DNA from: Betaproteobacteria bacterium
GTDB taxonomy: Bacteria; Pseudomonadota; Gammaproteobacteria; Burkholderiales; Burkholderiaceae_C
Length of the DNA: 61,142 bases
Reading direction: 5' to 3'
Assembly (NCBI GenBank): GCA_013289985.1
Contig: JABCYW010000021.1
Span: forward strand, 1-61,142
The notes under the pieces: model-generated
What the model was told of the DNA's origin: nothing
What the model saw: the letters and a program-made list of their open reading frames with translations, nothing else
Database searches by the model: none
Shown: piece after piece, positions 1 through 61,142 of the stretch
Layout of the letters: every line of letters starts with the position of its first letter
Position numbering within the stretch: position 1 is the stretch's first letter
Position numbers and translations under genes: made by a program

Positions 1-410
1 ACATCGCGGCGACCGCGCCCTACTTCCACAACGGCCGCTTCACGACGCTCGTCGACGCCATCGGCTTCTACGTGCGGCGCGACACCAACCCCGAGGAGTG
101 GTACCCCGCCAACCCCGACGGCAGCGTGACGAAGTTCGACGACCTGCCCGCGGTCTACGGCGGCCAGTTCGTCGTCACGCCGGGCGTGGCGGGCAGCGAC
201 GCGGGCTACCTCGGCAACGTCAACACCAGCGAGATTCCGTACAACCGCCATATCGGCGAGACGCCCGCGCTGTCGGCCTCCGAGATCAACGACGTCATCA
301 CGTTCCTGTGCACCTTGACCGACGGCTACGACCCGGCCAACCCGACCGCGCAGGTCCTGCCCGCCCAATGCCAGGCCGCCGCCACCTCCCGAAACTCCAT
401 GAGCCGATGA
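1..410 (+). CDS. Diheme cytochrome c peroxidase (CCP/MauG-like) family protein, C-terminal fragment
   Basis: The reading frame is open from base 3 and the gene starts outside the window; only about 135 C-terminal residues remain. The fragment contains APYFHNGRFTTLVDAI-type sequence, the signature that follows the second heme in bacterial diheme peroxidases and MauG-like proteins, and later the LSASEINDVITFLCTLTDGY segment that closes the cytochrome c fold. The family acts in the periplasm, reducing peroxide or oxidising a partner. No CXXCH heme motif lies in the visible part, so catalytic competence cannot be judged. The porin follows after 6 bp, so the two are probably co-transcribed, suggesting a periplasm/outer-membrane redox or uptake pair. 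Family assignment is fairly secure; the exact substrate is unknown. Confidence 0.75.
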   Translation, partial: IAATAPYFHNGRFTTLVDAIGFYVRRDTNPEEWYPANPDGSVTKFDDLPAVYGGQFVVTPGVAGSDAGYLGNVNTSEIPYNRHIGETPALSASEINDVITFLCTLTDGYDPANPTAQVLPAQCQAAATSRNSMSR

Positions 411-416
411 ACTGAA

Positions 417-1793
417 ATGAAAAACACACCCGTCGCCATCGCCGCCCTCTCCCTGTTCCTGCTCACGTCGGCCCAGGCCGCCGACACGACGCCCGACGTC
501 GCCGACAAGCTCGCGCAGCAGATCAACCAGATGCAGCAACAACTCGACGCGATGAAGCAGGAGCTCGCTCGCGTCAAGGCGCAGAACGACGCGCTGGCCG
601 CCGCGCAGGCCAAGGCCGCCGCCGCGCCCGCCCCGGTGGTGGCAACCGCGCCGGCGCCCGCCAGCGCCATCTCGCCCAACCTCGGCCTGTGGGGCTACGG
701 CGAGATCTACTACGCGCACCCGACCAAGGACAAGAGCCGCACCGAGGCCGACCTGGCGCGCGCCGTGTTCGGCATCGGCTACAAGTTCGACGAGCGCACC
801 AGCTTCAACTCCGAGTTCGAGGTGGAGCACGCCGTCGCGTCCTCCAAGGACGCAGGCGAGTTCGAGGTCGAGCAGTTCTACATCGATCACCAGCTCACCG
901 ACTCGATCAACGCCAAGGCCGGCCTGTACCTGATGCCCGTGGGCCTGCTCAACGAGCACCACGAGCCCACCAACTTCTTCGGCGTGCAGCGCAACTTCGT
1001 CGAGACGCTGATCATCCCCAGCACCTGGCGCGAGGGCGGCGTGGGCCTGCATGGCACCAGTGACATCGGCCTGACCTGGGACCTGGGCGTCACCACCGGC
1101 CTGAACCTGGGCGGCTGGAACAACAGCCCCGAGGACCCGCAGTACCGAACGGCGCTGGACCTGCAAAACAACGCCGTCGCCCCGATGCAGGCGATGCACC
1201 AGGAACTCCAGCTCGCCAACGCGCAGCATCTGGCACAGTACGCCGGCGTGAACTACAACGGCGTGCCGGGCCTGCAGGTGGGCGCCTTCGCGTTCACCGG
1301 CGACCTCGCGCTGCCCGTGGTGCCGGCCAACCTGCCGCAGTCGCGCCTGACGCTGTGGGAGACGCATGCGCGCTGGACGCCGGGCAACGCCGACATCTCG
1401 GCGGTCTATGCCCGGGGCACGATTTCGAAGACGGCCACCTACAACCTGGACAACGCCGGCGTGTCCAACCCGATCCCGTCGTCGTTCCTCGGCTACTACG
1501 TGCAGGGCGCGTACAAGGTCTGGGAAAGCGGCGGCGAGAAGCTGACCCCGTTCGTGCGCTGGGAACACTACGACATGGGCGCCAGCTACGCCGGCATCGC
1601 CCCGGGCTTCACGCCGGTGCCCACCGGCCTCGCCTCCGACGGCAAGCCCTGGCCGCAGCCGCACGACCGCGTGTGGACGGCCGGCGCCAACTTCTACCTG
1701 AACCCGAACGTGGTGCTGAAGGCCGACTACCAGCGCTTCTCCACCAACACGGACCTGACGCGCGTCGACCTGGGGCTGGGCCTGGCGTTCTGA
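417..1793 (+). CDS. Outer-membrane porin with N-terminal coiled coil
   Basis: This 458-residue protein has a signal peptide (about residues 1-21, ending AQA), then a Gln/Lys/Ala-rich coiled coil (about 26-65), an Ala/Pro linker and a long region of alternating polar and aromatic strands. It ends in a terminal phenylalanine (GLGLAF), the C-terminal signature of outer-membrane beta-barrels. This layout matches OprO/OprP/DcaP-like porins, whose N-terminal coiled coil trimerises in the periplasm. Motifs such as GLWGYGEIYY and a strand with MPVGLLNEHHEPTNFFGVQR fit that group. It starts 6 bp after the diheme cytochrome gene, so the two probably form an operon. Solute specificity cannot be read from sequence. 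Confidence 0.75.
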   Translation: MKNTPVAIAALSLFLLTSAQAADTTPDVADKLAQQINQMQQQLDAMKQELARVKAQNDALAAAQAKAAAAPAPVVATAPAPASAISPNLGLWGYGEIYYAHPTKDKSRTEADLARAVFGIGYKFDERTSFNSEFEVEHAVASSKDAGEFEVEQFYIDHQLTDSINAKAGLYLMPVGLLNEHHEPTNFFGVQRNFVETLIIPSTWREGGVGLHGTSDIGLTWDLGVTTGLNLGGWNNSPEDPQYRTALDLQNNAVAPMQAMHQELQLANAQHLAQYAGVNYNGVPGLQVGAFAFTGDLALPVVPANLPQSRLTLWETHARWTPGNADISAVYARGTISKTATYNLDNAGVSNPIPSSFLGYYVQGAYKVWESGGEKLTPFVRWEHYDMGASYAGIAPGFTPVPTGLASDGKPWPQPHDRVWTAGANFYLNPNVVLKADYQRFSTNTDLTRVDLGLGLAF

Positions 1794-1806
1794 GTCAATT
1801 CGGGGT

Positions 1807-1840
1807 TCAGGGCTCAGGGCTCAGGGCTCAGGGCTCAGGG
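1807..1840. repeat. Tandem 7-bp repeat (TCAGGGC)n
   Basis: Almost five head-to-tail copies of TCAGGGC lie just after the porin stop codon and immediately before the large palindrome. Related GGTTC/GGGTTC units flank it. Short arrays like this are prone to slippage; no coding or regulatory role is evident. Confidence 0.85.
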
Positions 1841-1849
1841 TTCGGGGTT

Positions 1850-2731
1850 CACGCTTCGCGCGGGCCGAGGTTACCCGCTGCGCCAAGGTGGGCGCGCACT
1901 TGGCTCGACGTCAAACGGGCGCCTGAATTCGGCCTGGACGGCCTCATTCCGAGGGCACTCGGTGAAGGTTCGTCCGCGTGTGCATACGAGCCGCGCCCGG
2001 CGCCATTCGCACCCGCCAAGACGCCCTCGACGACCCGGTTTGCCGTCTCCCCAAGTACACGCCCACCTCGCCGCCGGTTCACCCAGGCGGTTGGGACAAA
2101 TACGGCTCCAACTTTTTAGTAGGTACTTTGGCACCGTCGGGCCATCGAGGCCGCGACGATGCCCGCGGCCGACATCGACACCGGGCGCCGGGCTTGACGC
2201 GAACGACGGGCCACGATGTCGGCGTTCCTCCTCGTGTTTGACGAAGCGCGCGCCTGCGGCGCTGCGCGGCTTGGACTTCTTCGATCGACCAGGCGGCATG
2301 CCGAAGAGCTTTGCGCGGCGCCGCAGGCGCGCGCTTCGTCGGACTCGAGAAGGAACGTCGGCGCCTCGAGGTGATGTTCGCGTCAGGCCCGGCGCCCGGT
2401 GATCGGGCTGGCCGCGGGCATCGTCGCGGCCTCGATGGCCCGACGATGCCGAAGTACATATTTAAATCGGAGAGCCGTGTTTGTCCCAACCGCCTGGGTG
2501 AACCGGCGGCGAGGTGGGCGTGTACTTGGGGAGACGGCAAACCGGGCCGTCGAGGGCATCGTGGTGCGAGGCAAAGGCTCCGGGCGCGGCCCACAGGCGC
2601 TGCGCGGACGAACTTTGAACGAGTGCCCTCGGAATCCGGCCGTCCAGGCCGGATTCAAGCGCCCGTTTGACGTCGAGCCAAGTGCGCGCCCACCTTGGCG
2701 CAGCGGGTAACGGCGACCCGCGCGAAGCGTG
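1850..2731. repeat. Near-gapless imperfect palindrome of about 880 bp
   Basis: The left half (1850 to about 2270) reads as the reverse complement of the right half (about 2310-2731). CACGCTTCGCGCGGG at 1850-1864 pairs with 2717-2731, GTTGGGACAA at 2090-2099 with 2481-2490, GCCCGCGGCC at 2161-2170 with 2410-2419, and ACGAAGCGCG at 2241-2250 with 2330-2339. Paired coordinates always sum to 4580-4581, so the arms differ by substitutions with almost no net indels. The centre (about 2271-2309) is poorly paired around TCGATCGA. It fills the gap between convergent genes (porin and kinase). Arg/Pro-rich open frames in both arms mirror each other because of the symmetry and are not convincing genes. 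It may be two inverted copies of a dispersed roughly 440-bp element. Function unknown. Confidence 0.9.
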
Positions 2732-2784
2732 AATCGCCAAAACAAGCAACAAGCAGAAAGAATGAGGGGCGCCCCGCGCACCCG

Positions 2785-4359
2785 TCAATCGCGCGCCGGA
2801 TAGCCCGTGATCGCGCGCAGCCGCGCGTACAGCGGCGCGAGGCGCGGGTACATCTTCTGGTAGACCTGCCCGTAGAGCTCGTCGTACAGCGCCGCGTTGC
2901 GCGCGTCGGGCTCGAAGGTGCGCGCCACGCGGGTCATCGCGCGCACGGCGATGGCGAAGTCGGAGTGCAGGCCCAGGCCCACCGCGCAGTCCATGGCCGC
3001 GCCCAGGCCGCTCGTCTCGTACACATGCGGCCGGCTGGCCGGCAGGCGGAAGATGTCGGCGGTGAGCTGCAGGGCCGCGTCGGACTGCGAGCCGCCGCCG
3101 GACACGCGCAGCTCGGTCAGCGGAACGCCCGTCTTCTTCTCGATGCGCTCGCGGCCGTCGCGCAGCGCGTAGCCCAGGCCCTCGAGGATCGCGCGGTACA
3201 CGTGCGCCCGGGTGTGAGCGTCGCCGAAGCCGATGATCGCGCCCTTGGCGTCGGGCCCCGGATGGCGGATGCCTGGCGTCCAGTACGGCTGCAGCACCAG
3301 TCCGAGAGAGCCCGGCGGCACGGCGGCCACGAGCTCGTCGAGCAGCGACTCGGGCGCCACGCCGCGCGCCTGCGCCTCGTTGCGCTCGCGGTCGCCGAAC
3401 TGCTCCTTGAACCAGCGCACCATCCAGTAGCCGCGGAAGATCTGCACCTCGCTGTCGTAGTGCCCGGGCAGCGCCGCGGGGTACGGCGGCACGAAGGACA
3501 GCGCCTCGACGTACTTGCGCGTGCACACGTTGATGGTGGCCGTGGTGCCGTACGACACGCCGCCCACGTGCGGCTCCAGGCAGCCGGAGCCCAGCACCTC
3601 GCAGGCCTTGTCTGCCGCGGCCGCGATCACCGGCGTGCCCGCCGGGATACCCGTGGCTGTACTCGCCGCCGCACTCACCCGCCCCAGCAGCGAGCCCACC
3701 GGGCGCAGCTCGGGCAACTGCTCGGGCCGCACCGCCAGCGCCTGCCACTTCCAGTCGGACGGCTTCGCCCACGCGTGCGCCTTGAAGTCGAACGGCACGT
3801 AGCCCACCTGCGCGCCGATGGAGTCGACGAACTCGCCGGTGAGCTTCCAGTTCAGCAGGCCCGAGAGCAGCAGCACCTTGTGCGTGCGCGCCCAGGCCGC
3901 GGGCTCGTGCTGCGCCCACCAGTTCACCTCGGCCTCGCGCTGGAAGTAGCGCACCGTGTCGCCGACGCCGGCCAGGCGGAAGGCCGCGCGCCAGGCCGCC
4001 CCGATGGCCGGCACCTGGCTGGCGCGGCGCTGGTCCAGCCAGATCAGCGCCGGCAGCGCGGCCTTGCCTTGCGCGTCGATCGGCATGACGGTGCCGCGCT
4101 GCGTGGTCACCGTCACGCCGCGCACCGCCGCGGCCAGCCCGGGCCGGTCCAGCCACAGCTGGCGGCAGGCGCGCGCACAGGCGGCCCAGAAGCCGTCGAC
4201 GTCGTGGGTCATCCAGCCGGGCTGTTCGACCACGTAGTCGTCGAGCGCCACCTGCGATTTCGCGACGAGCTCGCCGCGCGGGTCGAACAGCAGCGCGCGG
4301 GCGCTCTGCGTGCCGCAGTCGATCGAGAGGAGCAGGTCGTCGGGGCGGGCGGCGGTCAT
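2785..4359 (-). CDS. FGGY-family carbohydrate/polyol kinase (YgcE/EryA-like)
   Basis: A 524-residue cytoplasmic kinase of the FGGY family, which phosphorylates sugars or polyols with ATP. The N-terminal domain begins DDLLLSIDCGTQSARALLFD, the first phosphate-binding loop, followed by TTQRGTVMPID. The C-terminal domain carries the ATP-binding ELRVSGGGSQSDAALQLTADIF segment and GLGAAMDCAVGLG. Length is normal. The chosen ATG at 4359 overlaps the stop of the upstream dehydrogenase (ATGA), indicating translational coupling; a longer start 51 bp upstream is less likely. With the GlpD-like and alkyl-DHAP-synthase-like neighbours it should act on a small polyol whose phosphate is then oxidised, as glycerol or erythritol kinases do. 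The substrate cannot be fixed from sequence. Confidence 0.8.
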   Translation of the reverse strand: MTAARPDDLLLSIDCGTQSARALLFDPRGELVAKSQVALDDYVVEQPGWMTHDVDGFWAACARACRQLWLDRPGLAAAVRGVTVTTQRGTVMPIDAQGKAALPALIWLDQRRASQVPAIGAAWRAAFRLAGVGDTVRYFQREAEVNWWAQHEPAAWARTHKVLLLSGLLNWKLTGEFVDSIGAQVGYVPFDFKAHAWAKPSDWKWQALAVRPEQLPELRPVGSLLGRVSAAASTATGIPAGTPVIAAAADKACEVLGSGCLEPHVGGVSYGTTATINVCTRKYVEALSFVPPYPAALPGHYDSEVQIFRGYWMVRWFKEQFGDRERNEAQARGVAPESLLDELVAAVPPGSLGLVLQPYWTPGIRHPGPDAKGAIIGFGDAHTRAHVYRAILEGLGYALRDGRERIEKKTGVPLTELRVSGGGSQSDAALQLTADIFRLPASRPHVYETSGLGAAMDCAVGLGLHSDFAIAVRAMTRVARTFEPDARNAALYDELYGQVYQKMYPRLAPLYARLRAITGYPARD

Positions 4360-5933
4360 GGCTTGGGCACCGTGTAGCACTGGTCGATGATGCGGGCGTA
4401 GCGGTCGCACTGGTCACGCCATTCGCCGGCGGACCACGACAGCGCCTCGCGCGCGACGGGCTCCAGGCGCGGCAGCAGCGTGGCGGCGCCGTCGGGCAAC
4501 AGCAGGCCCAGGCGCGTACGTCGCAGCAGCAGGTCGTCGAGGAAGCGCACCTGCTCGTGGCGCAGCGCCCAGTGCAGTTCGGCCCAGGGCGTGGTGGTGC
4601 CGGGCACGGACGCGAGGTCGGCGGGCGCGGCCTCGCGCAGCAACGCGCCGGCCTGCGGGCCATGGCGTCCGAGCAGGCGGCCGCGCAGGCCGTGCGGCAG
4701 CGCGGCGGCCTCGGGCGGCACGGGCTGCGGCGCGAAGATGGGATCGGCCACGCGGTAGTCGAAGTCGACGCCCTTGCCCAGGTACGGCGCGGCGTGGCGC
4801 AGCGCGTCGAGCGCGTTGACGCGGAAGGTGGTGAGCTTGCCCCCGGTGACGGTGACCAGGCCCTGCTCGTCGCGCACCACGTGCTCGCGCGGCGCCTTCG
4901 ACGGGTCGTCCCCGGCGGCGCGATCGTCCACCACGGGGCGCACGCCGGAGAAGCTGCATACGGCGTCGGACGCGCGCAGGTCCAGGCGCGGGAACGCGTC
5001 GCGCAGCGCCTCCACGAGGTAGGCCGTCTCCTCGCGCGTGATGCGCGGCTCGACGTCCGGGTCTTCATGGTGGTCGAGGTCGGTGGTGCCCACCAGCGCC
5101 ATGCCTTCCCACGGCGTGGCGAACACCGGCCGGCCGTCGCGCGGATGCAGGAGGCTCACCGACTGCCCCACCGGCAGCTTCCACAGCGGGAACACGAGGT
5201 GGCTGCCGCGCAGCGGCCGCAGCATGCCGGCGCCCAGCCCGCGGCGCAGGCCGTCGGCCCAGAAGCCGGTGGCGTTGACGACGCAGCGCGCCCGCACGTG
5301 GCCGGTGAAGCCGGCGCCCTCGATGCGCGCGCCCACCACGGTGCCGGGCCTCGCGCCGAGGCCATCGGGCGGCACGTCGGCATCGCCCGCGCGCAGCAGC
5401 GACTTCACGGCCGCGCGGTTGAACACCCGCGCGCCGTGCTGCTGTGCCTCCTGCAGCACGCGCATCACCAGGCGCGCGTCGTCGGTCTTCGCGTCGAGGT
5501 AGCCCGAGGCGCCCAGCAGGCCGTCCGCGGCCATGTGCGGCGCCAACTCGCGCGCCTGCGCGGGCGTGTGGAACGCACGCGTGCGCCGGCCCGCCATCGC
5601 GTCGTAGATCGCCAGGCCGATGCCCATCTGGCGGCGGCTCGGCGAGCGGCCCTCGTAGTGGCCGATCAGGAAGCGCTGCGGCTCGACCAGGCCCGGCGCG
5701 TCGTGCAGCAGGCGGCCGCGCTCGCGCACCGATTCGCGCGTGAGGCCGAACGCGCCCTCGCGCAGGTAGCGCAGGCCGCCGTGCACGAGCTTGGACGAGC
5801 GCGACGAGCTGCCCCACGCGAAGTCGCGCGCCTCCACCAGCATCACCGACACGCCGCGCCGCGCCGCCTCCAGCGCCACGCCGGCGCCGGCGATGCCGCC
5901 GCCGATCACGAGCAGGTCCACCTCGGTGGTCAA
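4356..5933 (-). CDS. Glycerol-3-phosphate dehydrogenase-like FAD protein (GlpD/EryB family)
   Basis: A 525-residue flavoprotein of the GlpD family, membrane-associated dehydrogenases that oxidise a polyol phosphate and pass electrons to quinone. The N-terminus has the Rossmann FAD motif DLLVIGGGIAGAGVALEAARRG, then the family block SSRSSKLVHGGLRYL and, later, GTTDLDHHEDPDVEP and VTVTGGKLTTFRVNA; the C-terminal helical domain is present. The start is a TTG at 5933 that overlaps the stop of the upstream gene (TTGA), and its own stop overlaps the kinase start (ATGA), so the three genes are translated as a coupled unit. Homologues include glycerol-3-phosphate and erythritol-phosphate dehydrogenases. 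Which polyol phosphate is used here is not resolved. Confidence 0.85.
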   Translation of the reverse strand: MTTEVDLLVIGGGIAGAGVALEAARRGVSVMLVEARDFAWGSSSRSSKLVHGGLRYLREGAFGLTRESVRERGRLLHDAPGLVEPQRFLIGHYEGRSPSRRQMGIGLAIYDAMAGRRTRAFHTPAQARELAPHMAADGLLGASGYLDAKTDDARLVMRVLQEAQQHGARVFNRAAVKSLLRAGDADVPPDGLGARPGTVVGARIEGAGFTGHVRARCVVNATGFWADGLRRGLGAGMLRPLRGSHLVFPLWKLPVGQSVSLLHPRDGRPVFATPWEGMALVGTTDLDHHEDPDVEPRITREETAYLVEALRDAFPRLDLRASDAVCSFSGVRPVVDDRAAGDDPSKAPREHVVRDEQGLVTVTGGKLTTFRVNALDALRHAAPYLGKGVDFDYRVADPIFAPQPVPPEAAALPHGLRGRLLGRHGPQAGALLREAAPADLASVPGTTTPWAELHWALRHEQVRFLDDLLLRRTRLGLLLPDGAATLLPRLEPVAREALSWSAGEWRDQCDRYARIIDQCYTVPKP

Positions 5934-7546
5934 TCCACGTCCCCCAGCAGGTTGCCGCGCGCCATCACGCCGTGCGGATCGAACTCGCGCACCATCGCGG
6001 CGATGGCCGACATGCCCGTCGCGCCCTTTTCGGCCGGCAGCCAGCGCGCGTGGTCCTTGCCCACGCCGTGCTGGTGCGTGATGGTGCCGCCCTGCGCCAC
6101 GATCGCGTCGCCCACCGCGGTCTTGAGCGACTGCCAGCGCGCCAGCGCGCCCTCGTAGTCGCCGCCGATGCGGTAGACGAAGGTGGAATACACGCTGGAG
6201 CCCTGCGCGTAGACGTGCGACAGGTGGGTGTAGCAGTGGGTGCGCTCGCCGTGCCGCGCGAGCGCCTGGCGGCCCGCGGCCTCGAGCGCCTGCACCATCG
6301 CGGGCACGCGCGGCCAGTCGCAGGCGGTCTCCATCGTGTCGACCGCGTAGCCGGCGTCCCACAGCGCGTTGCGCAGGTACACGCCGGCGTAGCGGCGCTC
6401 GGCCCACTTGCGGCCCAGCACGCTGCCGGTGGAGACGCCGCCGTGCTCGCGCCAGACGGCCGCCGCGGCACGCTGCATCGCGCGCACCGCGCCCGCACTG
6501 GCGCCCGTGAAGCCGGCGAACAGCAGGCACTTGCCCTCGCCCGCGCCGCGCAGCGCGAGATAGCGCTCGAGCCAGGCGATGGCCGACGCGTGGCCGGCCA
6601 TGCTGAGCGTGGTGAAGGTCTCGGCCGGATTGGCCAGCCGCAGCATCGACAGGCCCAGCCTGGCCTGGGCGAGCTGGCGCACCGCCGCGAGCCCGCTGGC
6701 CCAGTCGGGGAAGAAGACGCCCACGAAGCGCTCGGCGGCCGGCGCGCGCGTGACGCGCACGCTGGCCTCGGTCAGCACGCCGAGGCGGCCTTCCGAGCCC
6801 AGCACCCATTCGCGCAGGTCGGGCCCGGCGGCCGAGGCCGGGAAGGTGGGCAGCGTCCATTCGCGATCGGGTGTCTGCAGCACGCCGCCGGCGAACAGCT
6901 GCTCGATGCGGCCGTAGCGCGCCGACTGCTGGCCCGACGAGCGCGTGACGATCCAGCCGCCGAGGGTCGACAGCTCGAAGCTCTGCGGAAAATGGCCCAG
7001 CGTGAAGCCGTGGGCGCGCAGTTGGGCCTCCAGGTCGGGCCCGGCCACGCCGGCCTCGAAGCGCGCGAGCTGGGACTCGGGATCGAGATCCAGCAGCCGC
7101 ATCATGCGGCCCATGGCCAGCGTGAGCACCGGCGCCGCGCCCACCGGCGTGAGGTGGCCGGCGACGCTGGTGGCGCCGCCCGCGGGCAGCACCTGCACGC
7201 CGTGCTCGCGAGCCCACGCGAGCAGCGCGCGCACCTCGGCCGCGCTGGCGGGGAACGCCACGCCGTCGGTCACGCGGCCCGGCACGCCGAAGCGCAGCCG
7301 CAGCCAGTCGTGCATGGACTGGCCGAAGCTGGCGCGCAGGCGCGTCTCGGCGCCAGTGTCCACCAGCGGATGCGGCGGCAGGCGCGACGGCTGCGCGTCC
7401 ACCTGCGCGAGCGCGGCGGCGAAGGTCGCGTCGGCGCGCGGCCGGCCGTCGCCGATCGCCTGCGCGAGGAAGGCCAGGGCCTCCGGCTTCAGCACCTCCT
7501 GCACCCGGGCGTCGCCCCAGCCGTTCCAGCGTCGTTCTGCGGTCAT
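5930..7546 (-). CDS. FAD-linked oxidase, alkyldihydroxyacetonephosphate synthase-like (YgcU type)
   Basis: A 538-residue vanillyl-alcohol-oxidase-type flavoprotein. The FAD-binding domain has VLPAGGATSVAGHLTP and the GWIVTRSSGQQSARYGRIEQL block; the substrate domain has GRKWAERRYAGVYLRNALWDAGYAVDTMET, closely recalling alkyl-DHAP synthases, and GTITHQHGVGKDHARWLPAEKG near the C-terminus. Bacterial members next to an FGGY kinase (as in the E. coli ygc cluster) are probably polyol or hydroxy-acid dehydrogenases rather than ether-lipid enzymes. The ATG at 7546 was chosen over an in-frame start 225 bp upstream because it gives the family N-terminus and leaves room for a divergent promoter. It is the first gene of the three-gene operon. 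Confidence 0.8.
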   Translation of the reverse strand: MTAERRWNGWGDARVQEVLKPEALAFLAQAIGDGRPRADATFAAALAQVDAQPSRLPPHPLVDTGAETRLRASFGQSMHDWLRLRFGVPGRVTDGVAFPASAAEVRALLAWAREHGVQVLPAGGATSVAGHLTPVGAAPVLTLAMGRMMRLLDLDPESQLARFEAGVAGPDLEAQLRAHGFTLGHFPQSFELSTLGGWIVTRSSGQQSARYGRIEQLFAGGVLQTPDREWTLPTFPASAAGPDLREWVLGSEGRLGVLTEASVRVTRAPAAERFVGVFFPDWASGLAAVRQLAQARLGLSMLRLANPAETFTTLSMAGHASAIAWLERYLALRGAGEGKCLLFAGFTGASAGAVRAMQRAAAAVWREHGGVSTGSVLGRKWAERRYAGVYLRNALWDAGYAVDTMETACDWPRVPAMVQALEAAGRQALARHGERTHCYTHLSHVYAQGSSVYSTFVYRIGGDYEGALARWQSLKTAVGDAIVAQGGTITHQHGVGKDHARWLPAEKGATGMSAIAAMVREFDPHGVMARGNLLGDVD

Positions 7547-7676
7547 CGTGGCTATACTCGTTTTTCCAGGGCTACAGGCGTCTCCAGGCACTCCAGCCCC
7601 CCGACGCCACGCCGCGAATGGTGCGCCCGATGCGCCGCCGCGGCTTGTCTTTCGCCGACAGGCGAGTTGCCACAAC
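7547..7676. promoter_or_regulatory. Divergent promoter region between the polyol operon and the araC-type gene
   Basis: 130 bp separate the divergent start codons of the FAD oxidase (minus strand) and the AraC-family gene (plus strand). A TATACT hexamer on the plus strand at 7552-7557 could serve as a -10 element, but I cannot pair it confidently with a -35 box. By analogy with other AraC systems the regulator would bind here; no clear direct repeat was recognised. Confidence 0.4.
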
Positions 7677-8806
7677 ATGCCAGTCCCGCCGGCGACGACG
7701 CCTCCACTCCCCTCCACGGCACCCGACGCGCCCTGCCCGATCCCGCCGGCCGCCGACGCCCGCGTGGCCATGGCCTACGCGCAGACGGCCGTGGCGACCG
7801 CGCAGGCCCAGGGCGTATCGCCCGCCGCGCTGTGCGCCGAGCTCGGCTGGCCGTCCGACCTGCTGGACGCCACGCGCGACAGCCTGGTCGTGGCCGAATA
7901 CCTCGCGCTGCTGGGCGCCGGCGACAAGCTCGCCGCCGACCCGGCATTCGGGCTGCACGCCGGCCTGCACGCGCGGCTGTCCACCTATCCGTTCTACGGC
8001 CTGGTGGTGTGCGCCTGCACCACGCTGCGCGGTGCCTCGTGCAGACGCGCCGCTACGAAGGCCTGGCCCACGACCTGGGCCGCTCGCGCCTCGACGAGCG
8101 CGACGGCATCGCCACCTACTACTGGGACACGCCCTGGCTGGACGCCTGCACGCCCGCGCAGGCCCGCCACCTGTGCGACAGCGTGCTGGCCGGCATCCTC
8201 ACCTTCGTCAGCTGGCTCGCGCACGAGCGCCTGCCGGTGCGCGAGATCGGCCTGCCCTACCCCGAGCCCGACGCGGCCATCCGCGCCGCCCACGCCCAGG
8301 TGTTCGGCCCGGCGGTGGTCTACGGCGTGCCCGCCGCCTACGGCCGCTTCGACGCCGCGCTGCTGGACCGCCCCGTGCCCAACGCCGACGGCAGCATGCT
8401 CAAGGTGCTGCAGCGCCACGCCGACGAGCTGCTGGCCGCACGCCTGCGCGAGACCGCCGAGCCGCGCATCGTCACCGACGTGCGCCGCGAGGTGGCCGCG
8501 CAACTGGCCCACGATCGCGCCCGCGTGGACGACGTGGCCGCCGCGCTGGCGATGAGCACGCGCACGCTGCAGCGCAAGCTGGCCGAGGCCGGCACCAACT
8601 TCCAGGCGGTGCACGAGGCCGCCCGCCAGGCGCTGGCCGAGGAGCTGCTGCGCGACTCGCGCCTGAACCTCACCGACGTGGCCTTCATGCTGGGCTACCG
8701 CGAGCAGAGCTCGTTCAACCGGGCGTGCCGCGAGTGGTTCGGCAACACGCCGGCGCGAACGCGGGAGCGGCTGCGCACGGAGACGCGCGCGCGGGGCCAG
8801 GCCTGA
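7677..8806 (+). pseudogene. AraC-family transcriptional regulator, frameshifted
   Basis: Two overlapping frames together encode one AraC regulator. The N-terminal half starts at ATG 7677 (MPVPPATT...) and carries the arabinose-binding-arm-like domain (VATAQAQGVSPAALCAELGWP...LHARLSTYPFYGLVVCACTTLRG) up to about 8036. The rest continues one frame away (LVQTRRYEGLAHDLGR...) and contains the double helix-turn-helix (VDDVAAALAMSTRTLQRKLAEAGTNFQ...DVAFMLGYREQSSFNRACREWFG) to the stop at 8806. Adding one C in the GTGCCTCG stretch near 8034-8038 would restore a single frame of about 375 residues. Either the gene is inactivated or the base is a sequencing/assembly error. It would be the regulator of the divergent polyol operon. 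Confidence 0.8.
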
Positions 8807-8898
8807 TCGCTGCCGGTGCCATACTTCGCGCCAGCGGACGTTTCATCCGCCGCGCACCCTTCCGGGCCAATGCCTGGCACCACACCAAAGGACCCAAG

Positions 8899-9180
8899 AT
8901 GACATCCAGGAACCTGCTCCGCACCGCTCTGGTCTCCGCTGCCCTTGCCTGCAGCACCATGGCCTTCGCCGACACGAAGGCCGCCGCCCCGGCCAAGGCC
9001 ACCGGCACGCACCAGACCCATCACTGCAAGCAGTCCGACGGCAGCATGGACATGGGCAAGACCAAGAAGGCATGCCTGGCCGACAAGGGAACCTGGCTCA
9101 AGGACGCCCAGGCTGGCGCCGCGGCCTCCGCGCCGGCGCCGGCGCCTGCGCCGGCTGCTTCCGCGGCGCCCAAGAAGTAA
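8899..9180 (+). CDS. Small secreted protein with two cysteines and Ala/Pro-rich tail
   Basis: A 93-residue protein with a clear signal peptide (LLRTALVSAALACSTMAFA, residues 5-23), a short core HHCKQSDGSMDMGKTKKACL with two cysteines that could form a disulfide, and a low-complexity Ala/Pro C-terminus. A good ribosome-binding site (AAAGGA) lies 9 bp before the ATG at 8899. Probably periplasmic. I do not recognise a function. It sits between the AraC gene and a lipase in the same direction, with no coupling evident. Confidence 0.65.
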   Translation: MTSRNLLRTALVSAALACSTMAFADTKAAAPAKATGTHQTHHCKQSDGSMDMGKTKKACLADKGTWLKDAQAGAAASAPAPAPAPAASAAPKK

Positions 9181-9262
9181 GTCGGCTCACCCCAAGGACC
9201 GGCAGTCGACGTTGGCTGCCGGGTTCGAGTTCGCACCCGCTCCAGGAAGGACTTTCATTGCC

Positions 9263-10039
9263 ATGGCACGAATCGTCCTCGCACACGGAATCCTCGGGTT
9301 CGGCTCGGTGTTGCCGCTGCAGCCACTGAACTATTTCAACGGCGTTCGCGACCTGTATGTGTCGATGGGCCACGACGTCATCTGTCCGACAGTCGCGGCG
9401 CTTGGCTCCATTGCCGCGAGATCGGCCGAGCTGCAACGGCAAGTGCTGGCCCGGTGGGCCGATGACGGCGTTCCGATCCATCTCCTGGCCCACAGCATGG
9501 GCGGCCTCGATTGTCGGCACATGTTGCAAGGCAACGCCGCGCTCGCGAGAAGAGTACGGCGGCTCATCACCATTGCGACACCCCATTTCGGAAGCCCTGT
9601 CGCCGACGCCGTCCTTCATCCGGTGTTCCCCGGCCTTCCCCTGCTGGCGCCGGCTCTTTCCGGACTCTTCGCCAACGATGCGGGTGCGCTCCTGGACTTG
9701 CAGACCCGCCTGACACTTCAGGACGCAGCCGTCCAGGGCGTCGACTATCTGTGCGTGGGATGTGACGCGGCCACGACCCATCCGAAGTCACTCGTCTTCA
9801 CGCTCACGGCAGCGCTTGGTGGCTTCGCTTCGCAGCCGAACGATGGCGTGGTCGGACTGGCTTCCGCCTCAAGCTCCAATGCCACCGCGACTCTCTTCCA
9901 GACGTGGCCGGTCGACCACGGCGGAGCAATCGGCTGGCCCTCGGGCGGGCTGGTCAATCAGGCCGGGCTTGCCGCGATCCAGCCGCCGGCGGATCACCTT
10001 GCCCGCTACACGCAACTCCTGGATGCTCTCCTGGCTTGA
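9263..10039 (+). CDS. Triacylglycerol lipase/esterase, alpha/beta hydrolase (family I.2-like)
   Basis: A 258-residue alpha/beta hydrolase. IVLAHGILGFG gives the oxyanion-hole strand, LLAHSMGGLDCRHM the nucleophile elbow (Ser78), TIATPHFGSPVAD the following strand, NDGVVGLAS the probable acid (Asp194) and VDHGGAIG the probable base (His219), in the order of Burkholderia/Pseudomonas family I lipases. There is no signal peptide and it is shorter than the secreted family I.2 lipases (about 320 residues), so it may act inside the cell or periplasm. AGGAAGG at 9244-9250 is a candidate ribosome-binding site for ATG 9263. Substrate chain length is unknown. Confidence 0.75.
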   Translation: MARIVLAHGILGFGSVLPLQPLNYFNGVRDLYVSMGHDVICPTVAALGSIAARSAELQRQVLARWADDGVPIHLLAHSMGGLDCRHMLQGNAALARRVRRLITIATPHFGSPVADAVLHPVFPGLPLLAPALSGLFANDAGALLDLQTRLTLQDAAVQGVDYLCVGCDAATTHPKSLVFTLTAALGGFASQPNDGVVGLASASSSNATATLFQTWPVDHGGAIGWPSGGLVNQAGLAAIQPPADHLARYTQLLDALLA

Positions 10040-10101
10040 CAGGGTTCTCGGGAAGGTCTGACCGGCTCCCTTCGCGCGCAGGCGGTGCCACGCAGGCGGT
10101 G

Positions 10102-10178
10102 CCAGGTCTTGCCTGTCAACCCAGGAGGCCGCCGCCGCATGTTGAAGCGCGCCCTCTTGCCAGGCAAGACCTGACCCC
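10102..10178. repeat. REP-like hairpin element
   Basis: GGTCTTGCCTG at 10105-10115 pairs perfectly with CAGGCAAGACC at 10161-10171. Read on the minus strand the outer edge is GGGGTCAGGTCTTGCCT, resembling the GGGGTCAGGCATTGCCT edge of the REP elements around the RAYT gene at 40.7 kb. The loop differs, so it is a related rather than identical element. It lies between the lipase gene and the SRPBCC gene. Confidence 0.6.
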
Positions 10179-10313
10179 AGCTTGCGATCGGACCCTGCAA
10201 TCGCGCCAAGCTTGTTACTCACGCTTCGCGGGCCATGTCGCCAACATGAACTCCGACGACGCGCCATTCCCAGCCGTCGCGCAAGACGTTCAACGTATTG
10301 ATCGGAGTTCGAC

Positions 10314-10772
10314 ATGACAGATATCGTTCATCGCATCGGCATCAAGGCGCCTGTTGCCAAGGTCTACACCGCGCTATCGACCATCGAGGGCCTGGCAGGC
10401 TGGTGGACGGAACAGACGACAGGCGCCTCGAAGGTCGGCGACGTCGCCTCGTTTCGTTTCCACCTGGAGACGGGAGAGTTGCTTGGCGGCTTCGACATGG
10501 ATGTGATGGAACTGTCCCCGAGCGACAAGGTGCGCTGGCGGGTCAAGGACGGGCCGGCCGAATGGGTCGGCACCGACATCGAGTTCAGCCTCTCCCGCCA
10601 GGACGACTTCACCGTCGTGATGTTCAGCCACCGCGGCTGGCGCGAGGAGGTGGAGTTCACCGCGCACTGCAGTACCAAGTGGGCAACGTTCCTGCTCAGC
10701 CTGCGCGACCTGGTCGAGACGGGCAAGGGACGTCCCGCGCCTGGCGACCTGCGGATCGGCAACTGGCACTGA
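10314..10772 (+). CDS. SRPBCC (START/AHSA1-like) domain protein
   Basis: A 152-residue single-domain protein of the SRPBCC helix-grip fold. The opening segment IVHRIGIKAPVAKVYTALSTIEGLAGWWT is the classic AHSA1 N-terminus, followed by strands with VRWRVKDGPAEWVGTDIEF and a C-terminal helix around TKWATFLLSLRDLVETGKG. Such proteins bind hydrophobic ligands or assist Hsp90-type chaperones. No ligand can be predicted. The gene is preceded by the REP-like element and has no obvious operon partner; the GAF gene starts 133 bp further on. Confidence 0.75.
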   Translation: MTDIVHRIGIKAPVAKVYTALSTIEGLAGWWTEQTTGASKVGDVASFRFHLETGELLGGFDMDVMELSPSDKVRWRVKDGPAEWVGTDIEFSLSRQDDFTVVMFSHRGWREEVEFTAHCSTKWATFLLSLRDLVETGKGRPAPGDLRIGNWH

Positions 10773-10905
10773 GGCGCGTTGCACCATCGGTTGGCACTGG
10801 CCGGGCTTGCAGACGCCGAGTCCCGCGGCCTGCGGCGATGTGCCGGCGCCGATTTCGCGACTTGCGCCGCGAGGCTTGCACGAAGCTGGATAGCGCGGTT
10901 GGCCG

Positions 10906-11463
10906 TTGAGCGAAAATCCGGGCATTCCCACTGGTGCCCGCGTGAAGCAAACGCTCAATTTTCACCACCTGATGCGCGACCACTCGCTGGCCGTCGACCT
11001 CGGGCGCATGACCGAGGTCGATGCCGCGACCGCGGTCGCCCGCGCCATCCAGCAGACGCTGGCCTGCGCGCGCGTGAACTTCTGGAACGTGTCCGGCACC
11101 GTCGGCCAGCGCCAGATGCGCCGCGTCACGGGCTACGACGGGCGCGCCGGGCGCGTGCTGTCCGAGCCGCTGGTGCTGCAGGAGACCACCGGCGAGTTCT
11201 TCAAGCGGCTGTACGACAGCGGTTGCTATGTCTGCCCGGACACGGCCAGCGATCCGCTGCTGCGCGAGATCTTCCGCACCTACCTGCAGCCCACCCAGGG
11301 GCTGACGATGATCGTGGCCGCGTTCTACGTCGACGAGCGCGTGTGGGGCATGATCTCCTGCGTGCACGACGCGGCGCGCCGCTGGACGGGCGCGGAGATC
11401 ACGGCGCTGCGCAAGTGCGCTTCGGAGTTGTCGCGCCGGCGCGCGCGGATGCTGGATTGCTGA
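10906..11463 (+). CDS. GAF-domain sensor protein
   Basis: About 185 residues forming one GAF domain: TEVDAATAVARAIQQTLACARVNFW, the DSGCYVCPDTASDPLLREIF loop and MIVAAFYVDERVWGMISCVHDAARRWTGAE are characteristic. GAF domains bind small ligands, tetrapyrroles or nucleotides; there is no output domain, so it would act by protein-protein contact or be one half of a two-protein sensor. The start used is TTG 10906; GTG at 10942 or the ATG at 10972 are alternatives. It is followed 43 bp later by a MarR-type gene, possibly a sensor-regulator pair. Two cysteines in the CYVC segment could make it redox-sensitive (inference). Confidence 0.65.
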   Translation: MSENPGIPTGARVKQTLNFHHLMRDHSLAVDLGRMTEVDAATAVARAIQQTLACARVNFWNVSGTVGQRQMRRVTGYDGRAGRVLSEPLVLQETTGEFFKRLYDSGCYVCPDTASDPLLREIFRTYLQPTQGLTMIVAAFYVDERVWGMISCVHDAARRWTGAEITALRKCASELSRRRARMLDC

Positions 11464-11506
11464 AATTGCGTCGGCATCGATCAGGTCAAATCGCCAGTTC
11501 GATCCC

Positions 11507-11896
11507 GTGACGCGCCATCACGGCCTTCAGCTGACTCATGTCAAGGTGCTGCGCTTTCCCCCACCCGAGAATGAGCGGCCCGTCGACCTGGCGCAACGCG
11601 CCGGCATGACGAAGCAGGCCATGAACTACCTGCTGGTGCAACTCGAGGAGTTGGGCTACGTGCGCCGCAGCCCAGGCGAAGGATCCGGACGGCGCATTTC
11701 ACTGACCGACAAGGGCCGGAGAGTGGCGCAGATCCAGCGCGCCACGGTGCGGGCCGTCGAACGCGAGTGGGCCAGGAAGATGGGGACGCGGCGCTTCGAG
11801 ACGTTCCAGGCGGTGCTCAAGGAGCTGGCGGATTCCGAAGCCGGAGACGAGGTGTCTGCCAGCAGCGAGACACCACGCCATTGGAAGTCGTGCTGA
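11507..11896 (+). CDS. MarR-family winged-helix regulator, short N-terminus
   Basis: A 129-residue protein with a typical MarR winged helix: VDLAQRAGMTKQAMNYLLVQLEELGYVRRSPGEGSGRRISLTDKGRRVAQ. The C-terminal dimerisation helix (RAVEREWARKMGTRRFETFQAVLKEL) is present, but the first dimerisation helix is short compared with standard MarR proteins of about 150 residues. Start GTG 11507 is the first start in an open frame that extends upstream into the GAF gene; no earlier ATG was seen. Probably a local repressor; target unknown. The 3' end is followed after 142 bp by the convergent NRAMP-like gene. Confidence 0.7.
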   Translation: MTRHHGLQLTHVKVLRFPPPENERPVDLAQRAGMTKQAMNYLLVQLEELGYVRRSPGEGSGRRISLTDKGRRVAQIQRATVRAVEREWARKMGTRRFETFQAVLKELADSEAGDEVSASSETPRHWKSC

Positions 11897-12038
11897 ATCC
11901 AGAGCTCGTGCACCGCCGAGCCGTCCGGGCCGTCGAAATTGCCGACGCCTTGCGCATCGACGGCCGCATGGGCCGCAAGCGCGCGACGCAAGCCGGCGAC
12001 AAACCGAAGGGCGACGAACGAATGGGTCATCGTCCGCG

Positions 12039-13292
12039 TCAGAACATCGTCACGAACATCGCCAGTGTGGCGGCGGCCATGGCGGCCGTCGCCAGCCACC
12101 CCAGCACGCGCCAGATGGTGGGCAACTTGAGGTCCCCGACGATCTTCGTATGCGACGCAGCGATCATCACGGCAATCATGATCGGAACGGAGATCACCGC
12201 ATTGACGACAGCCGACCAGTACAACGCCTTGATGGGGTTCAGGCCGGAAGCGCTGATGCCCAGGCCGATGATCATCGCGACGGCCAGGATCGCGTAGAAG
12301 GTCTTCGCGCCGGAAGGCGGCTGGTCCAGGCCCTTCCTCACTTGCAGCAGGCTGGCGACGGCATAGGCGGCCGAACCCGCAAGAACAGGAAGTGCCAGCA
12401 GGCCGGTTCCGATCACGCCGAGCCCGAATAGCTGGAAGGCGAATTTGCCGGCGATCGGCTCGAGCGCCTGCGCGGCCTGCGAGGTCGTCTCGATGTGCAC
12501 GATGCCTTTCGCGTGAAGCGTCGCAGCGGTGGCGACGATCATGAAGAACGCGATGAAGTTCGAGAATCCCATCCCGACGGCTGTATCGACCCGCATGCGC
12601 CGCAGGTTGCGCTTCGCCTGTTCGGGAGCAATGCGCAAGGGCTTGTCTGCACTGACGCGCTTGATTTCTTCCACCTCTTGCGCGGCCTGCCAGAAAAACA
12701 GGTACGGGCTGATGGTCGTGCCCAGGATGGCGACGATGGTCGTCGCGTAGTCCTTTTCCCAGTGAAATGTTGGCACGACGGTCGAGCGAGCTGCCTCGAG
12801 CCAGTTCACATGCGCAGCAAAGCCCACGCCGACATACGCCAACAGGGAGAGCGTCAGCCACTTCAAGACCTTCACGTAGCGGCCGTAGGGCAGAAAGACC
12901 TGCAGCGCGAGCGAGACCAGGCCCAGCCCGATCGCATAGGCACCCTTCGGGCCACCCAGGATCATTGCCGCCGAATCTCCCATGGCATTGATGTCGGCAC
13001 CAAGATTGATGACATTCGCGACCACCAGAAGCCCGACAAGACCCAGTACCAGCCATCGCGGGCAAAACCGCGAGAAGTTCTCGGTCAGACCCTTGCCGGT
13101 GATGCGCCCGATGCGGGCGCTTGCCAATTGAATGCCCACCATCAGAGGGTAGGTGACGAGCACCGTCCAGGCGACGTCGTAGCCGTACTGGGCACCCCCT
13201 TGCGAATACGTCGCAATGCCGCTGGGATCGTCATCGGCAGCGCCGGTAATCAGACCGGGGCCGAGCTTCCTCCACCAAGCGTCGTCGCTCAC
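12039..13292 (-). CDS. NRAMP-family divalent metal transporter, divergent DPSG subgroup
   Basis: A 417-residue inner-membrane protein with about 11 hydrophobic segments. The first contains GPGLITGAADDDPSGIATYSQGGAQYG, the position of the canonical DPGN metal-binding motif, here DPSG. The sixth segment has LGTTISPYLFFWQA where classical NRAMP proteins have MPHN. The fold is therefore NRAMP, but two metal-coordinating motifs differ from Mn/Fe transporters, so specificity may differ (NRAMP-related transporters of Mg or Al are known). Start GTG 13292 was chosen because it begins just before the conserved core and overlaps the stop of an upstream ORF (GTGA). With the VIT-like gene at 19 kb it is the second metal transporter in the region. 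Confidence 0.8.
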   Translation of the reverse strand: MSDDAWWRKLGPGLITGAADDDPSGIATYSQGGAQYGYDVAWTVLVTYPLMVGIQLASARIGRITGKGLTENFSRFCPRWLVLGLVGLLVVANVINLGADINAMGDSAAMILGGPKGAYAIGLGLVSLALQVFLPYGRYVKVLKWLTLSLLAYVGVGFAAHVNWLEAARSTVVPTFHWEKDYATTIVAILGTTISPYLFFWQAAQEVEEIKRVSADKPLRIAPEQAKRNLRRMRVDTAVGMGFSNFIAFFMIVATAATLHAKGIVHIETTSQAAQALEPIAGKFAFQLFGLGVIGTGLLALPVLAGSAAYAVASLLQVRKGLDQPPSGAKTFYAILAVAMIIGLGISASGLNPIKALYWSAVVNAVISVPIMIAVMIAASHTKIVGDLKLPTIWRVLGWLATAAMAAATLAMFVTMF

Positions 13293-13621
13293 CGCGACAC
13301 ACTCGGCAAGAAGCCACGGGCCTTGCCGTCCTCCATCGTCGTGCCGTGAATCATTCCAGGCCTCCTGAGAGCGCCGAGCACGCCGTGAACGTTCAGCATG
13401 AGGTGCTTCGCCTCGCCGCACTGCACGGCAACCGTTGTTCCCGCGGACATCCCCGTCCAATTCAGAGCAAGCGGATGACGCGGCTCGACGATGCGAGCCG
13501 CAGCGGCCGCGCACGACTTGAATCCAGCTGTGACGCAGCCGACCGGCTCCGCCGTTTGCCCACTGTTTGATTCCGGTGATTTCGGCACACCTGTGGCCGA
13601 TCTCTCCGACACACATCGCAA
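13289..13621 (-). CDS. Hypothetical ORF overlapping the NRAMP start
   Basis: An open frame of 110 codons whose stop overlaps the NRAMP GTG start by 4 bp, the arrangement of a translationally coupled pair. I recognise no family; the N-terminal half is low in hydrophobic structure, and an internal ATG (beginning MSAGTTVAVQC) would give 54 residues. It lies opposite the start of the small plus-strand gene at 13633 only at its far end. The overlap is suggestive but the composition is not strongly protein-like. It could instead be the 5' leader of the transporter mRNA. Confidence 0.3.
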   Translation of the reverse strand: MRCVSERSATGVPKSPESNSGQTAEPVGCVTAGFKSCAAAAARIVEPRHPLALNWTGMSAGTTVAVQCGEAKHLMLNVHGVLGALRRPGMIHGTTMEDGKARGFLPSVSR

Positions 13622-13632
13622 GGACTTTCCAA

Positions 13633-13878
13633 ATGAGCGATCAGGCGCCCGTGAAGATGCAAGGCACGTTGATGAACGCTGTCTACAGCCCCACGGGAGG
13701 CATCGAGGGCCTGCTGCTCGAGACCAACGGTGTCGTGATGCAACTGGCTTTCGCGCACGGCGACGAGGCTTCGGTCGCTCCAGCAGCCCCTACGCGTCGA
13801 CGTGCAAAGACGAGGGTTTGGAATCGTTGGCCGCCCAGGAGCGAGCAGCCCATCCGGGCGCTCGCTCTGTGCGACTGA
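13633..13878 (+). CDS. Small conserved-type protein, possibly with altered C-terminus
   Basis: An 81-residue ORF starting MSDQAPVKMQGTLMNAVYSPTGGIEGLLLETNGVVMQLAF. The first 45 residues look like a compact beta-rich domain seen in small Burkholderiales proteins of the pattern 'M-G-x-L-x-x-x-x-Y-S-P-x-G-x-I-E-G-L-L-L'. The last 30 residues (TRRRAKTRVWNRW...) are Arg/Pro-rich and look like a different frame, so the gene may have suffered a frameshift near 13785. Function unknown. It precedes the KaiC-linked genes by about 50 bp. Confidence 0.5.
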   Translation: MSDQAPVKMQGTLMNAVYSPTGGIEGLLLETNGVVMQLAFAHGDEASVAPAAPTRRRAKTRVWNRWPPRSEQPIRALALCD

Positions 13879-13929
13879 AAGGGTTTACCATTGCCTCATC
13901 AGCGAACGCGGCAGGCCAGCGAGCGGGCA

Positions 13930-14355
13930 ATGCAGGGTGAAGGACATCCGACCGAGAAGACCCGTTCGCCGATCTTGGAGGACGGCGAAAGTGCGCGTGG
14001 AATCGCCCAGCGCACCAATACGACCTGGCGTCACTTCGACACCGTCCTTTCGCCGATCATCGGGCATGGCGGCGTCGCAGCGCTCTATCGCCGCAGCCTC
14101 TTCCTGGTTCGCGCCGACCATCCCTGGTTGCCCGGAGCGCACGACGGAGCACTCGACCCTGTCGAGTTTGCAGAGTTGGAGTCGGCCATTGGTGGGCAAA
14201 CTGCCCACGACGCGAAGGTCGCATCCGAGGCCCTGGTGAACAGCTTTCGGGAGCTGCTGAGCGACTTGATCGGCCCTGCGCTCACGGAACGCCTGCTACG
14301 ACCGGTACCTCCTCTCACTTCGCACGGCGACGCTGTGCAGGACACCCGACCATGA
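13930..14355 (+). CDS. KaiC-coupled protein of unknown function
   Basis: A 141-residue soluble protein (RSPILEDGESARGIAQRTN..., TWRHFDTVLSPIIGHGGVAALYRRSLFLV..., SFRELLSDLIGPALTERLL). It is mostly helical in appearance with no signal peptide or membrane segment. Its stop codon overlaps the start of the KaiC-like gene (ATGA), so the two are translationally coupled and probably act together. ATG 13930 is chosen; TTG 13891 would add 13 residues. I do not recognise the family. The context (KaiC ATPase, GGDEF-kinase fusion, receiver) suggests a regulatory partner or phosphotransfer/adapter protein, which is inference. Confidence 0.65.
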   Translation: MQGEGHPTEKTRSPILEDGESARGIAQRTNTTWRHFDTVLSPIIGHGGVAALYRRSLFLVRADHPWLPGAHDGALDPVEFAELESAIGGQTAHDAKVASEALVNSFRELLSDLIGPALTERLLRPVPPLTSHGDAVQDTRP

Positions 14356-15869
14356 CCTCCGGAAAAGCAACGATCAATCGATTGAAGACCGGCGTACCTG
14401 GTTTCGACGAGGTGCTAGGCGGTGGACTGCCCGAGTTCTCGTTCAACGTCATTGCGGGCTCGCCGGGTTGCGGCAAGACAACCTTGGCACACCAGATGAT
14501 GTTCGCGCTGGCCACGCCCGAGCGACCAGCGCTGTACTTCACGGTGCTGGGAGAGCCTCCGCTGAAGATGCTGCGCTACCAGCAGCAATTTGACTTCTTC
14601 GACAGCCAGAAGATCGGCGGCTCGATTCACTTCGTCAACCTCGGCGAGGAGATGGCCGAAGGTGACTTGAAGAAGGTCCTGGATCGCATCGCTGCCGAGG
14701 TTCAGGCGCACAGTCCAGGACTGGTTTTCGTCGACTCGTTCCGCTCCGTGGTGCTGGCCAGCCAATCCATCAATCAGGCCTTCATCAGCCTGCAGGAATT
14801 TGTGCAAAAGCTGGGCATGCTGATGACCAGCTGGCAAGCCACGACATTTCTGATCGGCGAGTACTTCAGCGAAAGCGATCCGAATCCCGTGTTCACGGTC
14901 GCTGATGGGCTGATCTGGATGCGCCAGAGCGTCCAACGCAATTCCGTTGTCCGCAAGATGGAAGTCATGAAGGTACGCGGGCAGCCCACCTTGGCGGGAT
15001 TGCACACATTTCGCCTCAGCTCCACTGGAGTTCAAGTGTTTCCGCCAGCGCTGTCGCCAAGCGAAGTCGACTCTGGCGGTTTGGCCGCTGTCGATGACCG
15101 TTTGGCGATGGGGGTGCCAGGCCTGGACGAGATGATGGGCGGTGGACTGCCGCGCGGCTACTCGATCTTGATCGCCGGTCCGTCCGGCTCGGGAAAGAGC
15201 GTCCTCGCGGCGGCATTTCTTACCGAGGGAGCGCGCCGCGGTGAAACCGGCGTGATCGCTGCCTTCGAGCAGCGACCGACGCGGTCGCGTGGGCCGCACC
15301 TGGTGGAACTCGTCGCCAGCGGTCGCATCGGCGTCGTCGATTCTCGCGCTTCGTTCCTGTCGGTCGACGAGGTCGCGGCCCAGCTCATCGCCGAGGTGCA
15401 TCGCTTGAAGGCGACGCGCGTGGTGATCGACTCTCTGTCAGGCTTCGAGTTGGCCCTGGCGCCGACGTTTCGCGAAGACTATCGGGAATCGCTTTCGCGC
15501 ATGGTCATGGCACTGACGAGCACCGGCGCGACAGTGCTGATGACCTCCGAGCTCGAGGATCGCTACAACGACCTGCGTTTCAGTCCCTATGGGACGGCCT
15601 TCCTGACCGACGCGATCATCGTGCAACGCTACATCGAGGTCGACAGTCGTCTGAAGCGGGTGATGGCGGTCGTGAAGGTACGCGCCAGTGCCCACTCGGA
15701 TGAATTGCGGTTGTTCCACATCGATGACAACGGTATTCGGATCGGTTCGACGCTGGACGATTTTGAAGGGCTGCTGGGCGGCCGCCCGACGCGTCGGCTG
15801 GGAACCGGTACGGCGCCTGCTCAGCCGGCCGGTGACATTGTCGATTCCATCGGTGCCGGCGATGGCTGA
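14352..15869 (+). CDS. KaiC-like double-RecA ATPase
   Basis: A 505-residue protein with two tandem KaiC/RecA domains, close to the length of cyanobacterial KaiC (about 519). Domain 1: GVPGFDEVLGGGLPE, Walker A GSPGCGKTT (residues 36-44), Walker B LVFVDSF. Domain 2: GVPGLDEMMGGGLPRGYS, Walker A GPSGSGKSV (about 276-284), Walker B RVVIDSLSGFELAL. KaiC homologues outside cyanobacteria are ATPases with autokinase activity used in stress or signalling control, usually without KaiA. Here it is coupled to the unknown protein before it and followed 24 bp later by the GGDEF-histidine kinase gene and then a receiver, so it is probably part of a signalling module. There is no kaiB in the window. Confidence 0.85.
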   Translation: MTSGKATINRLKTGVPGFDEVLGGGLPEFSFNVIAGSPGCGKTTLAHQMMFALATPERPALYFTVLGEPPLKMLRYQQQFDFFDSQKIGGSIHFVNLGEEMAEGDLKKVLDRIAAEVQAHSPGLVFVDSFRSVVLASQSINQAFISLQEFVQKLGMLMTSWQATTFLIGEYFSESDPNPVFTVADGLIWMRQSVQRNSVVRKMEVMKVRGQPTLAGLHTFRLSSTGVQVFPPALSPSEVDSGGLAAVDDRLAMGVPGLDEMMGGGLPRGYSILIAGPSGSGKSVLAAAFLTEGARRGETGVIAAFEQRPTRSRGPHLVELVASGRIGVVDSRASFLSVDEVAAQLIAEVHRLKATRVVIDSLSGFELALAPTFREDYRESLSRMVMALTSTGATVLMTSELEDRYNDLRFSPYGTAFLTDAIIVQRYIEVDSRLKRVMAVVKVRASAHSDELRLFHIDDNGIRIGSTLDDFEGLLGGRPTRRLGTGTAPAQPAGDIVDSIGAGDG

Positions 15870-15893
15870 TCGGCCTTTCGCGCAGGCATCGCC

Positions 15894-17525
15894 ATGAGCG
15901 ATCCCCCCATGGACGTGACGGTAGCCGGCGCCGAGCGGCGGCTGGCCGATCTCAATGCGCAGGCGAACAGCGTGCGCGCAGAGCTCGCGGACCTTCAGCG
16001 CGATCTGGCGCAGGCGAGAGAAGAGTTCAGTTCGACTCAGGCAGCGCAGTTGCTGGAGGCCAACGAACAATTGGTGGTTTCGGCGTTGCATGCGCGCACC
16101 CTCGCCGACAGCGCACTCGCCGACCTGGTCGCCATGGCGCACACCAGTCAATACGACGAGCTGACAGAGACACCGAATCGGACACTGATGCTCGATCGCA
16201 TTCACGGCGCGATCGGGCTCGCCTGCCGGTACCGCAAGCAGGTTGCCGTGCTGTTCGTCGATCTCGACGGCTTCAAGAACATCAACGACACCCTGGGCCA
16301 CGCCGCCGGCGACGCTGTACTGCGTCGGGTCGCGTCTTGCCTGGCAGACAACGTCCGGCAGACCGACACCGTCAGTCGATTTGGGGGCGACGAGTTCCTG
16401 GTGCTGTTGACCGCCGTGACAGAAGCCTCTGACGCCGCGCTCATTGCCGCGAAAATGATCGCTGCGCTCGCGAACGCCGGTGCGGATCGAGGTGTGGCGT
16501 CGAGCCTGTCGGCCAGCATCGGGATTGCGATCTATCCGAACGATGCGGCCACCCCGGATGAGCTGATCCGATGCGCCGACGCGGCGATGTACCAGGCAAA
16601 GAGGCGCGGCCCCGGCCGAATTGCGTTCCATGCCGACATCGATGATCCGACCGAGCGACGCGCCATGCCATCGCTGCGCCCGCAAGTTCAGCCGCCGTCA
16701 GGTTTGAGCCTGCAACAGGCTGCCGACCTGCGCGAAGCCAATCAGCACCTGGTCGTGTCTGCTGTGGCCGCACAGGCGCGCGAAGACAGCACTCAGGTTT
16801 TCCATCGTCGACAGATAAAGTTCCTTGCCATGGTGGCGCACGAATTGCGCGGTCCGCTCATGCCGCTGCGAACGGCTACCGAATTGCTGCCACGTGCCAT
16901 GTCCGACGAACCCTTGATGGGCCGCCTGCAGGTACTGATCCGCCGCCAGATCGGCTATTTGACGAGGCTCGTCGAGGACCTGCTCGACGGGGCGCGCGCC
17001 AGTACCGGAAAATTCAGGCTGGAACGTACGCGGATCGACATGAATGCCATCCTCCGACAGGCGGTGGAGACCTGCGGGCCAGCGATGCAGGGACGCCACC
17101 AGCAGCTCACCATTCGCCTGCTGCCATCCGCGTTTGAAGTTGACGGCGACGGAATGCGTCTGACGCAGATCATGGTCAACTTGCTGGACAACGCTTCCAA
17201 GTACACACCCAACGAAGGCAGGATCACGCTGGAGGCGACCGTGAAAGACGGGCGTTTGTCGATCAGCGTTGCCGACAACGGGATCGGCGTCACTCCCGAC
17301 GCGTTGCCGCGGATATTCGACCTGTTCGAACAGGAGCCGCATGCTCGGGCGTTTCACTCTGGCGGACTTGGCATTGGCCTGTCGATCGTTCGCGAACTCA
17401 CCGAGACACACGGCGGAACGATCGTCGCCAAGAGCCCGGGCAAGGGCCTGGGCAGCGAATTCATCGTGACGCTGCCAGGCGCCTGTGTTGATGAGTCAAA
17501 CGGCAACCCAGATGCCTTCAACTGA
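15894..17525 (+). CDS. GGDEF diguanylate cyclase-histidine kinase fusion
   Basis: A 543-residue cytoplasmic protein with an unusual order. A coiled coil (about 10-80) is followed by a GGDEF domain (about 85-250) with VLFVDLDGFKNINDTLGHAAGD and an intact active-site GGDEF at 164-168. A second short coiled linker leads to a HisKA domain with AHELRGPLMPLR (phospho-His about 316) and a HATPase domain (NLLDNASKYTPNEG, VADNGIGV, GGLGIGLSIVREL). So one polypeptide could both make cyclic di-GMP and autophosphorylate. There is no input domain beyond the coiled coils, so the signal may come from the KaiC-like protein encoded just upstream. LLEANEQLVVSAL and LREANQHLVVSAV near each coiled coil are an internal duplication. 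Confidence 0.85.
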   Translation: MSDPPMDVTVAGAERRLADLNAQANSVRAELADLQRDLAQAREEFSSTQAAQLLEANEQLVVSALHARTLADSALADLVAMAHTSQYDELTETPNRTLMLDRIHGAIGLACRYRKQVAVLFVDLDGFKNINDTLGHAAGDAVLRRVASCLADNVRQTDTVSRFGGDEFLVLLTAVTEASDAALIAAKMIAALANAGADRGVASSLSASIGIAIYPNDAATPDELIRCADAAMYQAKRRGPGRIAFHADIDDPTERRAMPSLRPQVQPPSGLSLQQAADLREANQHLVVSAVAAQAREDSTQVFHRRQIKFLAMVAHELRGPLMPLRTATELLPRAMSDEPLMGRLQVLIRRQIGYLTRLVEDLLDGARASTGKFRLERTRIDMNAILRQAVETCGPAMQGRHQQLTIRLLPSAFEVDGDGMRLTQIMVNLLDNASKYTPNEGRITLEATVKDGRLSISVADNGIGVTPDALPRIFDLFEQEPHARAFHSGGLGIGLSIVRELTETHGGTIVAKSPGKGLGSEFIVTLPGACVDESNGNPDAFN

Positions 17526-17617
17526 TCGAAATCCTTCGCGGATCGTTCATCTCTGAGCGGCTTCATGATGCTTCGGGGCCGCCGATTGCTCAAGCGCGAC
17601 ACCATGGAGCGCTACTT

Positions 17618-18073
17618 GTGACCCCAGGATCTGAAGGATCGCCCGAGTTGCGCGTCCTGATTGTTGACGACGACATCGATGCGGCCACATCACTCGGCTA
17701 CTTGCTGCAGCTGGTCGGCTGCAAGACCGCCTTCGCTTTTGGCGGGGACGACGCCGTCCAGGTCTCCCAACTCTTTCAGCCGGCACTCGTCTTCCTGGAC
17801 TTCGACATGCCCGGCGATGACGGGTGCGCAGTGCTTCTGAAACTGCGTGAGCTATCCGGACAGGTGTCCCGCGCATTCATTGTTTGCCTGACCGGCCAGA
17901 GTGACCCTGAAAGACGACAGGCCTGCATCGACATCGGCTTTGACCGATTTGAATGCAAGCCGCTCGATCTTCTCAAGATGAAGACCATTCTTGATGAGGC
18001 GCGAGTTCGAGTCGCTGCCGTACCTGCGACCGGTGTGCCCGCTGACCTTGCCCCCGATCCGGCCATCGGTTGA
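17618..18073 (+). CDS. Single-domain response regulator (receiver)
   Basis: A 151-residue CheY-like receiver: acidic pocket LIVDDDID, phospho-acceptor Asp in LVFLDFDMPGDDG, Thr in IVCLTGQS and Lys in ECKPLDL are all in place. There is no output domain. It starts at GTG 17618, 92 bp after the GGDEF-kinase gene, and is its most likely phosphorylation partner. The C-terminal tail (AAVPATGVPADLAPDPAIG) is probably disordered. It may work by protein contact, perhaps with the KaiC-like ATPase (inference). Confidence 0.8.
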   Translation: MTPGSEGSPELRVLIVDDDIDAATSLGYLLQLVGCKTAFAFGGDDAVQVSQLFQPALVFLDFDMPGDDGCAVLLKLRELSGQVSRAFIVCLTGQSDPERRQACIDIGFDRFECKPLDLLKMKTILDEARVRVAAVPATGVPADLAPDPAIG

Positions 18074-18183
18074 TTGACTCGGCTCATCGATGGGTTGGAT
18101 GCTTTACTTGAAGAAGCGGCGTTCGGGCGCGGCACGTGCCACACCTGAATCACGTAGAGGCCTGACGACCTCAGGAGAAGATC

Positions 18184-18393
18184 ATGAACATCGCAACCAA
18201 CCTGAGGGCCATCGAGCACTACGAACTGCGCTATCGCTCGCTATTCACCGCAGGCCATGCGCTTGCATTCCCATGCAACGTTCGAGGTGAGGTGCCAATC
18301 GATGACCTGAGCGCGCGCGCCCTCAACAACTACCTCTACGCCCGCGCAGTCGTTGGTCTCGAGTATGCCGTCCCCTCGGTACAGCCTGTCTAG
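18184..18393 (+). CDS. Small conserved protein, 69 residues
   Basis: A short basic-acidic protein (TNLRAIEHYELRYRSLFTAGHALAFPCN...LSARALNNYLYARAVVGLEYAVPSV) with a strong ribosome-binding site (AGGAG at about 18173) before ATG 18184. Similar small proteins with a YRSLF...G...LAFPC...LS..A..NYLYARAVVG pattern occur singly in Burkholderiales genomes. No signal peptide. Function unknown; it lies within the signalling and stress region between the receiver and a GNAT gene. Confidence 0.6.
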   Translation: MNIATNLRAIEHYELRYRSLFTAGHALAFPCNVRGEVPIDDLSARALNNYLYARAVVGLEYAVPSVQPV

Positions 18394-18450
18394 GGCCTGT
18401 TCACACCATGTCGCTGCTGGATGATGTCAGCGATCACGAAAGGCGAATCC

Positions 18451-19023
18451 ATGCGCAGCGAGCCGACGCAATCCACGCTTCAAACGGCGGACCTCCCAGC
18501 CGGCCCGATCGGACCTTCCTGGGATGAACACCTGCTCGATGGCACCCAGGTGACAATCCGGGGCCTCCTTTCACAAGATGTCGAACTGGAAAGACAGTTC
18601 ATCGAAGCCCTTTCGCCGAGTTCGCGCCGCTTCCGATTTCTCGAAACGATGAATTCGCCAAGCGACGCACTCCTTGCTCGACTCACCGACCTCGATCCAT
18701 TGACCGACGTAGCCTATTTGGCGACGATCGGCAGCGGAACCGAGCAACGCGAGATCGGCGTCGCGAGGTTCAGCGCGCTCGTCGGAGGGCAGGACTGCGA
18801 GTTCGCGGTTGCTGTCTCGGACGAGTGGCAAATGAAAGGCTTGGGAAGCGCGTTGATGTCACATCTTGTCGACGCAGCGCGAGCTCGGGGCATCCATGCA
18901 ATGCACTCCTCCGACTCGGCCGACAACGACTCGATGCGGCAATTTGCCGCCCACCTGAGCTTTCAAAGTTCACGCGACCCGAACGACGCCAAGCTTGTGT
19001 TGTACAGCGTCGACCTCGACTAG
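18451..19023 (+). CDS. GNAT-family N-acetyltransferase
   Basis: A 190-residue protein (200 if ATG 18421 is used) with the GNAT fold: TIRGLLSQDVELERQFIEALSPSSRRFRF at the start, IGVARFSALVGGQDCEFAVAVSDEWQMKGLGSALMSHLVDAARARG containing the acetyl-CoA loop (Q/K-G-L-G-S-A) and a final HLSFQSS region. This arrangement resembles the acetyltransferase modules of protein lysine acetylases and stress-linked GNAT proteins next to Usp and CBS proteins. Substrate unknown. VIT-family gene follows in the same direction. Confidence 0.75.
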   Translation: MRSEPTQSTLQTADLPAGPIGPSWDEHLLDGTQVTIRGLLSQDVELERQFIEALSPSSRRFRFLETMNSPSDALLARLTDLDPLTDVAYLATIGSGTEQREIGVARFSALVGGQDCEFAVAVSDEWQMKGLGSALMSHLVDAARARGIHAMHSSDSADNDSMRQFAAHLSFQSSRDPNDAKLVLYSVDLD

Positions 19024-19089
19024 ATCGACTGTGCCGGGTCAATGGATTTGGAGCCGATAGCGGAGTCTTCGATCTCGATGCGAGGCACG

Positions 19090-19788
19090 ATGCAGCAGCA
19101 CAAGAAGGAAAAGCACAGGATCAAGAACGTCAACTGGCTTCGGGCCGCCGTTCTTGGCGCGAACGACGGCATCGTGTCGACGGCGAGTCTCGTGCTCGGT
19201 GTGGTCGCGACGCATCCCAGCCACTCGAGCGTCGTGCTGACGGCCGTGGCCGGCCTGGTCGGAGGCTCGATGTCGATGGCCACGGGCGAGTACGTTTCGG
19301 TGTCGTCCCAGTCCGATACCGAGCAGGCCGCGATCGACGAGGAGCGGCGCGAGCTGAAAGAAGACGACAAGGGCGAGCATCGCGAATTGGCCGCCATCTA
19401 TGTTCGCCGTGGTCTTGACCTGGTGCTTGCGAGACAGGTGGCAGATCAACTCATGGCGCGGGACGCCTTGGACGCGCACGCGCACGATGAGCTGGGCATC
19501 TCGGACATATCGGTGGCGAAGCCGCTGCAAGCCGCCATGGCGTCGGCGTGCAGCTTCGCCGCGGGCGCTGCGCTTCCCTTGGTCATGGTCGCCATCACGC
19601 CTGTTCGCCTGATGGCCCCGAGCGTGGCGAGTGCCGCATTGTTGGCGCTCGGGGTGTTGGGCGGCCTGGCAGCCAGTACCGGCGGTGCCAGGCTTCTCCC
19701 CGGCATCTTGCGCGTGACATTCTGGAGCGCGCTTGCAATGGCCGTGACCTTTGCCATCGGCTCGATGGTCGCAACATTGACGAGCTGA
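19090..19788 (+). CDS. VIT1/CCC1-family iron/manganese transporter
   Basis: A 232-residue membrane protein of the vacuolar iron transporter family. NWLRAAVLGANDGIVSTASLVLGV is the first transmembrane segment with the family motif; VGGSMSMATGEYVSVSSQSDTEQAAIDEERREL follows as the second segment and acidic cytoplasmic metal-binding helix; three further hydrophobic segments end the protein. Family members export or sequester Fe or Mn, often as a detoxification step. The ATG at 19090 has a GAGG ribosome-binding site; in-frame ATGs at 19042 and 19078 would add 16 or 4 residues. It is convergent with the HiPIP/cytochrome cassette, which is suggestive for iron metabolism. Confidence 0.85.
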   Translation: MQQHKKEKHRIKNVNWLRAAVLGANDGIVSTASLVLGVVATHPSHSSVVLTAVAGLVGGSMSMATGEYVSVSSQSDTEQAAIDEERRELKEDDKGEHRELAAIYVRRGLDLVLARQVADQLMARDALDAHAHDELGISDISVAKPLQAAMASACSFAAGAALPLVMVAITPVRLMAPSVASAALLALGVLGGLAASTGGARLLPGILRVTFWSALAMAVTFAIGSMVATLTS

Positions 19789-19809
19789 AGCAGCCCGAGC
19801 CTGGTGGAA

Positions 19810-20121
19810 TCAGGCCTTCTTCACGTACGCGCTGCACCAGCCTTTGGCAGCGACCTGCTTGCCGGCAAAGAGGGTGCAGCCTCCGGAGGCGGCCCCTGGC
19901 GCCCCTTGATACAGCTGACAGCCCGAGCACACTTGCCCGGCCGCGAACTTGGTGAACTTCACCTTGTCGGCATTGCCGGCATCGTTGACGTAGCCGAGGG
20001 CCGCGGCCTGCGGGTCCTTCGGATCGACCATGGGCATGTCGGCCCCACGGGCGCTCTGCGCGAAGAGTACGAAGGATCCGGCCAGCGGGAGGGTCTTGAT
20101 GAACGAACGACGTGATGTCAT
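19810..20121 (-). CDS. High-potential iron-sulfur protein (HiPIP), Tat-exported
   Basis: A 103-residue periplasmic electron carrier. The N-terminus SRRSFIKTLPLAG is a twin-arginine signal; the mature part has four cysteines (65, 68, 82, 96) in the C-X2-C-X13-C-X13-C pattern that binds the [4Fe-4S] cluster of HiPIPs, with the typical AAALGYVNDA opening. HiPIPs carry electrons between periplasmic donors and oxidases or photosynthetic reaction centres; in acidophilic iron oxidisers a HiPIP (Iro) has been placed in Fe(II) oxidation. It is the last gene of a cassette with a diheme cytochrome and a cytochrome-porin. Confidence 0.9.
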   Translation of the reverse strand: MTSRRSFIKTLPLAGSFVLFAQSARGADMPMVDPKDPQAAALGYVNDAGNADKVKFTKFAAGQVCSGCQLYQGAPGAASGGCTLFAGKQVAAKGWCSAYVKKA

Positions 20122-20260
20122 GGGATGTGCTCGCGTAGTGGGTAGTTCTGCCAGGGATCAAAGAAGCTTGCGGAAAGGCACTTGGCGTTCCAGGGGGCGC
20201 CGATGGGCGCGAGCGTCTCGATGCGAATCAATCGGGCTGCATCCGACTCCTGCGATGCGA

Positions 20261-20896
20261 TCACATGCTCTGCACGAAGGACGCGGCGTTCGCCATGTCT
20301 TCCGCAGTCAGACCATGCGCCACCGCCTTCATGGCGGGGCCATCGGGCCGACCCTCGGTGCGCTGGAACACGCGCAATTGCTTGACCACGTAGTCGCTGT
20401 GTTGCCCCGCCAGCCTCGGAAACGCGGCCAATCCCTGCCCGTGGTCGCCATGGCAACTGCTGCAGGCGGGAATTCCGCGCGTCGGAGCGCCGGTCGTGAA
20501 GAGCGCATGCCCTGCGTCGATGCGCGCCGGGTCGCCTTCAGGTGTCTGATGTGCGGGCACTTGTTTGGCGTAGTACGCGGCGAGATCCTTGATCTGCGTG
20601 TCGGTCAGGCGGCGCGCAATGCCCCACATGTATTCGAACCCGGCCGGATCCTCGCGCGAATGACTCCGGAACTCGGTCAGCTGCGCTACGACGTAGCCTT
20701 CGGTCTGGCCCGCGAGGTTGGGGAAGTTGGGCGACGTCGCCACGCCCGTCACGCCGTGGCACATCGAGCAGGCTTGCTGTGCCAGCACCGGACCGGGGAT
20801 GGCAGGATTGCCGAGATCGCGCGAGCGTTCCGGGTTCGCGCAGCCAACAGTCAGCCAAGCGGCTGCGCCGATGAGGGCCAAGGTCAGGATCTTCAT
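20261..20896 (-). CDS. Diheme cytochrome c lipoprotein (cytochrome c4-like)
   Basis: A 211-residue protein with two CXXCH hemes (CSMCH at 43-47, CSSCH at 145-149) in two similar cytochrome c domains, each ending with a Met-bearing helix (for example EYMWGIARRLTDTQIKDLAAYYA and PAMKAVAHGLTAEDMANAASFV). That is the cytochrome c4 layout. The signal peptide ends in LTVGC, a lipobox with Cys19, so it is probably a lipid-anchored periplasmic carrier. It lies 40 bp downstream of the cytochrome-porin gene and 139 bp upstream of the HiPIP gene, all on the minus strand. In this context it would accept electrons from the outer-membrane protein. Confidence 0.85.
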   Translation of the reverse strand: MKILTLALIGAAAWLTVGCANPERSRDLGNPAIPGPVLAQQACSMCHGVTGVATSPNFPNLAGQTEGYVVAQLTEFRSHSREDPAGFEYMWGIARRLTDTQIKDLAAYYAKQVPAHQTPEGDPARIDAGHALFTTGAPTRGIPACSSCHGDHGQGLAAFPRLAGQHSDYVVKQLRVFQRTEGRPDGPAMKAVAHGLTAEDMANAASFVQSM

Positions 20897-20936
20897 GGGA
20901 CGCTCCGGCAATGAGGAAACGGTTCGCTGTACATGC

Positions 20937-22418
20937 TCAGTAGGCCGTCCAGGCATACAGGAACAGCGAGTTGTTGTCCCCCGCGTTGCGACCGAACCCG
21001 TCGTAGTTGTCGCGCGCCCCGTTGAACTTCTCGTAGACCGTGTATTGCAGGCCCACACGCAGGTTCTGGATCGGCATCCAGAAAGTCTCGTACGTCATGC
21101 CGCGTGTCGCGGGGTTGCCCGTCAGGCTTCCGTTGACCCGAGTCGACGGTGCGTTGGCAGCCGGACTCGACGTGATCTTCAGCGTCGCCGGATCGTAGCC
21201 AGAGGTCTGGTTGGCGGTGTTGGTCGAACCGGTCAAGTCGAAAAGCGAAAAGCTGCCGCCATAGCGGGCTTGGTAGACGTATGAGAATTTTGCGCGCACC
21301 AGGTTCGTCTTGTCCGCACTCGACGTCAGCGGCAGCGCGTTGCCCTGTGAATCGACGAACGCAACAGGTTGGTTCGCCTGGCCGACAGGATAGACATGCT
21401 GGTTGTGCGTGACAACGAGCTGGGCAGTCAATGTGTGGGGATCGAGGAGGTACTGATACTGCGCGTCGACGATCTCGTCGCGGAAGCGATGAACCGTCGA
21501 CGGGTCAGAGGTGTCCAGCGGGTCGTCATAGATGCGCGCCGTCATGTGGGTCGCCCCGACCATCAGGCTGCTTGCTCCCCAGTTCTGGCTGAGTGCGATG
21601 CGCACGTACGGGTTGTTGCCGCGCAGCTTTGTGACGTCGGCATCCTTGAGCCCGGCCTTCATGAACGAGAACAGGCCTTTGGCCGTGCGGTAGTCGCCAG
21701 CTTCGACATAGACCAATTGATTCACGAATGCATACGCATTCACCCCGGCCACGTTGCCCCCCGCCGACAGGCCCGGGTATGGCGACGCCCCGTCGATGAA
21801 CTGGCTGCTCGTGGGGCTCGGAACAGGCACGTACTGCATCCAGGCCGCCGCGGTGTTCCAGGGGTCAGTCACCGAGGGGTTGTCGTTCACGCTGACGCCG
21901 AAGATGACGTCATGGCTCTCGCCGATGAAGCGGTCTGCGTAGCGGATATCCATGTTGTCCGCGCCGAACTGCCCCTTGAACTTTCCGGAGTCCGTGGTGA
22001 TCGCATAGGGGTCCCACGTGAACTGTGTAAATGCACCGATGTTGTCGGTGATCTTGCCGCCCAGGAAGAGGCTTGCCGTGGCAAAGATCGGCTTGTCGTT
22101 CTTCTGGAAGTCCGCCGCCGGATCGTCGCTCTTCGAGGTGTTCGCCACCTTGGACACACTGCCGAGGGCCATCAGAGAAACTGAGACGGTGCGAACACCG
22201 AGCGTGTAGCCCGTCATCTTGAACAATCGCCCGTAGTTGGTGAGCTCTGGGAACTGTCCGCCTGCATGGCATGCGAGGCAGTTCTGGCCTGTCTGGCGAT
22301 TGAAAAGCGGGATCGCCGACGCAGAAGTTGGCATCAGGGCGAAGATCAGCGGCGCCATCGCCATCGCGACAGCAAGCCGACCACGCAGGCCGTGACGCTC
22401 GGCATCAAGAAGTTTCAT
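20937..22418 (-). CDS. Outer-membrane cytochrome-porin fusion (Cyc2-like)
   Basis: A 493-residue protein with a signal peptide (ends about residue 35, ASA), one heme c motif close to the mature N-terminus (NCLACH, residues 46-51) followed by FPELTNYGRLFKMTGYTLG, and then about 420 residues of alternating beta-strand pattern ending in LFLYAWTAY, typical of an outer-membrane barrel. A single N-terminal heme joined to a porin is the design of Cyc2, the outer-membrane Fe(II) oxidase of iron-oxidising bacteria, although related proteins of unknown role also exist. The cytochrome c4-like and HiPIP genes follow on the same strand, giving a possible path from the cell surface through the periplasm. 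Fe(II) oxidation is inference. Confidence 0.75.
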   Translation of the reverse strand: MKLLDAERHGLRGRLAVAMAMAPLIFALMPTSASAIPLFNRQTGQNCLACHAGGQFPELTNYGRLFKMTGYTLGVRTVSVSLMALGSVSKVANTSKSDDPAADFQKNDKPIFATASLFLGGKITDNIGAFTQFTWDPYAITTDSGKFKGQFGADNMDIRYADRFIGESHDVIFGVSVNDNPSVTDPWNTAAAWMQYVPVPSPTSSQFIDGASPYPGLSAGGNVAGVNAYAFVNQLVYVEAGDYRTAKGLFSFMKAGLKDADVTKLRGNNPYVRIALSQNWGASSLMVGATHMTARIYDDPLDTSDPSTVHRFRDEIVDAQYQYLLDPHTLTAQLVVTHNQHVYPVGQANQPVAFVDSQGNALPLTSSADKTNLVRAKFSYVYQARYGGSFSLFDLTGSTNTANQTSGYDPATLKITSSPAANAPSTRVNGSLTGNPATRGMTYETFWMPIQNLRVGLQYTVYEKFNGARDNYDGFGRNAGDNNSLFLYAWTAY

Positions 22419-22579
22419 TTGATTGCTCGCTTGGAATCGTTGTCAGGTCCGCGTTCTTTCCTCGTAGTAACTCGTCTGCGAGTGGCTAAGCACGGAGAGT
22501 TCCGAGGAATGACTTCCAGTTCGGAGCCCAGAAGGCCGAGGCCGACCCGACGACGCTAGACCCGCCCGCTCGCCTTGTC

Positions 22580-22595
22580 TGTTCGATGCCGAACA
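22580..22595. promoter_or_regulatory. 16-bp dyad TGTTCG-ATGC-CGAACA
   Basis: Perfect 6-bp inverted repeat with a 4-bp spacer, 162 bp upstream of the cytochrome-porin start. It shares the pattern TGTKCG-N4-CGMACA with 22686-22701 and 26322-26337. The outer TGT...ACA spacing matches Crp/Fnr-superfamily operators. Confidence 0.6.
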
Positions 22596-22685
22596 AAGTG
22601 GGTAGCCGTGCTCGCGGGTCGAATGCATTTGCCAGATCAACCGGGAACACGGCCGCTCGCGAGCTGGGCATGTTGCGGTCGGCTC

Positions 22686-22701
22686 TGTGCGACACCGAAC
22701 A
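22686..22701. promoter_or_regulatory. 16-bp dyad TGTGCG-ACAC-CGAACA
   Basis: Second copy of the dyad (one mismatch between arms) in the same divergent region, 100 bp before the kinase start codon. Its left arm equals that of the 26322 site and its right arm that of the 22580 site. Confidence 0.55.
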
Positions 22702-22800
22702 GACGGGGCGGCCAAGAGGAGCTAGCTTGCTTTGGCCCATCTGTGAGTCTTGCGCCGCCGTCGTTCGAAGAGCAGGCGGCGAACTGATCGAGGACTTCAA

Positions 22801-23931
22801 ATGATGATGCATGCGTTTCTGAGCAACAACCGCGGCGAGCTGATCGGAAGATGCAAGGTGAAGGTTGCGGCAAGACCCAAGAGAGCCGCGAGCGAGATTC
22901 AGCTTTCGAACGGCATTCCAATGTTCTTGGACCAGCTGATTCGAACTTTGCCGGCAGAAGATGCTGGTGAACACGAGGAGAGCATCGGAATTTCTGGAGC
23001 CTCGGGTGGCGCTGGTTTGGCACTCTCCGAGATGGGCGTCAGTGCCGCTGCGCACGGCGCCAGTCTCCTTGGGTTGGGATATGCGGTCGACCAGGTCGTT
23101 CACGACTATGGAGATCTGTGCCAGGCCATCACGGACTTGGCGTTCGAACGCGACGCCCCCTTTTCCGTCGACGAGTTCCGCACGTTGAATCGCTGTCTCG
23201 ACAACGCCATCGCGGACGCGGTACTGGAGTTCACTGCCCAACGCGACGTACGGGTATTGGCAGTCCACACGAACGAAGCCAAAGAGCGCGTCGGCTTTCT
23301 GGTGCACGAGCTCCGGAACGCGCTTTCGACAGCACGCGTGGCAGTGAGCGCGCTGGAGTTCGGAAACTTGAACGTGGCCGGAGCGACTGGCGCGGTGTTG
23401 AAGCGGAGCCTTGCATCGTTGGGCGTCCTCATCGGCCGCGCAGTGGACGAGGTACGCCATGGGACGGTGTCCGAACGGCAGGTCTTTGCCATCGCGTCGT
23501 TCATCGAGGATGCCGAGAGCGCTGCACGCCTCGAAGCGGACGCCGCCGGTTGCGAGCTCCTGGTACGTCCCGTACTTCAGGACATGTCCGTCCGCGGCAA
23601 TCGACCCATGCTGCATGCGGCGCTGGCCAACCTTCTTCAGAACGCCTTCAAATTCACACACGCTCACACGAAGATCACGCTTCTGGCTTTCGCACTCGAC
23701 GGCAAGGCGCTCATCGAAGTGCACGACCATTGCGGCGGACTGCCACACGGAACGGTCGAGGGGATGTTTACGCCATTTACCCAGCGCAGTGCTGACAAGA
23801 CAGGGCTGGGTCTCGGCCTGGCCGTCGCGCGACACAGTGTCGAGGCGGATTTCGGTACGCTGTCCGTTCGAGATGTGCCTGGGACAGGTTGCGTGTTCAC
23901 GATCGCCCTCCCGTTGCACCTGACCCTCTGA
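22801..23931 (+). CDS. Soluble sensor histidine kinase with RsbRD-like N-terminal domain
   Basis: A 376-residue protein without membrane segments. Residues 1-150 (HAFLSNNRGELIGRCKVKVA...YAVDQVVHDYGDLCQAITDLA) resemble the helical N-terminal domain of RsbR/RsbU-type stress regulators. The HisKA region has VGFLVHELRNALSTARVAVSAL with the phospho-His, and the HATPase domain has NLLQNAFKFTHAH, IEVHDHCGGLP and TGLGLGLAVARHSVEAD. The catalytic N-box is intact. ATG 22801 starts an ATGATGATG run. The gene is divergent from the cytochrome-porin and shares its putative operators, so it may be regulated with it. No cognate receiver is adjacent. Confidence 0.8.
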   Translation: MMMHAFLSNNRGELIGRCKVKVAARPKRAASEIQLSNGIPMFLDQLIRTLPAEDAGEHEESIGISGASGGAGLALSEMGVSAAAHGASLLGLGYAVDQVVHDYGDLCQAITDLAFERDAPFSVDEFRTLNRCLDNAIADAVLEFTAQRDVRVLAVHTNEAKERVGFLVHELRNALSTARVAVSALEFGNLNVAGATGAVLKRSLASLGVLIGRAVDEVRHGTVSERQVFAIASFIEDAESAARLEADAAGCELLVRPVLQDMSVRGNRPMLHAALANLLQNAFKFTHAHTKITLLAFALDGKALIEVHDHCGGLPHGTVEGMFTPFTQRSADKTGLGLGLAVARHSVEADFGTLSVRDVPGTGCVFTIALPLHLTL

Positions 23932-24063
23932 AAGCCCTCATGACCGGCTGTCGATGCGCGCTGGCGCACAGACCCCGCGCCTCGACGCGCCCATGCTGAA
24001 GGGCGCCGCGTGGCGTGTTTCAAACGCACAGGCTCTTCTTCCAATCAATTTCGAAGGATTCAC

Positions 24064-24636
24064 ATGACCAACATCAAGACTCTCGCCGCGATTGGCTGCG
24101 CCGTTCTCCTTGGAGCAGGCTGCACGACGACGCCCAACACCGTCACCGAGGGCTCCATGGATGCAAAGCGTGTCGGCCTCGATGCCAACGTGCAGAGCGC
24201 CCTGAAGGGTCTGGCGACCCAGGTTCCGGGCTCGCGCGACCTGGTTCGCCAGGCCCGAGGAATCCTCGTCTTTCCGGAGGTCATCTCGGGAGGACTCGTG
24301 ATCGGGGCCTCTCACGGCCGCGGCGCGCTGGTCGCCGACGGCGTCACGAATGGCTACTACAACTCGACCGCCATCTCGGTAGGCTTGCTCGCTGGCGCGG
24401 AATCGAAAGCTGTCTACGTCCTGTTCATGACGCAGGATGCTCTCGACAAGTTCAAGGCGAGCAAGGGCTGGACGGCCGGCGTCGACGCGGCGGTCACGCT
24501 GCTCAAGGTAGGCGCAGATGGCACGGTCGACACGCAGACGGTGCAAGCCGCCATCGTGGGATTCGCGCTGACCAACGGCGGACTCATGGCGAACCTCAGC
24601 ATTGAAGGATCGAAGTTCTCCAAGGTCGAGTACTGA
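24064..24636 (+). CDS. YSC84/SYLF-domain lipoprotein
   Basis: A 190-residue exported lipoprotein: signal peptide with lipobox LLGAGC (Cys20), then a SYLF/Ysc84 domain (ARGILVFPEVISGGLVIGASHGRGALV...GYYNSTAISVGLLAGAESKAVYVLFMTQDALDKF...AAIVGFALTNGGLMANLSIEGSKFSKVE). SYLF proteins bind membranes or phosphoinositide-like lipids; bacterial copies are periplasmic lipoproteins of unknown role, often stress-induced. ATG 24064 has a modest ribosome-binding site (AAGGA). A degenerate dyad-like stretch (TGTTTC-AAA-CGCACA, about 24018-24032) lies upstream. It is convergent with the first Crp/Fnr gene. Confidence 0.8.
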   Translation: MTNIKTLAAIGCAVLLGAGCTTTPNTVTEGSMDAKRVGLDANVQSALKGLATQVPGSRDLVRQARGILVFPEVISGGLVIGASHGRGALVADGVTNGYYNSTAISVGLLAGAESKAVYVLFMTQDALDKFKASKGWTAGVDAAVTLLKVGADGTVDTQTVQAAIVGFALTNGGLMANLSIEGSKFSKVEY

Positions 24637-24653
24637 TCGGTAGCCAGCGAACG

Positions 24654-25385
24654 TCAGGCGGGTTGCGCGTCGGGCTCCGGCAGTGCGAACTGCGCGGTGT
24701 AGGCCGCCAGGTCGCTGGCGTAGCAACTGCACGCGGCGAGTTCGAGTCCGGCACGATCGACGATCGTCATGACGCCGCGTTCGTAGGAAATGAGGTGCCT
24801 TCGCTGCAATCCACCAGCGGCCACCGTCACGCCCACCCTCCGAACGCCCAGCATGTACGCCAGGAACTCCTGGGTCAGCTTGAAGACGTCGGAAAGCGCC
24901 CTGTCCTGGCTCATCAACAGCCAGCGCGCGAGCCGTTGCTCGATCAAGTGGAAGCGCAGGCAGGCAGCGGCGCGAGCATGCTGAGACAGCAGCACGTAGA
25001 CGTATCGGTCGAGCGTAGAACGAAGGGTGGGAGTGCTCGCCAGTTCACGCATGAATGCCGTCGCTTCGATCCGCAGCGCCTGCCCCTCTCCTTGCACGAG
25101 CGACTTGAGGGGCTCGCTCGACACGCCGAGGGCGAGCTGGATTCCCAGCATCCCCTCGCGGCCGACCATGCCCACTTCGATGGCATGGTCGCTGTCGGCC
25201 AGTGCCAGGAGCGATACGAAGCCGTCGATCGGAAAGTGCACATGCGTCGTGGGAGCCCCTGCTTCGCCGAGGATGCGGGACAGCGGAAGGTCGACGATTT
25301 CGCCGATCGAGCCGAGACGGACGCGCGCTGCCTCGGGCAACCGCGCGAGCAACTGGTTGGATGAGTGGTGCACAGGGGACTCCAT
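24654..25385 (-). CDS. Crp/Fnr-family transcriptional regulator (paralogue 1)
   Basis: A 243-residue regulator with a cyclic-nucleotide-binding-like jelly roll (LPLSRILGEAGAPTTHVHFPIDGFVSLLALADSDHAIEVGMVGREGMLG) and a C-terminal winged helix (LTQEFLAYMLGVRRVGVTVAAGGLQRRHLISYERG). It lacks the Fnr N-terminal cysteine cluster and the canonical cAMP pocket. This short type is common in Burkholderiales beside stress genes and its ligand is usually unknown. ATG 25385 was chosen over a start 72 bp upstream. The second Crp/Fnr gene lies 135 bp upstream in the same direction. Confidence 0.85.
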   Translation of the reverse strand: MESPVHHSSNQLLARLPEAARVRLGSIGEIVDLPLSRILGEAGAPTTHVHFPIDGFVSLLALADSDHAIEVGMVGREGMLGIQLALGVSSEPLKSLVQGEGQALRIEATAFMRELASTPTLRSTLDRYVYVLLSQHARAAACLRFHLIEQRLARWLLMSQDRALSDVFKLTQEFLAYMLGVRRVGVTVAAGGLQRRHLISYERGVMTIVDRAGLELAACSCYASDLAAYTAQFALPEPDAQPA

Positions 25386-25520
25386 GGTGCCGCGCCCCTC
25401 GACTGATGCGAGCGATGGAACGCGCCGGTCGACTCCCTGCATCGACCGCACCCGCACGTCAGTCTCTCACGGCGTGCATCCACTGACCGTGCCCCAGCGC
25501 ACAAAGCGTGCGGCCAGCGT

Positions 25521-26231
25521 CTAGCGCGCAATGACCGCAGGCAGCAGTCGGTCGTATTCGTTCTTCACGACGGCATAGCACTCACAGCTACGGCTCTCGA
25601 GGCCGGGCCGGTCGAGCACCTTGATATGCCCGCGGCTGTAGCTGATCAAACCAGCCCGTTGCAATTTCAATGCCCCTTCCGTGACGCCTTCGCGTCGAAC
25701 TCCCAGCATGTTGGCGATGAGTTCCTGCGTCATCACCAGTTCGTTCCCGTGCAGCCTGTCCAGGCTCAGCAACAGCCATCGGCAAAGTTGCTGGTCCAGG
25801 GAATGGTGCCGATTGCAGACGGCGGTCTGCGCCATCTGGGTCAGCAAGGCCTGGGTATAGCGCAGCAGCAGGTGGAGCACCGGGCCCGCCAGGTTGAACT
25901 CCGTCTTCATTCGCCCGGCGCTGAGGCGATAGCCCTCGCCCGCGCTCTGCACGACCGCCCGGCTGGGCGTGGTTTCGCCGCCCATGAACAGCGACACTCC
26001 CACGATCCCTTCGTTTCCCACGACGGCGATCTCTGCCGACGCGCCGTTCTCCATCACGTACAGCAACGACACGATTGCCGTGGTCGGGAAATAGACGTGG
26101 CTCAACGTGCTGCCCGACTCATACAGAACCATGCCCAGCGGCAGGTTTACCTTCTCGAGCACCGGCTCCCAACGCTTCCACTCCGCCTCGGGCAGCGAAT
26201 TGAGCAGACGGTTCTTCTTGGGGTTGAGCAT
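25521..26231 (-). CDS. Crp/Fnr-family transcriptional regulator (paralogue 2)
   Basis: A 236-residue paralogue with the same layout: effector jelly roll (LPLGMVLYESGSTLSHVYFPTTAIVSLLYVMENGASAEIAVVGNEGIVG) and winged helix (MTQELIANMLGVRREGVTEGALKLQRAGLISYSRGHIKVLDRPGLE). The recognition-helix segment VRREGVTEGALKLQ differs from that of paralogue 1 (VRRVGVTVAAGGLQ) but both are of the same class, so their operators may overlap. A 16-bp dyad lies 91 bp upstream of its start (26322-26337), consistent with autoregulation and control of the divergent alcohol dehydrogenase; this is inference. ATG 26231 is preferred over an N-terminal extension of 29 residues. Confidence 0.85.
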   Translation of the reverse strand: MLNPKKNRLLNSLPEAEWKRWEPVLEKVNLPLGMVLYESGSTLSHVYFPTTAIVSLLYVMENGASAEIAVVGNEGIVGVSLFMGGETTPSRAVVQSAGEGYRLSAGRMKTEFNLAGPVLHLLLRYTQALLTQMAQTAVCNRHHSLDQQLCRWLLLSLDRLHGNELVMTQELIANMLGVRREGVTEGALKLQRAGLISYSRGHIKVLDRPGLESRSCECYAVVKNEYDRLLPAVIAR

Positions 26232-26589
26232 GGGCGTGAACGCTTCGGTACCCGCGGCACCCGGAGCGGGAAATTGGCGGGCGAACGAAGAGCGCACTCT
26301 ACTCCGCGGAGCTCTCATGACTGTGCGCTACCGCACATAGAAACCCTCCTGGCATCATTCCGCGCCCGGCTTGCGGCAGCGAACGCGACCCGGGCCGGGG
26401 CACGCGCTTCGTGCCTGGACTTTGGCCTGCGTCTGCCAACGCACAGACCCGGGCATTCGACCCGCGCACCGTGAGGCACCGAACCCGACTTGCCACCCTT
26501 TGCCGGCGAAGCCGTCCGACATCCGAAGGAACTTGACGAAGCTCGTGGCGAGACCTCTCCCTCCTATCAGACTCCTCAAGGACACTGAC
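26232..26589. promoter_or_regulatory. Divergent control region, Crp/Fnr paralogue 2 versus alcohol dehydrogenase
   Basis: 358 bp with no convincing gene. It contains the dyad at 26322-26337 and, nearer the dehydrogenase, an AAGGA ribosome-binding site (about 26577-26581) before ATG 26590. The open frame extending upstream of the dehydrogenase is Arg/Pro-rich and not part of the family protein. Confidence 0.55.
26322..26337. promoter_or_regulatory. 16-bp dyad TGTGCG-CTAC-CGCACA
   Basis: Perfect 6-bp inverted repeat with a 4-bp spacer, giving TGTG-N8-CACA, the geometry of Crp-type operators (TGTGA-N6-TCACA). It matches the two dyads at 22.6 kb. It lies between a Crp/Fnr gene and the alcohol dehydrogenase gene. 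Confidence 0.6.
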
Positions 26590-27627
26590 ATGCAAGCCCT
26601 CGTCTATAACGGCCCCGGCCGCAAGAATGTCGAAGACCGTGCCAAACCCGTGCTGACCATGCCGGGCGACGCGATCGTGCGCATCACGCGCACGACGATA
26701 TGCGGCACCGATCTGCACATCCTCAAGGGCGACGTCGCCACCTGCAAGCCCGGCACGATCCTCGGGCACGAGGGTGTCGGGATCATCGACGCCGTCGGCG
26801 CGGCGGTCACCGCCTTCAAGCCAGGCGACCACGTCCTCATCTCATGCATCAGTGCCTGCGGTCGCTGTGAGCCGTGCCGCAAGGGCATGTATTCGCACTG
26901 CGCCACCGGGGGCTGGATCCTGGGCAACAGCATCGACGGCACGCAAGCCGAGTACGTGAGAATCCCGCATGCCGATACGAGCCTCTACCCGATCCCCGAC
27001 GGCGCGGACGAGGAAGCGCTGGTGATGCTCAGCGACATCCTGCCCACCGGTTTCGAGTGCGGCGTCCTGAACGGCAAGGTGGCGCCCGGCTCCAGCGTGG
27101 CGATCGTCGGCTCCGGCCCGATCGGCCTGGCCGCGCTGCTCACGGCGCAGCTCTATTCGCCGGCGCAGATCATCATGGTCGACCTCGACGACAACCGGCT
27201 CGCCGTCGGCAAGCAGTTCGGCGCGACCGATATCGTCAACAGCGGCGGGGGCGACGCTGCGCAGCAGGTGATGGTACTCACGGGAGGACGCGGCGTGGAC
27301 ACCGCGATCGAGGCGGTCGGCATTCCGGCCACCTTCCAGATCTGCCAGGACATCGTCGCGGCCGGGGGCACGATCGCCAACGTCGGCGTGCACGGCGTGA
27401 AGGCGGACCTGCACCTGGAGACGCTCTGGTCGAAGAACATCACCATCACCACGCGCCTGGTCGACACCGTGACGATCCCGATGCTGCTCAAGACGCTTCG
27501 CTCGGCCCGGATCGACGCCGGCAAGCTGATCACCCATCGTTTCAAGTTCGACAAGATCCTCGACGCGTACGAGACGTTCGGCAAGGCCGCGGACACGCAG
27601 GCGCTCAAGGTCATCATCGAAGCTTGA
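26590..27627 (+). CDS. Zinc-dependent alcohol dehydrogenase (medium-chain)
   Basis: A 345-residue medium-chain dehydrogenase/reductase. The catalytic zinc site is seen in TTICGTDLHILKG and LGHEGVGII; the structural zinc is held by the four cysteines of CISACGRCEPCRKGMYSHC; the cofactor fold has VAIVGSGPIGLAALLTAQLYSP with an acidic residue (MVDLDDNRL) pointing to NAD rather than NADP. It oxidises alcohols or reduces aldehydes. ATG 26590 follows an AAGGA ribosome-binding site. Similar genes accompany Usp and CBS proteins in betaproteobacterial low-oxygen or stationary-phase regulons, which fits the neighbours here. Confidence 0.85.
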   Translation: MQALVYNGPGRKNVEDRAKPVLTMPGDAIVRITRTTICGTDLHILKGDVATCKPGTILGHEGVGIIDAVGAAVTAFKPGDHVLISCISACGRCEPCRKGMYSHCATGGWILGNSIDGTQAEYVRIPHADTSLYPIPDGADEEALVMLSDILPTGFECGVLNGKVAPGSSVAIVGSGPIGLAALLTAQLYSPAQIIMVDLDDNRLAVGKQFGATDIVNSGGGDAAQQVMVLTGGRGVDTAIEAVGIPATFQICQDIVAAGGTIANVGVHGVKADLHLETLWSKNITITTRLVDTVTIPMLLKTLRSARIDAGKLITHRFKFDKILDAYETFGKAADTQALKVIIEA

Positions 27628-27678
27628 TCAGCAGCCCAGCGGGCGGCCGCTCGTCCAGAATGTTTCGGACGGCCGATC

Positions 27679-28503
27679 TCAGTGCGAGACAAGGGAACAA
27701 CGACGAGGACTCATGAGCAGGTCCTTGGTGACGCCGCCCAGGATCCATTCGCGCAGGCGGCTATGTCCGTACGCACCGGCCACGATGACGTCGCAATGCT
27801 CGCTGTCCGCGACGGAGCGAAGATCGGCGGCGTCGTCACCGCTCGAGGACACAGGGAATGCCCTGGCCGCGACGTCGTGTTGCATCAACCAGGCGACGAC
27901 CTCGTCGAGGTGACGGCGCGCAGCATCGATGTGGCCTTCCTTGACCACCTCCACGACGGTCACTTCCGCGCGTTGCATCAAAGGCAGCGCATCGACGATG
28001 GCGCGCCGTGTCTCGCGGCTATCCTTCCAACCCACCAGAACGCGATCGAACTTCGACGACGGGCGGGCGAGCGGGACCAGCAGCACCGGGCGCCCGACCT
28101 GCATCACCAACGCCCCCATGCTCAATGCACGGGTGCCATCGAACATGTCGCCCTGCCCGACGGCAGCGACCACCAGATCGGCGGTGCGCGCCTGGCGCGA
28201 GATGCATCGGGCGAGATCTGCGTAGTCCTTCATTGCGCGCCAATCCAGATCCACCTTCCGATCGCGAAACGCGTCCCTGAACTCGCCCTGCGCTGTCCCG
28301 ACCTGCTGGTCGACCGCATCCCGCGCTGCCACCCAAGCGTCTCCTGCCAGTCCGATGTCGCCATAGACCATCATCGGCGGCGCGCACGCGACGACGCCCA
28401 TGACCCGCGCGTCGAAACGCTCCGACAACTCGCCGGCGACCTGCAGCAGGTGCTCGTTCGACCTTCCCAGTTCCAGATGCACGAGCAGACTCTTGTATCC
28501 CAC
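27679..28503 (-). CDS. Universal stress protein, tandem UspA domains
   Basis: A 274-residue protein made of two UspA-like halves. The first starts YKSLLVHLELGRSNEHLLQVAGELSERFDARVMGV; the second ends with DVIVAGAYGHSRLREWILGGVTKDLL, containing the G-X2-G-X9-G(S/T)-type nucleotide-binding end. Start GTG 28503 is supported by a strong AAGGAG ribosome-binding site; an ATG-initiated version 14 codons longer lacks one. It is 42 bp downstream of the small gene at 28546-28875 and probably co-transcribed with it. Usp proteins protect cells during stress or starvation. Confidence 0.85.
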   Translation of the reverse strand: MGYKSLLVHLELGRSNEHLLQVAGELSERFDARVMGVVACAPPMMVYGDIGLAGDAWVAARDAVDQQVGTAQGEFRDAFRDRKVDLDWRAMKDYADLARCISRQARTADLVVAAVGQGDMFDGTRALSMGALVMQVGRPVLLVPLARPSSKFDRVLVGWKDSRETRRAIVDALPLMQRAEVTVVEVVKEGHIDAARRHLDEVVAWLMQHDVAARAFPVSSSGDDAADLRSVADSEHCDVIVAGAYGHSRLREWILGGVTKDLLMSPRRCSLVSH

Positions 28504-28545
28504 GATCGTCTCCTTTTCACTCGGCAGTGAATCACTGCTCCGCAA

Positions 28546-28875
28546 TCAATTCGATTGAATCCTGGAGAGGTGCGAGCTCTCGCTGACGAGCGCCTCGACC
28601 TCCTTGCGGAACTGCTCCTCGCTGACGCGGTAGCCGCATCCGTCTTCCAGCGAGCTTGCGTACTCTTCGCACAGCGAATTGATGGAGTCCATCAGACCGT
28701 AGAAGCCGGGTCCGGCTGCAAAGGTGGGGGCCACGTCGGCGCCGTACGCGAGAGGAGCACCGTCACACCGCCAAAGGTGCGAGAAGCGCGAGATGAACAC
28801 GTCGGCACTCCATCGACAACCGAGGAACTTCTCGAGCACGCGGCGGTAGGCGCTTTCGTCATGGATGAGTTTCAT
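28546..28875 (-). CDS. Hypothetical protein, 109 residues
   Basis: An acidic soluble protein (HDESAYRRVLEKFLGCRWSADVFISRFSHLWRCDGAPLAYG...LMDSINSLCEEYASSLEDGCGYRVSEEQFRKEVEALV). The pattern F-I-S-R-F-x-x-L-W and a late D/E-E-x-x-x-R-x-E-V helix recall colicin-D-immunity-like small proteins, but I hold this only as a resemblance. Several cysteines are present. It is the first gene of a probable operon with the universal stress protein and is divergent from the CBS protein gene. Confidence 0.6.
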   Translation of the reverse strand: MKLIHDESAYRRVLEKFLGCRWSADVFISRFSHLWRCDGAPLAYGADVAPTFAAGPGFYGLMDSINSLCEEYASSLEDGCGYRVSEEQFRKEVEALVSESSHLSRIQSN

Positions 28876-28928
28876 GGGATACCTCGCAGTCGTATGTGAT
28901 CAGCTTGAGGTGCGGGTGATCGTCAGTC

Positions 28929-28944
28929 TGTACGGCATCGCGCA
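28929..28944. promoter_or_regulatory. Degenerate copy of the 16-bp dyad
   Basis: TGTACGGCATCGCGCA matches TGTKCG-N4-CGMACA at ten of twelve defined positions. It lies in the 114-bp divergent region between the hypothetical/Usp operon and the CBS gene, the same kind of position as the better copies. Could be chance. Confidence 0.3.
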
Positions 28945-28989
28945 AAGCAAGGCAGTCTCGGCAGTCTGGAAGAGATCCGGTGCACTGCA

Positions 28990-29484
28990 TTGACATTCGT
29001 CAAGACGCGACCAGATGCCGGCGCCACGTTGCGTCAAGCCACGACGGTGATGCTCGCACGCCTTGTCGGCGCGCTGCTCGTGACCGCCGAGGGCGATGGG
29101 CGCCGCGACGCCCTGGGGCTGGTCACGGACCGGGACCTGGTCATCGCCTGCGTCGCGCGCGAGCTGGCGCCGTCCGAGGTGTTCGTCGGCGCGATCGCCA
29201 CTCAGCCGCTGGTTTCCATTGCCGCGACGTCGACCGCCTCCGAGGCAGCGGCACTCATGCATGCGTCCGGCGTGCGCAGGTTGCTGGTCATCGACGACCA
29301 TGGCGAGGTCACCGGCCTGGTGTCCAGCGATGATCTGCTGGGCGCCTTGCTCGAACCTCTGCAAATGCTGGCGGACGCCCTGCGGGTCAATGTCGCGAGG
29401 GAGGAGACGCTGCGCAGCGACACGCCGCCGCCGTCGAACCGGCGTCTCTTCCTGTCGCTCGCAGATTCACCGGTCCGAGTGTGA
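28990..29484 (+). CDS. Two-CBS-domain protein
   Basis: About 164 residues forming a Bateman module: CBS1 (ATLRQATTVMLARLVGALLVTAEGDGRRDALGLVTDRDLV) and CBS2 (ATQPLVSIAATSTASEAAALMHASGVRRLLVIDDHGEVTGLVSSDDLLGALL). Such modules bind adenine nucleotides. The start is TTG 28990; the N-terminus is shorter than in typical members that begin with an MxVxxxxxxxV strand, so a few residues may be missing or the start wrong. No output domain, so it probably acts as a stand-alone energy sensor in the stress region. Confidence 0.7.
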   Translation: MTFVKTRPDAGATLRQATTVMLARLVGALLVTAEGDGRRDALGLVTDRDLVIACVARELAPSEVFVGAIATQPLVSIAATSTASEAAALMHASGVRRLLVIDDHGEVTGLVSSDDLLGALLEPLQMLADALRVNVAREETLRSDTPPPSNRRLFLSLADSPVRV

Positions 29485-29698
29485 GGTCCTGGACTCAACG
29501 GTGGTGACCAGGCTCCCCCATTGCCGGGGGGAGTCGTGATGCCGACCTTGAAGAACGATCTGGATGGCGGGACTGGGTGCCATCCGATCGAATTTGAATG
29601 GAGGCACCAAAGGTTGACCCATCGTGCGGCTGCAAGGCTGCTGAAGTCTGAAATTTCAACCTGTGCTCGATCGCGTGTCGGCGAGCTGGAGAATCAAA

Positions 29699-30742
29699 AT
29701 GCGCCTTTCCATTCTTGTGGTCTCGATGGCCCTGGCAGCGATGCCTGCGGCGCCCGCACTGGCACAGGTCAGCCTGAGCATCGGCGTGAACATCCCGATG
29801 TACCCGGACTTCGCACAGGTGCCCGACTACCCGGTCTACTACACGCCCGGGCTGGCCAACAATCTCTTCTACTACGACGGCATGTACTGGCTGCTCGAGG
29901 GCGACAGCTGGTACGCGAGCACCTGGTACAACGGGCCCTGGCAGAGTGTGGACGCGCAAGGCGTGCCGCTGTTCGTGCTGCGCGTGCCCGTGCGCTACTA
30001 CCGCAGCCCGCCAGCGTACTTCCGCGGCTGGCAGGGCGACGCGCCGCCGCGCTGGGATGACCATTGGGGCCCCGATTGGTCGCAGCATCATCGTGGCTGG
30101 GACCAATGGAATCGCCACGACGCGCCGAGGCCCGCCCCTCTGCCGACGTACCAGCGGCAGTACAGCGGAGCTCGCTATCCGCAGGCCGAGCAGCAACTGG
30201 TGATACGCCAGCAGAACGACAAGTACCAGCCACACGACGCAGCCGTGCGCCAGCGCCTCCAGCAGGCCGCACAGCCCGTGCCCGCTCAGGCACGGCAGGC
30301 CGCAGCGCCGCAACAACCCGATCAACAGCATGCGCAGCGGGAACACCCCCCACAGCGCGAGCAGCAGCAAAAACAGCAACAGCAGCAGCAGGCTCAGCAG
30401 GAGAAGCAGACGCAACAAGAACAGCAGCAGAAGCAACCAGCGCAGCAACAGGTTCAGCACGAACAACAGCAAAAGCAGCAACAGCAGGCTCAGCAGCAAA
30501 AGCAGGCACAACAAGAACAGCAGCAGAAGCAACAAGGCCAGCAGCTGGCCCAGCATGAACAACAGCAGAACCAGCAACAACAGGCCCAGCAGAACAAGGC
30601 GCAGCGTCAGGAGCAGGAGCAGCATGCCGCCGTCCGGGAGCCGGAACGCCCTGCGCCCTCTGCCCATGAACCTGCCAAGGAAGCAAAGCCAGCCCCCGAA
30701 CGGAACAAGGCTGACCAAAGCAGCGAGGACAACAGGAAGTAG
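29699..30742 (+). CDS. Exported protein with YXGPW-type domain and Gln-rich repeat tail
   Basis: A 347-residue exported protein. A signal peptide (RLSILVVSMALAAMPAAPALA) is followed by an aromatic-rich domain (about 25-150: VPDYPVYYTPGLANNLFYYDGMYWLLEGDSWYASTWYNGPW...VPVRYYRSPPAYFRGW) of a type widespread in betaproteobacteria and of unknown function. Residues about 190-310 are made mostly of Gln with Lys, Ala, Glu and His in irregular 5-8 residue repeats, then a Pro/Glu/Lys tail. The Gln tract is encoded by CAG/CAA-rich DNA (30358-30620) that is repetitive and may vary in length between strains. ATG 29699 begins the signal peptide. Likely envelope-associated. Confidence 0.75.
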   Translation: MRLSILVVSMALAAMPAAPALAQVSLSIGVNIPMYPDFAQVPDYPVYYTPGLANNLFYYDGMYWLLEGDSWYASTWYNGPWQSVDAQGVPLFVLRVPVRYYRSPPAYFRGWQGDAPPRWDDHWGPDWSQHHRGWDQWNRHDAPRPAPLPTYQRQYSGARYPQAEQQLVIRQQNDKYQPHDAAVRQRLQQAAQPVPAQARQAAAPQQPDQQHAQREHPPQREQQQKQQQQQQAQQEKQTQQEQQQKQPAQQQVQHEQQQKQQQQAQQQKQAQQEQQQKQQGQQLAQHEQQQNQQQQAQQNKAQRQEQEQHAAVREPERPAPSAHEPAKEAKPAPERNKADQSSEDNRK

Positions 30743-30871
30743 CGCGTCGGAGGCCGGGCCACCGCGCGTGCACCCGCGCTCGGGCGCATGGGATCAGAGT
30801 GCGAGCCACTATTTCAGCAGTTCCAAGCTCCGTGCCGAAGCCGGACGTCCGCCATGCCGGCGTCATCGAGG

Positions 30872-30960
30872 CGGCGTCAGATACCGCCTCGAATCGCGAT
30901 CCGCCGCCCGGCCGTCATCAGCGTGATGGCGCGATTCGAGGAGGAGCCAGACCCCTCGCG
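30872..30960. repeat. REP element (same family as the RAYT-flanking repeats)
   Basis: CGGCGTCAGATACCGCCTCG at the left edge pairs with CGAGGAGGAGCCAGACCCCT at the right edge, and the inner ATCGCG/CGCGAT pair is kept. Alignment by eye with 41455-41550 shows the same order: GTCAG.....GCCTCGAATCGCG, loop, GCGAT.CGAGGAG..GCCAGACCCCTCG. It lies between the Gln-rich protein gene and tag. Confidence 0.75.
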
Positions 30961-30974
30961 GTCCGGCGCGTGCC

Positions 30975-31619
30975 TCATTTGGGCTTCTTCAGCTTCTTGC
31001 GCGCGTTGGCCGCCTTCTCGCGCGCGTGACAGCCTTCGTAGTGATCGTTGACCAGCCCCATCGCCTGCATGAACGCGTACACGGTGGTGGGCCCGACGAA
31101 GCTCCAGCCGCGCTTCTTCAGATCCTTGGACATGGCCACGGCCTCGGCCGACGGCCCCAGCACGACGCCCGTCTGCGGCTTGTGGGGCCGGGTATCGGCG
31201 GCGGGCTCGTAGCGCCACGCGTAGGCCGCGAGCGAGCCGAATTCCTCGCGCAGTTCCAGCACGCGCTTCGCGTTGTTGATCGTCGACTCGATCTTGCCGC
31301 GGTGGCGCACGATGCCCGCGTCGGCCAGCAGGCGCTCGACGTCGCGCTCGCCGAAGCGCACGATCCTGTCGGCCTCGAAGTTGGCGAAGCCCTTGCGGAA
31401 GGCCTCGCGCTTGTTGAGGATGGTGAGCCAGCTCAGGCCGGCCTGGAAGCCCTCGAGGCAGATCTTCTCGAACAGCCGGCGCTCGTCGGTGACCGGGAAG
31501 CCCCACTCCTCGTCGTGGTAGCGCCGGTATTCCGCGCTCGCGCGGCACCACTGGCAGCGCAGCACGCCGTCTTCTTCGTGGGAGAAGACGCCTTCGGGGA
31601 TGGTGGTGGTATCGGTCAT
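30975..31619 (-). CDS. tag: DNA-3-methyladenine glycosylase I
   Basis: A 214-residue base-excision repair enzyme that removes 3-methyladenine from alkylated DNA. RCQWCRASAEYRRYHDEEWGFPV is the family N-terminus with the first zinc ligand; FEKICLEGFQAGLSWLTILNKREAFRKGF is the diagnostic helix-turn segment; GWSFVGPTTVYAFMQAMGLVNDHYEGC has the remaining zinc ligands (His, Cys) and base-pocket residues. Length is standard. No operon partner; the REP element lies just beyond its 3' end. Confidence 0.95.
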   Translation of the reverse strand: MTDTTTIPEGVFSHEEDGVLRCQWCRASAEYRRYHDEEWGFPVTDERRLFEKICLEGFQAGLSWLTILNKREAFRKGFANFEADRIVRFGERDVERLLADAGIVRHRGKIESTINNAKRVLELREEFGSLAAYAWRYEPAADTRPHKPQTGVVLGPSAEAVAMSKDLKKRGWSFVGPTTVYAFMQAMGLVNDHYEGCHAREKAANARKKLKKPK

Positions 31620-31824
31620 GCAGCCATTCTGCAGCCGAGTGCGCGCGGGTTCCAGTGCGTCGTCGGCCGCAAACCCGGATACGGCGCCGCGGGCGTCATT
31701 CCAGCCTGAAATGGGCCGTTGCGCGCGGCGCGGGCCGCCGGGTCAGCGTCCGTCGCGCCCGGATGCAGTTCGTCCGCCGTTCGCCGTTCGCCGTCGCGAG
31801 GCCGGCCATTCCCGCAGCGCGATC

Positions 31825-32343
31825 TCAGCGCGGCGGTGCCAGCGCCTGGTTGATGTCGTCGGCGATCGCGCCGAGCCGGTCTTCCGCATAGCCGTGCCAC
31901 ACCCGGAGGATGCGGCCGTCACGCCCGATGATCACCATGTGCGGAAGGGTGTTGACGCCGTAGGCCTTCTGCGCGTCGCCATCGACGTCGTGCACGAGGG
32001 TGAGGTGCATCGAGGCGTTCATCAGGCGCGCGGCCCGCTTGAACACCTCGCGGCTTTCCGTGTTGACCGCGATCACGGCGATCCTGTCCTTGCCGGCCCG
32101 GTTCTGCACGTTCTCCAGGATCGGCAGTTCCTTGATGCAGTACGGGCACCAGGTGGCCCAGAACGTGACGATGACGGCCTTGCCGGCGTAGTCCGGCACG
32201 CTCACCTTGTCGCCGTCGGGCGTCAAGCCGAGCACCGGCGGCGGCACGTCGCCCGGCCCCGGCGGTTCCGCCGTCGCCGGTGCGCCCGGCGCCGCCAGGA
32301 AGAAGCCGAGGACCAGGACACGGAGTCGGGAGATGATGCTCAT
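31825..32343 (-). CDS. TlpA/ResA-like thioredoxin-fold protein
   Basis: A 172-residue exported thiol-disulfide protein. A hydrophobic N-terminus (SRLRVLVLGFFLAAPGAPATA) acts as a signal or anchor. The thioredoxin domain has VIVTFWATWCPYCIKELPILENV with the active site CPYC and NTLPHMVIIGRDGRIL with the cis-proline. Members reduce disulfides of apocytochromes or other periplasmic proteins. ATG 32343 gives the signal peptide; a start 48 bp upstream is possible. No cytochrome maturation genes are adjacent, so its partner is unknown. Confidence 0.85.
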   Translation of the reverse strand: MSIISRLRVLVLGFFLAAPGAPATAEPPGPGDVPPPVLGLTPDGDKVSVPDYAGKAVIVTFWATWCPYCIKELPILENVQNRAGKDRIAVIAVNTESREVFKRAARLMNASMHLTLVHDVDGDAQKAYGVNTLPHMVIIGRDGRILRVWHGYAEDRLGAIADDINQALAPPR

Positions 32344-32421
32344 CCATGCATTCTGCGCCAGCGTCATGCATCCGTCATCGAATGCTCCCAAGATCGTGCC
32401 ATCCCGTCCACGCGCGCATCC

Positions 32422-32688
32422 ATGCCCTGGTACTGCATCATCATCGACGACGGCGAGCCGCGCGAGGCGCGCGCGGTCGCGTTCGTCACCTCGCTGCGCC
32501 GCGCCTGGCGCAGCGCCGGCCAGCCGGCCGAGGCCGCGGCCTTCATCAACCGCGGCTCGGCCTCGCGCTTCACCTTCCTGCTCTCGCCCGGGGCGGCCAC
32601 GCTGGCCGACGGCCTGCTGCGGCGCTATGGCGCGTCGGCCTGCCCGCAGGCGCCCAACCTCAGCCGCTACGCGCCGCTGCCCCTGTGA
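32422..32688 (+). CDS. Small hypothetical protein, 88 residues
   Basis: A short soluble protein (PWYCIIIDDGEPREARAVAFVTSLRRAWRSAGQPAEAAAFINRGSASRFTFLLSPGAATLADGLLRRYGASACPQAPNLSRYAPLPL) with a plausible alpha/beta pattern. It is divergent from the TlpA-like gene and its 3' end overlaps the 3' end of the minus-strand UPF0104 gene by 29 bp. No family recognised; the regular composition makes it more credible than chance ORFs nearby. Confidence 0.5.
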   Translation: MPWYCIIIDDGEPREARAVAFVTSLRRAWRSAGQPAEAAAFINRGSASRFTFLLSPGAATLADGLLRRYGASACPQAPNLSRYAPLPL

Positions 32689-33607
32689 CGCCGGCGAGGG
32701 CGCGCCAGCCCGAGCGCAGGCCCAGCACGATCACCGCGCAGGAGAACGGCAGCAGGTTGTAGAGCAGGCGGTACAGCAGCAGCGCGGCCAGCAGGTCGGG
32801 CCGGCCGCGTCCGGCGAGGAAGGCCGTCATGCCGGCCTCGAACACGCCCAGCCCGCCCGGCGCGTGCGAGACCACGCCCAGCAGCACGGCCGCGATGCAG
32901 CCCACGGCGAACACGTCGAACGGCGGCGCGAGGTCGGGCGGCAGCAGCACGTGGAGCGCGCCGACGGCGGTGCCGCTTTCGACGGCGCCCAGCGTCATCA
33001 GCATCACGGCCAGCGAGGCCGATGGCATCGGCAGGCGCCAGCGGCCCAGCGCGATCTCGCGCGGGCCGCGCGACAGCCACCACAGCCAGGCCAGCAGCAA
33101 CGCCTCCAACGTGACGCCCAGCGCCGCGTGCCAGGCCGGGTCGTCGCCCGTCGCGGCCTGGAACAGCTCGGCGCCGGCCAGCATGGCCGCGTTGCCGGCC
33201 ACCAGCGACAGCCACGACGTGGACACCACGCGCGCCACCTCCCCGCCGCTCAGGCCCGCGGGCAGGTACAGGTGCGCGCGCACCGCGGAACCCGACACCG
33301 CGTGGAAGCCCACGGTGTTGGCGAAGGCCGCGCTGGTCGCGCCGGCCAGCAGCGCCAGGCGCGCGCGCACCCGGCCGGGCGCCGCCACGTGCACGCCCAC
33401 CAGGTCGTAGAGGGCCAGGCAGGCGAAGCTGGCGGCGGTGAGCGCGAGGCTCGCCGCGATGCGGGCCGCCGGCTGGCGCAGCAGCGCCGTGCGCAGCTCG
33501 GCCAGGCTCAGGTCGCGCAGCACGAAGTCCAGCGCCACCCCCACCGCCACGCACGCGAGCACCACGCCCGCGCGGCGCGCGAGCGAGGCCGCGCCCGCGC
33601 GCGTCAC
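32660..33607 (-). CDS. UPF0104/LPG-flippase-like inner-membrane protein
   Basis: A 315-residue polytopic membrane protein with about eight hydrophobic segments. NTVGFHAVSGSAVRAHLYLPAGLSGGEVARVVSTSW and GVVSHAPGGLGVFEAGMTAFLAG are the two blocks typical of the UPF0104/AglD/MprF-flippase family, which includes the flippase domain of the MprF multiple peptide resistance factor. The start GTG 33607 overlaps the stop of psd (GTGA), so the two are translationally coupled. It probably moves a lipid across the inner membrane; given the neighbours (psd, a PLP enzyme) an aminolipid is an obvious candidate, but that is inference. Confidence 0.7.
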   Translation of the reverse strand: MTRAGAASLARRAGVVLACVAVGVALDFVLRDLSLAELRTALLRQPAARIAASLALTAASFACLALYDLVGVHVAAPGRVRARLALLAGATSAAFANTVGFHAVSGSAVRAHLYLPAGLSGGEVARVVSTSWLSLVAGNAAMLAGAELFQAATGDDPAWHAALGVTLEALLLAWLWWLSRGPREIALGRWRLPMPSASLAVMLMTLGAVESGTAVGALHVLLPPDLAPPFDVFAVGCIAAVLLGVVSHAPGGLGVFEAGMTAFLAGRGRPDLLAALLLYRLLYNLLPFSCAVIVLGLRSGWRALAGVTGAAARSG

Positions 33608-34515
33608 GCGGGCACCTGTTCCAGCGCCTGCGCGGGATGATCCGCCTGCGGTTGGGGCGGCAGGTGCATCAGCGGCTGGCCCATGCGGATGCGCGCGCCC
33701 GTGTGGATGCCGTCGACGAACTCGAAGCCGGGGGGCACGAACAGGATGATGGTGGAGCCGTGCTGGAAGCCGCCCATCTCCTCGCCCTTGCCGAAGCGGG
33801 CCTGCACCGGGATCTCGTTGGGGCCGCGGTAGCGCAGGTGCAGCAGCACGTCGGTGAAGCGCAGCCGGATGCTGGCCACCAGGATGGCGGCCACCGGCAC
33901 GATGGCGATCGGGTGGTTGCCGCGGCGCAGGCGCGCGCTGAGCACGGCGCGCTCGTTGCGGCAGAAGAGCTTTTCCACGCGCTTCAACGCGATCGGGTTC
34001 ACGTTCCAGGTGTCGCCGCTGAGGTAGCTCACGTGGCTCACGTCGCAGTCGTGCGGCGCGTGGAAGCGGTGGTACATGGCCGAGGTGAGGCGCAGCGTGA
34101 TGAAGCGGCCGTCGCGGAACGGGGCGGTGTCGGTGCCCGGCCCGAACAGTTCCTCCATGCGGTACGGAAAGCCCTTGGCCTGGAACACGGTGGTGCCGGC
34201 CACGCTGCCGCACGCGCCCACGATGGCGTCGCAGGGCGAGGTGAGCACGGCGGGATCGGGGTCGACCACGCGCGCGCCGGGCATCAGCTCGCGCGTGAAG
34301 CAGTCGTGCATGGAGCGGAACTTGCGGTGGCGGGCGTCGCTGAGATCGAGGTCGGTGAACAGCTTCCACATGCCGATCGACGCCTTGCTGACGATCGGGT
34401 TGCGGATCTTGCTGAACTTGCCCATGAAATGCGTGAGCGCGATGCGCGGCACGCGATTGGTGAGCAGGAAGTTCAGGTCTTCCTGCGCGAGCAGGCGGCG
34501 GAAATGTTTTTTCAT
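33604..34515 (-). CDS. Phosphatidylserine decarboxylase, divergent type
   Basis: A 303-residue proenzyme-type decarboxylase. HRKFRSMHDCFTRELMPGARVVD is the family N-terminal block, RLTSAMYHRFHAPHDCDV has the conserved histidines, and GFQHGSTIILFVPPG contains the GST cleavage site whose serine becomes the pyruvoyl group. Canonical enzymes have LGST here; this has HGST. It makes phosphatidylethanolamine from phosphatidylserine, or acts on a related head group. The 6-bp gap to the upstream aminotransferase and the coupled downstream flippase-like gene make it the middle of a lipid operon. It may not be the housekeeping psd. Confidence 0.8.
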   Translation of the reverse strand: MKKHFRRLLAQEDLNFLLTNRVPRIALTHFMGKFSKIRNPIVSKASIGMWKLFTDLDLSDARHRKFRSMHDCFTRELMPGARVVDPDPAVLTSPCDAIVGACGSVAGTTVFQAKGFPYRMEELFGPGTDTAPFRDGRFITLRLTSAMYHRFHAPHDCDVSHVSYLSGDTWNVNPIALKRVEKLFCRNERAVLSARLRRGNHPIAIVPVAAILVASIRLRFTDVLLHLRYRGPNEIPVQARFGKGEEMGGFQHGSTIILFVPPGFEFVDGIHTGARIRMGQPLMHLPPQPQADHPAQALEQVPA

Positions 34516-34521
34516 CAACTC

Positions 34522-36180
34522 TCAGCTGCTGAATCGTTCACGCAGCATTTCCCGCAGCAGGCCGCGCCGGATGGTGCGGTTGCTTTGCGCGGGGTCGTTC
34601 CACCACCAGCCGTCCGCCTGCATCTCGGTGGCCGCGGCGACGAAGCGGGCGGTCACCGCGTCGAAGTCCGCATCGCCGTAGTTCAGGCTGAAGATCAGGC
34701 GGCCGGTGCCCACCCAGCTGAGCGCCAGCCCGTGCGCGCGCAGGTAGAACTGCAGCATCCAGTTGTAGCGCGAGGGCTGGTCGTACAGCACGGTCCAGAT
34801 CGACTGGATGTTGGCCACGCGCACCGGCACGCCGGCCGCGGCCAGGCGCTCGTTGAACCGCGCCGTGCGATCGTTCCAGCGCTGGTCGACGCCGTCGTAC
34901 ATGGCCCTCACGTCGGGGCGTTCCAGTCGTTCGAGGAACACGTTCATCGCGCCCATCACGTACGGGTGCGAGTTGAAGGTGCCGCGGGCGAAGCAGATGT
35001 CGGCGGGGCGATCCTCCCGGAAGCGCTTCATCAGCTCGCGCTTGCCGCACACCACGCCCACCGGCAGGCCGCCGCCCAGCGACTTGCCGTAGGTCACCAT
35101 GTCGGCCTCGATGCCGAAGTACTCCTGCGCGCCGCCGGGGGCGAGGCGGAAGCCGATGAAGATCTCGTCGAAGATGAGCACGATGCCACGGGCCGTGCAG
35201 ACCTCGCGCAAAGCTTGCAGCCACTCGGTGTAGGCCGCGCGGTCGAACTTCGCGCGGCGCGCGCTGTCCACCAGCGACGAGTCGCCCGGCGCCGCGGCGT
35301 TCGGGTGCAGCGCCTGCAGCGGGTTGACCAGCACGCAGGCGATGTCCTTGCGCGTGCGCAGCACCTTCAGCGTCTCGGCCTTCATCTCCTCCAGCGTGTA
35401 CGTCTCGCGCGGGGGCAGCGGATTGCCCGGGCCGGGCTGCACGTCCTCCCACCAGCCGTGGTACGCGCCGCAGAAGCGCACCAGGTACTTCTTCTTCGTG
35501 TGATAGCGCGCCAGGCGCACGGCCTGCATCACGGCCTCGGTGCCCGACATGTGGAACGAGACTTCGTCCAGGCCCGAGATGCGCTGCAGGTGGCGCACGT
35601 TGTCGAGCAGCACGGGGTGGTAGGCGCCCAGCACCGGGCCGAGGTCGGCGACGCGCCGGGCGCCCTCGGCGATGCACTCCTTGTAGAAGTCGTAGCCGAA
35701 CAGGTTGACGCCGTACGAACCGGTGAGGTCGTAGAGGTCGTTGCCGTCGAGATCCCGCACGGTGACACCGCTGGACGACTGCAGGAAGCTGCCCGTCTTC
35801 AGGTGCTGGCGCAGGTAGGGGCTGTACTGGAACGGCACGCGGTAGCTGCCGGTGAACTGCAGATCGGAGATGCCGGTGCTGGCCTGGGCGGTCAGCGCGG
35901 CGCTCTTCGGAAAGCGTTCGCGGTACAGCGCGGCCAGCTTCTCGAAGCCGGCGCGGCGCCGACGCTGGAACTCCGCAGGGGCGCCGTCCGAGCCGAAGAA
36001 GCGCGCCTCGTCGTAGGCGTAGCCGGGCAGCAGGCCCGCGACGCGCTTGGCCATCTTCGAGTGGCCGGTCAGCGAGGCGTGCTTGGCACGCGAGAGTTCG
36101 AGACGACGCTTGGCGCGCGGAGCCATGACGGCCAGCGCGGCAAGCATGGCCGCGGAGAGAACGAAGGTGGTGGGTTCCAT
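34522..36180 (-). CDS. Membrane-anchored class III aminotransferase (glutamate-1-semialdehyde aminomutase-like)
   Basis: A 552-residue PLP enzyme. Unlike cytosolic members (about 430 residues) it starts with a hydrophobic anchor (TTFVLSAAMLAALAVMA) and about 100 extra residues. The catalytic part has MSGTEAVMQAVRLAR (phosphate binding), CGAYHGWW, IVLIFDEIFIGFR and the PLP lysine in MVTYGKSLGGGLPVGV (Lys366). It most resembles glutamate-1-semialdehyde aminomutases, but the anchor and position next to psd and a flippase-like gene suggest an amino group transfer on a lipid-linked or acyl substrate, which is inference. It precedes psd by 6 bp. Confidence 0.8.
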   Translation of the reverse strand: MEPTTFVLSAAMLAALAVMAPRAKRRLELSRAKHASLTGHSKMAKRVAGLLPGYAYDEARFFGSDGAPAEFQRRRRAGFEKLAALYRERFPKSAALTAQASTGISDLQFTGSYRVPFQYSPYLRQHLKTGSFLQSSSGVTVRDLDGNDLYDLTGSYGVNLFGYDFYKECIAEGARRVADLGPVLGAYHPVLLDNVRHLQRISGLDEVSFHMSGTEAVMQAVRLARYHTKKKYLVRFCGAYHGWWEDVQPGPGNPLPPRETYTLEEMKAETLKVLRTRKDIACVLVNPLQALHPNAAAPGDSSLVDSARRAKFDRAAYTEWLQALREVCTARGIVLIFDEIFIGFRLAPGGAQEYFGIEADMVTYGKSLGGGLPVGVVCGKRELMKRFREDRPADICFARGTFNSHPYVMGAMNVFLERLERPDVRAMYDGVDQRWNDRTARFNERLAAAGVPVRVANIQSIWTVLYDQPSRYNWMLQFYLRAHGLALSWVGTGRLIFSLNYGDADFDAVTARFVAAATEMQADGWWWNDPAQSNRTIRRGLLREMLRERFSS

Positions 36181-36213
36181 GAGTCGATGCGGACGGGCCG
36201 GCTCTCCGCTTGC

Positions 36214-36828
36214 TCAGTGCGCGTTCGCGACGGGCGACGACACCGACGAGATCATCTGGCCGCGCATCAGCTTGAGCGGGGCCTTGTGGTACAGCGCGAT
36301 GTCCATGAACGGGTCGGTGATGATCTTGAAGCCCCAGGCCAGGCCTTCGGTCACGTTGCGCGTGATGCAGAGCTGGATCACGCGCACGACCAGGCCCGCG
36401 GCGCCCAGCGACAGCCACGCGATGCCCACGTCATGCACGAAGCCGCGGAAGTCCGCGTGCGGCTGGATCAGGCCACCCAGCGACGGGGCGAACCACAGCG
36501 CGGCCGGGATCGCCACCCAGATCGCCATCAGGACGATCTTGCGGCGGATGTTGTAGCCGGCCTTGACCTCTTCCTTGTACTCGTCGGTGACCTGGTTGAC
36601 GTCGTCGTAGCCGCGCGGCTCGAAGAAGAAATGCCCGGCCTGGCGCGTCGTCATCGACACCGTCCACGCCAGGATCGCGGCGATCGCGGGATCGACGAAC
36701 AGCAGCGCGTACGCGATGCAGAACGTGATCGCACTGATGAAGTGCAGGCTCTGGTTGATCGTGCTGTGGTGATAGAAGCGGTGGTCGTCCCACCGCAGCG
36801 TGCGAAGGGTTTGCATGAAGGTGTTCAC
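36214..36828 (-). CDS. Small integral membrane protein with His motifs (Mpo1/DUF962-like?)
   Basis: A 204-residue protein with about four membrane segments. RWDDHRFYHHSTINQSLHFISAITFCIAYALLF and TRQAGHFFFEPRG place histidines in an H...HH...N...H and G-H-x-x-x-E pattern that recalls the DUF962/Mpo1 family of membrane-bound Fe(II) fatty-acid dioxygenases; this is a visual resemblance only. Start GTG 36828 has a GAGAGGA ribosome-binding site; upstream in-frame extension lacks one. It is first in the minus-strand lipid operon, 33 bp before the aminotransferase. Confidence 0.55.
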   Translation of the reverse strand: MNTFMQTLRTLRWDDHRFYHHSTINQSLHFISAITFCIAYALLFVDPAIAAILAWTVSMTTRQAGHFFFEPRGYDDVNQVTDEYKEEVKAGYNIRRKIVLMAIWVAIPAALWFAPSLGGLIQPHADFRGFVHDVGIAWLSLGAAGLVVRVIQLCITRNVTEGLAWGFKIITDPFMDIALYHKAPLKLMRGQMISSVSSPVANAH

Positions 36829-37004
36829 GGAGATCCTCTCAGGAGTTCGCCGACGGCGACGTGCGGCCCGGCGTGACAGGATGGTGACTGGCAAATATGA
36901 AAGCGCCGTGTCCGCCGGTGCCATGAATTGACGCGGAACTGTCATCGATCTGTTGCGAGCCGCCGTCATCATCGGCGCGACGCAATGATCCGGAGGCGCC
37001 TTCC
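36829..37004. promoter_or_regulatory. Divergent promoter region of the lipid cluster
   Basis: 176 bp between the small membrane protein (minus) and the glycosyltransferase (plus). The plus-strand gene starts with GTG 37005. No recognisable operator; promoter elements were not assigned. Confidence 0.4.
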
Positions 37005-38216
37005 GTGAGAACAGACATAGCCCACAGACCCCTGCGAATCGCCTGCGTGACGGAGACCTATCCGCCCGAGGTCAACGGCGTGGCCATGACCATCGCCCGC
37101 CTCGTGCAGAGCCTGCGCGAGCGCGACCACCTCGTGCAGGTGGTGCGGCCGCGCCAGCCCGCCGACGACGCGCCCACCGCCTCCGGCGACGCGAAGAGCG
37201 ACGTGCTGGTGCGCGGCGTGCCCATTCCCAACTACGCCGGCCTGCGCATGGGCCTGCCGTGCAAGGGAACGCTGGTGCGGCTGTGGCGCGAGCAGCGTCC
37301 GGACGTGGTGCACATCGCCACCGAGGGCCCGCTGGGACGCTCCGCGCTGCTGGCCGCCAAGGCGCTGGGCCTGCCCGTGTGCTCCGACTTCCGCACCAAC
37401 TTCCACGCCTACAGCAAGCACTACGGCTTCGGCTTCCTGCGCCGGCCCATCATGGCCTACCTGCGCCGCTTCCACAACGCGACGCAGTGCACGATGGTGC
37501 CCTCGCAGGCGCTGTTCGACGACCTGCAGGCCGAAGGCTTCCGCGACCTGACGCAGGTGGCGCGCGGCGTGGACGTGCGCCGCTTCGATGCCGCGAACCG
37601 CAGCGACGCGCTGCGCGCGCAATGGGGCGCCGGGCCGGATGACCTGGTCGTCACCTGCGTGGGCCGCCTCGCGCCCGAGAAGAACCTGAAGACGCTGCTC
37701 GCCGCCTTCGAGGCCATCCGGCACCAGCAGCCGCGCGCCCGCCTGGTGCTGGTGGGCGACGGCCCGCTGCGCAAGGAGCTGAAGCTGCGCTGCCCCGACG
37801 CCGTCTTCGCGGGCCAGCGCAGCGGCGCCGACCTCGCCGCGCACTACGCGTCTGCCGACCTGTTCCTGTTTCCCAGCGTCACCGAGACCTTCGGCAACGT
37901 CACCACGGAGGCCATGGCCAGCGGCCTGGCCGTGGTCGCGTTCGACTACGCCGCCGCCGGCCGCCTGATCCGCCACGGCGAGAACGGCGCGCTGGTGCCC
38001 TACGAGGACGACGCCGCCTTCGTGACCACCGCCGCGCGCACGGCCGCCGACCTGGCGAACTGCCGCGTCCTGGGCGCCCGCGCGCGCGCCAGCGTGCTGC
38101 CGCTCGACTGGGACAGCATCGCCGCGCAGGTGGAGGGCGTGATGGCCGCGGTGATGCGCCGCGTCGAACCCGAATCCGGCTACGCGTTCGCGCCCGCCCG
38201 CCACTCGTCGGTCTGA
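37005..38216 (+). CDS. Group 1 (GT4) glycosyltransferase
   Basis: A 403-residue GT-B glycosyltransferase. RIACVTETYPPEVNGVAMTIARLVQSLRERDH is the acceptor-side N-terminus seen in diacylglycerol alpha-mannosyl/glucosyl transferases; VVTCVGRLAPEKNLKTLLAAFEAIR starts the donor domain and LFPSVTETFGNVTTEAMASGLAVVAFDYAA holds the E-X7-E nucleotide-sugar motif. It probably glycosylates a lipid (glycolipid synthesis), in line with its neighbours. It starts at GTG 37005 and its last 37 bp overlap the 3' end of the convergent lplT gene. Confidence 0.8.
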   Translation: MRTDIAHRPLRIACVTETYPPEVNGVAMTIARLVQSLRERDHLVQVVRPRQPADDAPTASGDAKSDVLVRGVPIPNYAGLRMGLPCKGTLVRLWREQRPDVVHIATEGPLGRSALLAAKALGLPVCSDFRTNFHAYSKHYGFGFLRRPIMAYLRRFHNATQCTMVPSQALFDDLQAEGFRDLTQVARGVDVRRFDAANRSDALRAQWGAGPDDLVVTCVGRLAPEKNLKTLLAAFEAIRHQQPRARLVLVGDGPLRKELKLRCPDAVFAGQRSGADLAAHYASADLFLFPSVTETFGNVTTEAMASGLAVVAFDYAAAGRLIRHGENGALVPYEDDAAFVTTAARTAADLANCRVLGARARASVLPLDWDSIAAQVEGVMAAVMRRVEPESGYAFAPARHSSV

Positions 38217-39433
38217 ACGGGCGCCTGGCGCCCCCGGGAGCGCTGGCGCAGCATCATCGCGGCCAGCGCCAGCGCCACGCACACGCCCAGCCCCACCATC
38301 AGCGCCGGCAGCGGCACGTCGACGGCCACCAGCCCGGAATAGACGCCCAGGCACACGAGCACGCTGGCGTTCTCGTTGCCGCCCTGCACCGCGATCGAGC
38401 GTCCCGCGCTGAGCAAGGCGTTGCCGCGATCCTGCAGCAGCGCGTTCAGCGGCACCACCATCAGCCCGCCCACGGCGCCCACGACCACCAGCACGGCCAC
38501 CGCGAGGTTCAGCTGCGTCACGAACGGCACCGCGATCATCAGCACGCCGAACAGCACGCCGGCGAGCAGCATCTTCTTCGCGTGCACCAGCGGCACCCAG
38601 CGGCCGGCGGCCACCGCGCCGGCGATGACGCCCACGGCCACGGCCGCCTGCACGAACGCCGCGCGGTCGAGGCTCAGGTGCATGCACTCGCGCGCCCAGC
38701 GCAGCACCGCGAACTGCAGCGTGGCGCCCACGCCCCAGAAGATGGTGGTGACGGCCAGCGACAGCCCGCCATCGGGATCGCGCCACAGCCGGCGGTTCGA
38801 GCGCCCGAAGTCACGCAGCATCGCGCCCGGGCGCAGCGAGCCGACGGCATGGCGCACGCCGCTGTCGGGCACGCCCAGGTTGAGCGCGCCGGCCAGCAGG
38901 TACACGCCCAGCAGGATCAGCAGCGACGGCAGCACCGGGTCGAACTTGTCGAAGACGACGTGGCTCGCGTGGTTCAGCAGCCACGGGCTCACGAGGAAGC
39001 CGCCCAGGCCGGTTCCCAGGAGCACGGCGCACACCGCGGCGGTCTCGATCCAGGCGTTGGCCGACACCAGCTGGTCGGATCGCACGAGCTCGGTGGCCAG
39101 CCCGTACTTGGCCGGCGCGTAGGCCGCGGCGCCGAGCCCCACCACCAGGAAGGCGATCACCGGATGGACGCCGGCGATCAACGCCAGCACGCCGACGATC
39201 TTGACCGCGTTCATCCACGCCATCAGCCGCGCCTTGCAGAACGCGTCGGCCAGCGGCCCGACGAACGGCGCCAGCAGCACGTAGGCGGCAATGAACGCGA
39301 CCTTGAGCATGGGCGCGAGCCAGTCGGGCATCGCGCGCTGCTGCAGCAGGGCCATGGTGACGATCAGCAGCGCGTTGTCCGCCAGGGCCGACATGAACTG
39401 GGCCGCGAGCAGCAGCAGGAAGGAGGCGGGCAT
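38180..39433 (-). CDS. lplT: Lysophospholipid transporter-like MFS protein
   Basis: A 417-residue, about 12-segment major-facilitator protein. LLAAQFMSALADNALLIVTMALL, LLAPFVGPLADAFCKARLMAWMNAVKIVGV and AAYAPAKYGLATELVRSDQLVSANAWIETAAV are the LplT-specific blocks. LplT flips lysophospholipids inward for re-acylation, usually beside an acyltransferase, which is absent here. The ATG at 39433 has no good ribosome-binding site: the 161-bp palindromic element begins 5 bp upstream and seems to have replaced the native leader. Expression may therefore be altered. Confidence 0.85.
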   Translation of the reverse strand: MPASFLLLLAAQFMSALADNALLIVTMALLQQRAMPDWLAPMLKVAFIAAYVLLAPFVGPLADAFCKARLMAWMNAVKIVGVLALIAGVHPVIAFLVVGLGAAAYAPAKYGLATELVRSDQLVSANAWIETAAVCAVLLGTGLGGFLVSPWLLNHASHVVFDKFDPVLPSLLILLGVYLLAGALNLGVPDSGVRHAVGSLRPGAMLRDFGRSNRRLWRDPDGGLSLAVTTIFWGVGATLQFAVLRWARECMHLSLDRAAFVQAAVAVGVIAGAVAAGRWVPLVHAKKMLLAGVLFGVLMIAVPFVTQLNLAVAVLVVVGAVGGLMVVPLNALLQDRGNALLSAGRSIAVQGGNENASVLVCLGVYSGLVAVDVPLPALMVGLGVCVALALAAMMLRQRSRGRQAPVQTDEWRAGANA

Positions 39434-39756
39434 TGCTAGAACCTGGGAACGTATCCGACGCGCCCGAGCGGGTCGTCAAGACGCGTCCGATCAAGGCGCA
39501 AAGCACAGACGGGGGGGTACCCCCGGCGAGCATTTGCAACGCCGAGCGGGCGCGTCTTGACGGCACGAGCGGGTGTGTCGGGTGCGTTCACAGGTTCTCG
39601 TGTTCAGGATGGGGACAGGCGCGAGCCTCGGGCCTGCGCGTGAAGGGGTCATGACACCCCGATGACGCGACGGCGACAAATGGGATACCGGCCCGCGACG
39701 GCCTCGCGACAGGCCGTGCCGCGAGGCTGTCACGCGCGCCGTCGATAGTGGCTGTC
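39434..39756. other. Intergenic region carrying a palindromic element
   Basis: 323 bp between divergent lplT and the GT2 gene. The first half is the 161-bp palindrome (separate entry). The second half (39599-39756) is GC-rich with no gene; it must hold the GT2 promoter but no -10/-35 pair stands out. Confidence 0.5.
39438..39598. repeat. 161-bp palindromic element with GGGGGTACCCCC core
   Basis: AGAACCTGGGAACG at the left end pairs with CGTTCACAGGTTCT at the right end; the 48-bp arms (39438-39485 and 39551-39598) match at about four-fifths of positions, meeting at TCAAGACGCG/CGCGTCTTGA. The perfect core GGGGGTACCCCC lies at 39513-39524, exactly the centre. No ORF. It looks like a miniature inverted-repeat or REP-type element. 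Confidence 0.8.
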
Positions 39757-40494
39757 ATGAACATTCCCCCGCCGACGCCGCCCCTCCCGCGCATCAGCTG
39801 CATCATCTGCGCGCTCAACGAGGGGCCGCGCATCGGCGCCGTGCTGGAGGTGGCGGCCGCGCATCCGCTCCTGGCCGAGGTCATCGTGGTGGACGACGGC
39901 TCCACCGACGACACGGCTCAGGTGGTCGCGCGCACCCCGCGCGTGCGCCTGCTCTCGCACGCGCGCAACCTCGGCAAGAGCAAGGCGATCGCCACCGGCG
40001 TGGCCGCGGCCTCGCACGAGCTGCTGATGCTGCTGGACGCCGACCTGAAGGGCCTGCGCGCCGAGGACCTGGACGCGCTCGCCGCGCCGGTGCTGGCGGG
40101 CCGCGCCGCGGTCAGCATGAGCCTGCGCCGCAACAGCCTGGCGATCTTCCGCTGGGCCGGCATCGACTTCGTCTCGGGCGAGCGCGTGGTCGACCGCGCC
40201 CTGCTCGCCGACGTGCTGCAGGACATCCACGCCCTGCCCCGCTTCGGCATCGAGGTGTTCATGAACAAGCGCATCATCGCGGCCCGCCTGCCCATCGCCG
40301 TGGCGAACTGGCGCGACGTCACGCAGTCGCGCAAGACCGAGAAGCTCGGCTGGTGGCGCGGCACGCTCGCCGAGTGGCGCATGGTGTTCGACCTGATGGA
40401 TGCGGTGTATCCGCTGGAGCTGCTGACGCAGACGCTGCACCTGGCGTTGCTGCGCACGCCGGCCGGGCCTTCGCTGCGCGGATCCGAAACCTGA
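39757..40494 (+). CDS. Family 2 glycosyltransferase
   Basis: A 245-residue GT-A enzyme: ISCIICALNEGPRIGAVLEVAAAHPLLAEVIVVDDGSTDDTAQVV is the nucleotide-sugar half with the DDGS motif, NLGKSKAIATGVAAASHELLMLLDADLKGL carries the metal-binding DAD, and a C-terminal amphipathic/hydrophobic stretch (VFDLMDAVYPLELLTQTLHLALL) may bind the membrane. It resembles dolichol/undecaprenyl-phosphate sugar transferases but lacks long membrane segments. ATG 39757 preferred; GTG 39748 adds three residues. REP elements follow its stop. Confidence 0.8.
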   Translation: MNIPPPTPPLPRISCIICALNEGPRIGAVLEVAAAHPLLAEVIVVDDGSTDDTAQVVARTPRVRLLSHARNLGKSKAIATGVAAASHELLMLLDADLKGLRAEDLDALAAPVLAGRAAVSMSLRRNSLAIFRWAGIDFVSGERVVDRALLADVLQDIHALPRFGIEVFMNKRIIAARLPIAVANWRDVTQSRKTEKLGWWRGTLAEWRMVFDLMDAVYPLELLTQTLHLALLRTPAGPSLRGSET

Positions 40495-40502
40495 TCCCGG
40501 GG

Positions 40503-40592
40503 GATCGGGGTCAGGCATTGCCTCATGCCGCAACCGAGATCGCTTCCGACCGCCAGCTCCGCCCGAGGCATGAGGAGATGCCAAACCCCTCG
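40503..40592. repeat. REP element, copy A (5' side of the RAYT gene's far end)
   Basis: Left edge TCGGGGTCAGGCATTGCCTC pairs with right edge GAGGAGATGCCAAACCCCTC. The central part differs from the other copies (CATGCC...GGCATG inner stem). It lies directly downstream of the GT2 gene. Confidence 0.8.
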
Positions 40593-40603
40593 GTCAGCGC
40601 CGA

Positions 40604-40695
40604 CCGGAGGGGTCTGGCATCTCCTCGATTCGCGCCATGCCCCCGTCGAAGCCGACTTCGCTGAACGCGAATCGAGGCAATGCCTGACCCCGATC
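40604..40695. repeat. REP element, copy B (inverted relative to A)
   Basis: Left edge GGAGGGGTCTGGCATCTCCTC pairs with GAGGCAATGCCTGACCCCG at the right edge; inner GATTCGCG pairs with CGCGAATC. With copy A it forms a head-to-head pair joined by TCGGTCAGCGCCGACCGGAG, the arrangement of a bacterial interspersed mosaic element. Confidence 0.85.
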
Positions 40696-40711
40696 GCCAG
40701 AATCGACGCCC

Positions 40712-41368
40712 TCAAACCTCAAGCCGCCTCATCCGCTCGACGAACGCTTCATCACCCAGATAAACCCCGTGTCGAAGCGAGTCCTCCCAGAGCCGCGCCG
40801 ATCGCCCGGCGTCCACCCAATCAGCATACCGACGACAGGACTCCATCGCCTGCAGTTCGTCCGTCGGTGCCCGTCCCATCAGAGCCGCGTGAAGTTCCGC
40901 AGTTGCCAGCCAGCGCGGAGACGGCACGGCTCCTGCGTGCGCCCGATAGCTCGACCAGCGCCAATCCGCTGGCGCGGTGACGAGCCCTGCACGGACGGGA
41001 TTGAGGTCGACATAGCGGCACACCTTCAACAGGTAGGCATCGCGATCGACATGCACCGCCTTGAATCGGCCCTCGAATACATGGCCGCGCCGATCGTGAC
41101 GCCGATTGAACGCCTGGCCATAGCGACTGTTGATGCGATGCATCAGCTCCGGGAGATTCGCCCGCTCCGTCTGCAGGACGAAGTGGTAGTGATTGCCCAT
41201 CAGGCAGAACGCCAGCGCACGGGCCTCGAAATCGCGCAGGGCCTGAGCCAGCAGCGCAAGCATCCAGAGGCGGTCGCGGTCGTCGACGAAGATGGCGGAT
41301 TGCTGCACGCCACGTGCAGTCACGTGGTACAGGGCGCCGGGGCAGGCAAGGCGGGGCGGTCGGGACAT
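40712..41368 (-). CDS. REP-associated tyrosine transposase (RAYT, Y1/HUH family)
   Basis: A 218-residue HUH single-strand transposase. CPGALYHVTARGVQQSAIFVDDRDR is the family start; ALAFCLMGNHYHFVLQT holds the HUH motif (His60, His62); NSRYGQAFNRRHDRRGHVFEGRFKAVHVDRDAYLLKVCRYVDLNPVRAGLV carries the candidate catalytic tyrosine (Tyr83) and the diagnostic 'YVDLNPVRAGL'. RAYTs cut and move REP hairpins and are usually single-copy genes kept between REPs, as here: copies A and B lie on one side and copy C on the other. The catalytic motifs look intact, so the enzyme is probably active. Confidence 0.9.
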   Translation of the reverse strand: MSRPPRLACPGALYHVTARGVQQSAIFVDDRDRLWMLALLAQALRDFEARALAFCLMGNHYHFVLQTERANLPELMHRINSRYGQAFNRRHDRRGHVFEGRFKAVHVDRDAYLLKVCRYVDLNPVRAGLVTAPADWRWSSYRAHAGAVPSPRWLATAELHAALMGRAPTDELQAMESCRRYADWVDAGRSARLWEDSLRHGVYLGDEAFVERMRRLEV

Positions 41369-41454
41369 GGTCCGAGGCTAGTGCAGGTGGTGGGGCGGCC
41401 TGCTGCGCTTCGTGCCGTGTTTTCGGTGCTTGTGCGCTTGGCGCGCGGTTGTGG

Positions 41455-41550
41455 GGGATCGGGGTCAGGCATTGCCTCGAATCGCGTTCGGCGGCCCAGC
41501 CTTCAGGAGAGATCCTGGCGCGATCCGAGGAGATGCCAGACCCCTCGACC
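41455..41550. repeat. REP element, copy C (upstream of the RAYT gene)
   Basis: GATCGGGGTCAGGCATTGCC at the left edge and GAGGAGATGCCAGACCCCTC at the right, with inner ATCGCG/CGCGAT pairs and a loop TTCGGCGGCCCAGCC. It lies between the RAYT start and the DUF1631 gene. Confidence 0.85.
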
Positions 41551-41567
41551 GATCGGTCGCCGAGGCT

Positions 41568-43544
41568 TCAATGCCGGCGGCGGATCAGCTCGTCGCTGGC
41601 GCGCTGCAGCGCCGAGCTGGAATCGGCCGTGCGCAGCAGGCCTTGCGCGAACATCTTCTCCAGCGCCTTGCGCGTGAAGCTGTGCGAGCCGTCGGCTGCG
41701 CCCGCGAACAGCAGGAAGTAGCCGTTGTCGCTCATCCACAGCAGCTGCAGGTCGGCCCACTCGCCGTGCAGCTGGAGCGTGACGTTGTCGCCGATCTGCA
41801 GGCCGCCCACCGGTGACGAGGAATCCGGCGCCGGGCTCGCCGGCGCAGGGCGCGGAGGCGACGGCAGCTCGTCGTCGAGTTCCAGGTCCACGGTGACCGG
41901 GCCCGCGGCCGCCTCTTCGCCCGACGGCCGCCGCATCGCATGCAGGTGGATGGCCGCGATCTGCTCGAGCCAGGCCTTCTTCATCGCATCGGACAGCCTG
42001 ACCGTGGCCATGCCGGCCGTCACGCGCTCGACCAACTCGGGAATCATCGCCACCAGGGTCGCCGCGTCGGTGCGCGAGCGGGCCTTGTCGGTGGACCAGA
42101 TCAGGTCGACGGCGGTGTCCATCGCGGGCGAGCTGCGGCGCTGCCCGGGCGCCAGCGTGGTCCATTCCTGGGCCACCACCAGCGACCACAGCGTGAGGAT
42201 GAAGCGGCGGGTGGGCGACGGCGCGCGGGCGGAATCCAGCTTGCGCTGCAGCCGCGCCTTGGCCTGCGCCACCAGCTCCTCCAGCGAGGCGTTGCGGCGC
42301 AGCAGGTCCAGCGCGCCCTCCACCGAGGTGAGCCGGCGCTGCGCCTGCTTGCGCTGCCATTGCGCCAGGCGCTCGACGGCGGCCTCGAACGACGCCGTGG
42401 ACGGATCCGCGGCCAGCGGCGCCAGCGTGTCGGCGAGCCACTGCTGGAACTCGGGGGTGGGTGGCGCCTGGTCCGCGTTCATGGTCGTGGCGACCCGGTT
42501 GACCAGCGTCCAGACCGGATGGCGGTGCGACTGCAGCAGCGTCGCGTCGTGCGTGGCCAGTTGCACCACCAGCGGCTGCACGCGGGCGATCCACTCGCGC
42601 GCGGCGCCCGCCAGCGCGGGGTCGGCCACGATCTGGTCGAACAGGTGCCCGATCAGCGCCACCGCCAGGCGCGAGCTGCTCGCATCGCGAAGCGCGGCAA
42701 GCTCCTCGCGGTGGCTGTGGATCAGGCCGGGGATGCGCGCGTCGTCGCCGTCGAGCGGCATCGGCAGGGTATCGGCGATGCCCTCCAGCGGCGCGCGCGC
42801 CGTGGACGCCGCGAACACGGGCCGCTGCTCGTCGAGATCCATCAGCTCGAACAGCGCGCCGGGGCGCGTGACGTCGAAGCCGGTGGGCGGCGTGACGGGC
42901 GATTGCTCGTCGGCGGCCTCCGAACCGCGGTCCGCGGCCTCGAGTTGCGAGGCGTCGGCGAAGCCCGCCTGACGCACCGCGGCATAGAGTTCGCCGAGCC
43001 GCGGCGCGAGCCAGCGCGCGACGCAGCGCACCAGCTCGGCACGGACGGGCGAGCTCAGGCTCATGCCCTCGGCGGCCGTCCACAGCGCGCGCGCCAGGCA
43101 CGGCGGCCCGATGGGCGACGCGGCCACGCGCACGCCTTCGTGGCGCCGCAGCGCGGCCTCGAACTTGATCAGGCGGCGCAGCTCGACGCCGCAGTCCTCC
43201 TCGAGGAGGCGCACCACCTGCGCCACCTCGATCTCATCCTGCACGCGCGATTCGTCCATCAGCTCGAACGCACCGAGATCCAGCCACTGGCCGGCCGGCT
43301 TCGGGGCCGGTGGCCGCGTGAATTCGGCGAAGGCCTGCTTGAGCGCCTCGGCGAAGCCGGCGGCGAAGTGGGCGTGATGGCGCGACAGCGCCGCCGCGAC
43401 GTCGCCGCGCACGGCCCGCATCGCGGCGTTGGTCACCGGCGCGCTGGCGATCTCGCCGGCGAGGCCGGACGCCCCGCTGCGCACGCGGCGCGACATCAGC
43501 GCATGCGCACGGTCGAGGTGGCGTTCGTAGGGCGTTGGGGTCAC
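41568..43544 (-). CDS. DUF1631-family protein
   Basis: A 658-residue mostly helical cytoplasmic protein of the DUF1631 family, common in betaproteobacteria and Pseudomonas (length normally 650-800). Recognisable blocks include GAFELMDESRVQDEIEVAQVVR, the helical middle with PALAGAAREWIARVQPLVVQLA and the C-terminal part GDNVTLQLHGEWADLQLLWMSDNGYFLLFAGAADGSHSFTRKALEKMFAQGLLR, which resembles a small beta domain related to PilZ-like folds. Function is unknown; some relatives are linked to cyclic-di-GMP or surface behaviour. It is a single-gene unit followed by REP copy C. Confidence 0.8.
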   Translation of the reverse strand: MTPTPYERHLDRAHALMSRRVRSGASGLAGEIASAPVTNAAMRAVRGDVAAALSRHHAHFAAGFAEALKQAFAEFTRPPAPKPAGQWLDLGAFELMDESRVQDEIEVAQVVRLLEEDCGVELRRLIKFEAALRRHEGVRVAASPIGPPCLARALWTAAEGMSLSSPVRAELVRCVARWLAPRLGELYAAVRQAGFADASQLEAADRGSEAADEQSPVTPPTGFDVTRPGALFELMDLDEQRPVFAASTARAPLEGIADTLPMPLDGDDARIPGLIHSHREELAALRDASSSRLAVALIGHLFDQIVADPALAGAAREWIARVQPLVVQLATHDATLLQSHRHPVWTLVNRVATTMNADQAPPTPEFQQWLADTLAPLAADPSTASFEAAVERLAQWQRKQAQRRLTSVEGALDLLRRNASLEELVAQAKARLQRKLDSARAPSPTRRFILTLWSLVVAQEWTTLAPGQRRSSPAMDTAVDLIWSTDKARSRTDAATLVAMIPELVERVTAGMATVRLSDAMKKAWLEQIAAIHLHAMRRPSGEEAAAGPVTVDLELDDELPSPPRPAPASPAPDSSSPVGGLQIGDNVTLQLHGEWADLQLLWMSDNGYFLLFAGAADGSHSFTRKALEKMFAQGLLRTADSSSALQRASDELIRRRH

Positions 43545-43591
43545 GGGACGATCTTAACGTCGCCCGTGGCCGGTGATCGGCGTCGAAGCAG

Positions 43592-43614
43592 CGGCCGCCC
43601 GTCGGGGGCGGCCG
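43592..43614. terminator. Hairpin after the TonB-dependent receptor gene
   Basis: CGGCCGCCC (43592-43600) pairs with GGGCGGCCG (43606-43614) around a 5-base loop, 14 bp beyond the stop of the minus-strand receptor gene. There is no T-run after it on that strand, so it is a weak or atypical intrinsic terminator. Confidence 0.45.
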
Positions 43615-43627
43615 GGAGCGGTCCGGC

Positions 43628-46450
43628 CTAGAACTTGTAGGACGCCGTCGCCGCGAACGTGCGGCCCAGCGCGTTCGTGTAGCGGCCGTCGTAGCCGCGC
43701 GCGTTGCCGGTGCCCGACTGGTCGATCAGCGAGAACGGCGGATTGCGGTTGAACACGTTCTTGATGCCGGCGGTGACCGACCAGGCCTTGCTCACGTCGT
43801 ACTTCTCCTGGAAGTCGAACGTCGCGTAGGAGCTCACCCGGCGATTGCCGCTGTCGGCCGAGCAGGTGCTGCTGTCGCCGTCGAAGCCGCTGGTCGAGTT
43901 GTAGCAATAGTCGCTGTAGTCGTCCTTGTAGCCCGGCTTGAAGTTGAGCGCGACCGTGTGCGTGAACTTGCCTTGCTGCAGCGACGTCGACGCATTGAGC
44001 AGGTAGCGGAACGTCACCTGGCCGTCGGCACCGACCTTGTTCATGTCGTTCACGTAGCCGGCGTTGCCCGGCTGCTGGTAGTCGGCGCGCAGCATCCACG
44101 TCACATGGCCGCGGGTCGTCAAGCGACCGATCGGCGTATCGATGCGGCTTTCGCCGTCGAAGTCCAGGCCCTGGTAGAACGCGTTGCCGGTGTTGATGGG
44201 CTGCGACAGGAAGGTCAGCGTGGGGGCGCCGGTGGCCGGATCGTTGACGATCGAGAACAGGTACGCGTAGGCCGCCATGTCCTTGAACGCGGTGGCCTCG
44301 GTGATCGTGTTGATCTGGTCATGGATGCGCACGGTCCACAGGTCCGTGCCGAACGAGAACGCCGGCGACGGCTCCAGGCGGAAGCCCAGCGTCCACTGCT
44401 GCGAACGCTCGGGCTTCAGGGCGCCCGCACCCGTCGACGGATTGCCGCCGGCCTGCTCGTTGTACTCGAACGGCCCGCTGTGACAGTAGGGGGCCAGGTC
44501 CGACGGGACGTTGGCGGAGCAGGTCTCGTTGCCAGTGACGCCGTAGAACTCCAGCGGGCTGCTGACGTCGCCGATCGTCGGCACCTTGAAGCCGGTTCCG
44601 AACGAGCCCCGCAGCAACAGCTGGTCGATGGGACGGAAGCTGCTGCTCAGCTTGAACGTCGTCGCCGAGCTCTTCTTGCCCTGGATTTCCGAGCCGATCG
44701 GTGCGCCGCTGGCATCGAAGCCGTCCTTGTTGTGGACCGCGCTGTACGAATCGAAGCGCGCCGACGCGTCGACTTCCAGCCGCTTCGTGATCGGTGCGTC
44801 CGCTTCCGCGAAGACGCCCCAGGCGTTGCGCGCCGAGTCGAAGGGCAACGTTCCGGAGCTGCCGCCGAACAGCGTGTCGGTGTAGTCCGGCTGCAGCGCG
44901 TTCTCGCCCATCAGGATCGCGCTGGGGCGATCGGTGTACTTCTGGCGGGTCAGGTCCAGGCCGGTCGCCAGGGCCAGGTCGCCGCCCGCCAGCCTGCCCA
45001 GCGTGGTCGACGTATGCGCCGAGGCGACGTCCAGCGTCGAGCGGCTCTGGTCCAGCGTCTGGTGCAGCACGGCCGGCGCAAGCACGTCGGCCTGCGCGGC
45101 GCCCGAGAACGGATCGTAGGCACCGCTGTCGATCAGCGCCTGGATCGCGTTCGCGGAGGCGTAGCCGCCTTCGGCGATGTCATACAGATGGCTTTGCGAA
45201 TGGGTGAACGAGAACGTCGAGTCCCAGTTTCCCGTCGTCACGTCCGCCCCGACCACCAGGTGCTGCGTCTTGGTTTCGTATCCATCCTTGCGGCCACCGG
45301 TGCCGATCATGCGCACGTAGCCGACCTCGTTGGACGAGGTCGTGCCCGACGCCAGTTGCGGCGTGACGTAGGTGGCGATCTGGCTGGCGTTCAGGGCGAA
45401 CGCCTGCGCCGGGGCGGCGTATTGGGCGTCGGTCCGGTTCTCGCCGATCAGCGCCTCGGCGAACAGGCTGACCTTGTCGCTCAGGTTGAAGCGGCTGGTG
45501 ACCAGGAAATTGGCACGGCGCGAGGCCGGGATGTCTTCCACGGTCGCGGCGTAGTTGTACTTGCAGACCTTGCCGATCTTGACCGTGCCGGCGGCCGTGC
45601 AGGATCCGTTCGCGGCCAGCGACGGGTTGTAGTAGAGGTAGCCGTCGGGGGAGCTGGCGCCGGCACTGGTCGTGTCGGCATAGACGTTCGCCGACGGTGC
45701 GTAGGCACTCAGCAGGTTGACGTTCTCGGAGCCGTACCTGTCGTTGAAGTTCAGGACGCCGCCGCTCTTCGAGAACGAGCGCTGAGACGCCTGCACCGCC
45801 GACTGGTGGTCGAAGCTGGCCGCGAGGAAGACGTTGAAGCGGTCCTTGTCCAGGCTGCCGAAGCCCTTGGAGATCGACGCCGACGCACTCTGGCCGCCTG
45901 CCTTGAACGGGTGGTCCAGGCTCACGTCGACCGTCCCGTCGGTGCTGTCCTTCTTCGTGATGATGTTGACGACGCCGGCGATCGCGTCGGCGCCATACAG
46001 CGCGGAGGCGCCGTCGGTCAGCACGTCGACATGGTCGACCGCCCCCAGCGGGATCTGGTTCAGGTTGACCTGGGAGCCCGTCGTGTACGACGCCACGCGG
46101 TGGCCATTCAGCAGCACCAGCGTGTAGGCCGCGCCGATGTCGTGGATCGACGCCGTGGTCGTGCCGGCGCCGCCGCCGTTGACCGACTGCGACGCGGTGG
46201 TGAAGCCCTGCATCGCAGGCAGGTTCTGGATCAGGTCGGTGACGGTGGTGACGCCGGACCGCTTGATGTCGGCATTCGTGATCGTCTGGATCGGCAGCGC
46301 GCCTTCGATGGCGATGCGCTTGATGGCCGAGCCCGTGACTTCGACGCGCTGGACGTCCGTGGCCTCCTGCGCATGGGCCGCGCTTGCCAGGCAGGCGCCG
46401 AGCGCCATCGCGACGCCGCTGCAGATCTTCGTTCGTTGGAACATGTTCAT
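43628..46450 (-). CDS. TonB-dependent outer-membrane receptor
   Basis: A 940-residue receptor. The signal peptide (KICSGVAMALGACLASAAHAQ) is followed by a plug domain (VQRVEVTGSAIKRIAIEGALPIQTITNADIKRSGVTTVTDLIQNLP...QVNLNQIPLGAVDHVDVLTDGASALYGADAIAGVVNIITKK) and a 22-strand barrel ending in a terminal phenylalanine (AATASYKF; final residues YKF). The plug style (ITNADI...RSGV) matches Proteobacterial receptors for carbohydrates rather than siderophores. GGAG precedes ATG 46450. It sits next to the IclR regulator and the L-fucose operon, so it probably imports fucose-containing oligosaccharide; that is inference. Confidence 0.85.
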   Translation of the reverse strand: MNMFQRTKICSGVAMALGACLASAAHAQEATDVQRVEVTGSAIKRIAIEGALPIQTITNADIKRSGVTTVTDLIQNLPAMQGFTTASQSVNGGGAGTTTASIHDIGAAYTLVLLNGHRVASYTTGSQVNLNQIPLGAVDHVDVLTDGASALYGADAIAGVVNIITKKDSTDGTVDVSLDHPFKAGGQSASASISKGFGSLDKDRFNVFLAASFDHQSAVQASQRSFSKSGGVLNFNDRYGSENVNLLSAYAPSANVYADTTSAGASSPDGYLYYNPSLAANGSCTAAGTVKIGKVCKYNYAATVEDIPASRRANFLVTSRFNLSDKVSLFAEALIGENRTDAQYAAPAQAFALNASQIATYVTPQLASGTTSSNEVGYVRMIGTGGRKDGYETKTQHLVVGADVTTGNWDSTFSFTHSQSHLYDIAEGGYASANAIQALIDSGAYDPFSGAAQADVLAPAVLHQTLDQSRSTLDVASAHTSTTLGRLAGGDLALATGLDLTRQKYTDRPSAILMGENALQPDYTDTLFGGSSGTLPFDSARNAWGVFAEADAPITKRLEVDASARFDSYSAVHNKDGFDASGAPIGSEIQGKKSSATTFKLSSSFRPIDQLLLRGSFGTGFKVPTIGDVSSPLEFYGVTGNETCSANVPSDLAPYCHSGPFEYNEQAGGNPSTGAGALKPERSQQWTLGFRLEPSPAFSFGTDLWTVRIHDQINTITEATAFKDMAAYAYLFSIVNDPATGAPTLTFLSQPINTGNAFYQGLDFDGESRIDTPIGRLTTRGHVTWMLRADYQQPGNAGYVNDMNKVGADGQVTFRYLLNASTSLQQGKFTHTVALNFKPGYKDDYSDYCYNSTSGFDGDSSTCSADSGNRRVSSYATFDFQEKYDVSKAWSVTAGIKNVFNRNPPFSLIDQSGTGNARGYDGRYTNALGRTFAATASYKF

Positions 46451-47029
46451 GACTCCGGGAGATAAATGGAATATCCGTCGCGCAAACTCGTGATTCACGG
46501 CGACGACCTGTTGGGTATTCCATTCTTTCCAGCCAGTAACTCCCCACGCTGCCGGCAAACCCTGATGTAGCGACGTACCGACGGTGCGATGCCGATATTC
46601 AAGCCGGGTTTCGAGTCGGTTGATTTCAATCTCGACAAACGCGACCGCACCGCGACAAGGCATACCAGCCCAGCGGTGGTGCAGGCAAACGATCCGCGCA
46701 GCAACTCCAGAGCCGCTTCCCGCGAGAACAGTGGCCTCCGGGCTCGACCGCGGCAGCCGATGCGAACCCCGAGCTACCGGGTGTTTCGTTGCGGCACTGT
46801 TCGCGTGCAATCGCGAACCTCAATATTTCCTCCATGCGGAAATATTTCATGGGTGACGGCTAGCTATATATCCATCCGATGCAATCGGCAACGATATTTA
46901 ACCCGTCGATCCGAGATTGTCCAGCGCGACAATCGGGAAATATAATCCTTTGACGTCGAACTGGTTCCAGCCCTCGCGAACGGTCGCCGCGACAGTGTTC
47001 AGGCACATCCCGAGACGTGCAGGTCAGGG
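46451..47029. promoter_or_regulatory. 579-bp leader/promoter region of the TonB-dependent receptor
   Basis: No convincing gene. The part from 46820 to 46960 is AT-rich against the window background (for example TAGCTATATATCC near 46861 and GGAAATATAATCC near 46938) and carries the dyads at 46800-46817 (TTCGCG-N6-CGCGAA) and 46822-46846. Minus-strand ORFs crossing it extend the receptor frame upstream but lack family similarity. Confidence 0.6.
46822..46846. promoter_or_regulatory. Perfect 9-bp dyad AATATTTCC-N7-GGAAATATT
   Basis: A perfect inverted repeat with a 7-bp spacer, 372 bp upstream of the receptor start codon and close to another half-site-like GGAAATATA at 46938-46946. AT-rich dyads are rare in this GC-rich DNA, so it is a candidate operator. 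The bound protein is unknown; the adjacent IclR regulator is a candidate. Confidence 0.5.
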
Positions 47030-47791
47030 CTATGCCAGCGACAGTTGCTCCGCAGCGGCCTGCAGCAGCGCCCGCGCCTCGTCCACGCTGGCGCCGACGT
47101 GGCGATCGATGCGGCGGATGAACGGGCAGGTGAGCACCGCCATCGCGTCGCCCTGCGGGCCGAGGATGGGCATCGAGATGTCGACCACGCCATGGCACTG
47201 CTGGCTGTCGCCCTGCCAGTAGCCCCGGTCGCGCACGATGGCGAGCAGGCGCTCGAGTTCGGCCTGCGGCAACACCACTTCGCCCTCGAGCACCTCGTGC
47301 TCGGCCAGCATCTCGGCGCGGCGCGGGGCCGACTGGAAGGCGAGCAGCGCATGGCCCGAGCCGGTATCGACGAGGTTCACCTTCACGCCCAGGCGCAGCG
47401 ACATGCCCCAGTTGTTCGGGCCATGCACCTGGCCCACGACGACGATGTTGCCGCGGTCGTACACGCCCAGGTGGCACGACTGCTCCGCCGCCTTCGAGAA
47501 CCGGTCCATCGCGGGCAGCGCGTGCGACACCAGCCGCTGGATCGGCGGGTGGCGGTGGCTCAGCACGAACAGCTTCAGGCTCAGCGCGTAGCGATCGCCC
47601 TCCAGCGACCGCGTGACGAACTGGCGCGCGACCAGGCGCTCGAGCATGCGGTAGATCTCGCTGGGGCTGCGTCCCATGGCCTTCACGATCTCGCCACGCG
47701 TGAGGCCCTGCGGCTCCTCGGCCAGCAGTTCCAGGATGTCGAGGCCCTTGTCGAGCGCGGGCGCGCGGTAGCGGTCGGGGGCTTCGGTCAT
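47030..47791 (-). CDS. IclR-family transcriptional regulator
   Basis: A 253-residue regulator: winged helix (ALDKGLDILELLAEEPQGLTRGEIVKAMGRSPSEIYRMLERLVARQFV) and the IclR effector domain (LVSHALPAMDRFSKAAEQSCHLGVYDRGNIVVVGQV...NLVDTGSGHALLAFQS...HGVVDISMPILGPQGDAMAVLTCPFI). It is divergent from the L-fucose operon and upstream of the TonB receptor. The ligand is probably L-fucose or a pathway intermediate such as 2-keto-3-deoxy-L-fuconate (inference from position). Confidence 0.9.
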   Translation of the reverse strand: MTEAPDRYRAPALDKGLDILELLAEEPQGLTRGEIVKAMGRSPSEIYRMLERLVARQFVTRSLEGDRYALSLKLFVLSHRHPPIQRLVSHALPAMDRFSKAAEQSCHLGVYDRGNIVVVGQVHGPNNWGMSLRLGVKVNLVDTGSGHALLAFQSAPRRAEMLAEHEVLEGEVVLPQAELERLLAIVRDRGYWQGDSQQCHGVVDISMPILGPQGDAMAVLTCPFIRRIDRHVGASVDEARALLQAAAEQLSLA

Positions 47792-47885
47792 GGGTTCTCC
47801 ACGGCAACGGGGCGGCGCGAGCGCTCGCGCCTAGGGCAATCCCCAAGGTTCAAGCACCCGGCGAGGGCTAGACTGAAGTCTATCA

Positions 47886-47902
47886 GTGAACATTAGATTC
47901 AC
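47886..47902. promoter_or_regulatory. Dyad GTGAA-N7-TTCAC before the L-fucose operon
   Basis: A perfect 5-bp inverted repeat in the 131-bp region between divergent iclR and the first operon gene, ending 20 bp before ATG 47923. The local AT-rich sequence (ATTAGATTCACCAATAAAC) stands out. Position fits an operator for the IclR protein. Confidence 0.5.
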
Positions 47903-47922
47903 CAATAAACATGGAGACAAGC

Positions 47923-48675
47923 ATGCGACTGCAGGGCAAGACGATCCTCGTGACGGCCGCCGGCCAGGGCATCGGCCGGGCCAGCGCCATCGCCTGCGCG
48001 CGTGAAGGCGCCGACGTCGTGGCCACCGACCTGCGCGCCGACCTGCTCGAATCGCTGGCCCGCGAGGCGCCCACGCTGCGCACGCACGTGCTGGACGTGC
48101 GCGACGACGCCGCCGTTCGGGCCCTGGCCGCGCAACTGCCGCCGCTCGATGGCCTGTTCAACTGCGCCGGCTTCGTCCACGAAGGCAGCATCCTGCAGTG
48201 CGACGAGGCGGCCTGGGACTTCAGCTTCGACCTCAACGTGAAGGGCGCGTACCGCGTCACGCGCGCCGTGCTTCCGGCGATGCTGGACAAGCTGGATCGC
48301 ACGCGCGGCACGGCCGCCATCCTCAACATGGCCTCGATGGCCTCGTCGGTCAAGGGCTTCCCGAACCGCTTCGCGTACGGCGCCACCAAGGCCGCCGTCA
48401 TCGGCATGACCAAGGCGCTCGCGGCCGACTACGTCACGCGCGGCCTGCGCTGCAACGCGCTGTGCCCCGGCACCGTCGACACGCCCTCGCTGCGCGGCCG
48501 CATCGCGTCGGCCGCCGACCCGGCGGCCGCCGAGAAGGCCTTCATCGCCCGCCAGCCCATGGGCCGGCTGGCCACGGTGGACGACATCACGCCGCAGGTC
48601 GTCTACCTGCTCAGCGACGAATCGCGCTTCGTGTCGGGCCAGGCGGTGCTGGTCGACGGCGGCGTGACGATCTGA
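47923..48675 (+). CDS. 2-keto-3-deoxy-L-fuconate dehydrogenase (SDR)
   Basis: A 250-residue short-chain dehydrogenase. GKTILVTAAGQGIGRASAIACAREGADVVATDL is the NAD-binding Rossmann start, FNCAGFVHEGSI, MASMASSVKGFPNRFAYGATKAAVIGMTKALA (Ser/Tyr/Lys active site) and the C-terminal FVSGQAVLVDGGVTI follow. In sequence and context it matches the enzyme that oxidises 2-keto-3-deoxy-L-fuconate to the 2,4-diketo product. ATG 47923 is preferred: GGAG at 47914 is well spaced, while ATG 47911 has no ribosome-binding site. First gene of the operon; its stop overlaps the next start by 1 bp. Confidence 0.85.
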   Translation: MRLQGKTILVTAAGQGIGRASAIACAREGADVVATDLRADLLESLAREAPTLRTHVLDVRDDAAVRALAAQLPPLDGLFNCAGFVHEGSILQCDEAAWDFSFDLNVKGAYRVTRAVLPAMLDKLDRTRGTAAILNMASMASSVKGFPNRFAYGATKAAVIGMTKALAADYVTRGLRCNALCPGTVDTPSLRGRIASAADPAAAEKAFIARQPMGRLATVDDITPQVVYLLSDESRFVSGQAVLVDGGVTI

Positions 48676-49541
48676 TGCGCATCGACGCCCACCAGCACTT
48701 CTGGCAGATCGCCCGCGGCGACTACGGATGGCTGCGCGTGGACGACGGCGCCCTCGCGCCGCTGGCGCGCGACTTCCTGCCCGCCGACCTCGCGCCGCTG
48801 CTGCGCGCGCACGACGTGTCGCGCACGGTGCTCGTGCAGGCGGCGCCCTCCGTGGCGGAGACCGAGTTCATGCTCTCGCTGGCCGCGTCGAGCGACACCG
48901 TCGGGGGCGTCGTCGGCTGGGTCGATCTCGCCTCCGAAAGCGCCGCATCGACGCTGGATCGGCTGGCCGCGGACGTGCGGCTCAAGGGCGTGCGGACCAT
49001 GCTGCAGGACCTGCCCGCCGACGACTGGATCGTCGCCGCGCCGCGGCCCGACGCGCTGCGCGCGTTGCGGCGACTGGGCCTGCGCTTCGACGCGCTGGTG
49101 AGGCCGCGCCAGCTCGCGCCCCTCGCGCGCTTCGCCCGCGCGCACGCGGAGCTGCCCATCGTGGTGGACCACGCCGCCAAGCCGCCGCTGGCATCGGCCT
49201 GGAACGGCGAGGCCATGCAGGCCTGGCGCCGCGACCTGGCCGCGCTCGCCGGCCTGCCCAACGTGTGCTGCAAGATCTCCGGCCTGCTGACCGAACTCGC
49301 GCCCGCGGACCGCGCCGCGCCACAACGCGCGGCCACGAGCCTGCGCCCCGTGATCGACGCGCTGCTGGACTGGTTCGGCCCCGGGCGCCTGATGTGGGGC
49401 AGCGACTGGCCCGTGCTCACGCTCGCCGGCCCCTACGCCGACTGGGTCGCGGCGAGCGACACGCTGCTGGCGCCGCTGTCGGCCGGCGAGCGCGCGCAGG
49501 TGCTGCACGGCTCCGCGCAACGCTTCTACGGACTCGCCTGA
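48675..49541 (+). CDS. L-fucono-lactonase (amidohydrolase 2 family)
   Basis: A 288-residue metal-dependent hydrolase. [19 protein letters not shown] is the metal-binding N-terminus of the amidohydrolase-2 lactonases, [13 protein letters not shown] and [12 protein letters not shown] are internal conserved blocks, and [20 protein letters not shown] holds the catalytic aspartate near the end. L-fucono-1,5-lactonases and L-rhamnono-lactonases share this fold. With all other L-fucose enzymes in the same operon, it is assigned to opening L-fuconolactone to L-fuconate. Confidence 0.85.
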
Positions 49542-49551
49542 GCCCCGCGCC

Positions 49552-51066
<1,515 letters not shown>

Positions 51067-51073
51067 GTCAACC

Positions 51074-52096
51074 ATGTCCGCCTCGCTCCCCTCGCCCACC
51101 CGGCCCGCGCCGCTCGCCGTCCTGAAGAAGCTGTTCTGGCGGCCCGCCGCGCGCCAGAAGCTGCTGGCCTTCGCGAGCCTGGTGGCCCTGCTCGTGTTCT
51201 TCACGTTCGCCTCGCCCAACTTCATGCAGGTGGACAACCTGGTGAGCATCCTGCAGGCCACGGCCGTCAATGGCGTGCTGGCGATCGCGTCCACGTTCGT
51301 GATCGTGAGCGCAGGCATCGACCTGTCGGTGGGCACGCTGATGACCTTCTGCGCCGTGATGGCCGGCGTGGTGCTCACCAACCACGGGCTGCCGCTGCCG
51401 CTGGGCATCGCCGCGGCCATCGCCACGGGCGCGCTGTGCGGCCTCGTCTCGGGTACGTTGATCGCCAAGCTGAAGATCCCGCCATTCATCGCCACGCTGG
51501 GCATGATGATGCTGCTCAAGGGGCTGTCGCTGGTCATCTCCGGCACCAAGCCGATCTACTTCAACGACACGCCGGGCTTCTCTGCGATCTCGCAGGACTC
51601 GCTGGTCGGCGACCTCATCCCCGCGCTGCCCATCCCCAACGCGGTGCTGATCCTGTTCCTGCTGGCCATCGCCGCGAGCGTGGTGCTGGAGCGCACTGCG
51701 CTGGGCCGCTACACCTACGCGATCGGCAGCAACGAGGAGGCGATCCGGCTGTCGGGCGTCAACGTCGACTTCTGGAAGATCGTCGTCTACGCGCTGGGCG
51801 GCGGCATCTGCGGCGTCGCCGGGCTGCTGATCGCCTCGCGCCTGAACTCCGCGCAGCCGGCCCTCGGCCAGGGCTACGAGCTCGACGCGATCGCGGCCGT
51901 CGTGATCGGCGGCACGTCGCTGAGCGGCGGCTCCGGAACCATCCTGGGCACCATCATCGGCGCCTTCATCATGAGCGTGCTCACGAACGGGCTGCGCATC
52001 CTGTCGGTGGCCCAGGAATGGCAGACGGTGGTGACCGGCGTGATCATCATCCTCGCGGTGTGGGCCGACATCCTGCGCCGACGCACGCGCGCCTAG
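51074..52096 (+). CDS. Sugar ABC transporter permease (RbsC type)
   Basis: A 340-residue inner-membrane permease with about nine hydrophobic segments. ILQATAVNGVLAIASTFVIVSAGIDLSVGTLMTFCAVMAGVV is the family N-terminal block; AIGSNEEAIRLSGVNVDFWKIVVYALGGGICGVAGLLIASRLNSAQPALGQGYELDAIAAVVIGGTSLSGGSGTILGTIIGAFIMSVLTNGLRIL is the diagnostic EAA-like cytoplasmic loop and following segments. Works as a dimer with the ATPase and the periplasmic binding protein. Confidence 0.92.
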   Translation: MSASLPSPTRPAPLAVLKKLFWRPAARQKLLAFASLVALLVFFTFASPNFMQVDNLVSILQATAVNGVLAIASTFVIVSAGIDLSVGTLMTFCAVMAGVVLTNHGLPLPLGIAAAIATGALCGLVSGTLIAKLKIPPFIATLGMMMLLKGLSLVISGTKPIYFNDTPGFSAISQDSLVGDLIPALPIPNAVLILFLLAIAASVVLERTALGRYTYAIGSNEEAIRLSGVNVDFWKIVVYALGGGICGVAGLLIASRLNSAQPALGQGYELDAIAAVVIGGTSLSGGSGTILGTIIGAFIMSVLTNGLRILSVAQEWQTVVTGVIIILAVWADILRRRTRA

Positions 52097-52153
52097 CAGG
52101 CGGCGCACCTGTCTTTTCAGCCTGCGGTTCGACAACATCAAGGAGACAACGAC

Positions 52154-53092
52154 ATGTCCAGGAAGACCGTTCTCGCGGCCGCGCTCTGCGTCGCCGCCGC
52201 CCTCGCCGGCAGCGCGGGCGCCCAGCAGCAGCAATACATCCCGCTGATTTCCAAGGGCTTCCAGCACCAGTTCTGGCAGGCCGTGAAGGCGGGCGCCGAA
52301 CAGGCCGGCAAGGACTACAACGTGCGCATCACGTTCGAGGGCCCCGAGACCGAGGCGATGGTGGACAAGCAGATCGACATGCTGTCGTCGGCGCTCGCCA
52401 AGCACCCCGCCGCGATCGGCTTCGCGGCGCTGGACAGCCAGGCCGCCATCCCGCTGCTGAAGAAGGCGCAGGCGGCGAAGATCCCGGTGATCGCGTTCGA
52501 CTCGGGCGTCGACTCCGACATCCCGACCACCACCGCCACCACCGACAACAAGGCCGCCGCCGCGCTCGCAGCCGACAAGATGGCGCAACTGATCGGCGGC
52601 GCCGGCGAGGTGGCCCTCGTCGTGCACGACCAGACCAGCCGCACCGGCATCGACCGCCGCGACGGCTTCGTCGACCGCATGAAGGCCGCGCATCCGAACG
52701 TGAAGGTGGTGAGCGTGCAGTACGGCGCCGGCGACCACCTGAAGTCCACCGAGATCGCCAAGTCCATGCTGCAGGCCTACCCGAACCTCAAGGGCATCTT
52801 CGGCGCGAACGAGGGCTCGGCGGCCGGCGTGGTCAACGCCCTGCGCGAGACGCATCGCAAGATCGTCGTGATCGGCTACGACTCGGGCAAGCAGCAGAAG
52901 GACGCGATCCGCGAGGGCATCGAGGCCGGCGCCATCACGCAGAACCCGGTGGGCATCGGCTACAAGACCGTCGAGGCGGCCGTCAAGACGCTCAAGGGCG
53001 AGAAGGTGCCCAAGGTGATCGACACGGGCTTCTACTGGTACGACAAGACCAACATCGACGACCCGAAGATCGCGGCCGTCCTCTACGACTGA
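52154..53092 (+). CDS. Periplasmic sugar-binding protein (RbsB type)
   Basis: A 312-residue exported binding protein: signal peptide SRKTVLAAALCVAAALAGSAGA, then YIPLISKGFQHQFWQAVKAGAEQAGKDYNVRITFEGP and two alternating alpha/beta lobes (AIGFAALDSQAAIPLLKKAQAAKIPVIAFDSGVDSD; GIFGANEGSAAGVVNALRETHRKIVVIGYDSGKQQKDAIREG). The Asp and Arg ligands of sugar binding are in their usual places (FDSGVDSD; DQTSRTGIDRRDGF). AAGGAG ribosome-binding site 8 bp before the ATG. With its own ATPase and permease it forms a complete importer. Confidence 0.92.
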   Translation: MSRKTVLAAALCVAAALAGSAGAQQQQYIPLISKGFQHQFWQAVKAGAEQAGKDYNVRITFEGPETEAMVDKQIDMLSSALAKHPAAIGFAALDSQAAIPLLKKAQAAKIPVIAFDSGVDSDIPTTTATTDNKAAAALAADKMAQLIGGAGEVALVVHDQTSRTGIDRRDGFVDRMKAAHPNVKVVSVQYGAGDHLKSTEIAKSMLQAYPNLKGIFGANEGSAAGVVNALRETHRKIVVIGYDSGKQQKDAIREGIEAGAITQNPVGIGYKTVEAAVKTLKGEKVPKVIDTGFYWYDKTNIDDPKIAAVLYD

Positions 53093-53106
53093 TCGGAGCG
53101 CCTTCC

Positions 53107-53960
53107 ATGAAACTGCTGCGCCACGGGCCGCGAGGCCAGGAGCGTCCCGGCGTGCTCGACGCGGAAGGCCGCGTGCGCGACCTGTCCGCCGTCGTGCCCG
53201 ACATCGCCGGCGACGTGCTCACCGCCGCCGGCCTCGCGCGCCTGCGCGGGATCGACCTCGCCACGCTGCCGCTCGTGCCCGGCATGCCGCAGGACGGCCT
53301 GCGGCTGGGCCCGTGCGTGGGCGCGGTCGGCAAGTTCATCTGCATCGGCCTGAACTACGCCGATCACGCGGCCGAATCGGGCATGGCGTTGCCGGCGGAG
53401 CCGGTGGTGTTCTCGAAATGGACCAGCGCCATCACGGGGCCCGACGACGACGTCGAGATCCCGCGCGGCTCCACGCGCACCGACTGGGAGGTGGAACTGG
53501 GCGTGGTGATCGGCACCGGCGGCCGCTACATCGCGCAGGCCGACGCGCTCTCGCACGTGGCCGGCTACTGCATCGTCAACGACGTCTCTGAACGCGAGGT
53601 GCAGCTGGAACGCGGCGGCGGCCAGTGGGACAAGGGCAAGGGCCACGACACCTTCGGCCCGATCGGCCCGTGGCTGGTCACCGCCGACGATGTGCCCGAC
53701 CCGCAGGCGCTGAACCTGTGGCTGGAGGTGGACGGCCACCGCTTCCAGGACGGCAACACGCGCACGATGGTGTTCGGCGTGGCGCAGCTCGTGAGCCACC
53801 TGAGCCGCTTCATGAGCCTGCAGCCGGGCGACATCATCTCCACCGGCACGCCCCCCGGCGTGGGCCTGGGCCAGAAGCCGCCGCGCTACCTCGTGGCCGG
53901 CCAGGTGATGCGGCTGGGCATCCAGGGGCTGGGCGTGCAGCGCCAGCGCACGGTGGCGGC

Positions 53961-53964
<4 letters not shown>
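53107..53964 (+). CDS. 2,4-diketo-3-deoxy-L-fuconate hydrolase (FAH family)
   Basis: A 285-residue fumarylacetoacetate hydrolase-fold enzyme. KFICIGLNYADHAAESGMALPAEPVVFSKWTSAITGPDDDVEIPRG is the substrate/metal block; DWEVELGVVIGTGGRYI has the metal-binding Glu-x-Glu; GYCIVNDVSEREVQLERGGGQWDKGKGHDTFGPIGPWLVTADDV and ISTGTPPGVGLGQKPPRYL complete the site. In this pathway it cleaves the diketo acid to pyruvate and L-lactate. Its stop overlaps the dehydratase start (ATGA). Confidence 0.9.
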
Positions 53965-56028
<2,064 letters not shown>

Positions 56029-56029
56029 C

Positions 56030-56383
56030 ATGCGCCACTGCCTTTTCCTCGACCTCCGCGACGATCCCGACCTGATCGCGCGATACGAGGCGCATCACCG
56101 CGCCGTGTGGCCCGAGGTGCAGGCGCACCTGCGCGCGCAGGGCGTCACGGGCATGCAGATCTGGCGCCTCGGCACGCGCCTGTGCATGGTGATGGAGACC
56201 GACGACGCGCGCTTCGACGCGGCGCGCATGGGCCGGGCCGAGGCCGCCGACCCGCGGCTCGTGGCCTGGGAGACGCTGATGGCCACGTTCCAGGCGCCCA
56301 CGCCATGGACGTCGCCGGACCGCAAGTGGACGCCCGGCGCCCTGATCTTCGACTGGCCTGCATCCGACACTCAGCCGACATGA
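56030..56383 (+). CDS. L-fucose/L-rhamnose mutarotase (RhaM-like)
   Basis: A 117-residue ferredoxin-like dimeric protein: RHCLFLDLRDDPDLIARYEAHHRAVWPEVQAHLRAQGVTGMQIWRLGTRLCMVMETDD has the family histidines (HH) and the W-x-E segment. It interconverts the anomers of 6-deoxy sugars so the dehydrogenase can use them. Its stop overlaps the start of the GH5 gene (ATGA), tying the glycoside hydrolase to the fucose operon. Confidence 0.85.
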   Translation: MRHCLFLDLRDDPDLIARYEAHHRAVWPEVQAHLRAQGVTGMQIWRLGTRLCMVMETDDARFDAARMGRAEAADPRLVAWETLMATFQAPTPWTSPDRKWTPGALIFDWPASDTQPT

Positions 56384-57471
56384 GACTCCGCTTCCTGGCA
56401 GCAACGCTGCTGTCCCTGGCCACCGCCGCGAGCGCCGCGCCCGACATCACCGCCCTGCAGATGGCCCGCCAGATGGGCGCCGGCTGGAACCTCGGCAACT
56501 CGCTCGAGGCCATCGGCGGCGAGACGGCCTGGGGCAACCCGCCCGTCACCCGCGCGATGTTCGACGCGGTGAGGGCGGCCGGCTTCCGCACCGTGCGCAT
56601 CCCGCTGGCGTGGAAGCAGTACGCCGACGCCGACGACCGCATCGGGGCCGCCTGGATGGCGCGCGTCACGCACGTGGTCGACGACGCGCGCGCCGCGGGC
56701 CTCGTCGTGATCATCAACATCCACTGGGACGGCGGCTGGATGCAGCCGACGGCCGCGCGGGAGGCGGCGGTCGACGCGCGCCTCGCGACCTTCTGGACGC
56801 AGATCGCGGACAACTTCAAGGCCTACGACGACCAGTTGCTGTTCGCCGGAACCAACGAGGTGATGGTCGAGGGCGACTACAAGCCGCCGACGCCCGAAGT
56901 CGTCGCGGTGCAGAACGGCTTCAACCAGGTCTTCGTCGACGCCGTGCGCGCCACCGGCGGCAACAACGCCACGCGCTTCCTGGTAGTGCAGGGCTTCAAC
57001 ACCAACATCGACTTCACCGTCGCGAGCGCGCGCCTGCCCAAGGACCCGGCACGCGACCGGCTGATGATGGAGGTGCACTACTACGACCCGTACGATTTCG
57101 CGCTGAACGCGGGCAGCGGCACCTGGCAATGGGGCGCGACCGCCACCGACCCGAAGGCCACCGAGCCCTGGGCCGATGAGGCGCACGTCGACGCGCAGTT
57201 CGAGAAGATGAAGACCCGCTTCGTGGATCGCGGCATCCCGGTCATCCTCGGCGAGTTCGCGGCCATCTCGCGCACCGAGCGCCCGGGCGCAGAGGCCTAC
57301 CGCATCCGATGGAACCGCTACGTCGCGCACTCCGCGGCCACGCACGGCGCGGTGCCGATCTACTGGGATCCGGGGTCGACCGGCAACCACAGCTCGGGGC
57401 TGTTCGATCGCAAGACCGGAGCGCAGGTCTACCCCGCGCTGGTCAGCGCGATCGTCGATGCGGTGAAGTAG
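56380..57471 (+). CDS. Secreted GH5-family glycoside hydrolase (endoglucanase-like)
   Basis: A 363-residue enzyme with a signal peptide (RLRFLAATLLSLATAASA) and a single GH5 TIM barrel. MGAGWNLGNSLEA is the family N-terminal motif; TVRIPLAWKQYADADDRI, VIINIHWDGGWMQP and LLFAGTNEVMVEGD (acid/base Glu in T-N-E) follow; VHYYDPYDFAL and VILGEFAAISR (nucleophile Glu in G-E-F) complete the site. GH5 enzymes cut beta-glucans, xyloglucan or mannans. It lacks a binding module. The ATGA overlap with the mutarotase gene shows it belongs to the fucose operon, unusual for a cellulase-like enzyme. Confidence 0.88.
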   Translation: MRLRFLAATLLSLATAASAAPDITALQMARQMGAGWNLGNSLEAIGGETAWGNPPVTRAMFDAVRAAGFRTVRIPLAWKQYADADDRIGAAWMARVTHVVDDARAAGLVVIINIHWDGGWMQPTAAREAAVDARLATFWTQIADNFKAYDDQLLFAGTNEVMVEGDYKPPTPEVVAVQNGFNQVFVDAVRATGGNNATRFLVVQGFNTNIDFTVASARLPKDPARDRLMMEVHYYDPYDFALNAGSGTWQWGATATDPKATEPWADEAHVDAQFEKMKTRFVDRGIPVILGEFAAISRTERPGAEAYRIRWNRYVAHSAATHGAVPIYWDPGSTGNHSSGLFDRKTGAQVYPALVSAIVDAVK

Positions 57472-57483
57472 CGCCCGGCGCGT

Positions 57484-60866
<3,383 letters not shown>

Positions 60867-60870
<4 letters not shown>

Positions 60871-61142
60871 GGGCGTTGCCAGATGCGCCGATAGATGTCG
60901 CGGTAGCCGTTGGCGGGGTCGTAGAGCAGCCGGTCGCCGCCGTCCGCATCGATGTTGTCCGCCGTGACCAGGTGCACGGGGAACACGGTGCCCGTGACGT
61001 GCTCGCCGGCGAACAACCGGTTCATCTCGTCGACCAGTTGCCAGCCGTGCAGGTTCAGCGGTTCCGCCACCGTGCCCGTCTGGAACGTGCCGGTGCGGAT
61101 GCGCAGGAAGGCCGACTCGCTGCCGTCGCCGGCGGACAGCAT
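60867..61142 (-). CDS. Periplasmic binding protein, C-terminal fragment
   Basis: The last 91 residues of a protein that continues beyond the window. FQTGTVAEPLNLHGWQLVDEMNRLFAGEHVTGTVFPVHLVTADNIDADGGDRLLYDPANGYRDIYRRIW is the C-terminal lobe of a type-I (sugar-type) periplasmic binding protein. Stop and kinase start overlap by 4 bp, so the pair is coupled, as with LuxP/LuxQ or TorT/TorS where the binding protein presents a ligand to the kinase. The ligand cannot be told from this fragment. Confidence 0.75.

Follow-up and report, generated by a model that had tools for sequence, protein, structure and literature searches.

The window, by which we mean the whole 61,142 bp stretch of DNA analysed, contains an island of genes around two Crp/Fnr paralogues. 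Its minus strand carries a gene for a cytochrome c protein (20261–20983) with two matched haem-domain stretches (Pfam Cytochrom_C and Cytochrome_CBB3) and a gene for a 493-aa protein (20937–22418) that the initial annotation named porin-like. This protein has no Pfam or NCBIfam match, and the cytochrome gene adjoins it in many homologous loci. On the plus strand are genes for a sensor histidine kinase (22801–23931; HATPase_c) and a SYLF-domain lipoprotein of the BPSL1445 family (24064–24636; 233 bits, cut-off 200). The paralogues, Crp1 (24654–25385) and Crp2 (25521–26231), are both encoded on the minus strand, and the Crp2 start codon was picked from an orthologue alignment. Crp2 has both the helix-turn-helix and the cNMP-binding-like domain of the CRP/FNR superfamily (Pfam HTH_Crp_2 and cNMP_binding, above cut-off), whereas Crp1 matches HTH_Crp_2 only. 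Their recognition helices read RREGVTE in Crp2 and RRVGVTV in Crp1. Beyond them lie a zinc-type alcohol dehydrogenase (26590–27627, plus strand; domain and family matches) and, on the minus strand, a universal stress protein (Usp, 27679–28503; domain match) preceded by a 109-aa ORF from the ORF list (ORF109, 28546–28875), in which no known Pfam or NCBIfam domain was found.

Three exact matches to a 16-bp dyad, TGTKCG-N4-CGMACA, occur in the window (at 22580, 22686 and 26322). This is far beyond chance, as 100 dinucleotide shuffles averaged 0.07 matches and never exceeded 1. As first described, all three lie in divergent regions, two between the porin-like gene (22418, minus) and the kinase gene (22801, plus) and one between Crp2 (26231, minus) and the alcohol dehydrogenase gene (26590, plus). 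In the genome from which the window comes (5,957,398 bp, 210 contigs) the exact motif occurs four times, compared with once for the backward control, and three of these four are the island dyads. The fourth, at position 61874 of contig C6, is inside a 617-aa gene called with a simple script. The genome-wide search proposed in the initial annotation bears out the exact form, which is nearly confined to the island, but not its relaxed versions. With mismatches allowed, the plain pattern sinks towards background: 79 matches were found in the genome at up to one mismatch (64 in the control), and 20 in the window at up to two (19.1 expected). Ten of the 11 one-mismatch places examined, which were those outside the island that were fetched as loci, are within predicted genes.

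In Crp2 promoters, a −10-like box starts 22 bp after the site. Among the 59 promoters with a site of at least 15 bits, 38 have such a box at 20–23 bp, compared with 10 of 295 control offsets. Given a 16-bp site, this spacing would place the site centre at −41.5, which is class II activator geometry, and by this predicted −10 spacing the promoters resemble class II CRP/FNR-dependent promoters. Two models built from other genomes were used in searches. Model R1 was derived from 27 Crp2 promoters of other organisms selected for a −10-like box at +22, so that its −10 part is partly circular; on the genome of the window, where 150 of 946 first-look candidates were scored, its six matches fell on four sites, none of them outside the island. 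For the second model, based on Crp1 promoters, the seven best-scoring places in the window are seven island promoters, one each (porin-cytochrome, kinase, SYLF lipoprotein, Crp1, Crp2, alcohol dehydrogenase and ORF109-Usp). GAC or GTC directly follows the site in all seven.

The dyad at 22580–22595 (minus strand; TGTTCG-N4-CGAACA, then GAC) is predicted to form, with a −10-like TAGCGT at 22558–22553, a class II promoter that serves the porin-cytochrome genes. The dyad at 22686–22701 (plus strand; TGTGCG-N4-CGAACA, then GAC), with TAGCTT at 22723–22728, marks the predicted kinase promoter. Both were recognized by shuffle count, by position weight matrix (PWM) and spacing, and by both models. 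The predicted autoregulatory Crp2 promoter has TGTGCG-N4-CGCACA, then GTC, at 26322–26337 (minus strand) and TAGAGT at 26301–26296 (+21), and is indicated by PWM and spacing, both models and conservation; under R1 this site scores 17.5 bits on the plus strand versus 14.9 bits towards Crp2. Two weaker forms had also been listed initially. The one at 28929–28944 (minus strand; TGCGCG-N4-CGTACA, then GAC) stands: it is in a divergent region, was matched by PWM and spacing and by both models, and with its poor box (CAAGCT, 28907–28902) forms a candidate ORF109-Usp promoter. The other, near 24018, was rejected for its 3-bp spacer and replaced by a weak dyad at 23955–23970 (plus strand; TGCGCG-N4-CGCACA, then GAC; CATGCT at 23992–23997). 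It lies between two genes of the same direction, was picked up by PWM and spacing and by both models, and belongs to the predicted SYLF lipoprotein promoter. Two more weak sites were added. At 25488–25503 (minus strand), an asymmetric TGTGCG-N4-GGCACG, then GTC, with GAGACT at 25466–25461, marks the predicted Crp1 promoter; PWM and spacing and the Crp1-promoter model detected it, and R1 on the minus strand did not. At 26430–26445 (plus strand), a hybrid CGTCTG-N4-CGCACA, then GAC, with CACCGT at 26467–26472, was matched by the Crp1-promoter model only and is a candidate alcohol dehydrogenase promoter. The −10-like boxes of the window match TATAAT poorly.

The site precedes Crp2 across many genera. 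In the family, we considered 29 of 30 loci, leaving out that of the window (one of the loci has just 78 bp upstream). Within 250 bp upstream of Crp2, the unmodified motif occurs exactly in 10 of the 29 and with up to one mismatch in 19, whereas the controls gave 0 and 0 for the backward motif and 0.005 and 0.03 for mononucleotide shuffles. A second set comprised 79 of 80 named Crp2 loci (one with 36 bp upstream was dropped) and shares some organisms with the family set. Within 300 bp upstream, 19 of these have an exact site, 56 a site with up to one mismatch and 66 with up to two. The corresponding counts are 0, 0 and 3 for the backward motif, 0, 0 and 2 inside the Crp2 gene, and 1, 2 and 11 far upstream of Crp2 (75 loci). 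In 13 of the 79 there is no site within 300 bp upstream even at two mismatches.

The presence of a refined site, TGTDCGNTANCGHACA, tracks the presence of Crp2. In the family, from loci of which the pattern was partly derived, it was found in 25 of 52 genomes with Crp2 and 5 of 68 without (Fisher 3e-7); the strict pattern is thus absent from 27 of the 52. In the class sample the counts are 19 of 35 and 22 of 241 (2e-9), and with the family of the window removed, 17 of 33 and 22 of 240 (3e-8). In those 17 non-family genomes, 29 of the 38 refined sites have a Crp2- or Crp1-type gene no more than 40 kb away. Crp2 was scored as present at E ≤1e-50 (family) or ≤1e-40 (class), and these thresholds, like the 40-kb limit, were chosen after viewing the lists. 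The Crp1 of the window also passes the class threshold, and the five weakest of the 35 class matches, none with a site, may be Crp1-type. One genome (G038) has 30 exact matches and was considered to have a large regulon; this was rejected, as 28 of them form one array with 60-bp spacing.

Outside the Crp2 promoter, the 80 named loci hold 172 sites of at least 13 bits, compared with 9 in the reversed control. The scan covered 75 of the 86 candidate targets and, as a control, 71 of 86 sampled genes; genes in fetched loci were called by a simple script. Site-adjacent genes in other loci include those for OmpA-type, BON, CsbD, response-regulator and PAS-kinase proteins, a stress-like set. At the sites of targets other than Crp2 the −10 peak at 22 is about as strong in either orientation (30 of 114, and 29 of 114 for the opposite one), so spacing alone cannot tell which neighbour is served. 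Within the island, the local regulon proposed in the initial annotation is retained in prediction for the porin-cytochrome, kinase, Crp2, alcohol dehydrogenase and Usp genes. It loses the CBS gene, because both models read the 28929 site in the minus-strand direction, that of ORF109-Usp (a simple −10 score, 2.2 on the plus and 2.0 on the minus strand, is not decisive alone). Of the three exact dyads, the one at 26322 has counterparts in front of Crp2 orthologues; conservation is low for those at the porin and kinase genes. Porin sites are absent from all 19 other porin loci examined (of 27 matches, 20 were retrieved as loci, that of the window included), and the porin was rejected as a general regulon member. 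Kinase sites occur at 3 of 10 other kinase loci, in a search that scored nine candidates per genome.

Overall, motif search, footprint and co-occurrence mostly agree with the initial interpretation, which is largely supported. The dyad is, very probably, the operator of Crp2 (25521–26231), as judged from sequence. We infer that Crp2 is the binder, activation the effect and a redox or stress signal the control. A Crp2 dimer would bind the dyad centred at −41.5 and activate transcription in a class II manner, from its own promoter (autoactivation) and from those of its paralogue Crp1, the sensor kinase, the SYLF lipoprotein and the porin-cytochrome pair; the alcohol dehydrogenase and ORF109-Usp may be further targets, for which the evidence is weaker. 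That the sites reflect chance similarity or the compositional bias of a GC-rich genome is hardly credible: the plain pattern with one or two mismatches is indeed at or near background, but exact sites, footprint, co-occurrence and spacing are each far above their controls. It is improbable, too, that another regulator which merely tends to co-occur with Crp2 binds the sites. The exact refined sites in the 22 class genomes without a Crp2 match would fit such a regulator, yet their number is close to background (18 of 276 class genomes for the backward control). Moreover, many genera have the site fixed just ahead of Crp2, and we take its length and symmetry to fit a Crp/Fnr dimer.

A weightier alternative involves Crp1, for which a gene of at least 46% identity lies near Crp2 in 48 of the 80 named loci. 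In 29 of the 48, the best upstream site of the Crp1 promoter reaches at least 10 bits, compared with 1 in the reversed control. We accepted Crp1 sites in 38 of the 48 loci, allowing a right half of either type and favouring a −10-like box. In 27 of these 38 the half-sites are hybrid, with A at position 12, a base found in 2 of 112 half-sites of Crp2 promoters. Many Crp1 promoters have a new, asymmetric site, TGTGCG-N4-CAGACA; the Crp1 site in the window lacks symmetry too, but has GGCACG in place of CAGACA. The recognition helices differ as well, as two positions are Glu in most Crp2 proteins (77 and 75 of 80, respectively), and the first of these is occupied by Val in 37 of the 48 Crp1 proteins and by Glu in 7. 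Together with a precedent for paired paralogues, Fnr1 and Fnr3 of Herbaspirillum seropedicae (PMC5934665), these findings favour the view that the sites are those of Crp1 or of a Crp1–Crp2 heterodimer, and not of Crp2 homodimers alone, with symmetric and asymmetric sites serving different dimers. We consider this rather unlikely, given that two genomes (G045 and G048), in each of which one Crp2-type gene is the only paralogue matched at E ≤1e-3, still have a symmetric site about 100–155 bp in front of that gene. Crp2 as the binder of the symmetric dyad could be part of a wider scheme, which we put forward as a tentative possibility. A Crp/Fnr pair widespread in Beta- and Gammaproteobacteria would run a compact stress regulon through two operators, the symmetric TGTKCG-N4-CGMACA for Crp2 homodimers and the hybrid TGTGCG-N4-CAGACA for Crp1–Crp2 heterodimers, with a built-in activation order, and conserved C139, H142, H143, C216 and C218 may form a new redox or metal sensor.

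With these results a little-studied Crp/Fnr group gains a predicted DNA target, a promoter architecture and likely target genes. As Crp2-type matches (E ≤1e-40) occur in 35 of the 276 class genomes sampled, the site lets the regulon be predicted in many organisms, and control of the stress-like gene set of these bacteria is now directly testable. Among the papers listed by open-access literature searches we found none on such a site, which is weak evidence given that subscription journals were mostly outside the coverage.

Escherichia coli CRP binds TGTGA-N6-TCACA through the recognition helix RETVGR. The system described here shares with it the 16-bp length and half-site spacing of the dyad, a Crp-type helix-turn-helix and the predicted class II position of −41.5; it differs in the half-site (TGTKC) and in the helix (RREGVTE). 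The predicted Crp2 fold (pLDDT 87) has Mtb CRP and GlxR, then FNR, as its best PDB matches, with A. fischeri FNR at a TM of about 0.75. FNR, ANR and FixK, which recognize TTGAT-N4-ATCAA, have superfamily and fold in common with Crp2, but the half-site here is TGTDCG, not of the TTGAT type. In Crp2 alignments, C139, C216 and C218 are invariant and C150 nearly so, whereas none of the N-terminal [4Fe-4S] cysteine ligands of FNR proper is conserved. The lxa locus of Burkholderia cenocepacia, a stress-related cluster with Usp genes in a related bacterium, is similar by description. A parallel for the two paralogues is the oxygen-responsive pair Fnr1 and Fnr3 of H. seropedicae, which use Fnr-like sites. 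According to the published report on them, a hybrid half-site motif occurs at a group of promoters including that of one of the paralogues, and a heterodimer was proposed (PMC5934665). Both systems have two paralogues, one of which carries hybrid half-sites in its promoter; the sites and proteins themselves differ.

Judging from comparative sequence evidence, the dyad TGTKCG-N4-CGMACA is very probably a genuine operator of the Crp/Fnr type, conserved and of class II geometry, that serves a local stress regulon and has the Crp/Fnr paralogue 2 (Crp2) as its putative binder. Read in order, the stress/redox island in which it occurs holds genes for a cytochrome c and a porin-like protein on the minus strand, the latter named in the initial annotation (Pfam and NCBIfam scans of it gave no match). 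A sensor kinase and a SYLF lipoprotein gene follow on the plus strand, then the two Crp/Fnr genes, paralogue 1 (Crp1, 24654..25385) and Crp2 (25521..26231), both minus, a zinc alcohol dehydrogenase gene (ADH, plus), a universal stress protein gene (Usp) and, upstream of Usp, a 109-aa ORF (ORF109, 28546..28875), both minus, and a CBS gene (plus). The most likely start of Crp2 is 26231, the point at which the orthologue alignment begins; the 26322 site is ~90 bp upstream of it. Elsewhere in the window, positions 14352-17525 hold two genes that we take to encode a KaiC-like ATPase and, after it, a GGDEF/histidine kinase, and positions 29663-30742 a 359-aa ORF with a long glutamine-rich stretch. 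Among 80 Crp2 loci from named organisms, eight have a homologue of the KaiC-like gene in the flanks fetched around Crp2 (up to 10 kb), and one has a homologue of the glutamine-rich ORF near Crp2.

The exact dyad occurs three times in the window (22580, 22686 and 26322), compared with a mean of 0.07 and a maximum of 1 in shuffled windows. The 5.96-Mb genome has four copies, the fourth within a predicted gene, versus one for the backward motif used as control. With one or two mismatches permitted, the counts come close to background, so weak forms are not acceptable on the plain pattern alone.

Conservation was evaluated upstream of Crp2 orthologues in two locus sets that have some organisms in common. 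A Crp2 search over 120 family genomes gave 30 fetched loci, of which 29 were counted, our own being left out. Within 250 bp upstream of Crp2, the dyad was exact in 10/29 and present with at most one mismatch in 19/29; the backward motif was found in 0/29. The 79 usable named loci (including Variovorax, Ramlibacter, Polaromonas, Collimonas, Rubrivivax, Thiomonas, Thiocystis and Methylovorus) gave 19 exact matches, 56 with up to one mismatch and 66 with up to two. The corresponding figures for the backward motif were 0, 0 and 3, and for the dyad itself 0, 0 and 2 inside the Crp2 gene and 1, 2 and 11 (of 75) in 300 bp taken from farther upstream. Refined, the consensus reads TGTDCG-NTAN-CGHACA.

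The refined exact pattern also co-occurs with Crp2. In the family sample it was present in 25 of 52 genomes with a Crp2 match (E up to 1e-50) and 5 of 68 without (Fisher 3e-7), with 40 sites in total versus 3 for the backward control. In the class sample (276 genomes), where the threshold of E up to 1e-40 also admits Crp1-type genes (our Crp1 scores 1.7e-57), the counts were 19/35 and 22/241 (2e-9), or 17/33 and 22/240 (3e-8) with our own family removed. Five class positives whose best E exceeds 1e-90 (G307, G353, G445, G451 and G488) lack the refined site. The backward control was present in 18/276 class genomes, and thus the 22 match-less genomes with the pattern resemble background. The 17 class genomes outside our family that have both a match and the pattern contain 38 sites, 29 of them no more than 40 kb away from a gene of the Crp2 or Crp1 type. 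In one genome (G434), six of the seven sites are at most 24 kb from the Crp pair. A local regulon is thus what the motif tends to form, in line with the prediction of the initial annotation. Another sampled genome (G038, C1:473954-477929) contains 28 identical copies of TGTTCGCTGCCGCACA spaced by multiples of 60 bp; this array was rejected as a part of the regulon and is considered unrelated.

Models trained on other genomes returned to the island. Trained on 27 Crp2 promoters, a model that uses sequence only gave six matches (E up to 10) in our genome, with scoring applied to 150 of the 946 first-look candidates. They fall at four sites, all in the island: 22686, 22580 (both strands), 26322 (both strands) and 23955. 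On the window alone without filters, the eight best matches cover five island sites, including 28929(-); 25488 was not found on its expected strand. With a second model, of 38 Crp1 promoters, the seven best window matches (25.0 to 14.4) each point towards an island gene: 23955(+) to SYLF, 25488(-) to Crp1, 28929(-) to ORF109-Usp, 22686(+) to the kinase, 22580(-) to porin-cytochrome, 26322(-) to Crp2 and 26430(+) to ADH. In all seven, GAC or GTC comes directly after the site. The next four matches score lower (12.5 to 7.0) and are led by 26322(+); matches of at least 7 average five in shuffled windows and number four in the reversed window.

In 59 Crp2 promoters, a TATACT-like box starts at position 22 downstream of the site (z 5.1), and a good -10-like box occurs at 20-23 bp in 38, versus 10/295 control offsets. 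With a -10 box that starts at -12, the centre of the site falls at -41.5, which is the class II position known from CRP and FNR promoters. In the window, taking the best of four offsets per site, boxes were found at +22 for 22580(-) and 22686(+) (score 3.0 each), 23955(+) and 25488(-) (2.6 each) and 28929(-) (2.0), and at +21 for 26322(-) (3.6). By chance, a score of at least 3.0 at two adjacent positions is expected in 1.2% of cases in window intergenic DNA, and of at least 2.6 in 5.5%. The plus strand at 28929 scores 2.2, so the box is no argument for that site. Sites before other genes have the same peak (z 4.8; 30/114 versus 31/570 in the control), as does their opposite reading (z 5.2; 29/114 versus 38/570), and spacing by itself therefore does not tell which neighbour is served. 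This, together with the higher score of 26322 on the plus strand (17.5 bits) than towards Crp2 (14.9 bits) in the Crp2-promoter model, slightly reduces our confidence in the overall interpretation.

Regulon membership varies. The initial annotation named the cytochrome-porin cassette and the kinase as targets; both have sites in the window, but a site precedes the kinase in 3/10 other kinase loci and the porin in 0/19 other porin loci, indicating that both memberships differ between lineages. For its ADH target, the candidate window site (26430) was detected by one of the two models, and three of the five named loci (of 80) with an ADH homologue have a site near its start with a box at +22. 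Its tentative CBS target found no support. Outside the Crp2 promoter, the 80 named loci contain 172 sites of at least 13 bits, versus 9 in the reversed control. At 16 bits or more, with Crp2 promoters and the window counted in, there are 184 sites, 139 of them close to a predicted gene start and 108 of them intergenic; our own gene calls class 88% of this DNA as coding. Families that recur in the 75 target proteins scanned are response regulators (6), OmpA (6), outer-membrane barrels (5), BON (4), PAS and kinase domains (4), CsbD (3) and fatty-acid hydroxylases (3); none of these families reaches two members in 71 control proteins. GGDEF was found in three controls and two targets. Four loci (L128, L175, L185 and L189) have a site near the predicted start of a very large ORF, presumably cyclic glucan synthase-like.

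In many Crp1 promoters there is a hybrid site, TGTGCG-N4-CAGACA-GTC, and at +22 a CACACT-like box. Upstream of Crp1, the best site reaches at least 10 bits in 29/48 loci (versus 1 in the reversed control). Position 12 is A in 27 of the 38 accepted sites, versus 2 of 112 half-sites in Crp2 promoters. The strict hybrid pattern occurs nine times in 7/120 family genomes (control 0), four times 60-80 bp before a Crp1-type match. All seven of these genomes have a Crp2 match, and 45 other genomes with such a match lack the strict hybrid; our genome has none, its Crp1 site ending in GGCACG. Two recognition-helix positions are Glu in 77/80 and 75/80 Crp2 proteins, and mostly other residues in Crp1 (Glu at the first in 7/48). 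We infer that a Crp1-Crp2 heterodimer may bind the hybrid site. A simpler alternative is that it is a low-affinity Crp2 site.

The dyad itself is most likely bound by Crp2. The general type, a Crp/Fnr operator, is already known; no description of the dyad site, the promoter pair or the hybrid site was found in the literature searched. The predicted structure of Crp2 suggests a Crp/Fnr fold (pLDDT 87); its closest PDB matches are Mtb CRP and GlxR, and FNR is also among the matches. At its C-terminal end Crp2 has a CECY motif, and a helix follows the DNA-binding domain; Cys139, His142, His143, Cys216 and Cys218 show no variation across 41 sequences, and a CxCY motif is found in 43/48 Crp1 segments. 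Unlike FNR, Crp2 lacks the N-terminal cysteine set in the 41 aligned sequences. A precedent for the hybrid site is the Fnr1/Fnr3 system of Herbaspirillum seropedicae, for which a hybrid half-site motif has been described at promoters including that of a paralogue, and a heterodimer proposed (PMC5934665).
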